From: a virus
Reading direction: 5' to 3' (one strand)
Virus record (IMG/VR): IMGVR_UViG_3300023179_000406
Span: 1-28,308 of that record
Length of the DNA: 28,308 bases
The notes below the pieces were generated by a model. That model worked only from the letters and a program-made list of their open reading frames with translations, ran no database searches and was not told the DNA's origin. This document shows, in pieces, positions 1 through 28,308 of this stretch. The position numbers and the translations under genes were made by a program. Positions within the stretch are counted from its first letter, which is position 1. Each line of letters begins with the position of its first letter.

Positions 1-2
1 TC

Positions 3-143
3 ACTGAGGATCCTCAATTTTATAATGTCCCTGTCACAATCAAGGCGAAGGCTATCGAAGAGTTGACAGACGAAACTTTTTTGCGTATAATGCGTAAGAT
101 TCGTTCCCAGCGTGATCGGGCTGTTGCGCTGAGTTCTAATTGA
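3..143 (+). CDS. C-terminal fragment of unknown protein
   Basis: This frame is open from the window edge to TGA at 141-143 and gives 46 residues, from TEDPQFYNVP to VALSSN. The fragment is charged, with many K and R, and I see no domain. The gene starts outside the window. Its last 8 bases overlap, tail to tail, the end of the HNH gene on the opposite strand. The call rests on the open frame and on the shared rightward direction of nearly all genes here. Confidence 0.6.
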   Translation, partial: TEDPQFYNVPVTIKAKAIEELTDETFLRIMRKIRSQRDRAVALSSN

Positions 144-570
144 GTAATCTCTTGATCGTTTTGTGACATCCAATATCTAGTTTTCTTGCTATTTGTCGAT
201 ATGAGTATTTACCGGTATTATAGAGTTCACGAATTTGTTGAATTTTATCTAGACTAACTTTGCGGGGATTATGTCTACCTGTATTGGTTTTTTTAGGTAG
301 CCATCGTAAATTATTTATGTGATTATTATGTTTATTGCCGTCAATATGATCTATTGTAGGATTTATCATATTTGATGGTGGTACGCTTCCAAAGGTATCC
401 ATCACTAAATGATGAGCAAAAATTTTCTTATTATTACCACAAATAGAATATCTGATATAATTAGAACTATTTATATCTGGTTTCATGAATCTATTCAATC
501 TGAGAGAATAAATTCTACCATCTTCATAAATAATATGATTAGGAAATTTAGGGTTTATTTTAGAATTCAT
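136..570 (-). CDS. HNH homing endonuclease
   Basis: A 144-residue protein starting MNSKINPKF, chosen because GGAGG lies 6 nt before this ATG; a longer frame upstream has no such site. The centre holds an HNH_3-type core: HHLVMDTFG, then DHIDGNKHNNHINNLRW with the metal-binding and catalytic His/Asn residues. The C-terminal part (YSYRQIARKLDIGCHKTIKRLL) looks like a helix-turn-helix for DNA binding. The family cuts DNA to spread its own gene. It is one of four HNH genes on the - strand, and its stop overlaps the end of the + strand gene to its left. Confidence 0.9.
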   Translation of the reverse strand: MNSKINPKFPNHIIYEDGRIYSLRLNRFMKPDINSSNYIRYSICGNNKKIFAHHLVMDTFGSVPPSNMINPTIDHIDGNKHNNHINNLRWLPKKTNTGRHNPRKVSLDKIQQIRELYNTGKYSYRQIARKLDIGCHKTIKRLLN

Positions 571-592
571 GACAAGCCTCCAGTATACCCTT

Positions 593-641
593 ATAATACC
601 CCAAAATACTGACTTGACAAGCAAAATAAATACAGTATACT
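593..641. promoter_or_regulatory. Divergent promoter pair with overlapping -35 boxes
   Basis: On the + strand TTGACA (614-619), 16 bp and TATACT (636-641) face the gene at 682. On the - strand TTGTCA (615-620 complement), 16 bp and TATTAT (593-598 complement) face the HNH gene. The two -35 boxes share five bases, so polymerase should be able to sit on only one side at a time. Confidence 0.65.
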
Positions 642-681
642 TATCGTATTGGCCTGTTTCTTAGAAAAGGAGGGTATCTAT

Positions 682-1176
682 ATCCCTAATTGGTGTCTAA
701 ATAAATTGACAGTGGAACATAACGATTCTCATATGTTAGACCGTTTCGAGAATGCGTATAATAGAGGAAAAGCCTGTCAAGAATTTTTACCTATTCCAGA
801 AGGTTATTATGATAATGGCAAATGGTATGACTGGTGCATAGATACATGGTCAACAAAATGGGATATTGGGGCTGATATTGGTACAGACAAAGAGGAAAGA
901 TACGGATTGAAGGCTACCAGAGTAGGCAATCAAGTAAATTGTTCATTTGATAGTGCGTGGAGTCCTCCTGTTGGTTTGTATGATAAACTGGTCGAGTTGG
1001 GATATAATGTGAGGGCTAGTTATTGGGAACCGGGTATGTGCTTTTGTGGTATTTGGGATAATGGTGCTGATAATTATGTAGACTATCCTAGTAAGGATAT
1101 GATTCCTGTCGCATTGTGGAATGAGTTTGGTATGGAAGAATTCTTCGAGGACGATCCAGAAGAAGCGACTACCTAA
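682..1176 (+). CDS. Api92/DUF1281-like ferredoxin-fold protein, probable ATC start
   Basis: About 164 residues, beginning PNWCLNKLTV. The pattern PNWC...FLPIP...YDWCIDTWSTKWD...FDSAWSPP...YWEPGMCFCG is that of the Api92-like / DUF1281 family found in phages and plasmids; its role is unknown. The family normally starts MPNWC. Here the codon before CCT is ATC (682-684), with AAAGGAGG 8 nt upstream. The only standard in-frame start, TTG at 649, lies at the predicted transcription start and would place the Shine-Dalgarno site inside the gene. I therefore prefer ATC. The C-terminus is acidic. Confidence 0.85.
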   Translation: MPNWCLNKLTVEHNDSHMLDRFENAYNRGKACQEFLPIPEGYYDNGKWYDWCIDTWSTKWDIGADIGTDKEERYGLKATRVGNQVNCSFDSAWSPPVGLYDKLVELGYNVRASYWEPGMCFCGIWDNGADNYVDYPSKDMIPVALWNEFGMEEFFEDDPEEATT

Positions 1177-1188
1177 ACGCGGTTCGCT

Positions 1189-1326
1189 CTAAGTTCTTTG
1201 CCCAAGAGGACTTAGGGCGAATTTGCGCCGCCCCGTTCGTCGTAAGTCTTTATGTATCAACCACTTGCATCAAAAAATATTTTTTCAAGAAATCCCTATT
1301 GACAAGTCGATAAAATAGAGTATAAT
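1189..1326 (+). promoter_or_regulatory. Composite operator-promoter cassette A
   Basis: Inverted repeat 1 (TAAGTTCTT 1190-1198 with GAGGACTTA 1206-1214), a GC-rich linker, then inverted repeat 2 starting at 1243, exactly 53 bp after the first. TTGACA at 1299 and TATAAT at 1321, spaced 16 bp with TCGATAA in the spacer, form the promoter. It reads into the structured RNA at 1333. One of nine such cassettes in the window. Confidence 0.8.
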
Positions 1327-1332
1327 GCACAA

Positions 1333-1553
1333 ACTATAGCGGCGAGCCAGCGTCGGACCGGGGGCAGGAAAACCATAAAAGCGACCCCGGAACTGGCAAT
1401 ACAACTCTGCTGATAGTTTCCTTAGATAAGGTAAAACCTTGAGGTTGAACGGATTAGTACCGAGAGGCTGTTCGTAAAACTATCGGCGGTCGGTACACTG
1501 TCGGCAATATTCGGCTAGGGAGTTGCGTGTTCTACCCGCCAACCGACACTAAA
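1333..1553 (+). ncRNA. Structured non-coding RNA of unknown family
   Basis: The promoter of cassette A should start transcription near 1333, and no credible ORF follows for ~350 bp. The stretch is rich in complementary arms: CCGGGG 1358-1363 with CCCCGG 1385-1390; GATAGTTT 1412-1419 with AAACTATC 1477-1484; GTCGGT 1489-1494 with ACCGAC 1542-1547. Small hairpins such as AACC-TTGA-GGTT lie inside. I do not recognise tmRNA, RNase P RNA, 6S or a group I intron. The 3' end is a guess, placed just past the last stem and before the next cassette. Confidence 0.6.
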
Positions 1554-1576
1554 TAAGTGATGCAACACGATCTCTT

Positions 1577-1715
1577 CTAACTCCTTACGGATAAAGAACT
1601 TGCGTCGAGGCCGGCGCACCCCGTTCGTTCTAAGTACTGCTCTATCAACACCTTACGACTAAAAATAATTATTTCAAGAAAACCTCTTGACAAGACCGAT
1701 AATAGATGGTAGGAT
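1577..1715 (+). promoter_or_regulatory. Composite operator-promoter cassette B
   Basis: Repeat 1 starts TAACTCCTT at 1578 and repeat 2 TAAGTACTG at 1631 (53 bp apart). The promoter is TTGACA 1687, 17-bp spacer containing ACCGATAA, TAGGAT 1710-1715. The predicted transcription start (~1722) falls at the ATG of the next gene. Confidence 0.78.
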
Positions 1716-1722
1716 ATCCAAT

Positions 1723-1926
1723 ATGAAAATCGTAGCCAAACAAAATGCACGAAAATGGGTCAAGGAAAGACTAAAAAGACATCCGGGCTTATGGGCCATA
1801 GAGCGAACAGAGCAAAGTGTGCCATGTTGGCCTGGAGAATTAGCCATCCATATCAAAAATTTATCTGATGGCTGGAGTGGTTGGTTTCCGATAAAAGATA
1901 TTGACATTAGTGAATCAGTAGAGTAG
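1723..1926 (+). CDS. Small unknown protein, apparently leaderless mRNA
   Basis: 67 residues (MKIVAKQNARKW...), basic at the N-terminus and acidic at the C-terminus, rich in Trp (LWAIERTEQ, WPGELAIHI, GWSGWFPIKD). No family recognised. The ATG at 1723 lies 7-8 nt after the -10 box of cassette B, so the mRNA would have almost no leader. A longer frame to 1687 would begin inside the -35 box and is unlikely. The product probably starts directly at the mRNA 5' end. Confidence 0.65.
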   Translation: MKIVAKQNARKWVKERLKRHPGLWAIERTEQSVPCWPGELAIHIKNLSDGWSGWFPIKDIDISESVE

Positions 1927-1929
1927 AAT

Positions 1930-2046
1930 ATGAGAATGTTTCGTAAAATCATTCTGTTTTTCCCATCCTTGACCATGTTTTTTCTGGCATACTTTACGTT
2001 TATTTGTGATAATGAGGCTACTCACTTTAGTTTTAGGTGGAAATAA
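1930..2046 (+). CDS. Small membrane protein (38 aa)
   Basis: MRMFRKIILFFPSLTMFFLA then a polar tail ending FSFRWK. There is one hydrophobic span of about 18 residues after a positively charged N-terminus, so the C-terminus is probably outside. It starts 4 bp after the previous stop and its TAA overlaps the next ATG (TAATG), a typical translational coupling. No family recognised. Confidence 0.5.
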   Translation: MRMFRKIILFFPSLTMFFLAYFTFICDNEATHFSFRWK

Positions 2047-2333
2047 TGGAATGGTTTAACTCTCATAAGAATCCGCCAAAAGTTGGGCAGAAGGTCTATT
2101 ATTTTGGGTCTAATATTGGTATAGGGATTGGTAATTATTCGTATGATACAGATCAGCATATGACAATGAAAGATGGTAAACGGGTTGATCTTTGTCCCCA
2201 TTTGTTCAGGAATGTTATTTGGGGATTGGTAGATGCTTGTGACGCTCCGTTCTGGCTGCCATACGACGAGGAACGGGCTAAGAGTTGGTGTCCTATTATT
2301 CCAGAAGAATATACAAAAGGATTATACGATTGA
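2046..2333 (+). CDS. Conserved-looking small phage protein
   Basis: 95 residues, MEWFNSHKNPPKVGQKVYYF. The start at 2046 has AGGTGG 6 nt upstream and overlaps the preceding stop; a GTG at 2037 is less well placed. The opening W-x4-NPPKVGQKVYYFG resembles the beginning of DUF551-type phage proteins (W...P..G..V.V), but the match is weak. It has no signal or membrane segment. Function unknown. Confidence 0.65.
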   Translation: MEWFNSHKNPPKVGQKVYYFGSNIGIGIGNYSYDTDQHMTMKDGKRVDLCPHLFRNVIWGLVDACDAPFWLPYDEERAKSWCPIIPEEYTKGLYD

Positions 2334-2458
2334 AAACTCTTAGTGATATTTGTCCGTGTGGGGCCTGTGATGAATTATGTTGGAAATATGATAAGAATGG
2401 TATAATCTGGATATTTTGCCAGCAATGCCATTGGTGGTATATCGGTAACTCGTTGTAG
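2330..2458 (+). CDS. Tiny Cys-rich zinc-ribbon-like protein (TTG start)
   Basis: 42 residues from TTG at 2330, which overlaps the previous TGA and has AAAAGG 9 nt upstream. It has Cys pairs at CPCGAC and CQQCHWW plus two more Cys, as in a small zinc ribbon. Its 3' end carries the first inverted repeat of cassette C (2446 on), so coding and regulatory sequence overlap. No family recognised. Confidence 0.5.
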   Translation: MKTLSDICPCGACDELCWKYDKNGIIWIFCQQCHWWYIGNSL

Positions 2459-2581
2459 AATAAAGACTTAGAGTAAATTCGGCGGCGAAAATTTGTCGTA
2501 ACTCCTTATATCTCAACACCTTACGTTCAAAAATATTCTTTCAAGTTCTCCCTTGACAGTTGCCGATAATAGATGTACACT
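2446..2581 (+). promoter_or_regulatory. Composite operator-promoter cassette C
   Basis: Repeat 1 starts TAACT at 2446, inside the preceding gene, and repeat 2 starts TAACTCCTT at 2499 (53 bp). The promoter is TTGACA 2553, 17-bp spacer with GCCGATAA, TACACT 2576-2581. It reads into a short structured RNA. Confidence 0.75.
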
Positions 2582-2587
2582 AGAACA

Positions 2588-2723
2588 AGACGATAGATGC
2601 GGGCCGCTGGCAGAATGACGTCAAAGAAGCCACGGTTAAATGCAAAGCCGAGTATGGCATAACCCAATCTATTTGTCTTGCCTAATCCTACGGATTTGCT
2701 GCCGTTGCTGATAGTCAGCCAGA
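2588..2723 (+). ncRNA. Candidate structured RNA with a copy of the AGTCAGC repeat
   Basis: Transcription from cassette C should start near 2588. A long stem pairs AAGACGATAGAT (2587-2598) with ATCTATTTGTCTT (2667-2679). Inside are smaller pairings TGGC/GCCA and GCC/GGC. The 3' portion (2674-2723) is the first copy of the ~50-nt repeat found again at 11.5-15.5 kb, here with AATCC-TAC-GGATT and GCTGA-TAG-TCAGC. No ORF is visible. Confidence 0.45.
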
Positions 2724-2734
2724 ATAAGAGGCAC

Positions 2735-2762
2735 TTGACAATTAAAGTTTTTAAGGTAGAAT
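2735..2762 (+). promoter_or_regulatory. Promoter for gene 2769
   Basis: TTGACA 2735-2740, 16 bp, TAGAAT 2757-2762. The predicted start site coincides with the ATG at 2769, so the transcript would be leaderless. The spacer lacks the GCCGATA motif of the cassette promoters. Confidence 0.65.
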
Positions 2763-2768
2763 GTCGAT

Positions 2769-3257
2769 ATGAAACCTAAACCACTACACGGCGAAGTGCG
2801 ATTCCATCTTGGTGGTGGGGCTAATTATATGCACTGGCAACTGAAAATTAAGCAAGGGTCTAAGACTGTTGAGGTATCTTATTATGATCCTGCTGAATAT
2901 CAGTTGGAAATGAGAGGTTGTAGATTAGTTAATCAGCCTAATAAGGCTAAGAAAGTTCATGCTACTGGTGTGCATGATGTGAGTGGATGGGTTAGGTGTG
3001 AGGAGTTGACATTACGCCAGAAATTTTATCCAATTTTGCCAGTTGACAATCTGGAAAAGTTGTATTATAATCCAATCCGCGATCCGTTCTGGCGACGAGA
3101 AAGCGATAACAATGAGTTCATTTGGGACAATAGCGAATATGACACCTTGATTACTCATGGTAAACAGGTATATGTCCTAGAAGAACGAAACGGAAATTTT
3201 GACGGTATTTACGAAATTGAACCTAAGTACGTAGAAGGATTTGGAATTTATGCTTAA
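2769..3257 (+). CDS. Unknown phage protein
   Basis: 162 residues, MKPKPLHGEVRFHLGGGANY. The N-terminal RFHLGGGANYMHWQLKI and VEVSYYDPAEYQLEM look like a compact beta-rich domain. I recall similar openings in large-phage hypothetical proteins but no function. There is no membrane segment. The ATG is at the predicted mRNA 5' end. The gene overlaps the next by 8 bp, so the two are likely co-transcribed. Confidence 0.75.
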   Translation: MKPKPLHGEVRFHLGGGANYMHWQLKIKQGSKTVEVSYYDPAEYQLEMRGCRLVNQPNKAKKVHATGVHDVSGWVRCEELTLRQKFYPILPVDNLEKLYYNPIRDPFWRRESDNNEFIWDNSEYDTLITHGKQVYVLEERNGNFDGIYEIEPKYVEGFGIYA

Positions 3258-3621
3258 TATTCAAGTGACTGTGGCCGAGGCTATTGCTATTGCTCACACG
3301 GCAAGCAACGATCTTCATGATCGTATCGTGTCCGCTCTGGAAATGGCTCTTGGCGTCAACCAGAGGCGGGTCGTGACTATAACTGGAGGTATGACTCTGG
3401 ACAACCGTATTCCTTGCATCAAGGCTATTCGACTTCACACCGGGTGGGGCTTGAAGGAAAGCAAGGAGTGGACGGATTTTCTGGTGGGTGGCTGGAAGGG
3501 CGATAAGTGGTATCCTGCTGCTACAAACACCAAGCAGAGCATCACTCTCAAGACTCCGGAAGCGGCTGAAAATCTCTTGCGTGATCTGGCCGGTTTGGGT
3601 TGTGAGGGTTATCTCTCGTAA
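3250..3621 (+). CDS. Ribosomal protein L7/L12 C-terminal-like protein
   Basis: 123 residues, MLNIQVTVAEAIAIAHTASN. The second half, from IPCIKAIRLHTGWGLKESKE to the alternating LLRDLAGLGCEGYLS, matches the L7/L12 C-terminal domain pattern (K-x-x-V-I-K-x-x-R-x-x-T-G-x-G-L-K-E-A-K ... G-A-x-V). In ribosomes this domain contacts GTPase factors. A stand-alone phage copy could act on translation factors or simply reuse the fold. AAGGA lies 11 nt before the ATG, which overlaps the previous gene. Base composition is richer in GC than the right half of the window. Confidence 0.7.
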   Translation: MLNIQVTVAEAIAIAHTASNDLHDRIVSALEMALGVNQRRVVTITGGMTLDNRIPCIKAIRLHTGWGLKESKEWTDFLVGGWKGDKWYPAATNTKQSITLKTPEAAENLLRDLAGLGCEGYLS

Positions 3622-3622
3622 C

Positions 3623-3770
3623 CTAAAGCCTTGCTCCTAAAGCACTTAGGGCGAGGCCGCGGGCGAAAATTTGACGTAAGTGCTTACTGGATAACGACTT
3701 AGGAAGAATAAAAATTTTTTGAGACTCGTTCAAGTTCGGTCTTGACAATGCCGATACTATACTGTAGAAT
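3623..3770 (+). promoter_or_regulatory. Composite operator-promoter cassette D
   Basis: Repeat 1 starts TAAAGCCTT at 3624 and repeat 2 TAAGTGCTT at 3677 (53 bp). The promoter is TTGACA 3742, 17-bp spacer with GCCGATA, TAGAAT 3765-3770. The distance from repeat 2 to -35 is 65 bp, about one helical turn longer than in most cassettes. Downstream, TGCCA...TGGCA (around 3795-3827) can form a hairpin before a second promoter. Confidence 0.78.
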
Positions 3771-3829
3771 GATAGAGTACGACGCAAGACGCTGCCACGA
3801 AGCCAACTTTAGAAACCTTCATGGCACTC

Positions 3830-3858
3830 TTGACAAGTGAGTATCAGTAGCGTATACT
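3830..3858 (+). promoter_or_regulatory. Promoter for gene 3903
   Basis: TTGACA 3830-3835, 17 bp, TATACT 3853-3858. A leader of about 40 nt follows, with GGAG before the ATG at 3903. There is no GCCGATA in the spacer. Confidence 0.7.
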
Positions 3859-3902
3859 GATATTGTGACGATTGGAACTATAACACTTTTGGAGAATGAG
3901 AC

Positions 3903-4151
3903 ATGAAGAAGTTTTCTTTTATTGTTGATGTTGTGGCTGACGAACTGGATCGTGATGAAGTTGCTGGTACTATCAGAGATTGCCTGACCAGTAATCTTCC
4001 GGGTGATGTTTACTCTAATGTCAAGACAGGAGAGGTCAAGGCGTTCAGTGAACAGGGTTGGAAGGTTTTTCGTGCTAGGGTTATGGGTATCACGGCAAAG
4101 CAGGCTGGCGATGCTCATAATGGCAAGGTCGAGGTTGTCTCTGTTGCCTAA
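3903..4151 (+). CDS. Small unknown protein
   Basis: 82 residues, MKKFSFIVDVVADELDRDEV. A mixed alpha/beta pattern with no Cys motif or membrane segment. A GGAGA site lies upstream and the gene has its own promoter at 3830. Its codons are GC-richer than those of the right half of the window. No family recognised. Confidence 0.7.
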   Translation: MKKFSFIVDVVADELDRDEVAGTIRDCLTSNLPGDVYSNVKTGEVKAFSEQGWKVFRARVMGITAKQAGDAHNGKVEVVSVA

Positions 4152-4165
4152 ATAATACAAACTGG

Positions 4166-4385
4166 ACTATGCCAGTATAAATAGATTTTAGGCATAGTGC
4201 GGCGGGATAACTCCCGCGTAATGATGTGGGCAATACCCACCTAGTAGAGTCTAACCAACTAATAACCAGCGTGGTTGCTGGGAAGGGGTCTGCTACTAGT
4301 AATATAACGATGGTAAAGTGGCTCCACCATCAAACCGTATAGCCTCTATGGGACGCCATAGGGGCTTGCGGCGTTACCAGAGGTA
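4166..4385 (+). ncRNA. Multi-hairpin structured RNA upstream of tRNA-Arg/Asp
   Basis: A 250-bp gap without ORF contains six clear stems. These are ACTATGCC 4166-4173 with GGCATAGT 4191-4198; GCGGG 4202-4206 with CCCGC 4213-4217; GTGGG 4226-4230 with CCCAC 4236-4240; CTAGTAG 4241-4247 with CTACTAG 4293-4299, enclosing CCAGC/GCTGG 4266-4281; GATGGT 4309-4314 with ACCATC 4326-4331; CCTCTATGG 4343-4351 with CCATAGGGG 4356-4364. It lies between a small gene and two tRNAs and is probably in the same transcript. No known family recognised. Confidence 0.65.
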
Positions 4386-4402
4386 GCATATAATACAAAT
4401 AT

Positions 4403-4476
4403 GACCCCGTAGCTCAACGGATTAGAGCGAGCGGTTTCTACCCGCTAGGTTGGGGGTTCGAATCCCTCCGGGGTTA
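4403..4476 (+). tRNA. tRNA-Arg (UCU)
   Basis: Cloverleaf with acceptor GACCCCG/CGGGGTT, anticodon stem AGCGG/CCGCT, loop TTTCTAC with anticodon TCT (reads AGA), and T-loop TTCGAAT. The D-loop has the normal GG. No CCA is encoded, so it must be added. Followed 7 nt later by tRNA-Asp. Confidence 0.92.
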
Positions 4477-4483
4477 TTTTGTT

Positions 4484-4557
4484 GGGAGCGTAGATCAATT
4501 GGTTAGATCGTTAGCCTGTCACGCTAAAGGTTGCGGGTTCAAGTCCCGTCGCTCTCG
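4484..4557 (+). tRNA. tRNA-Asp (GUC)
   Basis: Acceptor GGGAGCG/CGCTCTC, anticodon stem TTAGC/GCTAA, loop CTGTCAC with GTC, T-loop TTCAAGT, D-loop with GG, discriminator G. No CCA. Inverted repeat 1 of cassette E begins right after its last base. Confidence 0.92.
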
Positions 4558-4696
4558 CTAAGTTGTTGCAACATAAGGACTTAGGGCAAATCCGCGGGGC
4601 CGACCTTGACGTAACTACTTGAGCCACAAGGGTTTGCGTCAAAAAAATATCTCTTAAAGATTCTCTCTTGACTGTGCCGATACCATAGTGTAGAAT
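4558..4696 (+). promoter_or_regulatory. Composite operator-promoter cassette E
   Basis: Repeat 1 starts TAAGTTGTT at 4559 and repeat 2 TAACTACTT at 4612 (53 bp). The promoter is TTGACT 4668, 17-bp spacer with GCCGATA, TAGAAT 4691-4696. The next gene has a 20-nt leader with AGGAG. Confidence 0.78.
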
Positions 4697-4716
4697 CGTA
4701 GCACAGGAGAAAGAAT

Positions 4717-5427
4717 ATGAAAACTGCAAATGGTAACGATAAGTTGGGTAAAGAAAACTGTATCGTAGTGAGTCGCCCGGTTGGCGATACTTGCCCTAGT
4801 GATTGTGATTTTCTCGGTAATGGTTGTTATGCTGAGGACTTGGAGAATATCTATCCCGGTGTGCGTCCAGCCGGTATGCAAAATCTTATCACGGAAAAAA
4901 ATCGTATCCGTGCTATGCTTGTAGATGCTGTCAAGAAAAATAAAGACGTTCGCTGGCATGAGCGTGGCGACTTTTTCAAGTATGGCGAACTTGACCATGA
5001 ATATGTAGATAACGTACTGTGGGCGTGTGAAAGTATATTAGTGGATGGTGGTAGTCTGCCGACCATGTGGGCTTATACCCATATCTATGATAGTCGGTTG
5101 TCTACTGAACTTGGCAAGTATATAAATATGTATGCTAGTATTCACGATGGTGAAGATATGAAACAAGCAAAAGAGGCTGGTTTCAAACTTTTTGCATGGT
5201 GTGATAGTGATACTAAAATTGCTCCCAAGCGTCCTCGTGGTAAGGTGAAAGTTACCGCATGGAGAGCATCGTTACCAAAACTGGTTGTACTAGAGGGTGA
5301 GAAGTTTATCACTTGCCCGGAAATCCGTCGTGGTCGTGGTGTTGTAACTTGCACAAAAACTAAAAATAGTGTACACTGTGATCTCTGCGTAAGGGGATTA
5401 GCCAATGTATTATTTCCCTCCCATTGA
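4717..5427 (+). CDS. Cys-rich phage protein of the gp88-like type
   Basis: 236 residues. Near the N-terminus is GDTCPSDCDFLGNGCYAED, a TCP-x-x-C...GCYA pattern like that of mycobacteriophage gp88-type proteins. The middle has VRWHERGDFF and TMWAYTHIYDS, which fit the same layout, and the C-terminus has two Cys pairs (TCPEIRRGRGVVTC, CDLC). The Cys residues probably bind metal or an Fe-S cluster; no enzyme activity is known to me. It ends VLFPSH, and the HNH gene that follows ends RLFPSH. AGGAG precedes the ATG, under cassette E. Confidence 0.75.
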   Translation: MKTANGNDKLGKENCIVVSRPVGDTCPSDCDFLGNGCYAEDLENIYPGVRPAGMQNLITEKNRIRAMLVDAVKKNKDVRWHERGDFFKYGELDHEYVDNVLWACESILVDGGSLPTMWAYTHIYDSRLSTELGKYINMYASIHDGEDMKQAKEAGFKLFAWCDSDTKIAPKRPRGKVKVTAWRASLPKLVVLEGEKFITCPEIRRGRGVVTCTKTKNSVHCDLCVRGLANVLFPSH

Positions 5428-5434
5428 GATTTTG

Positions 5435-5474
5435 GTGTATATGCTAGTGGGCTTCAACTCACTAGGATATACAC
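5435..5474 (+). promoter_or_regulatory. Long hairpin blocking the HNH start
   Basis: GTGTATAT 5435-5442 and CTAGTG 5444-5449 pair with CACTAG 5460-5465 and ATATACAC 5467-5474. The 14-bp stem has one mismatch and ends 3 nt before the ATG of the HNH gene, which has no visible Shine-Dalgarno site. In T-even phages hairpins limit translation of homing endonucleases; a similar role here is inference. Confidence 0.6.
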
Positions 5475-5477
5475 ACT

Positions 5478-6038
5478 ATGAAACATACTAATATAAGTAA
5501 ATATATAAGAGAAAATAAGAATGAATTTAAACAGCATATTTTAAATAGAAAAACAGAAAAAGAATTATCTGAAATATATGGTTGTTCTAATGCAACAATC
5601 ATAGCAATGAAAAAAGAGTTAAAACTACAATCAGGAGATTTATTTAAAGAAAATCAATTTAATCATAAATCCGATATAACACACTGTAAAAGTTGTGGCA
5701 AAAAAAGCAAAAAAAATACTTGTTCTAAGTGCGTACAAAAAAGATCAAATATAGCCAAAAAAGAGCTATTAGTTGAAAAGGCCGGGGGAAAATGCGTAAA
5801 GTGTGGATATAAAGAATGTATAGCAGCATTGGATTTTCATCATATTGATCCTAAAACTAAAGAAATAAATCTTAATACTAATCTAAATATAGATATTAAA
5901 TTTAAAGAAATTGAAAAATGTATTTTGCTATGTTGTCGATGTCACAGAGAACTGCACTGGCAAGAGTCTATTGACTTTGTTCAAGCAAACAGATATGCTA
6001 TAGACAAGACAAAAGAAAGATTGTTTCCTTCTCACTAG
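5478..6038 (+). CDS. HNH homing endonuclease with N-terminal HTH
   Basis: 186 residues. The N-terminus has a helix-turn-helix (EKELSEIYGCSNATIIAMKKEL). A zinc ribbon follows (HCKSCGKKSKKNTCSKCVQ), then an HNH core CVKCGYKECIAALDFHHIDPKT...LLCCRCHRELHW. It is AT-richer than its neighbours, as expected of a mobile gene. It is the only HNH gene on the + strand. Its last residues RLFPSH repeat the end of the preceding gene, suggesting insertion near that gene's 3' end. The next gene's Shine-Dalgarno site (AGGAGA) overlaps its stop. Confidence 0.9.
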   Translation: MKHTNISKYIRENKNEFKQHILNRKTEKELSEIYGCSNATIIAMKKELKLQSGDLFKENQFNHKSDITHCKSCGKKSKKNTCSKCVQKRSNIAKKELLVEKAGGKCVKCGYKECIAALDFHHIDPKTKEINLNTNLNIDIKFKEIEKCILLCCRCHRELHWQESIDFVQANRYAIDKTKERLFPSH

Positions 6039-6047
6039 GAGAATAGT

Positions 6048-6647
6048 ATGGCTACTATGTATATTGGTAAATATGCTGATGGCGGAAGTAAAAACTCTTT
6101 CTATAAAATGAAAGGTAGAAAATACGGTTTCAAAAGTTTTCCTAACAAGAGTTTGGCCGAGTTTTCTCATCATGTTCAAAGCGATTTGTCGGCACCATTT
6201 ACTTTTGCTCCTCGTGTTTATAGTCCGGTGTGCAGGATACGAGTTCCTAACTATTTTGCAGTATCAGATGGTAAGGGTGGGATTAGGTGCGAGGAGGAAC
6301 TGGTGCTGAGCGACTGGGGATACTTGACTGAAATCGCCTCACCCTGCAAGTGTAGAACGTGCGATGGATACTGTTATGAAAATGATCTGTGTGATAAGTA
6401 TGATGCTATAAATGATCTGGTGGGTGAAATCTATGATAGTTTTGGTATCAATTATACCGATGCTCACAATGCTAATCTTGGATATGTCAAACGAGGCAAT
6501 AATAAAGTATTAGTTATTGTGGACATTGGACGAGAGAGTATGGGCGAGATTGGAGAGTATGAGGAACCTTGTTGGGCTGAAGGTAGCGGCGGCGATGAAT
6601 ATGAGTATTGCTCATGTAAAAAATGTGGAGGAGAGTATAGTGCCTAA
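6048..6647 (+). CDS. Protein with kinase-like catalytic-loop motif
   Basis: 199 residues, MATMYIGKYADGGSKNSFYK. A motif TDAHNANLGYV, about ten residues before VLVIVDIG, resembles the catalytic loop D-x-H-x-x-N and the following D-F-G-like segment of protein or aminoglycoside kinases. I do not see a glycine loop or the usual N-lobe Lys with confidence. A Cys cluster (CKCRTCDGYC, CSCKKCGG) suggests metal binding. It could be a degenerate kinase. The start has AGGAGA upstream. The gene overlaps the next by 8 bp. Confidence 0.65.
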   Translation: MATMYIGKYADGGSKNSFYKMKGRKYGFKSFPNKSLAEFSHHVQSDLSAPFTFAPRVYSPVCRIRVPNYFAVSDGKGGIRCEEELVLSDWGYLTEIASPCKCRTCDGYCYENDLCDKYDAINDLVGEIYDSFGINYTDAHNANLGYVKRGNNKVLVIVDIGRESMGEIGEYEEPCWAEGSGGDEYEYCSCKKCGGEYSA

Positions 6648-6876
6648 ATATTATATACAATCTGGCACTCTACAACTCATATACTCAACGGATCAAAAAC
6701 CACTAGATGCAGCAGTAGCAGCGTTATGGGAAACTAATAAATTTGATACTTTAGATGAACACTTTTATGTTGATGAGCGAGGATTCAAAAACTATGCTAC
6801 AGCATTACCAGATACCAAGGTATACAAAACTGCCAAGGTTGTAAGACGAGCGGGCTGGAGTATGGAAGAAGACTAA
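6640..6876 (+). CDS. Conserved small phage protein (GTG start)
   Basis: 78 residues, (M)PKYYIQSGTLQLIYSTDQKP. GTG at 6640 has GGAGGAGAG just upstream. An ATG at 6517 in the same frame would lie deep inside the previous gene. The YYIQSGTL opening and HFYVDERGF motif look like a conserved phage family; the role is unknown. Translation is probably coupled to the previous gene. Confidence 0.75.
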   Translation: MPKYYIQSGTLQLIYSTDQKPLDAAVAALWETNKFDTLDEHFYVDERGFKNYATALPDTKVYKTAKVVRRAGWSMEED

Positions 6877-6884
6877 AACTCTCC

Positions 6885-7011
6885 CTAAGTCCTTTGTGGG
6901 TAACCACTTAGGACAAACGGGGCGGCGAAAATTTGACGTAAGTGCTTATGGTTCAACCACTTAGGAAAAACTAAAGAATGGGTTGACAAGTGACGATAAG
7001 TATGGTATGCT
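6885..7011 (+). promoter_or_regulatory. Composite operator-promoter cassette F
   Basis: The cleanest copy. Repeat 1 starts TAAGTCCTT at 6886. Repeat 2 is TAAGTGCTT 6939-6947 with AACCACTTA 6955-6963, 53 bp later. The promoter is TTGACA 6983, 17-bp spacer with GACGATAA, TATGCT 7006-7011. The gap from repeat 2 to -35 is 44 bp, about one turn shorter than the common 54-56. Confidence 0.82.
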
Positions 7012-7033
7012 AGTGAAACGTAAAGGAGAGCGA

Positions 7034-7285
7034 ATGATTCAATGGATTGGGGTGCTGGTGGCACTCTTGGGTTTGGCTTATACTGGTGTAAAAGACTATC
7101 AAAAGGGTGATATTAAACTTCCTAAACTTCCACAAAAACAGTTGACAAAACCAGTTTATCCGGTACAATACTGTTTAATGGCGTATGATCCTAATTTAGA
7201 CAAGGTTTTCTATTTACATGATAATGGACAATGGTTTGACTATGCACCACCTCAACGACGATACTCGACCCCAACGCAACCATAA
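7034..7285 (+). CDS. Small membrane-anchored protein
   Basis: 83 residues, MIQWIGVLVALLGLAYTGVK: an N-terminal hydrophobic anchor, a Lys/Pro-rich linker (KLPKLPQKQ), then a soluble domain with MAYDPNLDKVFYLHDNGQWFDY. AAAGGAG sits 6 nt before the ATG; an upstream frame to 6983 begins in the -35 box and is rejected. The domain is probably displayed on one face of the membrane. Function unknown. Confidence 0.72.
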   Translation: MIQWIGVLVALLGLAYTGVKDYQKGDIKLPKLPQKQLTKPVYPVQYCLMAYDPNLDKVFYLHDNGQWFDYAPPQRRYSTPTQP

Positions 7286-7430
7286 TAAAATCAAAATCAA
7301 GGTCAAGCAACCTTGGGAGTTGGCTACTGGACACCGAGAAGAACGTAATACATTGTTTGATAACCGTCCCAAGCGTCAGCGAACACGACGCGACATTGAC
7401 AGAGGGTGGCGTCAAGAGTATGATATGTAG
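7242..7430 (+). CDS. Small basic phage protein
   Basis: 62 residues, MHHLNDDTRPQRNHNKIKIK, overlapping the previous gene by 44 bp in another frame. The pattern KQPWELATGHREERN...DNRPKRQRTR recalls a family of small basic phage proteins (PWELATGHR...RPKR.RTR), which supports a real gene despite the overlap and weak ribosome site. It is strongly positive, so it may bind nucleic acid. The tRNA cluster starts 5 bp after it. Confidence 0.65.
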   Translation: MHHLNDDTRPQRNHNKIKIKVKQPWELATGHREERNTLFDNRPKRQRTRRDIDRGWRQEYDM

Positions 7431-7434
7431 GATT

Positions 7435-7507
7435 GCCGGTATAACTCAGTTAGCAGAGTGTCAAATTTGTAATTTGAATGTCGTGGGTGCAAATCCTACT
7501 ACCGGCT
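7435..7507 (+). tRNA. tRNA-Thr (UGU) with altered elbow
   Basis: Acceptor GCCGGTA/TACCGGC, D-stem ACTC/GAGT, anticodon stem TCAAA/TTTGA with loop TTTGTAA (anticodon TGT). The T-loop is TGCAAAT instead of TTCAAAT, so position 55 is G. The D-loop is AGTTAGCA, so position 18 is A where nearly all tRNAs have G. The two changes face each other in the tRNA elbow. Confidence 0.9.
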
Positions 7508-7518
7508 TTGTAATATGA

Positions 7519-7589
7519 TCCGGGATGGTGTAAAAGTAGCACGGAATACTTTGGATATTCCTGTCGAGGTGCAAATCCTTGTCCCGGAG
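7519..7589 (+). tRNA. tRNA-Pro (UGG) with altered elbow
   Basis: Acceptor TCCGGGA/TCCCGGA, D-stem GTGT/GCAC, anticodon stem GAATA/TATTC with loop CTTTGGA (TGG). The D-loop AAAAGTA has A at 18, and the T-loop TGCAAAT has G at 55, the same exchange as in tRNA-Thr. No CCA. Confidence 0.88.
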
Positions 7590-7594
7590 TTTGA

Positions 7595-7676
7595 TGCTCG
7601 GTGGCGAAATTGATAAACGCAGTTGACTGTTAATCAACCGTCGAAAGACTTGCTGGTTTGAGTCCAGCCCGAGCAG
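7595..7676 (+). tRNA. Class II tRNA with Asn anticodon (GUU)
   Basis: Acceptor TGCTCGG/CCGAGCA with discriminator G; anticodon stem GTTGA/TCAAC with loop CTGTTAA, anticodon GTT at 7629-7631. The D-arm (GGCGAAATTGATAAACGC) matches tRNA-Leu. A 13-nt variable region with GTC-GAAA-GAC is a long class II arm, whereas tRNA-Asn is normally class I. The Asn anticodon loop, U1-A72 and G73 are as in E. coli tRNA-Asn. It therefore looks like a Leu-type body recoded for Asn. D-loop G18-A19 and T-loop TTTGAGT (U56) replace the usual G19-C56 with A-U. Confidence 0.85.
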
Positions 7677-7685
7677 TTATATTTT

Positions 7686-7772
7686 AGAGGTCAGGCAGAT
7701 ACTGTTTTGCTGCACCGCTTTGCTAAAGCGGACCGGTGAAAACCGGTCAGGGTTAGATTCCCTGGGCCTCTG
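7686..7772 (+). tRNA. tRNA-Ser (GCU)
   Basis: Acceptor AGAGGTC/GGCCTCT, discriminator G, anticodon stem CCGCT/AGCGG with loop TTGCTAA (GCT), and a long variable arm ACCGGTGAAAACCGGT. The T-loop is TTAGATT with A at 56. The D-loop has G-T where GG is expected, so a U19-A56 pair could replace G19-C56. D-loop numbering is less certain here than in the others. Confidence 0.9.
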
Positions 7773-7774
7773 TT

Positions 7775-7845
7775 ATTGGCGTAGTTCAATAGTAGAATAA
7801 CGGTCTCCAAAACCGTAGATGGTGGTGCAATTCCACCCGCCTTTG
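7775..7845 (+). tRNA. tRNA-Trp (CCA) with altered elbow and weak acceptor end
   Basis: Anticodon stem ACGGT/ACCGT with loop CTCCAAA (CCA), T-stem GGTGG/CCACC. The T-loop TGCAATT has G at 55, and the D-loop AATAGTA has A at 18. The acceptor ATTGGCG against CGCCTTT leaves two T-T mismatches at 2-71 and 3-70, so the end of the stem is weak. Cassette G begins 13 bp later. Confidence 0.82.
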
Positions 7846-7857
7846 CTTTCTGTTTGC

Positions 7858-7986
7858 GTAAGTTATTGAAAATAAAAGACTTAGAACAAATTTGACGGCG
7901 AATTTTTGACGTAAGTACTTGACTCATAACGACTTAGGATTTTTCTAAAGATTCTGCTTGACACCAGCCGATAAAGAATGTAGAAT
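7858..7986 (+). promoter_or_regulatory. Composite operator-promoter cassette G
   Basis: Repeat 1 starts TAAGTTATT at 7859 and repeat 2 TAAGTACTT at 7912 (53 bp). The promoter is TTGACA 7958, 17-bp spacer with GCCGATAA, TAGAAT 7981-7986. Transcription should start about 3 nt before tRNA-Ile, so this tRNA hardly needs 5' trimming. Confidence 0.78.
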
Positions 7987-7995
7987 ACAACACAC

Positions 7996-8069
7996 GGGGC
8001 GTTGCAGCCGGTAGTTGCAATCACTCTTATAAGGTGACCAAAAGGTAGGTTCGACTCCTACACGCCCTA
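7996..8069 (+). tRNA. tRNA-Ile (UAU)
   Basis: Acceptor GGGGCGT/ACGCCCT, anticodon stem TCACT/GGTGA, loop CTTATAA with anticodon TAT, reading ATA. T-loop TTCGACT and D-loop with GG are normal. Most bacteria read ATA with a lysidine-modified CAU tRNA; a UAU tRNA avoids that modification and suits an AT-rich genome. Confidence 0.85.
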
Positions 8070-8088
8070 CTCGGAGGCTGACGTTCCC

Positions 8089-8127
8089 GGCGGTTTAGCG
8101 TGGTTCCGCCCCAACAAAAACTACGCT
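8089..8127 (+). other. Possible H-type pseudoknot between tRNA-Ile and tRNA-Glu
   Basis: GGCGG 8089-8093 can pair with CCGCC 8106-8110, while AGCGTGGTT 8097-8105 pairs with AACTACGCT 8119-8127. The two stems cross, giving a pseudoknot with loops of 3, 0 and 8 nt. The same AGCGTGGTT arm recurs in the RNAs at 4268 and 24952. It may help processing between the two tRNAs, or act as an RNA of its own. Confidence 0.4.
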
Positions 8128-8131
8128 TCAC

Positions 8132-8203
8132 GGTCCCATCTTCTAATGGTCAGGAAAGCAGACTTTCAATCTGTTAATATGAGTTCGATTCTCATTGGGA
8201 TCA
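8132..8203 (+). tRNA. tRNA-Glu (UUC)
   Basis: Acceptor GGTCCCA/TGGGATC, anticodon stem GCAGA/TCTGT with loop CTTTCAA (TTC), T-loop TTCGATT, D-loop TAATGGTCAGG with GG. Normal elbow residues. No CCA. Confidence 0.9.
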
Positions 8204-8217
8204 TTCAAGTTTCTCTC

Positions 8218-8245
8218 TTGACAAGCCGATAAGATATGGTAGACT
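8218..8245 (+). promoter_or_regulatory. GCCGATA-type promoter for gene 8266
   Basis: TTGACA 8218-8223, 16-bp spacer with GCCGATAA, TAGACT 8240-8245. No inverted-repeat pair lies upstream; tRNA-Glu is directly before it. Confidence 0.72.
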
Positions 8246-8265
8246 ACTCCAAAGAAAGGGAAGAT

Positions 8266-8454
8266 ATGAAAACCATTCGTTTCTACGATATGATGGTCGA
8301 TTGCATTGAGAATGGAATTGAGACTAGCAAGCAACTGGCCCATGAGTTTAGACTTGATCTACCAGTGGATTTTGATCTGGATAATGCTTTTGATATGCTG
8401 AACGAAAAGACTGGCTATGATGTTTATTCCTTTAGGTATGAGGAAATAGTCTGA
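8266..8454 (+). CDS. Small unknown protein
   Basis: 62 residues, MKTIRFYDMMVDCIENGIET. Helical and acidic, with VDFDLDNAFDMLNEKTGYDVYSF. It has a purine-rich ribosome site (AAAGAAAGGGAAG) and a promoter at 8218. The in-frame start at 8236 overlaps the -10 box and is rejected. No family recognised. Confidence 0.7.
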   Translation: MKTIRFYDMMVDCIENGIETSKQLAHEFRLDLPVDFDLDNAFDMLNEKTGYDVYSFRYEEIV

Positions 8455-8461
8455 GATAATT

Positions 8462-8533
8462 GGGGGTCAAGCTTTAATAGTGAAGCATCAGACTTTTAAT
8501 CTGAGGAAGAAGGAGCATTACCTTCGGCCCCTA
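8462..8533 (+). tRNA. tRNA-Lys (UUU) with altered elbow and reversed 54-58 pair
   Basis: Acceptor GGGGGTC/GGCCCCT, D-stem GCTT/AAGC, anticodon stem TCAGA/TCTGA with loop CTTTTAA (TTT), T-stem GAAGG/CCTTC. The T-loop AGCATTA has G at 55 and A54/T58 in place of T54/A58. The D-loop TAATAGTG has A at 18. Position 8 is A rather than T. The 3' half overlaps, on the other strand, the end of the HNH gene. Confidence 0.8.
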
Positions 8534-9107
8534 CTTTGTATTTAGTCCAATAACCTCTAGGAGGTTTGGAGAGATTATATTTTTTTGTCCATTTTTCAAC
8601 AGCCTTATCGGATACTCCATACTGTTTGGCTATTTGAGTAGTTGGTTTTTCCCATAAAAGTTTTTCTAGATAATCTTTTGTAGGCCATTCTACTTTTTTA
8701 TTGCGAGGTTTTTTTGCCTGAATTTTCTTTTGTTTTCTGTACTTACGATCATGCTCCCAATGACAATTAGGACATAATATAAGTATATTATTTTGATCAT
8801 TAATAATAGAAACTAAAGTATCTTCCGGAAAAGAATGTATTGGTTTTATATGGCATACTTCAACATGTTTATCATATCCACAATATTGACATACTTTGAT
8901 GTGTTTATATTGATTTCTGGCTCTACCTCTAATGATATTAAATCTAGCACTTTGTCCATGAACGATGCTGTGAGTAGTATCTTTGAGAGTATGAAATTTA
9001 ATTCTATTATTAGAAGAACATTTATTGCAGTATTTTGATTTGATAGTTTTATATTGACCACAATCGCAAAAATTATATTGTTTAGGATATTTATTAGGTG
9101 GCAGCAT
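8496..9107 (-). CDS. HNH homing endonuclease abutting tRNA-Lys
   Basis: 203 residues. An N-terminal zinc ribbon (CDCGQYKTIKSKYCNKC) is followed by an HNH core CQYCGYDKHVEVCHIKPIHSF...NNILILCPNCHWEHD and a C-terminal helix-turn-helix (TTQIAKQYGVSDKAVEKWTKK). The last ~12 residues (AEGNAPSSSD) are encoded antisense to tRNA-Lys, so the gene sits at the tRNA 3' end and may recognise the tRNA gene as its target. A weak promoter (TTGATC, 16 bp, TATATT) is visible upstream on its strand. Confidence 0.88.
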   Translation of the reverse strand: MLPPNKYPKQYNFCDCGQYKTIKSKYCNKCSSNNRIKFHTLKDTTHSIVHGQSARFNIIRGRARNQYKHIKVCQYCGYDKHVEVCHIKPIHSFPEDTLVSIINDQNNILILCPNCHWEHDRKYRKQKKIQAKKPRNKKVEWPTKDYLEKLLWEKPTTQIAKQYGVSDKAVEKWTKKYNLSKPPRGYWTKYKVGAEGNAPSSSD

Positions 9108-9196
9108 CGTACTATACCTAAAAACAGAAATGTTGGTTGTAGGTTCAATATATAATACACAAAATTCTGATCAAAGCAAGTTTTTTTCTCAAAGTA

Positions 9197-9265
9197 TTGA
9201 CAAGAAACCGACGATAAAGTAAAATAAGGCCAAGGGTTGACAAATTCGGCTGACTGGTGTATAGT
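9197..9265 (+). promoter_or_regulatory. Tandem promoters for the acidic protein gene
   Basis: The first is TTGACA 9197-9202, 17-bp spacer with GACGATAA, TAAAAT 9220-9225. The second is TTGACA 9237-9242, 17 bp, TATAGT 9260-9265, ending in a short leader with AAAGGAG. The upstream bases on this strand belong to the region before the HNH gene. Confidence 0.65.
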
Positions 9266-9287
9266 AGGTATCAAAGGAGAGATGATA

Positions 9288-9491
9288 ATGTACGATTACG
9301 AGAATGATGATTACGAATACGACTACCACGATATTGTGGATGACGTAGATTTTATTGACGATGAAACCTATTATGACGATGGCACCGACGAGCCTTGGAT
9401 GGGTACAGACGAAGATGAAAACGAGGTAATGGATAATACTGGTTGGGAAAACTATTACCATAATATCACTGACGAACTAATTGATGACTGA
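9288..9491 (+). CDS. Extremely acidic small protein, possible DNA mimic
   Basis: 67 residues, MYDYENDDYEYDYHDIVDDV. 28 residues are Asp or Glu, nine are Tyr, and there is no Lys or Arg at all. ATG 9288 is chosen because AAAGGAG lies 8 nt upstream. Phage proteins with this composition (Ocr, ArdA, other DNA mimics) block restriction or DNA-binding enzymes by imitating the charge of DNA. That role is inference from composition; no sequence family is recognised. Two tandem promoters suggest strong expression. Confidence 0.75.
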   Translation: MYDYENDDYEYDYHDIVDDVDFIDDETYYDDGTDEPWMGTDEDENEVMDNTGWENYYHNITDELIDD

Positions 9492-9503
9492 TCTCTCTTC
9501 TGA

Positions 9504-9580
9504 ACGGACGCAACTTGGTGGGACAAGTATCTATTCTTTCTTTCCTTTCTTTATAGTACGTTCGAATCGTACCGTCCGTT
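9504..9580 (+). other. tRNA-like element lacking an anticodon arm
   Basis: Acceptor ACGGACG 9504-9510 pairs with CGTCCGT 9573-9579. ACTTG/CAAGT forms a D-arm with loop GTGGGA. The T-arm GTACG-TTCGAAT-CGTAC (9556-9572) is perfect. Between D- and T-arm lie 27 nt, nearly all pyrimidines, that cannot form an anticodon stem. The outer shape that RNase P and RNase Z recognise is therefore kept while decoding is lost. It ends 3 nt before the ATG of the next gene, which has no Shine-Dalgarno site. Confidence 0.65.
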
Positions 9581-9583
9581 TTT

Positions 9584-10090
9584 ATGAATGTGCTGAACAC
9601 TATGGTTGATGAATTTCGCCGTACCGAAGATGGTAAAATTATCCAAGGTGCCAGCCATACTTGTAGAGTTCTAAACCATAAGATTCGTAATAAGGTTATT
9701 ATCAAGGCTGTGTGTGATCTGCGTAAGATTGCGGATGAATTTGATAGTATCGCTTGCTGCGGCGTGAGTGGCTTAACTGTTGTACCACAAATAGCAGAAA
9801 TTCTAAATAAGCATATTGTGGTTATTCGTAAACCAGATGAAAAACGCTATAGTGAATTTTATATGGAAGGTGTTTCGCCATTCAGATATGTTATTGTTGA
9901 CGATCTAATCTGTTCTGGCGATACTCTCAAGTGGATCAAGCAAGCAATCTATGAGGATAATCCAAAGGCTCGGTGTGTTGGGTTGTATTGCTATATTCCA
10001 GAAGAGTGTGCATATACTCAGGCAACAACCAAAGAATTTGAAGCACGATACCGGATCCCTCTCCTAAATCCTGCTCCAGCAAAGACTTAG
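9584..10090 (+). CDS. Phosphoribosyltransferase-family protein
   Basis: 168 residues. The signature YVIVDDLICSGDTLKWI (about residues 104-120) is the PRPP-binding loop of type I phosphoribosyltransferases, and CCGVSGLTVVPQIAEIL before it fits the PPi loop region. Known relatives salvage purines or pyrimidines, so the protein likely supplies nucleotides or a modified base during infection. No ribosome site is visible; the ATG follows the tRNA-like element by 3 nt. The last ~9 codons overlap repeat 1 of cassette H. Confidence 0.85.
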   Translation: MNVLNTMVDEFRRTEDGKIIQGASHTCRVLNHKIRNKVIIKAVCDLRKIADEFDSIACCGVSGLTVVPQIAEILNKHIVVIRKPDEKRYSEFYMEGVSPFRYVIVDDLICSGDTLKWIKQAIYEDNPKARCVGLYCYIPEECAYTQATTKEFEARYRIPLLNPAPAKT

Positions 10091-10201
10091 GGCGAGTCGG
10101 GCGGCGCCGCCGCGACGTAACTCCTTACATATCAACACCTTACGGCACGAAATTTTTTCGCAAGTTTTCCTGTTGACAAGCCGATAAGTATAGTGTAGAA
10201 T
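10064..10201 (+). promoter_or_regulatory. Composite operator-promoter cassette H
   Basis: Repeat 1 starts TAAATCCTG at 10065, within the previous gene, and repeat 2 TAACTCCTT at 10118 (53 bp). The linker contains the palindrome-rich GGCGGCGCCGCC. The promoter is TTGACA 10173, 17-bp spacer with GCCGATAA, TAGAAT 10196-10201. It drives the DUF932 gene after a ~40-nt leader. Confidence 0.8.
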
Positions 10202-10246
10202 CAGTCTAGTTGAACGAAGAACAAGTAACACGAAAGGGTTGGTTTT

Positions 10247-11215
10247 ATGGCTCATGCTATCGAAAATGTAAATGGTCAGGATTGTATGTTTTATGTTGGC
10301 GAAACCCCTTGGCACGGTCTGGGGCAAAAGTTGGAGGACAACCCATCTATTAGCGAGGCTATTTCCGCTGCTGGTCTGGATTGGGAAGTTGGTTTGAAGG
10401 ATTTGTTTACCAGTGAGGGAACGCCTGTTCCTGCTCGTGCCACCTATCGTAAGACCGACAATAGCATCCTCGGGGTTGTGGGGCCGCGTTATACGCCGCT
10501 CCAAAATCAAGATGCTTTCGATTGGTTCCAGCCTTTTCTCGATGCTAATGAGTGTGGATTGCATACTGCCGGATCACTTCATAATGGGCAAAAAGTATGG
10601 GTGCTTGCAAAATTGAATAGAGACAATTGTGAAATTGTTCCGGGTGATACTGTGCAAAAGTTTATTTTGCTAAGTAATAGCCATGATGGTACTACTGCTA
10701 TTAGGGTGGGTTATAGTCCTATAAGGACGGTTTGTGCTAATACTTTGGCTCTCGCCCATAGTAAAAATAGTGGTAGTAAACTGATTCGTATTCGTCATAC
10801 TCGTTCTAGTAAGACCAATTTGGAGCAGGTTCGTGATATAATGGATAATATTAATGCAGAATTCGAGGCTACTGCGGAACAGTATCGATTCCTGGCATCA
10901 AAAAACTTTAATCAGGCCGATGTTCGTCGGTATGTTAAAGTAATGCTAGGTATCGAAGGTACGATTGATGATGATATTAAGACTCGTACCCGTAATATTA
11001 TGGATGAAATTCTGGCTCTTATCGAAGGGCCTAAGCAAAGTGCTACTGGAGTAAGAGGGACTTGGTGGGCAGCAATGAATGGATATAATGAATATCTAAA
11101 TTATCATAAAGGTCGCACCGCTGATAATCGTATCGATTCACTCTGGTTCGGCCAAAATGCTAATGATAATATTAAAGCATTAGATAAGGCTTTAGAGTTT
11201 GCGAACGCCGTCTGA
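10247..11215 (+). CDS. DUF932 phage/plasmid-like protein
   Basis: 322 residues, near the usual length of the DUF932 (phage/plasmid-like, TIGR03299) family. Hallmarks are TPWHGLGQKL near the N-terminus, then YRKTDNSILGVVGPRYTPLQNQDAF, VWVLAKLNR, and the later RTVCANTLALA. Family members are common on plasmids and phages and have no settled function. It has AAAGGG before the ATG, its own cassette promoter, and a terminator right after the stop, so it is a single-gene unit. Confidence 0.9.
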   Translation: MAHAIENVNGQDCMFYVGETPWHGLGQKLEDNPSISEAISAAGLDWEVGLKDLFTSEGTPVPARATYRKTDNSILGVVGPRYTPLQNQDAFDWFQPFLDANECGLHTAGSLHNGQKVWVLAKLNRDNCEIVPGDTVQKFILLSNSHDGTTAIRVGYSPIRTVCANTLALAHSKNSGSKLIRIRHTRSSKTNLEQVRDIMDNINAEFEATAEQYRFLASKNFNQADVRRYVKVMLGIEGTIDDDIKTRTRNIMDEILALIEGPKQSATGVRGTWWAAMNGYNEYLNYHKGRTADNRIDSLWFGQNANDNIKALDKALEFANAV

Positions 11216-11233
11216 TCTTTTCGTGTCACGATG

Positions 11234-11281
11234 AAAAGGGGGAGAGCCGTGGCTGGGAAACCGGCTGCGGCTTTCTCTTTT
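11234..11281 (+). terminator. Rho-independent terminator after DUF932
   Basis: GCCG 11246-11249 pairs with CGGC 11268-11271, extended by GAGA/TCTC, around an inner GG-GAAA-CC tip; a T-rich tail TTTCTCTTTT follows. It lies about 20 bp after the gene's stop. Confidence 0.75.
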
Positions 11282-11299
11282 GATTCAACATCATTTGAC

Positions 11300-11421
11300 G
11301 TAAGTGCTTGGTATCAAAGGACTTAGGGCAAACCGGGCCCCGAAATTTAGTCGTAAGTTTAAGTGGCACAACGGGTTACGTCAAAAAAGTTATAGACAAA
11401 ACGCCAGACTGCCGATATAAT
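11300..11421 (+). promoter_or_regulatory. Composite operator-promoter cassette I
   Basis: Repeat 1 starts TAAGTGCTT at 11301 and repeat 2 TAAGTTTAA at 11354 (53 bp). The promoter has a poorer -35, TAGACA 11393, with 17 bp and TATAAT 11416-11421; GCCGATA here runs into the -10 box. A further solitary repeat half starts at 11439. No ORF follows for 360 bp. Confidence 0.65.
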
Positions 11422-11510
11422 GGATAGGTGTGTGGTTGTAAGTCTTTATGGGACAAAGGGTTAGGTTAAAATAATAAGTATAAATGTAAAGAGTCAATCC
11501 TTTTGATTTT

Positions 11511-11559
11511 GTCCTATCTAATCCAACGGATTTGCTGGTCATGCTGATAGTCAGCCAAA
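11511..11559 (+). repeat. AGTCAGC ~50-nt repeat, copy 2
   Basis: AATCC-AAC-GGATT hairpin followed by GCTGA-TAG-TCAGC, closely matching copy 1 at 2674-2723. It lies in the gene-free stretch 11282-11783, which otherwise holds cassette I, a solitary operator repeat and two weak promoters. Confidence 0.6.
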
Positions 11560-11588
11560 AAGTCGCTATAGTAACAAGAGTCACTGAT

Positions 11589-11641
11589 TCTAAATTCTTA
11601 TGCTGTAACCACTTGCGACCAGTCTTAGAGTGTGGTATACT
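11589..11641 (+). promoter_or_regulatory. Promoter with operator repeat overlapping -35
   Basis: CTAAATTCTT (11590-11599) and AACCACTTG form one inverted repeat of the cassette type. Its right arm runs into the -35 box TTGCGA 11613-11618, with 17 bp and TATACT 11636-11641. A small hairpin TTGAGA 11683-11688 / TCTCAA 11694-11699 followed by a T-rich run could end a ~60-nt transcript. Confidence 0.55.
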
Positions 11642-11716
11642 GTGATAGTAACAAGGATGTAAAAACGATAGTAAATAATCTTTTGAGATTAATTCTCAAT
11701 ATAAAAATTTTTGATA

Positions 11717-11766
11717 GTCTCACCTAATCCTACAAGTTTGGCGGTCGTGGCGATAGTCAGCCAAAA
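11717..11766 (+). repeat. AGTCAGC ~50-nt repeat, copy 3
   Basis: GTCTCACCTAATCC at the start and GGCGATAGTCAGCC at the end, with hairpin TGGC-GATA-GTCA. It ends 17 bp before the ATG of a small gene that lacks a clear Shine-Dalgarno site. Confidence 0.6.
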
Positions 11767-11783
11767 ACTGTGGTCTTTTAATT

Positions 11784-11963
11784 ATGCAGAAAGAAGTTGA
11801 AATGGATGATATTATTCGATCACTTAATTATACCTTAGATTGTTCTAGTCAAAGACTCAAGTTGTATATGGATACTGGTAATGGGAGGTATCTTACTGAT
11901 TGTGAGATGTATTTGAGGGTTGCTAATATTTATATTACTGAAATTAATAAGGGGAAAAGATGA
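11784..11963 (+). CDS. Small unknown protein
   Basis: 59 residues, MQKEVEMDDIIRSLNYTLDC. Helical, with two Cys. The start has no good ribosome site; the AGTCAGC repeat copy 3 lies directly upstream. Its TGA overlaps the ATG of the next gene (ATGA), so the two are coupled. No family recognised. Confidence 0.55.
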   Translation: MQKEVEMDDIIRSLNYTLDCSSQRLKLYMDTGNGRYLTDCEMYLRVANIYITEINKGKR

Positions 11964-12121
11964 AAGTAATTAAGATTAGTATGGAACTTTTTATAGACGA
12001 CGATCTTGACTACGATAAGGATAGGATTGCTAATTACCTAAATAATAAATTGTATACTGATCCTGAATTCTTTGGGGGGTTTGTGGCTGAAAATATTGTG
12101 GAGATTAAAGAATGGGAATGA
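11960..12121 (+). CDS. Small acidic unknown protein
   Basis: 53 residues, MKVIKISMELFIDDDLDYDK. The first part looks like a beta strand followed by an acidic turn and helices. GGGGAAAAG precedes the ATG, which overlaps the previous stop. It overlaps the next gene by 10 bp. No family recognised. Confidence 0.6.
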   Translation: MKVIKISMELFIDDDLDYDKDRIANYLNNKLYTDPEFFGGFVAENIVEIKEWE

Positions 12122-12309
12122 TTACTGTTACAGATAAAAATCGTGATGATATTATTCGGGTCTATGCTTCTAGTATCTTGGATGGTATGGATTATGATAC
12201 TCTTTATAGTTGGGCTTATGAAAAGTTAGTGGAAAGTAAAGATCTTATGGATAATATACCTTTGGAGGACGAGATCAAAGAATTTTATCCTGAGATTCTG
12301 GCCGAATGA
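12112..12309 (+). CDS. Paralog family protein 1 of 3
   Basis: 65 residues, MGMITVTDKNRDDIIRVYAS. The pattern (ITVT..NRDDIIR.YASSILDGMDYDTL...EDEIKEFYPEIL) is shared with the genes at 13181 and 14877, giving three paralogs in 3 kb. They look like small helical adaptor-like proteins ending with an E-I-x(3)-P-E-[IV] motif. I do not know the role. The start overlaps the previous gene; ATG at 12118 is an alternative. Confidence 0.68.
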   Translation: MGMITVTDKNRDDIIRVYASSILDGMDYDTLYSWAYEKLVESKDLMDNIPLEDEIKEFYPEILAE

Positions 12310-12361
12310 TGTAAGTTCTTTATAGTCAACACCTTGCGAGAACCGATAGATATGGTATACT
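12310..12361 (+). promoter_or_regulatory. Promoter with operator repeat overlapping -35
   Basis: TAAGTTCTT starts at 12312, and its partner arm CAACACCTTGCG runs into the -35 box TTGCGA 12334-12339. The spacer of 16 bp contains ACCGATA, and the -10 is TATACT 12356-12361. The layout matches the promoter at 11589. A GAGGAGG ribosome site follows. Confidence 0.65.
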
Positions 12362-12380
12362 GGGGTGAGGAGGTTGTCAA

Positions 12381-12458
12381 ATGATTTATTTTACTTTATG
12401 CTGTTTAGCATACGGTTGTTTTATATTTTCTATTTACCTTGTTTATAAAAGGGGTTAA
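12381..12458 (+). CDS. Tiny single-span membrane protein (25 aa)
   Basis: MIYFTLCCLAYGCFIFSIYL followed by VYKRG: one hydrophobic helix with a positive C-terminal end, so the C-terminus is probably inside. A strong site (GAGGAGG) lies 7 nt before the ATG, and a promoter lies just upstream. The next gene starts 3 bp after the stop. Confidence 0.6.
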   Translation: MIYFTLCCLAYGCFIFSIYLVYKRG

Positions 12459-12461
12459 TTT

Positions 12462-12635
12462 ATGACCTACGATGAGGAGTACAATTCGTACAGATTCAAC
12501 ACTAAAGATATGGAGATTATTCTTGATGCTCTATCATATGTTCATTGGAATGATCGGTCCCTGTCTCAGTCTGATCGGGATTATATTGATGGTTTGTATC
12601 AGTCACTTGACAACTCGGGAGTAACAACAATCTAA
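12462..12635 (+). CDS. Small unknown protein
   Basis: 57 residues, MTYDEEYNSYRFNTKDMEII. Acidic and helical, with LSQSDRDYIDGLYQSLDN. AAAAGGGG, located in the end of the previous gene, serves as ribosome site. Possibly a small regulatory or adaptor protein; no family recognised. Confidence 0.6.
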   Translation: MTYDEEYNSYRFNTKDMEIILDALSYVHWNDRSLSQSDRDYIDGLYQSLDNSGVTTI

Positions 12636-12688
12636 TTGTACTGCGCCCCACAGATTTGTCAACTTTCTTTTCAACAACGAGGTGCTTT

Positions 12689-12754
12689 ATTCTTGGTTTT
12701 TGTATTGCTGTTAGTCTGATGATTGGTTTTGTTCATGGTGGTATTGCTAAGTAA
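12689..12754 (+). CDS. Tiny membrane protein with probable ATT start
   Basis: 21 residues, (M)LGFCIAVSLMIGFVHGGIAK, a single hydrophobic span. The start context GAGGTGCTTTATT copies that of two genes nearby (GAGGTGATTTATG at 13181, GAGGTGACTTATG at 13685) with ATT in place of ATG. No in-frame ATG or GTG precedes it at a useful distance, and TTG at 12656 has no ribosome site. Small size limits confidence. Confidence 0.42.
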   Translation: MLGFCIAVSLMIGFVHGGIAK

Positions 12755-12770
12755 GTATTGTATAAGAGAT

Positions 12771-12802
12771 ATATATTATATCCACCCCGATGCATAATAT
12801 AT
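12771..12802 (+). other. AT-rich hairpin
   Basis: ATATATTAT 12771-12779 pairs with ATAATATAT 12794-12802 around a C-rich loop. It lies in the 93-bp gap between two small genes. It could stabilise or end a transcript, but there is no T-run. Confidence 0.35.
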
Positions 12803-12847
12803 AAACCTATTTCGGTATCTTGTCAATAGACAAAATTTTAAAGAATT

Positions 12848-13045
12848 ATGTTTAATCCGTGCGATGATATATTATATTTCTATTTGTTAATGGGTCAGAG
12901 ATATTTCGTTGATAAAACCCCAAACTTTCATGAACCACCATCTTGGTTCGAACAAAAAGTTTTAATCACTAACGAGAATCTTTTTGACATTAACAAACTT
13001 ATTAAGCTAAAGGATAGTAGTCAGGAAATAAGACAGGCCCCTTAA
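12848..13045 (+). CDS. Small unknown protein
   Basis: 65 residues, MFNPCDDILYFYLLMGQRYF. Aromatic-rich N-terminus, then NFHEPPSWFEQKVLITNENLFDINKL. No clear ribosome site; TTGTC-AATA-GACAA just upstream is a small hairpin. No family recognised, and the gene call is moderate. Confidence 0.5.
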   Translation: MFNPCDDILYFYLLMGQRYFVDKTPNFHEPPSWFEQKVLITNENLFDINKLIKLKDSSQEIRQAP

Positions 13046-13053
13046 AAATATAT

Positions 13054-13091
13054 TTGACTCGTAGTATTTTCTGGTATAATACACGAGTCAA
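13054..13091 (+). promoter_or_regulatory. Promoter embedded in a near-perfect palindrome
   Basis: TTGACT 13054-13059 and TATAAT 13075-13080 are 15 bp apart. The left arm TTGACTCGTAGTATT (13054-13068) is mirrored by AATACACGAGTCAA (13078-13091), 14 matching pairs with one bulge. The palindrome spans -35 to start site, as an operator or a DNA/RNA hairpin would. The leader then holds the 3' part of the AGTCAGC repeat (around 13101). Confidence 0.65.
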
Positions 13092-13180
13092 CGAGGCCGA
13101 CAGTCAGCCGCTTTAAAAGTGGTGGATAATTGGACTCATGGACAATTGTAACTTTTTTACTTTTGTTTATGAGGTGATTT

Positions 13181-13441
13181 ATGGCTAGTGCTTTTAGTGT
13201 TACGAATTCTAATCGTGACGAGATTCAGGTCAAGTATGTAGATTCCATAATTAGTCATTTAGACTTTATGGATATACGTAATCTGCTTAGAGATTATCTT
13301 CATAGTGAAAAAGATAAATACTCTAACGAAGATTTAGCGGATGAAATTAAGAGCCGCGACCCTGAAGTTTGTAAAGAAGTTTTTGGGCGTTTTTATCGCC
13401 CACTAAGGGAAGAGGCTGAAAGCGAGGTGGGTCATGCCTAG
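13181..13441 (+). CDS. Paralog family protein 2 of 3
   Basis: 86 residues, MASAFSVTNSNRDEIQVKYV. It aligns with the genes at 12112 and 14877 (FSVTNSNRDEIQVKYVDSII...LADEIKSRDPEV) and has an extra Glu-rich tail. GAGGTG lies 4 nt before the ATG. It overlaps the next gene by 8 bp. Role unknown. Confidence 0.7.
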   Translation: MASAFSVTNSNRDEIQVKYVDSIISHLDFMDIRNLLRDYLHSEKDKYSNEDLADEIKSRDPEVCKEVFGRFYRPLREEAESEVGHA

Positions 13442-13676
13442 AATCTTTAATAGGACTCTGGCGTTCGATGTGGAGGGCGAGATTTATGACACCGATACAT
13501 CACCAGAGGAAATTTTAAAGAACTACGATTTTCACTTCAAAGACTACGATGATGGTGGAGATAAATCATATCTATCTGTGGAACATAAGGATCATAGGGG
13601 TAAGATTTCCAGAATCAGTAGTAGACCTAAGATTGGAAAATCCAAAAAGAAAGATACTGAATACTTTATAATATGA
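13434..13676 (+). CDS. Small unknown protein
   Basis: 80 residues, MPRIFNRTLAFDVEGEIYDT. A strand-rich middle (YDFHFKDYDDGGDKSYLSVEHK) and a Lys-rich tail (IGKSKKKDTEYFII). GAGGTGGG precedes the ATG inside the previous gene, so the two are coupled. No family recognised. Confidence 0.65.
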   Translation: MPRIFNRTLAFDVEGEIYDTDTSPEEILKNYDFHFKDYDDGGDKSYLSVEHKDHRGKISRISSRPKIGKSKKKDTEYFII

Positions 13677-13684
13677 GGTGACTT

Positions 13685-13813
13685 ATGATAGACTTTCCAT
13701 TATTTAGTTGGTATTGGATTGGTGGAATAACTTTAACTCTATTAACACTTATTGGGTTAGGAGTTTGGTTTAGTTATTTTTGGAATCCACATACTCATAG
13801 TAAAAATTTATAA
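13685..13813 (+). CDS. Single-span membrane protein (42 aa)
   Basis: MIDFPLFSWYWIGGITLTLL then TLIGLGVWFSYF and a polar tail NPHTHSKNL. One long hydrophobic helix. GAGGTGACTT before the ATG is the same ribosome-site pattern as at 13181. Last gene of this operon. The 198-bp gap after it holds repeat copy 4, a promoter and a short hairpin. Confidence 0.6.
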   Translation: MIDFPLFSWYWIGGITLTLLTLIGLGVWFSYFWNPHTHSKNL

Positions 13814-13857
13814 AACTGTTTTTACAAACCTTTGGTAATAATCAGGTCCGGCGATTA

Positions 13858-13906
13858 GTCTCAGCTAATCCGCCGGATTTGGTTTTATTGGTAGTAGTCA
13901 GCGAGA
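13858..13906 (+). repeat. AGTCAGC ~50-nt repeat, copy 4
   Basis: GTCTCAGC at one end can pair with GCGAGA at the other. Inside are AATCC-GCC-GGATT and TGGT-AGTA-GTCA. This is the best example of the three-stem layout. Confidence 0.62.
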
Positions 13907-13930
13907 TTGTGACATATAAGAAACAGTACC

Positions 13931-13987
13931 TTGTGTTACACATTCATTTGGTTATTATATCACAAAACACGGCCGCATGGAAGCGGC
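13931..13987 (+). promoter_or_regulatory. Promoter and leader hairpin for gene 14012
   Basis: TTGTGT 13931-13936, 16 bp, TATTAT 13953-13958. The leader then forms GCCGC-ATGGAA-GCGGC (around 13972-13987) before the GGAGA ribosome site. The -35 is weak. Confidence 0.45.
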
Positions 13988-14011
13988 ATCCTTTTACACT
14001 GGAGAAAAATA

Positions 14012-14230
14012 ATGAAGAATATACTATTACTAATCGCTCTTATGTTTGTTGGTTCAGTTAGTTATGCTGGTGAATGTGTTAATGGAAGTTGCAAGGTTCT
14101 TCGTAGTCGTGCTGTTAATGTAACAAAAGAAGTTGTGCAGGTTCCTGTTACAGTAACTCGTCGCACTGTTGAGGCTACTCGTAATGTAGGACGTAAAACA
14201 GCAGCCCGAATTCGTAGTGTTGTTCGTTAA
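14012..14230 (+). CDS. Small exported basic protein
   Basis: 72 residues. MKNILLLIALMFVGSVSYAG is a clear signal peptide with a likely cut after SYA. The mature part starts GECVNGSCKV and continues with many Arg/Val (VPVTVTRRTVEATRNVGRKT). GGAGAA lies 7 nt before the ATG. It would act in the periplasm or outside. The CxNGxC motif recalls short exported proteins of Planctomycetes, which is from memory only. Confidence 0.75.
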   Translation: MKNILLLIALMFVGSVSYAGECVNGSCKVLRSRAVNVTKEVVQVPVTVTRRTVEATRNVGRKTAARIRSVVR

Positions 14231-14242
14231 TATAATATCATT

Positions 14243-14290
14243 AACAAAATCCCCGAATGTCCCTTAATAATACATATCGGGGGTCTTGTT
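14243..14290 (+). other. Hairpin between the two exported-protein genes
   Basis: CCCCGA 14251-14256 pairs with TCGGGG 14277-14282, extended by AACAA 14243-14247 with TTGTT 14286-14290. No T-run. It may protect or end the upstream message. Confidence 0.45.
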
Positions 14291-14310
14291 ATAATTCAAG
14301 GAGGAATATT

Positions 14311-14658
14311 ATGAGACTTTTAGTAACAACATTAGCATTTATTTTTGTCACAACTTTAACCGCTCAGGCTGCAAAACCAAAGTACTATACTTATAGTCAG
14401 CCAACTATGAGGGTTCAAAGTTATACATCAATGACCGCTAATAGTGACCAAGATCGTTGTCAGGCAGAAGCGAATTATATGGCTGCTAATAATATTAGTG
14501 GTCATGTATGGGGAACAATAGGAAACTTTGAAGGTGTGGGTTATGGTAGTAGTCCCTATTGTAACACTTGTGTTCCAAGTAGCAATATGAGACTAACAGG
14601 AGATGCGTCGGCTCAAGGTCGTAATGGTATGTGGTATAGAGTAAGAAGTTGGAGATAA
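14311..14658 (+). CDS. Exported CAP/SCP-like protein
   Basis: 115 residues. MRLLVTTLAFIFVTTLTAQA is a signal peptide, cut probably after AQA. The mature part has RCQAEANYMAANNISGHVWG, then NFEGVGYGSSPYCNTC and a Gly-rich end, which resembles short CAP/SCP-like exported proteins seen in Planctomycetes (MA..N...H..G...G.FEGVG.G). The full CAP fold is not certain at this length. GGAGGA precedes the ATG. A phage-borne copy may be a cargo gene taken from the host. Confidence 0.7.
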   Translation: MRLLVTTLAFIFVTTLTAQAAKPKYYTYSQPTMRVQSYTSMTANSDQDRCQAEANYMAANNISGHVWGTIGNFEGVGYGSSPYCNTCVPSSNMRLTGDASAQGRNGMWYRVRSWR

Positions 14659-14668
14659 GTATAATCAA

Positions 14669-14741
14669 GCAAGAGTAACTCAGTTGGTAGAGTATTTGAT
14701 TTCCAATCAAAATGTCGTGGGTTCGAATCCCATCTCTTGCT
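14669..14741 (+). tRNA. tRNA-Gly (UCC)
   Basis: Acceptor GCAAGAG/CTCTTGC, anticodon stem TTTGA/TCAAA with loop TTTCCAA (TCC), T-loop TTCGAAT, D-loop AGTTGGTA. Normal elbow residues. No CCA. It stands alone, with repeat copy 5 beginning 3 nt later. Confidence 0.92.
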
Positions 14742-14743
14742 TT

Positions 14744-14792
14744 GTCTCAGCAAATGTAACAAGTTTGGCGATAATGGCGACAGTCAGCTAGA
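14744..14792 (+). repeat. AGTCAGC ~50-nt repeat, copy 5
   Basis: GTCTCAGC at the start and AGTCAGCTAGA at the end. The inner pairings are AAAT with GTTT and TGGC-GACA-GTCA, with base changes relative to the other copies that keep the pairs. It follows tRNA-Gly directly; a promoter (TTGAAT, 17 bp, TACAAT, ~14810-14838) lies between it and the next gene. Confidence 0.62.
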
Positions 14793-14876
14793 TAATAACA
14801 TAGGTTTGAATTCTTCTGACTCATCTGGTACAATGATATAGTGAGGGATATATAACCTTTTACTTATGGTGATACT

Positions 14877-15143
14877 ATGAGACCGTTACAGATTACTCCT
14901 GATAATAAACCTTATATTGTTAGACGATATTGTGACTATGTTTTATCTCGCATGGATAGTGAAGATATTTACGCTTCATTCAAGGATTATTTTTTTAGAG
15001 AGAAAATGGGATATCCAATAGCAACTCTACAAGAAGAAATAACAAGACACTGTCCGGAAATTTTGGATGATCATTTATCAGAGAGTGTTGTGGGCAAAGA
15101 TAAAGAATATGATTTTCAGAATTTAGTTGATATCACTCAGTAG
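14877..15143 (+). CDS. Paralog family protein 3 of 3
   Basis: 88 residues, MRPLQITPDNKPYIVRRYCD. It aligns with the genes at 12112 and 13181 (LQITPDNKPYIVRRYCDYVLSRMD...LQEEITRHCPEIL) and adds a charged tail. GGTGAT precedes the ATG. Its stop overlaps the first base of repeat copy 6. Role unknown. Confidence 0.7.
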   Translation: MRPLQITPDNKPYIVRRYCDYVLSRMDSEDIYASFKDYFFREKMGYPIATLQEEITRHCPEILDDHLSESVVGKDKEYDFQNLVDITQ

Positions 15144-15190
15144 TCTCAGCTAATATTCTGGATTCGAAATTATGTAAACAGTCAGCGAGA
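15143..15190 (+). repeat. AGTCAGC ~50-nt repeat, copy 6
   Basis: GTCTCAGC ... GCGAGA outer pairing is kept, while the middle has diverged (AAT with ATT). It begins at the stop of one gene and ends 7 bp before the ATG of the next, leaving no space for a Shine-Dalgarno site. Confidence 0.6.
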
Positions 15191-15197
15191 TATTATA

Positions 15198-15386
15198 ATG
15201 TTAGTGAGTATTAAAATACAACAGAATATATCTTGTGAATATATATGTCAGACTATACAAAAAGCTTTGGTTAAATATCAACAAACTAATGATATTAATG
15301 ATAGCTTATTAGTAATTGATATACAGAAAATTAATGACGATTGTAGTTTGATTCCTAAAATAGAATTTAAACATAGTCCGTCTTGA
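15198..15386 (+). CDS. Small unknown protein
   Basis: 62 residues, MLVSIKIQQNISCEYICQTI. A strand-helix-strand pattern (LVSIKIQQN...LLVIDIQKI). There is no Shine-Dalgarno site; repeat copy 6 sits immediately upstream and may take its place. No family recognised. Confidence 0.55.
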   Translation: MLVSIKIQQNISCEYICQTIQKALVKYQQTNDINDSLLVIDIQKINDDCSLIPKIEFKHSPS

Positions 15387-15427
15387 TATTGGGCCTCTTA
15401 GATTCTATAATATTCATAGAGTCTTTT

Positions 15428-15476
15428 GTCTCACCATATCTATCAGATTTGGTTTTAATGGTTACAGTCAGCTAAA
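15428..15476 (+). repeat. AGTCAGC ~50-nt repeat, copy 7
   Basis: GTCTCACC at the start, ATC-TATCA-GAT in the middle, TGGT-TACA-GTCA at the end. It ends 14 bp before the ATG at 15491. Confidence 0.6.
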
Positions 15477-15490
15477 CATAGAAAGAACTT

Positions 15491-15760
15491 ATGCCAGAAA
15501 AGAAAAAGAAAACAACGAAGAAAGTTGTATCGTCTTCTAGGAAAAAAACCGTCACAAAATTTTGTAATAAAAAATGTAATGACAAATGTTCTACACAACA
15601 AGATAAAGCTAAAGATATTAATGTTGTTGTTCCAGTTCCGGCTCCTATCCCAATTAATATTCCAGTTACTATTCCTACCAACCTTGGGATTCTGGACAGG
15701 ATGAAAAAGATTAAGGATAAGGTCTTTTCAACTTTTGGCCTAAATTCCCCACATGATTAA
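15491..15760 (+). CDS. Lys-rich, Pro/Val-rich unknown protein
   Basis: 89 residues. The N-terminus is very basic (MPEKKKKTTKKVVSSSRKKT), followed by a Cys/Lys patch (FCNKKCNDKCS). A hydrophobic Pro-rich stretch VVVPVPAPIPINIPVTIPTN comes next, then a basic helix. It could bind nucleic acid or membrane through the basic part. AGAAAG precedes the ATG. It overlaps the next gene by 8 bp. Confidence 0.6.
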   Translation: MPEKKKKTTKKVVSSSRKKTVTKFCNKKCNDKCSTQQDKAKDINVVVPVPAPIPINIPVTIPTNLGILDRMKKIKDKVFSTFGLNSPHD

Positions 15761-15908
15761 TTTAATAGCCCAAACAGTTACTATAGTTAAGAAGCCTCTT
15801 TGTCCCACACTGGTTCATGATCCAGTAAATAGAATTATGATTTGTGCAATTGGCCTATTAATAACATCATTCATCCTATACCACATAGGAAAATACTATG
15901 GACGGTAA
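15753..15908 (+). CDS. Small membrane protein (51 aa)
   Basis: MINLIAQTVTIVKKPLCPTL, then one hydrophobic span (IMICAIGLLITSFILYHIG) and a basic end. First of four overlapping or adjacent small membrane protein genes (15753-16280). In phages such clusters can include holins or spanins, but I see no lysis enzyme nearby. Confidence 0.55.
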   Translation: MINLIAQTVTIVKKPLCPTLVHDPVNRIMICAIGLLITSFILYHIGKYYGR

Positions 15909-16020
15909 TGACTTGGGACTCTTGAAAGATTATGGTCATTGGATTATGAGTGGGGTTTTAATATTTTATGGCCTATTAGTCTCCTATCTCTGCACCATAT
16001 ATGAGACTGACCATGAGTAA
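15898..16020 (+). CDS. Small membrane protein (40 aa)
   Basis: MDGNDLGLLKDYGHWIMSGV then LIFYGLLVSYLCTIYETDHE. One transmembrane helix with acidic residues at both ends. AGGAAAA precedes the ATG, which overlaps the previous gene by 11 bp. Confidence 0.55.
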   Translation: MDGNDLGLLKDYGHWIMSGVLIFYGLLVSYLCTIYETDHE

Positions 16021-16035
16021 TCAAGAACTATCGGC

Positions 16036-16107
16036 GTGGATTTTTTAGGCATATTATTCTTATCTTTAATTTTACCAACCATAATGATCATTCGGAGAGA
16101 AAAATGA
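16036..16107 (+). CDS. Tiny membrane protein (23 aa, GTG start)
   Basis: (M)DFLGILFLSLILPTIMIIRR ending EK: a hydrophobic helix with a positively charged C-terminus. The ribosome site is weak. Its TGA overlaps the next ATG. It lies within the membrane-gene cluster, which supports it despite its size. Confidence 0.4.
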   Translation: MDFLGILFLSLILPTIMIIRREK

Positions 16108-16280
16108 AAAATGAAGAATTCCATATTCCTTTTGTAAAAAATCTGTTACTAATATGCGTAGTGACTATAGTTTCTATGATTTCTGCCCGACTTTTTATTC
16201 ATAATTATCTTTATCCCGTCTTAAATTCCCCACAATATACCTCTCATCCATCCTACAATGAAGCCAAAGCAGGGGAATAA
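16104..16280 (+). CDS. Small membrane protein (58 aa)
   Basis: MKNEEFHIPFVKNLLLICVV then TIVSMISARLFIHNYLYPVL and a polar tail. One transmembrane helix; the N-terminus is probably inside and a 30-residue tail outside. CGGAGAG lies before the ATG. Last gene of the membrane cluster. Confidence 0.58.
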   Translation: MKNEEFHIPFVKNLLLICVVTIVSMISARLFIHNYLYPVLNSPQYTSHPSYNEAKAGE

Positions 16281-16307
16281 AAGCTAATACGTTCTGTTTC
16301 TACATAA

Positions 16308-16432
16308 AATCACCGGATTTTTACTTATTGTGAATCGCGGTGATTCAAATTGGTGGTTAGCCATAATACTTCTATTAAACTAACTGGCTAAATTTATCGC
16401 CACTTGACCATAGATGTTCTGTATGGTATGCT
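16308..16432 (+). promoter_or_regulatory. Two hairpins and a promoter after the membrane cluster
   Basis: AATCACC 16308-16314 pairs with GGTGATT 16339-16345, and TTAGCCA 16357-16363 with TGGCTAA 16385-16391 followed by ATTT; either could end the upstream transcript. Then TTGACC 16404, 17 bp, TATGCT 16427-16432 starts the next unit. Confidence 0.5.
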
Positions 16433-16486
16433 AGTGTGTTGTGTGGGGGTTTTATTAGTATTTATCGAGAAAAATTGGATTTTGAA

Positions 16487-16678
16487 ATGTATAAGAGTAT
16501 ATTGATAACACAGAAAGAAGCGATTCTTTTGGAACAAATTTTATCTGATTATCTAAAAAACAAACCAATTGATAGCATTAATATTCATATTCTGATTAAA
16601 CATATTTGTGGTACAAAAGCCCAATATGATAAAAATGGGGCTGTTGTTTGTGGGAAATCAACCCATAATCAACTTTAA
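16487..16678 (+). CDS. Small unknown protein
   Basis: 63 residues, MYKSILITQKEAILLEQILS, largely helical, with DYLKNKPIDSINIHILIKHI. The ATG at 16487 has TTGGA upstream; the frame stays open to TTG 16436 but that lies at the transcription start. The last 4 bases overlap, tail to tail, the stop of the HNH gene. No family recognised. Confidence 0.55.
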   Translation: MYKSILITQKEAILLEQILSDYLKNKPIDSINIHILIKHICGTKAQYDKNGAVVCGKSTHNQL

Positions 16679-17295
16679 ATGATTTTATCTCCTTTTGATA
16701 AGTTATCCTTAGCCCAAAGTGGTTGTAAATTAGTATAATGAGAAAGTTTTTCTAGGTCATTTTCATTTCTAGCAGAAGATAGTGGGATAATGTGGTCAAT
16801 ATGCCAACCATGTAATCCATAATTTTGCCAGTTCATTCCATCAGTAAATTTATGCTCTAAATAAATTACAAATTCTTTATAAGAACAGCCTAATAATGTT
16901 TCTGTAGATTTGGACTTTCCTTTACCTTTAAAAAATGATCCAATTCTTCTTCTTAAATTACTTTTAATCCTAAATATATTACATGATTTTCTTTTTTGAA
17001 ATTCATAATTACGCCTGTTTTCTTTAAAGGATGATTTTAACCGATATGTTTTATAATAATCTCTAAATTTTTGTCTATTATTTTCACGATATTTTTGATG
17101 GGATAATTTTCTAGTTTCTCTATTTTTTTCTAACCAATCTTGATAATAAGTTTGTAATGTTTTTTTATTTTTTTGAATATATTCTTTTTGACAACTTTTA
17201 CAAGTAGTTTGCAATCCATCTTTTTGACGTTTGTTCTTGTTAAACTCTAAAGTGTTTTTGTGTTGTTTACATTGTGTACAAATTTTAATATCCAT
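16675..17295 (-). CDS. HNH homing endonuclease
   Basis: 206 residues from MDIKICTQCKQHKNTLEFNK. An N-terminal zinc finger (CTQC...CKSC), a long basic helical linker, and a C-terminal HNH core WHIDHIIPLSSARNENDL...LQPLWAKDNLSKG. The architecture is the same as at 23149. It could start four codons earlier; no strong ribosome site marks either. On its strand, TTGACG and a T-rich -10 precede it. It is AT-rich and ends overlapping the + strand gene to its left. Confidence 0.88.
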   Translation of the reverse strand: MDIKICTQCKQHKNTLEFNKNKRQKDGLQTTCKSCQKEYIQKNKKTLQTYYQDWLEKNRETRKLSHQKYRENNRQKFRDYYKTYRLKSSFKENRRNYEFQKRKSCNIFRIKSNLRRRIGSFFKGKGKSKSTETLLGCSYKEFVIYLEHKFTDGMNWQNYGLHGWHIDHIIPLSSARNENDLEKLSHYTNLQPLWAKDNLSKGDKII

Positions 17296-17369
17296 AAATT
17301 GACCCATTAAAACAAACAACCCAAATAACGTCAAGGTCAGTTGACAATTATCTGGGCGTTTGATAGATA
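17296..17369. repeat. Intergenic region shared with the HNH locus at 23.9 kb
   Basis: This stretch and 23875-23947 share blocks ACAACCCAAA, GTCAAGG, AGTTGACAAT and TGGGCGT in the same order and spacing. Each carries a leftward promoter for the HNH gene and a rightward TTGACA promoter (here 17341-17346, poor -10 TAGATA). CCCAAA and a degenerate TTTGGG form an inverted repeat around the overlap. Confidence 0.55.
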
Positions 17370-17452
17370 TTATATTGTAGTATTGAAAATGTCTGACCAC
17401 ACTCTCAACTCTAATAAATACACCATATTGGTATATTTTCTAAAGACTGGTG

Positions 17453-17480
17453 TTGACAAGTGCCGATATTATGGTAAACT
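17453..17480 (+). promoter_or_regulatory. GCCGATA-type promoter for operon 17500-18557
   Basis: TTGACA 17453-17458, 16-bp spacer with GCCGATA, TAAACT 17475-17480. It drives five tightly overlapping small genes. Confidence 0.72.
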
Positions 17481-17499
17481 GCCATCAGAGTAAAATCCT

Positions 17500-17676
17500 A
17501 TGAAATCCACAAAATTATATACTGAACTTTATGGCAAGCCTCAAGGTAATGAAATAATTTGGGGTCGTTTAATTCTCCGTGTGGTTGGAGTCTATAAATT
17601 TAAAAAAGTGGCTTATTTCGATAACTATTTTGATGCTAATCAGGCTTTCTATGAATGGTTGGAGGAGAATAAATAG
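17500..17676 (+). CDS. Small unknown protein
   Basis: 58 residues, MKSTKLYTELYGKPQGNEII, then WGRLILRVVGVYKFKKVAYF and an acidic helix (AFYEWLEENK). The leader is about 13 nt with a weak site. Its TAG shares a base with the GTG of the next gene. First gene of a five-gene operon. No family recognised. Confidence 0.6.
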   Translation: MKSTKLYTELYGKPQGNEIIWGRLILRVVGVYKFKKVAYFDNYFDANQAFYEWLEENK

Positions 17677-17933
17677 TGGTTAGTCAAAGAGTAACAGAAT
17701 TGGTAGGTTCATACTGGTATAAAGATAAAGATGCTATTCCAGTAGAGTTTACTATTTATGGAATTAATAATGATGTTTATTCAAATGAATATCATAGTTA
17801 TGAGGTTTTTGATAGTGGTGGAATTCTGCTAGGAATTAATCTCAGTGGACATTTCCCATTTGATCATTTTCCAACATATTCTGAGGTATATGATTTAATT
17901 AAGACTGAATTAAAAATTGGAGAAAATAAATGA
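17676..17933 (+). CDS. Small unknown protein (GTG start)
   Basis: 85 residues, (M)VSQRVTELVGSYWYKDKDAI. Strand-rich, with aromatic residues (GHFPFDHFPTYSEVYDLI). GGAGGAG lies 9 nt before the GTG, inside the previous gene. No family recognised. Confidence 0.65.
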   Translation: MVSQRVTELVGSYWYKDKDAIPVEFTIYGINNDVYSNEYHSYEVFDSGGILLGINLSGHFPFDHFPTYSEVYDLIKTELKIGENK

Positions 17934-18127
17934 ATACAACACCAGTTCAATATTATGTTGATAAAGATAAACAGATTGATATTAGAGTAGATCATTGGAG
18001 TCACAATAGGATGCACGTTAGTATTTATAATGATCGAAATGATACTTGTATTGGATATACTTGTAGTAGGGATGAATTAAAGGGTTTGGCCGATTTTATT
18101 TATAAGACTATTGAGGAAAAGAAATGA
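17930..18127 (+). CDS. Small unknown protein, related to 19920-20099
   Basis: 65 residues, MNTTPVQYYVDKDKQIDIRV. The C-terminal half (MHVSIYNDRNDTCIGYTCSR then DELKGLADFIYKTIEE) aligns with THYFTLWIHDKHKDNVETIQ...KELKGFVGFINRFLEH at 19920, so the two are likely distant paralogs. GGAGA precedes the ATG and the gene overlaps both neighbours by 4 bp. Confidence 0.62.
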   Translation: MNTTPVQYYVDKDKQIDIRVDHWSHNRMHVSIYNDRNDTCIGYTCSRDELKGLADFIYKTIEEKK

Positions 18128-18330
18128 AAGTTTATGCTATAATTTCTGAATATGGTGCAGGCTGCATTTATGAAAATGTAGAAAAAGTCTGTAAAACTCG
18201 CAAGATAGCAGAGTCATGGTATTTAAATGCAGACTTTATTGGGCGTCCTTGTCGCATTGATGAAATAGTAGTTATAGATAAACCTTGGACAAATGTTAAG
18301 TCCAAGAAAAAGAAAAAGGTTAAGAAATGA
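18124..18330 (+). CDS. Small unknown protein with basic tail
   Basis: 68 residues, MKVYAIISEYGAGCIYENVE. A strand-helix-strand pattern with IDEIVVIDKPW, then a tail of ten mostly Lys residues (SKKKKKVKK) that may bind nucleic acid. GAGGAAAAG serves as ribosome site. It overlaps both neighbours by 4 bp. Confidence 0.62.
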   Translation: MKVYAIISEYGAGCIYENVEKVCKTRKIAESWYLNADFIGRPCRIDEIVVIDKPWTNVKSKKKKKVKK

Positions 18331-18557
18331 ATCTTATTAAGTGTTTTAGTAATGTCATTGGTCATAAAGAAGCCAGAGAATTAGTGATCGATTTGAATCA
18401 AATGAAGTCAAATGATTCTGAAGAGTTTTATATTGAGTATGATAAATCAGTAGACTATCTTATTGATAATACATATCGTGTAATTGGTAATGTTACACAA
18501 CAAGATTGGAAGGAACTCAATCTGGATATGGATTTTATGCAAGTAGATCTTATCTAA
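18327..18557 (+). CDS. Small acidic unknown protein
   Basis: 76 residues, MNLIKCFSNVIGHKEARELV. The acidic second half has DYLIDNTYRVIGNVTQQDWK and ends DMDFMQVDLI. AAGGTTAAG is a weak ribosome site. Last gene of the operon starting at 17500. Confidence 0.6.
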   Translation: MNLIKCFSNVIGHKEARELVIDLNQMKSNDSEEFYIEYDKSVDYLIDNTYRVIGNVTQQDWKELNLDMDFMQVDLI

Positions 18558-18598
18558 TTGGAGAATAAGAGGAAATCGAATAATCCTAAAGCAGACTG

Positions 18599-18627
18599 TT
18601 GACAACTGCCGATAAGTGTTGTATACT
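18599..18627 (+). promoter_or_regulatory. GCCGATA-type promoter for operon from 18653
   Basis: TTGACA 18599-18604, 17-bp spacer with GCCGATAA, TATACT 18622-18627. A 20-nt leader carries TTGGAGG. Confidence 0.75.
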
Positions 18628-18652
18628 TAGTGCAACCTTGGAGGAAATAACT

Positions 18653-19135
18653 ATGGGAATGGGTAGTTTTGCTGTTGGTAGTTTTGTTATTGAATATAAG
18701 GACTTAAAGGGAATTTGTCCTAACGAAATTAAATCTATTGAACAAACCAAGTATTTTAAGGATGTTGGTTGGAACGCTATTGGCAGATGGCTGGCTTGGG
18801 ATGATCCAGATAATCTGAAAGAAGAACTCTATATTGCTATTGAAGAAGATAAATCTCAGCCTACTATCAGACTTGAAAAAGATATTGATAGTATTGTTGA
18901 AGATATTTTTCAAGAGTATGAAATGCTCGTTACTAATCTAAAAAAGTCCTTTAACAAAAAGACTGGTTTGACTTTGTATTTTGACCATTATGATATGGAA
19001 AACGGCGACCGCTATGATAATCCTGGTGATAAGGATGGATGTATTTTTTGCGTTGATGGCATGGTACAATTAACTCCTGCCGGACAAAAATTTAAAGATA
19101 TTATTACAGAACGTAGATGGACCCAATTCGGTTAA
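18653..19135 (+). CDS. Unknown phage protein
   Basis: 160 residues, MGMGSFAVGSFVIEYKDLKG. It contains VGWNAIGRWLAWDDPD, an acidic helical region, and a C-terminal part with YFDHYDMENGDRYDN and GCIFCVDGMVQLTPAGQKF. No membrane segment. The ATG follows TTGGAGGAAATAACT; the in-frame upstream start overlaps the promoter. Function unknown. Confidence 0.72.
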   Translation: MGMGSFAVGSFVIEYKDLKGICPNEIKSIEQTKYFKDVGWNAIGRWLAWDDPDNLKEELYIAIEEDKSQPTIRLEKDIDSIVEDIFQEYEMLVTNLKKSFNKKTGLTLYFDHYDMENGDRYDNPGDKDGCIFCVDGMVQLTPAGQKFKDIITERRWTQFG

Positions 19136-19165
19136 TTTTATTCCTTTAACTAGAGAAAGTTGATA

Positions 19166-19348
19166 ATGAGTGCTAAACTTGGCGTGATTAGTAAGGGTAA
19201 TAAGTTTGTTGTCACTAAGAACGGAGAGCCTATTCTGCTTCCTAAGAGCGATGGACAAACTATTGTGACAGAATTTGATTCTAGGGAAGATGCTGAAAAG
19301 TATATCAGTATCCTCAATCATCTGAATAAACAAAAGAAATATGCGTAG
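19166..19348 (+). CDS. Small unknown protein
   Basis: 60 residues, MSAKLGVISKGNKFVVTKNG. A short beta domain (KFVVTKNGEPILLP...QTIVTEFDS) followed by a helix (REDAEKYISILNHL). AGAGAAAG is upstream. It overlaps the next gene by 8 bp. No family recognised. Confidence 0.6.
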   Translation: MSAKLGVISKGNKFVVTKNGEPILLPKSDGQTIVTEFDSREDAEKYISILNHLNKQKKYA

Positions 19349-19541
19349 TAAAAAAAAGTTGTTGCTCATTTTAGCAAGAGCAATAGACCATAGGGTTGGT
19401 CAGACTGATGAAGATGCTACAGATGTTCCTATTTTAACCCAAGTAGAAGCATGGACGGCCTTCTGGATCAAATTATGTATAATCCTAATCAATTTTATAA
19501 CGTGTGGTTTTATTATAGCCAATACCATACATCACTGGTAA
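19341..19541 (+). CDS. Small membrane protein, C-terminal anchor
   Basis: 66 residues. A basic start (MRSKKKLLLILARAIDHRVG), an acidic middle, and a hydrophobic helix at the end (LCIILINFITCGFIIANTI). Probably tail-anchored with most of the chain in the cytoplasm. No clear ribosome site of its own; likely coupled. Confidence 0.58.
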   Translation: MRSKKKLLLILARAIDHRVGQTDEDATDVPILTQVEAWTAFWIKLCIILINFITCGFIIANTIHHW

Positions 19542-19542
19542 A

Positions 19543-19923
19543 ATGACAGGCTTAAATATTCAAATACCGTGGTCATTTCTTTTAATCAACCGAGATAAAA
19601 GCGTTGAGACGCGATCCTATCCGCTCCCTAAAAGACTAGAAGGTGTTGAGTTAGCACTAATAGAAACGCCGGGGAGATACGGTCGATTTAAAAGCAGAAT
19701 AATTGGGACTATTACTTTTAGTCATAGTTTTCAGTATCCAGATAAACAATCTTGGATTGATGATTATAATCGACACAAAGTAGAAGAAAATGATGAATTT
19801 TATAGTTGGAATGAGAATAAAAAGAAATATGGGTGGGTAGTTAGTAATATTACTAAATTTGAAAATCCTGTTGAACCTCCTAAAAAACGAGGGATTATTT
19901 ATGTGAAAGATTGTAATATATGA
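19543..19923 (+). CDS. ASCH/PUA-like domain protein
   Basis: 126 residues. IPWSFLLINRDKSVETRSYP is the start of an ASCH domain (W...L..G.K..E.R...), and RIIGTITFSHSFQY plus the late YGWVVSNITKFENPVEPPKK fit the rest. ASCH domains are PUA-like RNA-binding folds; some cleave or modify nucleosides. The length is typical. It begins 1 bp after the previous stop and overlaps the next gene by 4 bp. Confidence 0.75.
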   Translation: MTGLNIQIPWSFLLINRDKSVETRSYPLPKRLEGVELALIETPGRYGRFKSRIIGTITFSHSFQYPDKQSWIDDYNRHKVEENDEFYSWNENKKKYGWVVSNITKFENPVEPPKKRGIIYVKDCNI

Positions 19924-20099
19924 AATACTTAGACACTTTTGAAGTATGGAATAAGATAATTAAACTCACCAGAGGTACTCATTATTTTACTTTATGGATT
20001 CACGACAAACATAAAGATAATGTAGAGACTATTCAACTTAGTGAAAAAGAATTAAAAGGATTCGTCGGATTTATTAATAGATTCCTAGAACACAACTAA
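19920..20099 (+). CDS. Small unknown protein, related to 17930-18127
   Basis: 59 residues, MKYLDTFEVWNKIIKLTRGT. The C-terminal half resembles that of the gene at 17930 (KELKGFVGFINRFLEHN). It shares bases with both neighbours (ATGA at the start, TAATG at the end), so it lies in the middle of a coupled operon. No known family. Confidence 0.58.
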   Translation: MKYLDTFEVWNKIIKLTRGTHYFTLWIHDKHKDNVETIQLSEKELKGFVGFINRFLEHN

Positions 20100-20773
20100 T
20101 GTACGATTGTATTATAATCAGTGATCTACATTTAGGCAGCAATATTTGCAGATCCAAACAGATACAAAAATTTTTATCCTCATTACCATTAACCAAAGAA
20201 TTGATTATTAATGGGGATTTGTTCGATAGTCTAAACTTCAAAAGACTCAAACAAAATCATTGGGACATACTAGCCACTTTTCGTAAAATTTCTAAACATA
20301 CAAAAATAGTATGGATTAAAGGCAATCATGATGGATCAGAAGATATTTCCCACCTAATAGGGTCATCGTTCGTTAATGAGTATACCATAAAAAGTGAGGA
20401 TAAATCATTTCTAATATTACATGGAGATATTTTTGATAAATTTATCACCAATCATCCTATATTAACTAAATGTGCTGACTATTTTTATAGAATGATACAG
20501 TATGTAGACGCATATTTTTCTACAGATTTTTATTATTCGAGTTTAGCAAAAAATAATAGCAAAACTTTTTTAAGATGCTCAGAAGTTATTTGTGAGAGAG
20601 CGAAATTGTATGGTTATTTACATAATGTAGATGGTATTATTTGTGGACATACTCATCTACCCTTAGTTAATACTAATGGTCAAATTGAATACTATAATAC
20701 AGGATCATGGACAGATAAAAATTGTTCATATATTACCATTAAAAATGGTCAAGTTGATTTGATAGTATCTTGA
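20099..20773 (+). CDS. Metallophosphoesterase, LpxH-like
   Basis: 224 residues with the full calcineurin-like motif set: SDLHLG (about 8-13), NGDLFD (about 38-43), KGNHDG (about 74-79), ILHGDIFD (about 105) and CGHTH (about 182-186). The UDP-diacylglucosamine hydrolase-like subgroup has this order and length. Phage versions may act on nucleotides or phosphoproteins; the substrate is unknown. The two-metal active site looks intact. Confidence 0.85.
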   Translation: MYDCIIISDLHLGSNICRSKQIQKFLSSLPLTKELIINGDLFDSLNFKRLKQNHWDILATFRKISKHTKIVWIKGNHDGSEDISHLIGSSFVNEYTIKSEDKSFLILHGDIFDKFITNHPILTKCADYFYRMIQYVDAYFSTDFYYSSLAKNNSKTFLRCSEVICERAKLYGYLHNVDGIICGHTHLPLVNTNGQIEYYNTGSWTDKNCSYITIKNGQVDLIVS

Positions 20774-20887
20774 CAAAGTATTTTTAGTATATATTATATG
20801 TTCGGATTCATGTGAATCCGTTAGTGCCATAATAATGGGCTAATTTTACAATGTTAAACTAAGTTTTAGTTTGTAACGGAGGTTAAT
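20770..20887 (+). promoter_or_regulatory. Promoter and structured leader of hsp20 gene
   Basis: TTGACA 20770-20775, 16 bp, TATTAT 20792-20797. The leader opens with CGGATTCA 20803-20810 / TGAATCCG 20813-20820. TCCGTTA 20817-20823 is also complementary to TAACGGA 20874-20880, which includes part of the GGAGG ribosome site, and that long-range pairing would close two inner hairpins (GCC/GGC and AAACTAA/TTAGTTT). The two folds exclude each other, so this could be a thermosensor. Inference only. Confidence 0.5.
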
Positions 20888-21388
20888 ATGAATATGTTAT
20901 ATCGTCCCACTAATTCTAACGGCTATCTTGCCCCTCGTCGTGTTGATCTTTTCTCTGAAATTAGTAAAGAACTAGATCATGCTATGAATAATATTTTTGG
21001 GCATGATTTTTTTGCAGGATTAAGTAAAAAAGGACGGGGTTATCCTTTGATGGATGCTATAAGGAATGAATCTAATTTAATTTTGAGATATACTGTTCCC
21101 GGTGTGAAGTTGGATGATTTGACAGTAGAATTATCAGAGGATGAACAGGGGCGATTGTTGACTGTTAGTGGATTTTTGCATGAAGATTATATTGGAAAAA
21201 CAGAAGATTATCAGATTAGAGAATTAAGTGGTCAGGAATTTAGACGTGTTGTTAGATTACCGTCTGATTTGGAAAATAAAGATCCAGTTACTACATTAAA
21301 AGACGGTATATTGACACTAACATTTGCTTTGGCCGCAACTGAACAGCCTCAAAGTAAAGTTAAGCGATTGAAAATCAAAGAAGGATGA
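20888..21388 (+). CDS. Small heat-shock protein (Hsp20 family)
   Basis: 166 residues. The alpha-crystallin domain runs from about residue 55 (NESNLILRYTVPGVKLDDLT) to about 145, with ELSGQEFRRVVRLP and the family's late motif KDGILTLTFAL (usually G-x-L). Hsp20 proteins hold unfolding proteins; cyanophages and other large phages carry them, perhaps for capsid assembly. The ribosome site is CGGAGG. It has its own promoter and a strong terminator, so it is a single-gene unit. Confidence 0.9.
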   Translation: MNMLYRPTNSNGYLAPRRVDLFSEISKELDHAMNNIFGHDFFAGLSKKGRGYPLMDAIRNESNLILRYTVPGVKLDDLTVELSEDEQGRLLTVSGFLHEDYIGKTEDYQIRELSGQEFRRVVRLPSDLENKDPVTTLKDGILTLTFALAATEQPQSKVKRLKIKEG

Positions 21389-21402
21389 GTATTCTAATAA
21401 AG

Positions 21403-21436
21403 ATAGCGGGGGATTCACTGTCTCCCGCTATTTTTA
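21403..21436 (+). terminator. Rho-independent terminator after hsp20
   Basis: ATAGCGGG 21403-21410 pairs with CCCGCTAT 21424-21431, followed by TTTTT. It is the clearest terminator in the window. Confidence 0.9.
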
Positions 21437-21445
21437 AAGTTTCTC

Positions 21446-21474
21446 TTGACAGTAGCCGATAAGTATGGTATACT
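21446..21474 (+). promoter_or_regulatory. GCCGATA-type promoter for operon from 21501
   Basis: TTGACA 21446-21451, 17-bp spacer with GCCGATAA, TATACT 21469-21474. It follows the terminator directly and drives five overlapping genes (21501-23180). Confidence 0.78.
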
Positions 21475-21500
21475 GAGTCTAAAGCCTTGGAGAACAGATT

Positions 21501-21731
21501 ATGAACTTTAGAACTGCTGCTGAAGAATGTGCCAACTATATTTTCGATAGCGAAAGTGAGCAAATTAGTTATCAAGAATATATTCAAGAAGGTAATGATC
21601 CTAGAGATCATATTTTGTATTGTGCTGCTGTTGTTTTGGGTAAAGAGCAAGAAGAATTTAACAACGATATAAGAGAGTTTATTAAGAGTACAAACGAAAG
21701 CGAGAACTATGACCAAACAAATTATTCTTAA
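21501..21731 (+). CDS. Small acidic unknown protein
   Basis: 76 residues, MNFRTAAEECANYIFDSESE. Helical and rich in Glu/Asp, with DPRDHILYCAAVVLGKEQEE. TTGGAG precedes the ATG. The gene overlaps the next by 23 bp. No family recognised. Confidence 0.65.
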   Translation: MNFRTAAEECANYIFDSESEQISYQEYIQEGNDPRDHILYCAAVVLGKEQEEFNNDIREFIKSTNESENYDQTNYS

Positions 21732-21894
21732 AGTCGAGGGTGGTATTGTAGACCCTATTACTATTCCAGAAGGAATAGAAGTGGCTATACGAGATTACGA
21801 TATGATTCAAACTATAGATAATGAACTTATCCAGAAGGATGAGGATGGTAATGAATTTGTAGAAATAATTTTTGAAGAAAATGAATATGCCTAG
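21709..21894 (+). CDS. Small acidic phage protein
   Basis: 61 residues, MTKQIILKVEGGIVDPITIP. VEGGIVDPITIPEGIEVAIR then DYD matches a small phage/plasmid family I recall (V.GG.V......P.G..V.V.DYD) with no known role. AAAGCGAG is the weak ribosome site within the previous gene. Confidence 0.65.
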   Translation: MTKQIILKVEGGIVDPITIPEGIEVAIRDYDMIQTIDNELIQKDEDGNEFVEIIFEENEYA

Positions 21895-22657
21895 AACTAG
21901 AATACATTATTGGAACTGTGGAAAATTTGCGGATTATATTCGCGGATCAAAAAAACCTTATGCTCTTGGATGGGCAGAGTGGGACGAATGGCACATTAAT
22001 GCTTCTAAAAAGCATCCTATACGATATTGGATTGTTGAAACCGGCTTCAAGAAACTTCAAGATATTGTTTATTATCCTAGTGATCTTTACCATTCGATCA
22101 AGATTTATGTGAGAAATCGCTGGATAGATAAGTGTCATTTGGTTAACACTGGACTAGAGCCGGGTTCTTATTATGATTTTGATACTAAAATTTTACACGG
22201 TTTATTCTATGAGTTGGTTGATTATGTAGAAATTGAACTGGCCCATATGAATAAATGGACTAGCAAAAACAAAAATAAATATAAGTTCGTTAATGGTCGT
22301 TGTGCTAAAGCAGGATTAGATTATCTAAATTGGTCAGCCAAATTGACCTATGGTAAGGATTGGTGCAAAGATAAAACTGATCCAAGATATAACGAACGAA
22401 CTCCACAAGCAATAGCCTCTAAACAAATTAAAGAACTTTATATTTGGTGGACAGTTACCAGACCAAAAAGAAAAGACCCTCAAGATTTGAGCGGATATAC
22501 TAAAATAGATGTATCTTTTGATAGAAAATCCGCAAAAGATACAAAAAAACTTAAAAATGCTTTGGTTAAATTAGAAAAAATAGAAGAACAATACGACAAT
22601 GAGGATACTGAAAAACTTATCGAATTAATTAAGATAAGACATAGTATTTGGACATGA
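21887..22657 (+). CDS. Conserved phage protein of unknown function
   Basis: 256 residues, MPRTRIHYWNCGKFADYIRG. Blocks such as YWNCGKFADYIRGSKKPYAL, WAEWDEW, KHPIRYWIVETGFKKLQD, NRWIDKCHLV, LHGLFYELVDYVEIELAHM and LYIWWTVTRPKR are those of a widespread phage hypothetical family. It is rich in Trp and basic residues. Its partner gene at 22654 is usually next to it. The start at 21887 lies at the end of the previous gene; 21881 is also possible. Confidence 0.78.
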   Translation: MPRTRIHYWNCGKFADYIRGSKKPYALGWAEWDEWHINASKKHPIRYWIVETGFKKLQDIVYYPSDLYHSIKIYVRNRWIDKCHLVNTGLEPGSYYDFDTKILHGLFYELVDYVEIELAHMNKWTSKNKNKYKFVNGRCAKAGLDYLNWSAKLTYGKDWCKDKTDPRYNERTPQAIASKQIKELYIWWTVTRPKRKDPQDLSGYTKIDVSFDRKSAKDTKKLKNALVKLEKIEEQYDNEDTEKLIELIKIRHSIWT

Positions 22658-22875
22658 AAGTTATACTACGTTTCGATTTGCCCGACGATCAAAGAGACTA
22701 TGAAATTGCTATTCAAGCACCTAAAGTGCAAATGTTTCTCAATGATTTTAGTGACCAATTAAGAACTTGGTATAAGTATCATCATGATTTTAAAGACGCA
22801 GACGATGCCCTAGACAAAATTCGTGAAGAGTTCTATAGACTACTAAACCAACACAATATAGATATAGATCTATGA
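22654..22875 (+). CDS. Conserved small phage protein
   Basis: 73 residues, MKVILRFDLPDDQRDYEIAI. The pattern (L.F.LP......E...A......L.DF...LR....Y......D..D.IRE..Y.LL..) is a common companion of the preceding family in phages. Acidic and helical. Its ATGA overlaps the previous stop. Confidence 0.72.
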   Translation: MKVILRFDLPDDQRDYEIAIQAPKVQMFLNDFSDQLRTWYKYHHDFKDADDALDKIREEFYRLLNQHNIDIDL

Positions 22876-23180
22876 ATCAACCAGACTTAGAACAAGATTT
22901 GATTAATAGTAAAGAGATACAAGATAAATGTATAAACTCATCTATATATTGTAGAGACTTATACTGCTCTTTGTGTAATAATAGATTTTTTTACAATGAT
23001 AAAGAATGGACTTGCTCATGGCGATATGCCGGTGGAATTATATCTGACCTTATAAAAAAAGGAGATTACATGGATTGGTATGCCTGTGGCTGCGAGGGGA
23101 AAGTTACCGACGAAGTACGGTTTGATTTAATGAAATTAGGCTGGGTTATTAAAAAGTATGAGGATGACGATTTGATTTAA
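22872..23180 (+). CDS. Small Cys-rich unknown protein
   Basis: 102 residues, MNQPDLEQDLINSKEIQDKC. Seven Cys, including CRDLYCSLC and CGC, so metal binding is plausible. The last 32 bases overlap, tail to tail, the C-terminal end of the HNH gene. No family recognised. Confidence 0.62.
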   Translation: MNQPDLEQDLINSKEIQDKCINSSIYCRDLYCSLCNNRFFYNDKEWTCSWRYAGGIISDLIKKGDYMDWYACGCEGKVTDEVRFDLMKLGWVIKKYEDDDLI

Positions 23181-23874
23181 TTAGATTATCTTTAGCCCAT
23201 AAAGGTCTAGTATTTGAATAGTGAAATAATTTAATCAATTCTTTTTTATTTTTTGCAGAAGATAGCGGGATAATATGGTCGATATGCCACCCTTTAATTC
23301 CATAATTTTTCCATGTCATTCCTTTTTGGAATAAATTTTCTAAATATTTCTTATATGATTTTATATCTATACCTAAATAATCTATTGAATGTTTACTCTT
23401 ATTTTTAATCATACTATTGATTCTTCTTCTTACATTATCTATCAATTTAACTGTTGGCTGTTTTCTTCTTTTTCTTCTATATTTTTTTAAATGTTTTTGG
23501 TTTTTATTTTTCCATTTTATATAATTTGCATGATGTCTATCTTTGTTTTTTTCTCTCCATTCTTTATTGTATTTTGATTGTGATTCTTTATGAGAATGAT
23601 ACCATTGTTTAGAATATTCATTGTGTCTTTTTTTATGTTTTTGATAGTATTTATCTAATTTTTCTTTATTAGAACGTCTATATATTTTATTTTTTAAAGA
23701 TATTAGTTCCTTGTTTTCTTCATAATATTTTTGTCTTTTTGCTTTATTATTATCATTATATTTTTTTCGACAATCTTTACACTGACTACATAATCCAGAT
23801 TTTTTTCTACTATCTTTACAAAATCTTTCAATAGATTTCTCAACTTTACATGATCCACAAATTTTTGTTTTCAT
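23149..23874 (-). CDS. HNH homing endonuclease
   Basis: 241 residues from MKTKICGSCKVEKSIERFCK. An N-terminal zinc finger (CGSC...CSQCKDC), a long Lys/Tyr-rich linker with repeated YYEENK/KYYQKH-like units, and a C-terminal HNH core WHIDHIIPLSSAKNKKEL...TRPLWAKDNL. Same family and layout as 16675-17295. The longer frame upstream is rejected because it crosses the promoter. Very AT-rich. The C-terminus lies antisense to the end of the + strand gene. Confidence 0.88.
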   Translation of the reverse strand: MKTKICGSCKVEKSIERFCKDSRKKSGLCSQCKDCRKKYNDNNKAKRQKYYEENKELISLKNKIYRRSNKEKLDKYYQKHKKRHNEYSKQWYHSHKESQSKYNKEWREKNKDRHHANYIKWKNKNQKHLKKYRRKRRKQPTVKLIDNVRRRINSMIKNKSKHSIDYLGIDIKSYKKYLENLFQKGMTWKNYGIKGWHIDHIIPLSSAKNKKELIKLFHYSNTRPLWAKDNLIKSNRHPHTF

Positions 23875-23947
23875 TTTATCTATATAAACAAGACAACCCA
23901 AACAAAAGTCAAGGGTAGTTGACAATCATTTGGGCGTCCAGTATAAT
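23875..23947. repeat. Intergenic region shared with the HNH locus at 17.3 kb
   Basis: Same blocks as at 17296-17369. The leftward promoter for the HNH gene is TTGACT with a T-rich -10. The rightward one is TTGACA 23919-23924, 17 bp, TATAAT 23942-23947, a strong promoter for the operon at 24036. CCCAAA and TTTGGG flank the overlap. Confidence 0.6.
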
Positions 23948-24035
23948 AAATTGATCTGTTATAAGAGTGTCTACCCACACCCTAGTATAGTATTACACCG
24001 AAAAATATTCAAACTAAGTTTTAGAATAAAATTAT

Positions 24036-24269
24036 ATGAAAGAAAAATCTGCCAAAGGAGTCAAGGGATTTTTACTTTATAGTCCTTTTGATAAGTGTCA
24101 TTTTTTTAGAGTCTATAACAAGAAAAAATTTAAAGATTATAGGATAACAGCAGAAGATATTGAAATTAAATTGCTTTCAAAATTTAATGCTCTTGTAGAA
24201 TTTGATAATGGAGAAAGTGTTCTAGATTATACTAGCGAAGTAGTTAAAAGAAAAAACAATAATGAATAA
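24036..24269 (+). CDS. Conserved small phage protein
   Basis: 77 residues, MKEKSAKGVKGFLLYSPFDK. KGVKGFLLYSPFDKCHFFRV then YNKKKFKDYRITAEDIEI fits a phage family with a G.W/YSPF..K..FRVY opening; role unknown. It has an 80-nt leader without a clear ribosome site and overlaps the next gene by 8 bp. Confidence 0.65.
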   Translation: MKEKSAKGVKGFLLYSPFDKCHFFRVYNKKKFKDYRITAEDIEIKLLSKFNALVEFDNGESVLDYTSEVVKRKNNNE

Positions 24270-24870
24270 AATTACAGTCATAGGAGACTGTCACGGCAAA
24301 TATGACAGATACCATAAAATCATTCGTAAAACAGAGGAACATCCATATACTGTACAGTTGGGGGATTTTGGTTTCAAGTATGAAACATTAAAAAATGTAG
24401 ACTCAACGAAACACCTAATCTTACCTGGCAATCATGACAATTACGATATTTGCTATAATTATCCTCATTTTTTAGGAGACTATGGATACACCAGTCTTAA
24501 TAAGGTAGAATTTTTCTATTATAGAGGTGCTAATAGTATTGATCGTCAGTATAGAACTATCGGGATTGATTGGTGGCAGAATGAGCAAGTTAGCATAGAT
24601 CAGTTTATGAAGGCTAGAGAGTTGTATAGGGAAATTAAACCTGATCTTGTTATAACGCATGATGCTCCTGAGAGTATTGTACCATATTTGTTACCACACG
24701 GCAGTAGATTATATCAAAATATGACTGGGTGGGCATTGAATGAACTATTTAATATTCATCAGCCTAAAAGATGGAGATTCGGCCATTTTCACAAGAGTTG
24801 GAACATGACTATTAATGGTACAGATTTTAGATGCTTGAATGAGTTAGAAACAGAGGCTCTTGACATTTAA
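24262..24870 (+). CDS. Calcineurin-like metallophosphoesterase
   Basis: 202 residues. GDCHGKYDRY (about 8), LGDFGF (about 33), LPGNHDNYD (about 54), THDAPE (about 132) and GHFHKSW (about 174) give a complete metal-binding set. It is distinct from the enzyme at 20099, with a closer likeness to small phage phosphoesterases. The substrate is unknown. The promoter of the next small RNA lies in its last codons. Confidence 0.85.
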   Translation: MNKITVIGDCHGKYDRYHKIIRKTEEHPYTVQLGDFGFKYETLKNVDSTKHLILPGNHDNYDICYNYPHFLGDYGYTSLNKVEFFYYRGANSIDRQYRTIGIDWWQNEQVSIDQFMKARELYREIKPDLVITHDAPESIVPYLLPHGSRLYQNMTGWALNELFNIHQPKRWRFGHFHKSWNMTINGTDFRCLNELETEALDI

Positions 24871-24892
24871 GATTTATTTGGTACAATTTAAT

Positions 24893-24994
24893 TGTTGATG
24901 CCGTAAGGTTAGGATCGCGGGTATTCCTTTAATCAACAACCGTAGACTTTTAGCGTGGTTTTGTGTAAGACTGAAGAACCACGCTTCATATTTT
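24893..24994 (+). ncRNA. Small structured RNA with own promoter and terminator
   Basis: TTGACA 24860-24865, 16 bp and TACAAT 24882-24887 place the start near 24893. TTGTTGAT 24892-24899 pairs with ATCAACAA 24932-24939. Then AGCGTGGTT 24952-24960 pairs with AACCACGCT 24977-24985, followed by TTCATATTTT, a terminator-like end. About 100 nt, no ORF. The AGCGTGGTT arm is shared with the elements at 4268 and 8097. Confidence 0.6.
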
Positions 24995-25005
24995 AAGAGT
25001 GAGTA

Positions 25006-25212
25006 ATGGACTGTCCTAATTGTCAAACCCCTTGGAAATGTAACGGGCCTCATTTATTTCCTATGAGCGATAGTATTTATGAAAGCGTTCATGGATATTT
25101 TATACTGAACAATCATAAATGGAAATTTATTCCTTTGGAAAAAGAATTTACCGATGATGAATTACTAGACATAGCGGAAACTCTTATCAATCTAAACGAA
25201 AAACAAAAATGA
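25006..25212 (+). CDS. Small unknown protein with N-terminal Cys pair
   Basis: 68 residues, MDCPNCQTPWKCNGPHLFPM. CPNC...C...H could bind one zinc. The rest is acidic and helical (FTDDELLDIAETLINL). It overlaps the next gene by 4 bp. First gene of a series after the small RNA. Confidence 0.62.
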   Translation: MDCPNCQTPWKCNGPHLFPMSDSIYESVHGYFILNNHKWKFIPLEKEFTDDELLDIAETLINLNEKQK

Positions 25213-25427
25213 ATTACGAAGAATTTATTAAAACAGTAGATCAGACCAGTGCTAACTTTAGTTGGAGATATGGTCAAGCATTAATGAATGTACTTCATAG
25301 TGTTTGGCCCGAAAAGTATGAAGAAATTACTAATCTAGAACTAGATTGTTATTATAGAGAAGATTTAGTTCCGGCAACTTTAAAGTTTCTTAAAGCAGAT
25401 TGGAAACCAACTAATGATAAATTCTGA
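25209..25427 (+). CDS. Conserved small phage protein
   Basis: 72 residues, MNYEEFIKTVDQTSANFSWR. WRYGQALMNVLHSVWPEKYE and a D-C-Y-Y-R-E motif fit a small phage family (RYGQ.L.N.L....P.....I......DPF) of unknown role. Coupled to the previous gene by ATGA. Confidence 0.68.
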   Translation: MNYEEFIKTVDQTSANFSWRYGQALMNVLHSVWPEKYEEITNLELDCYYREDLVPATLKFLKADWKPTNDKF

Positions 25428-25500
25428 ATTTGTTTTGATATGTTGTATAATTTTAGCAACTATTGCTGTGATTATCAATGGAGGAAATTTAATAGATTAA
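25414..25500 (+). CDS. Tiny membrane protein (28 aa)
   Basis: MINSEFVLICCIILATIAVI then INGGNLID: one hydrophobic helix. It overlaps the previous gene by 14 bp in another frame. There is no strong ribosome site of its own. Confidence 0.45.
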   Translation: MINSEFVLICCIILATIAVIINGGNLID

Positions 25501-25501
25501 T

Positions 25502-25651
25502 ATGTTAGATAATACAAATAATAACAATAATAGCGAAAGTAGTCTGCCAGACAGTAAAATTCCTTGGTGGGATAATCACTATGAAGATACTTATAGCGAA
25601 GAAGTAGAAGATGGTTATCCGTATGATATGGGAACAAAAGTACAAGAATAA
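25502..25651 (+). CDS. Small Asn-rich acidic protein
   Basis: 49 residues, MLDNTNNNNNSESSLPDSKI, then PWWDNHYEDTYSEEVEDGYP. Low complexity and probably disordered. GGAGG lies 18 nt upstream, rather far. No family recognised. Confidence 0.5.
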   Translation: MLDNTNNNNNSESSLPDSKIPWWDNHYEDTYSEEVEDGYPYDMGTKVQE

Positions 25652-25683
25652 GTTTGTCTAACCTAAACAAGCAAGATTGAGTT

Positions 25684-26082
25684 ATGCCAAAAACTAAAAT
25701 AAAAAAATTTGATTGTGATACTAACGGAAGTATTATGGTAGTAGCAGCATTGCGATATGCTCTTGGGCGTTATACTTATGTTCCGGGAGCAGTTCAAGAC
25801 TGGATTAGTCTACACTGGGATAGTCTTGATAGTAATACTAAAGTTGTTGTTGTACGAGATGTTTTGGAATATTTGTATGATGAATATAGGAAAGATTCAG
25901 AAGCCAATTCTCCTTTTGGAGATTATGATACTAAAACTTGGGAAAATTTTGCTGTTAAAAGATATTCGCAGTTAGATTATGATGAACGTAAAAATCTCGA
26001 ACAGCATATACTAGCAGATAAGAATCGTGTTATTTGGTACACTCAAGAAATAATGCCTAAAATTTATGAAAATACAAAATAA
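25684..26082 (+). CDS. Conserved phage protein
   Basis: 132 residues, MPKTKIKKFDCDTNGSIMVV. AALRYALGRYTYVPGAVQDW and the following acidic helices fit a phage family recognised by ...RYALGR.TY....; role unknown. Also present is WENFAVKRYSQLDYDERKNL. It overlaps the next gene by 17 bp. Confidence 0.7.
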   Translation: MPKTKIKKFDCDTNGSIMVVAALRYALGRYTYVPGAVQDWISLHWDSLDSNTKVVVVRDVLEYLYDEYRKDSEANSPFGDYDTKTWENFAVKRYSQLDYDERKNLEQHILADKNRVIWYTQEIMPKIYENTK

Positions 26083-26269
26083 AACAGAGATTGATTTATC
26101 AGAAGATGATGTTAGAGATATTCTATACCAATATCTGTGTAAAGAATATGGTGATGGAGAATATGCTTTTAGATTTAAGGTAGTGAATAAACCCATACGA
26201 AGCGGTATGTATGATAGTATGGATAATCATGTCTTCGATAGCATACAGGTAACAATAACTAATGTCTGA
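26066..26269 (+). CDS. Small unknown protein
   Basis: 67 residues, MKIQNKTEIDLSEDDVRDIL. An acidic helix (LSEDDVRDILYQYLCKEYGD) followed by strands (AFRFKVVN, DSIQVTITNV). Overlaps both neighbours. No family recognised, though the start resembles small phage proteins that open with an acidic helix. Confidence 0.6.
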   Translation: MKIQNKTEIDLSEDDVRDILYQYLCKEYGDGEYAFRFKVVNKPIRSGMYDSMDNHVFDSIQVTITNV

Positions 26270-26648
26270 ACAAATTTTTAATAGTTATGACGAAGCCCAC
26301 AAGTATAGTTTGACTATACCTTGGAAACTTGCTCTTTGCAATAGTGGAGAAACTTGTTGGTGCAGAATTATTCTTCCCACTGAAAAGATACTTTATACGA
26401 ATCACTCAAAAGATGAAAAAGCACAAGAATTTGAGTGGATAATTCCAGATGGTAGTATAGATAAAGAAACGGCAGAATATGTAGTTAATCTTCATAACAA
26501 TAATATTGAACTCAAAAAGTATATAAAGACTCTTCAAAACACCGATGAAATGAATAGTAAAATACTTCAAGTTTCTAAATCTTTTGAGAAAAGGCTAGAG
26601 GCGTTACAAAAGTTGAGCGACCTAGATCAAGAATTAGGATTTCAATGA
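26262..26648 (+). CDS. Unknown protein with C-terminal coiled coil
   Basis: 128 residues, MSEQIFNSYDEAHKYSLTIP. The N-terminal half has aromatic strands (PWKLALCNSGETCWCRIILP); the C-terminal third is a heptad-like helix (SKILQVSKSFEKRLEALQKL). It overlaps neighbours by 8 and 4 bp. No family recognised. Confidence 0.62.
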   Translation: MSEQIFNSYDEAHKYSLTIPWKLALCNSGETCWCRIILPTEKILYTNHSKDEKAQEFEWIIPDGSIDKETAEYVVNLHNNNIELKKYIKTLQNTDEMNSKILQVSKSFEKRLEALQKLSDLDQELGFQ

Positions 26649-26830
26649 AAACCACAGATGAACTTAAAGAAAGACTAAAAAGAATAGTACAGGAAGAATT
26701 TATTGATTCTTGGTTGGATACTCCTAATCCAGCATTTGACAATAAAACACCACGACAAATGATTATAGAACAAAATACTCATCAAATAGAGGCTATGCTA
26801 TATAGACTAGAAAGTGGCATACCGGATTGA
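26645..26830 (+). CDS. Small helical protein
   Basis: 61 residues, MKTTDELKERLKRIVQEEFI. DTPNPAFDNKTPRQMIIEQN resembles the PNPALGGRSPLELI motif found in DUF2384 (Xre/MbcA/ParS C-terminal) antitoxin-like proteins, here without the rest of that domain. Ends with GIPD just as a new promoter begins. Confidence 0.6.
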   Translation: MKTTDELKERLKRIVQEEFIDSWLDTPNPAFDNKTPRQMIIEQNTHQIEAMLYRLESGIPD

Positions 26831-26854
26831 CAAACCCAAAATTTCTGTTAAACT
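26827..26854 (+). promoter_or_regulatory. Promoter for gene 26864, probably leaderless
   Basis: TTGACA 26827-26832 overlaps the previous stop; 16 bp; TAAACT 26849-26854. The predicted start (~26861) is about 3 nt before the ATG. Confidence 0.62.
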
Positions 26855-26863
26855 ACATCTACC

Positions 26864-27145
26864 ATGAGCGACGATAAATACAAACAAGAACCGATAGCAT
26901 GGGCAGTAATGCAGCCTGACTCTTATCGTGTATTCGTGTCATACGATCAAGCATTAGAGCATCGGGAGAACTGTGCTGGTGGTGATATTGTGCCACTTTA
27001 TAAACAACAAGTAGAAGTTTTGTTGAATGAGGAACAAAAACAAGCAATACAATATTTTATTAATGACTCAGATTCTTATGACAGAGTGGGAATTAAAGAA
27101 ACAAAAATAGCAGCAGACTCATTGAGATCTATTTTACAAAAATAA
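26864..27145 (+). CDS. Small unknown protein
   Basis: 93 residues, MSDDKYKQEPIAWAVMQPDS. The first half reads like the phage motif PIAW.V....S..VF.....A..H......VPLY, seen in hypothetical proteins that follow DUF551-type domains; the second half is helical. The mRNA seems to lack a leader. Role unknown. Confidence 0.65.
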   Translation: MSDDKYKQEPIAWAVMQPDSYRVFVSYDQALEHRENCAGGDIVPLYKQQVEVLLNEEQKQAIQYFINDSDSYDRVGIKETKIAADSLRSILQK

Positions 27146-27165
27146 ACAATAAATAGGAAAACAAA

Positions 27166-27420
27166 ATGACAATAAACCACGATAAAATTCAGTCCGCACT
27201 TAGAGCGATTGATGTAAACCAAGAAAATCTGAAGAAATATTTTTATGAAATGATCCTCGATTCTCTATATCTCATGCACAAAACTATGAAAGATAAGACA
27301 AAGTGGGGAATACCATACAATAAAGGCTATTCTCTTGATGATCTGACAAATCTGTATTTAGTTTTTAGTTCACAACAATCCAAAGATTCTAAAAATGAAA
27401 CCCTCAAGCAAACAACTTAA
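27166..27420 (+). CDS. Small unknown protein
   Basis: 84 residues, MTINHDKIQSALRAIDVNQE. Largely helical. AGGAAAAC precedes the ATG. It overlaps the next gene by 26 bp. No family recognised. Confidence 0.6.
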   Translation: MTINHDKIQSALRAIDVNQENLKKYFYEMILDSLYLMHKTMKDKTKWGIPYNKGYSLDDLTNLYLVFSSQQSKDSKNETLKQTT

Positions 27421-27607
27421 AGTTATAGAATTTCTTGAACAACAACTAAAGTTCTGGAAAAATACTAATGATATTAGTTCGCCCACCCATGTTGGTGATA
27501 TTAGTGAGTTTTCACAATTTCTTAAAGATGATTTTTCAATAGAAGAAGTATTATCTATTGAGATTCTAACAACGGAATTATATTTGAGTATTACGGAGAT
27601 AACATAA
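27395..27607 (+). CDS. Small acidic unknown protein
   Basis: 70 residues, MKPSSKQLKVIEFLEQQLKF. Helical and acidic with many Ser/Thr. It starts inside the previous gene and its stop shares a base with the next ATG. No family recognised. Confidence 0.58.
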   Translation: MKPSSKQLKVIEFLEQQLKFWKNTNDISSPTHVGDISEFSQFLKDDFSIEEVLSIEILTTELYLSITEIT

Positions 27608-28116
27608 TGTCTCTTATCATTGTTGATGTTGAAAGCGATGGGCCTATTCCCTGTGAATATAGTATAATTTGTTTCGGTGCGGTAATTTTTGACGAAAATC
27701 TAAATGAAACATTTTATGGACAAACAAAGCCTATTTCTAAAAACTATCAACCCGACACATTAAAAATAAGTGGATTTACTAGAGAACAACATGAAAATTT
27801 TGATAATCCATATGATGTAATGGTGAAGTTTAGTTATTGGATAAAAGAAAACAGTAGGGGTAAACCTATCTTTATAAGCGATAATCCATGTTATGATTGG
27901 CAGTGGATAAACTATTATTTTCATTATTTTATTGGGGAAAATCCTTTTGGATATTCTGGCAGAAGAATTGGCGACTTGTTTTGTGGAATGAAAGGTGATA
28001 TAAGAGCATCTTGGAAACATTTGAGAAAAACAGTTCACGATCATAATCCGGTGAATGATGCAACTGGCAATGCCGAAGCGTTGCTTGAGATGAAAAAAAT
28101 GGGCCTAAAAGTCTAA
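27607..28116 (+). CDS. DEDDh 3'-5' exonuclease
   Basis: 169 residues. Motif I is IIVDVESDGP (about 4-13). Motif II is less clear, around FISDNPCYDWQWIN (about 97-110). Motif III is HDHNPVNDATGNAEAL (about 143-158), with the His and Asp spaced as in DnaQ-like enzymes. The protein likely degrades or proofreads DNA or RNA from 3' ends. It lacks extra domains and is short for the family, as many phage versions are. ACGGAG precedes the ATG. Confidence 0.85.
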   Translation: MSLIIVDVESDGPIPCEYSIICFGAVIFDENLNETFYGQTKPISKNYQPDTLKISGFTREQHENFDNPYDVMVKFSYWIKENSRGKPIFISDNPCYDWQWINYYFHYFIGENPFGYSGRRIGDLFCGMKGDIRASWKHLRKTVHDHNPVNDATGNAEALLEMKKMGLKV

Positions 28117-28141
28117 AAGATTATATTTGGAGAATTAAGCC

Positions 28142-28308
28142 ATTTGGTCTTATAGGGTTGTCAAACAAGTTACCAAAATTCCTCTTGGAGATACTGATAT
28201 TAGTTATGGTATTCATGAGGTTTATTATGATGAGAATGGAGATATTGTTAATATATCTGAAAGTTTGGCTCATCCAATATCTGATGATTTAGAGGGATTG
28301 CAGTGGAA
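28142..28308 (+). CDS. N-terminal part of a YRVV-type conserved protein, probable ATT start
   Basis: 55 codons run off the window: (M)WSYRVVKQVTKIPLGDTDIS, then YGIHEVYYDENGDIVNISES. I recall a phage and planctomycete family with ...YRVV...YGIHEVYYDE.G. The first residue falls on ATT at 28142. An in-frame TAA lies only 6 nt before it (28136-28138), the first in-frame ATG/GTG/TTG comes some 40 codons later, and TTGGAG lies 9 nt upstream. An ATT start is therefore the simplest reading. Confidence 0.65.
   Translation, partial: MWSYRVVKQVTKIPLGDTDISYGIHEVYYDENGDIVNISESLAHPISDDLEGLQW

Follow-up and report, generated by a model that had tools for sequence, protein, structure and literature searches.

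tRNA genes of the window and their elbow residues

The window, that is the whole stretch of DNA analysed here, is the entire 28,308-base IMG/VR record of an uncultured large phage, to which no near match was found among isolated phages. It carries eleven tRNA genes (Table 1), ten of which were detected by ARAGORN and nine by the Rfam tRNA model (RF00005); Lys was found by the Rfam model and missed by ARAGORN, Ser and Ile are missing from the Rfam list and were found by ARAGORN. Residues were numbered by Rfam alignment together with standard tRNA numbering of the sequence. Six of the tRNAs depart from the residues G18 G19 / U55 C56 that are invariant in the elbow of RF00005. These paired exchanges, including an additional 54/58 swap in Lys, had been described in a sequence-only reading of this DNA and were confirmed by the alignment, as was the canonical GG and TTC of Arg, Asp, Ile, Glu and Gly. 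A gene assigned to tRNA-Pro in that reading is in fact a tRNA-Gln, since the stem GAAUA/UAUUC leaves the loop CUUUGGA with the anticodon UUG, and the gene has U1-A72 and G73.

Table 1. Features of the window, with elbow residues of the tRNAs (window position in brackets)
Feature	Position	Strand	Residues or description	Detected by
Pistol self-cleaving ribozyme	4161-4223	+	RF02679, 53.7 bits (cut-off 34.5)	
tRNA-Arg(UCU)	4402-4477	+	canonical GG/TTC, internal control	ARAGORN/Rfam
tRNA-Asp(GUC)	4484-4558	+	canonical GG/TTC, internal control	ARAGORN/Rfam
HNH endonuclease ORF	5478-6038	+		
First of two alike stretches	~6870-6975		'gacgtaagt', 'acttagga'	
tRNA-Thr(UGU)	7435-7507	+	A18 (7452), G55 (7489), U54-A58 kept	ARAGORN/Rfam
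tRNA-Gln(UUG)	7519-7589	+	A18 (7535), G55 (7571)	ARAGORN/Rfam
tRNA-Asn(GUU)	7595-7676	+	A19 (7613), U56 (7659)	ARAGORN/Rfam
tRNA-Ser(GCU)	7685-7773	+	U19 (7705), A56 (7755)	ARAGORN
tRNA-Trp(CCA)	7775-7846	+	A18 (7791), G55 (7827)	ARAGORN/Rfam
Second of two alike stretches	~7860-7945		'gacgtaagt', 'acttagga'	
tRNA-Ile(UAU)	7996-8070	+	canonical GG/TTC, internal control	ARAGORN
tRNA-Glu(UUC)	8132-8203	+	canonical in window	ARAGORN/Rfam
tRNA-Lys(UUU)	8463-8532	+	A18 (8479), G55 (8515), A54/U58, A8/U14/G21	Rfam
HNH endonuclease ORF	8496-9107	-		
DUF932-like protein	10247-11215			
tRNA-Gly(UCC)	14668-14742	+	canonical GG/TTC, internal control	ARAGORN/Rfam

Thr, Gln, Asn, Trp and Lys match RF00005 with more than 29 bits, above the curated score, and with a complete cloverleaf. 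The weakest match is Lys (30.8 bits), whose acceptor stem is apparently 6 bp long. The acceptor stem of Trp has two U-U mismatches (2-71 and 3-70), which are also present in its canonical sibling in the related locus L036 and in L030. Single genes of the window could be impaired, namely Lys with its short acceptor stem and Trp with its two mismatches. Asn tRNAs normally belong to class I; the tRNA-Asn(GUU) of the window and of the relatives L035 and L048 has a long, class-II-like variable arm and retains U1-A72, G73 and the GUU anticodon.

The Pistol ribozyme lies about 180 bases upstream of the Arg/Asp pair. HNH endonuclease ORFs adjoin the tRNA clusters, and the second of them overlaps, in antisense, the 3' half of tRNA-Lys. 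The two alike stretches, each ahead of a tRNA block, are possibly related promoter or processing regions.

Coupled exchanges in related phages and in IMG/VR

Relatives of the window were gathered via its DUF932-like protein and are viral contigs that reach 244 kb in length. A search of ten large relatives for the T4-like capsid PF07068 gave no match, and is uninformative since no control matched. ARAGORN was run on the window, on 50 loci related to it and on 50 kb of a distant phage, and yielded 466 tRNAs, of which 249 are unique. Positions 18 and 19 were placed from the D-loop alone, ignoring the T-loop. The sequences compared share ancestry, so that the following counts do not represent independent events; cluster-collapsed and isoacceptor-level counts lessen this dependence in part.

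Placement blind to the T-loop still gave coupled pairs. Among the 249 unique clade tRNAs, positions 18-55 read G-U in 220 and A-G in 20 (21 with a mis-parsed Met), and neither A-U nor a true G-G was found. The other nine calls comprise one G-C, one G-G and seven U-U; the G-G call is the mis-parsed Met, whose D-loop reads A18 G19, and in the seven U-U calls position 18 was misplaced by the simple rule in long or odd D-loops, mostly of Asn, Ser and Gln types. Sorted by T-loop class, all 21 G55 tRNAs have A18, and A18 occurs in none of the tRNAs with a canonical T-loop. D-loops of 7 nt, in which the placement is unambiguous, gave 338 G/U, 3 A/G, 7 G/C and 1 U/U, with no A/U and no G/G. The pairing of A18 with G55 in the clade is not due to chance, since 18-55 is either G-U or A-G without mixtures.

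The switches recur in place within orthologous tRNA genes. In the closest pair, the Gln of the window differs from that of L046 only at positions 16, 18 and 55 and at the 3' end, and the Gln genes of L040 and L036 form a further sibling pair that differs almost only at coupled sites or in the T-arm. Outside the loops, Trp of the window is 91% identical to its canonical sibling in L036, and Ser is 90% identical to a sibling in L035 with canonical G19/C56. Across the clade, exchanges at 18-55 affect Thr, Gln, Trp, Glu, two kinds of Arg, Met and Lys, those at 19-56 Asn, Gln, Lys and Ser, and those at 54-58 Thr, Gln, Glu and Lys. Thr has A18/G55 in six unique sequences and a canonical T-loop in 15; the A19/U56 form of Asn is shared with L035 and L048, the Asn tRNAs of other relatives being canonical. 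Glu, canonical in the window, carries A18/G55 together with A54/U58 in five relatives (L016, L018, L039, L041 and L048). A Lys type in which A8/U14/G21 replace U8/A14/A21, combined with A54/U58, recurs in L373, L380, L605 and L779, and within this type 18-55 is G-U in some members and A-G in others, which constitutes a two-sided switch.

The whole IMG/VR database was scanned with one fixed sequence frame for 18-55 combinations. The A18/G55 pattern was found in at least 119 stretches, with a G55 tRNA at no fewer than 111 loci, the A18/U55 pattern in 31 stretches (19 real tRNAs) and the G18/G55 pattern in 18 stretches (three real tRNAs with a GG D-loop); such one-sided forms are scarce. The G55 tRNAs of the A18/G55 scan fall into at least 84 clusters at 80% identity and represent at least 39 anticodons. 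An elbow-agnostic scan returned 129 tRNAs, in which 18/55 was G/U 125 times, A/G twice, and C/U and G/C once each. For the neighbouring contact, at least 93 unique tRNAs with A19/U56 were found, and 27 unique ones with G19/U56 in the entire IMG/VR; the A19/C56 pattern mostly caught canonical GG tRNAs with A at position 20, so that ARAGORN-checked tRNAs alone were counted, two real ones among the matches listed. Collapsed at 80% identity, positions 54-58 were U-A in 829 cases, A-U in 29, A-A in 13, G-G in five and U-U in none. The coupling of 8-14 is weaker, since besides A8-U14 (11) and G8-C14 (6) the combinations U8-U14 (21) and A8-A14 (12) occur too. Unpartnered T-loop changes such as C54/A58 and G18/C55 were also seen, and thus the elbow coupling is strong and not absolute. 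Regions matching the window tRNA-Thr by blastn in four isolated phages (Bacillus phage G, Erwinia phage Kaldavass, Citrobacter phage Ci1 and Sinorhizobium phage Phosso) contain canonical T-loops.

Swapped elbows in cellular genomes

The A18/G55 pattern is not confined to phages. Among the matches listed, its carriers in GTDB include tRNA-Phe of Pelagibacteraceae, tRNA-Gly(UCC) of Streptomyces, tRNA-Phe, -Thr and -Tyr of Patescibacteria, tRNA-Ala of Micrarchaeota and tRNA-Phe of Chloroflexi, although some contigs of carrier MAGs may be phage. These carriers rule out a phage-only feature, and the enrichment in phages is only modest: in 119 genomes of Pseudomonadota other than SAR11, A18/G55 was found in none and the canonical combination in 907 tRNAs, a lower frequency than in the viral sample (2 versus 125; p 0.015). 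In Streptomyces and relatives (L236, L304, L242 and others) the chromosomal tRNA-Gly(UCC) has A18/G55, and ARAGORN reads its T-loop as 6 nt long.

In 58 genomes of the Pelagibacteraceae (SAR11), tRNA-Phe has A18/G55 in 20 and the canonical residues in 20 others, and no genome has both. The SAR11 genome G041, in which 30 of 34 tRNA matches were read, has one tRNA-Phe, and this has A18/G55; a second, divergent tRNA-Phe among the four remaining matches is unlikely. Its tRNA-Val combines A18/G55 with A54/U58. That the sole tRNA-Phe found in a SAR11 genome is of the A18/G55 form provides strong evidence that such tRNAs take part in translation. The earlier proposal that the changes match position by position, and look selected and not decayed, is supported in so far as the changes are matched and constrained, and the coupling holds in the relatives, in IMG/VR and in cellular genomes.

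A probable alternative elbow lock and competing explanations

The strict coupling, and a cellular genome in which the single tRNA-Phe found is of the A18-G55 form, very probably reflect compensatory evolution that preserves structure, leading to an alternative elbow lock in otherwise ordinary elongator tRNAs. In the canonical elbow, the purine at 18 intercalates into the T-loop, which is closed by 54-58, and contacts residue 55, and residue 19 forms a pair with 56 (PMC4810234, PMC7912444). According to the proposed mechanism these contacts would be replaced with both partners changed, G18-U55 by A18-G55, G19-C56 by A19-U56 or U19-A56, U54-A58 by A54-U58 (or G54-G58) and occasionally U8-A14 by A8-U14, so that D- and T-loops should stay docked. 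The route was likely stepwise, through tolerated one-sided intermediates, and the order of the steps might be deduced from the fact that A18/U55 is commoner than G18/G55, and the G19/U56 wobble commoner than A19/C56. The swapped partners presumably touch each other in the folded molecule, and the phage tRNAs are probably expressed and charged.

Compared with the canonical elbow (G18-Psi55, G19-C56, U54-A58), the window tRNAs have the same cloverleaf, loop lengths and docking positions and score above the Rfam gathering threshold, whereas the paired residues are exchanged and the modification targets U55, U54 and A58 are lost where changed. The swapped tRNAs therefore cannot carry Psi55 (nor m5U54 and m1A58, where these bases are changed), and the usual modification cannot be made there by TruB, TrmA/TrmFO or TrmI.

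The same coupling has reportedly been obtained in the laboratory. Doyon, Steinberg and colleagues are said to have described, in J Mol Biol in 2004, a 'specific purine trap' in suppressor tRNAs selected in E. coli, in which U55 goes with G18 and G55 with A18. This rule is followed by the A-G pairs of Thr, Gln, Trp and Lys in the window and by the clade without mixtures. In the trap, purine 18 is reportedly stacked between 54-58 and residue 57 of the folded RNA, with U54-A58 and a purine at 57; Thr (UGCAAAU), Gln (UGCAAAU) and Trp (UGCAAUU) have these T-loop residues, and Lys has A54/U58 with A57. The trap came from a randomised library, whereas the natural pairs recur in phages, bacteria and archaea and are also joined with A54/U58. 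Steinberg's group, selecting for suppressor tRNAs that are active, reportedly found that G54-G58 can substitute for U54-A58, and Zagryadskaya and colleagues (NAR, 2003) are said to have selected T-loops with G54-A58 or G54-G58. G54-G58 is natural in the Gln of L030, L041, L043 and L044; A54-U58, the commonest natural 54-58 swap here, is not known to be among the latter forms. Functional tRNA-Pyl likewise lacks the canonical G18-Psi55 and G19-C56, but has a rebuilt core and a small D-loop, whereas the window tRNAs keep an ordinary core (PMC6337575).

If a host lineage lost TruB, U55 might no longer be of benefit and host and phage tRNAs might drift to A18/G55, an explanation that we regard as unlikely. 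TruB_N was found in none of the 20 Pelagibacteraceae with A18/G55 tRNA-Phe and in nine of the 20 with the canonical one (p 0.0012, relatedness ignored), and it was not found in the contigs of ten relatives (180-244 kb). As a lead only, the SAR11 pattern fits a relaxation at U55 once one lineage had lost TruB, an association that may rest on a single event. However, a canonical tRNA-Phe persists in many SAR11 genomes that gave no TruB match, and TruB is present in 14 of 24 other genomes carrying A18/G55, including Streptomyces, Chloroflexi and Omnitrophota, which rules out TruB loss as a general requirement. Overall, ten of the 58 genomes of this family (the GTDB family of genome G001) have TruB, none of them with an A18/G55 tRNA-Phe. 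It is also improbable that the exchanges (A18-G55, A19-U56, A54-U58, A8-U14) form an interchangeable natural elbow code without Psi55 and m5U54, used by phages as a Psi55-independent or enzyme-blind set and tied to host elbow enzymes such as TruB.

Another proposal is that elbow bases were changed for escape from a host defence nuclease or from an elbow-reading enzyme (TruB, TrmA, TrmH), the paired swap preserving function. Atypical T-loops are indeed commoner in the clade (36 of 248 unique tRNAs) than in the elbow-agnostic IMG/VR sample (36 of 588; Fisher p 0.0002, relatedness ignored), a real increase that is probably driven by relaxed constraint and not by a specific benefit. Besides the rarity of A18/G55 in the 119 Pseudomonadota genomes, escape is favoured by contacts of AriB with D-loop bases, seen in a predicted model that mutants support (PMC12409363), and of Cas12a3 with the T-arm backbone (PMC12851939). 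Nevertheless, SAR11, Streptomyces, Patescibacteria and Micrarchaeota have the identical swap fixed in tRNAs of their chromosomes, half of the window tRNAs are canonical, and hypervariability of the T-arm is generic: positive selection specific to the clade was rejected, as the ratio of T-stem to remaining divergence is 3.5 in the clade, 4.3 in other IMG/VR loci and 3.6 in GTDB loci. Known phage escape sits in the anticodon loop (PMC10264068); in both cases phage tRNAs diverge at otherwise conserved positions, but the swaps lie elsewhere in the molecule, are matched pairs and occur in cellular genomes too. The sequence-only suggestion that the tRNAs hide from nucleases or elbow-binding enzymes thus finds no support, since chromosomal tRNAs that play no part in phages have the same A18/G55 swap as a fixed state and nothing connects the swap with a nuclease; escape is quite improbable and is not needed to explain the swaps. 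That the genes are pseudogenes shedding conserved bases at random is, despite the low score and apparently shortened stem of Lys and the mismatches of Trp, hardly credible in view of two-sided matched changes, paired stems, intact anticodon loops and variants conserved in relatives.

In the open-access literature searched, nothing relevant was found on the 'purine trap', A18/G55 or 18-55 covariation, nor any description of a natural A18-G55, which cannot show that it is unreported; the natural, recurrent and cross-domain occurrence of alternative elbow pairs is apparently undescribed there. G18-Psi55 and G19-C56 are regarded as near-universal. The compensated exchanges tie an alternative elbow selected in the laboratory to nature, and suggest that tRNA finders and the annotation of TruB/TrmA should allow for swapped forms. 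Natural double-mutant pairs, such as the Gln of the window and of L046, are usable for probing the roles of Psi55 and of elbow recognition. This natural, repeated and strictly coupled replacement spans phages, bacteria and archaea, including SAR11, an abundant lineage of the ocean.
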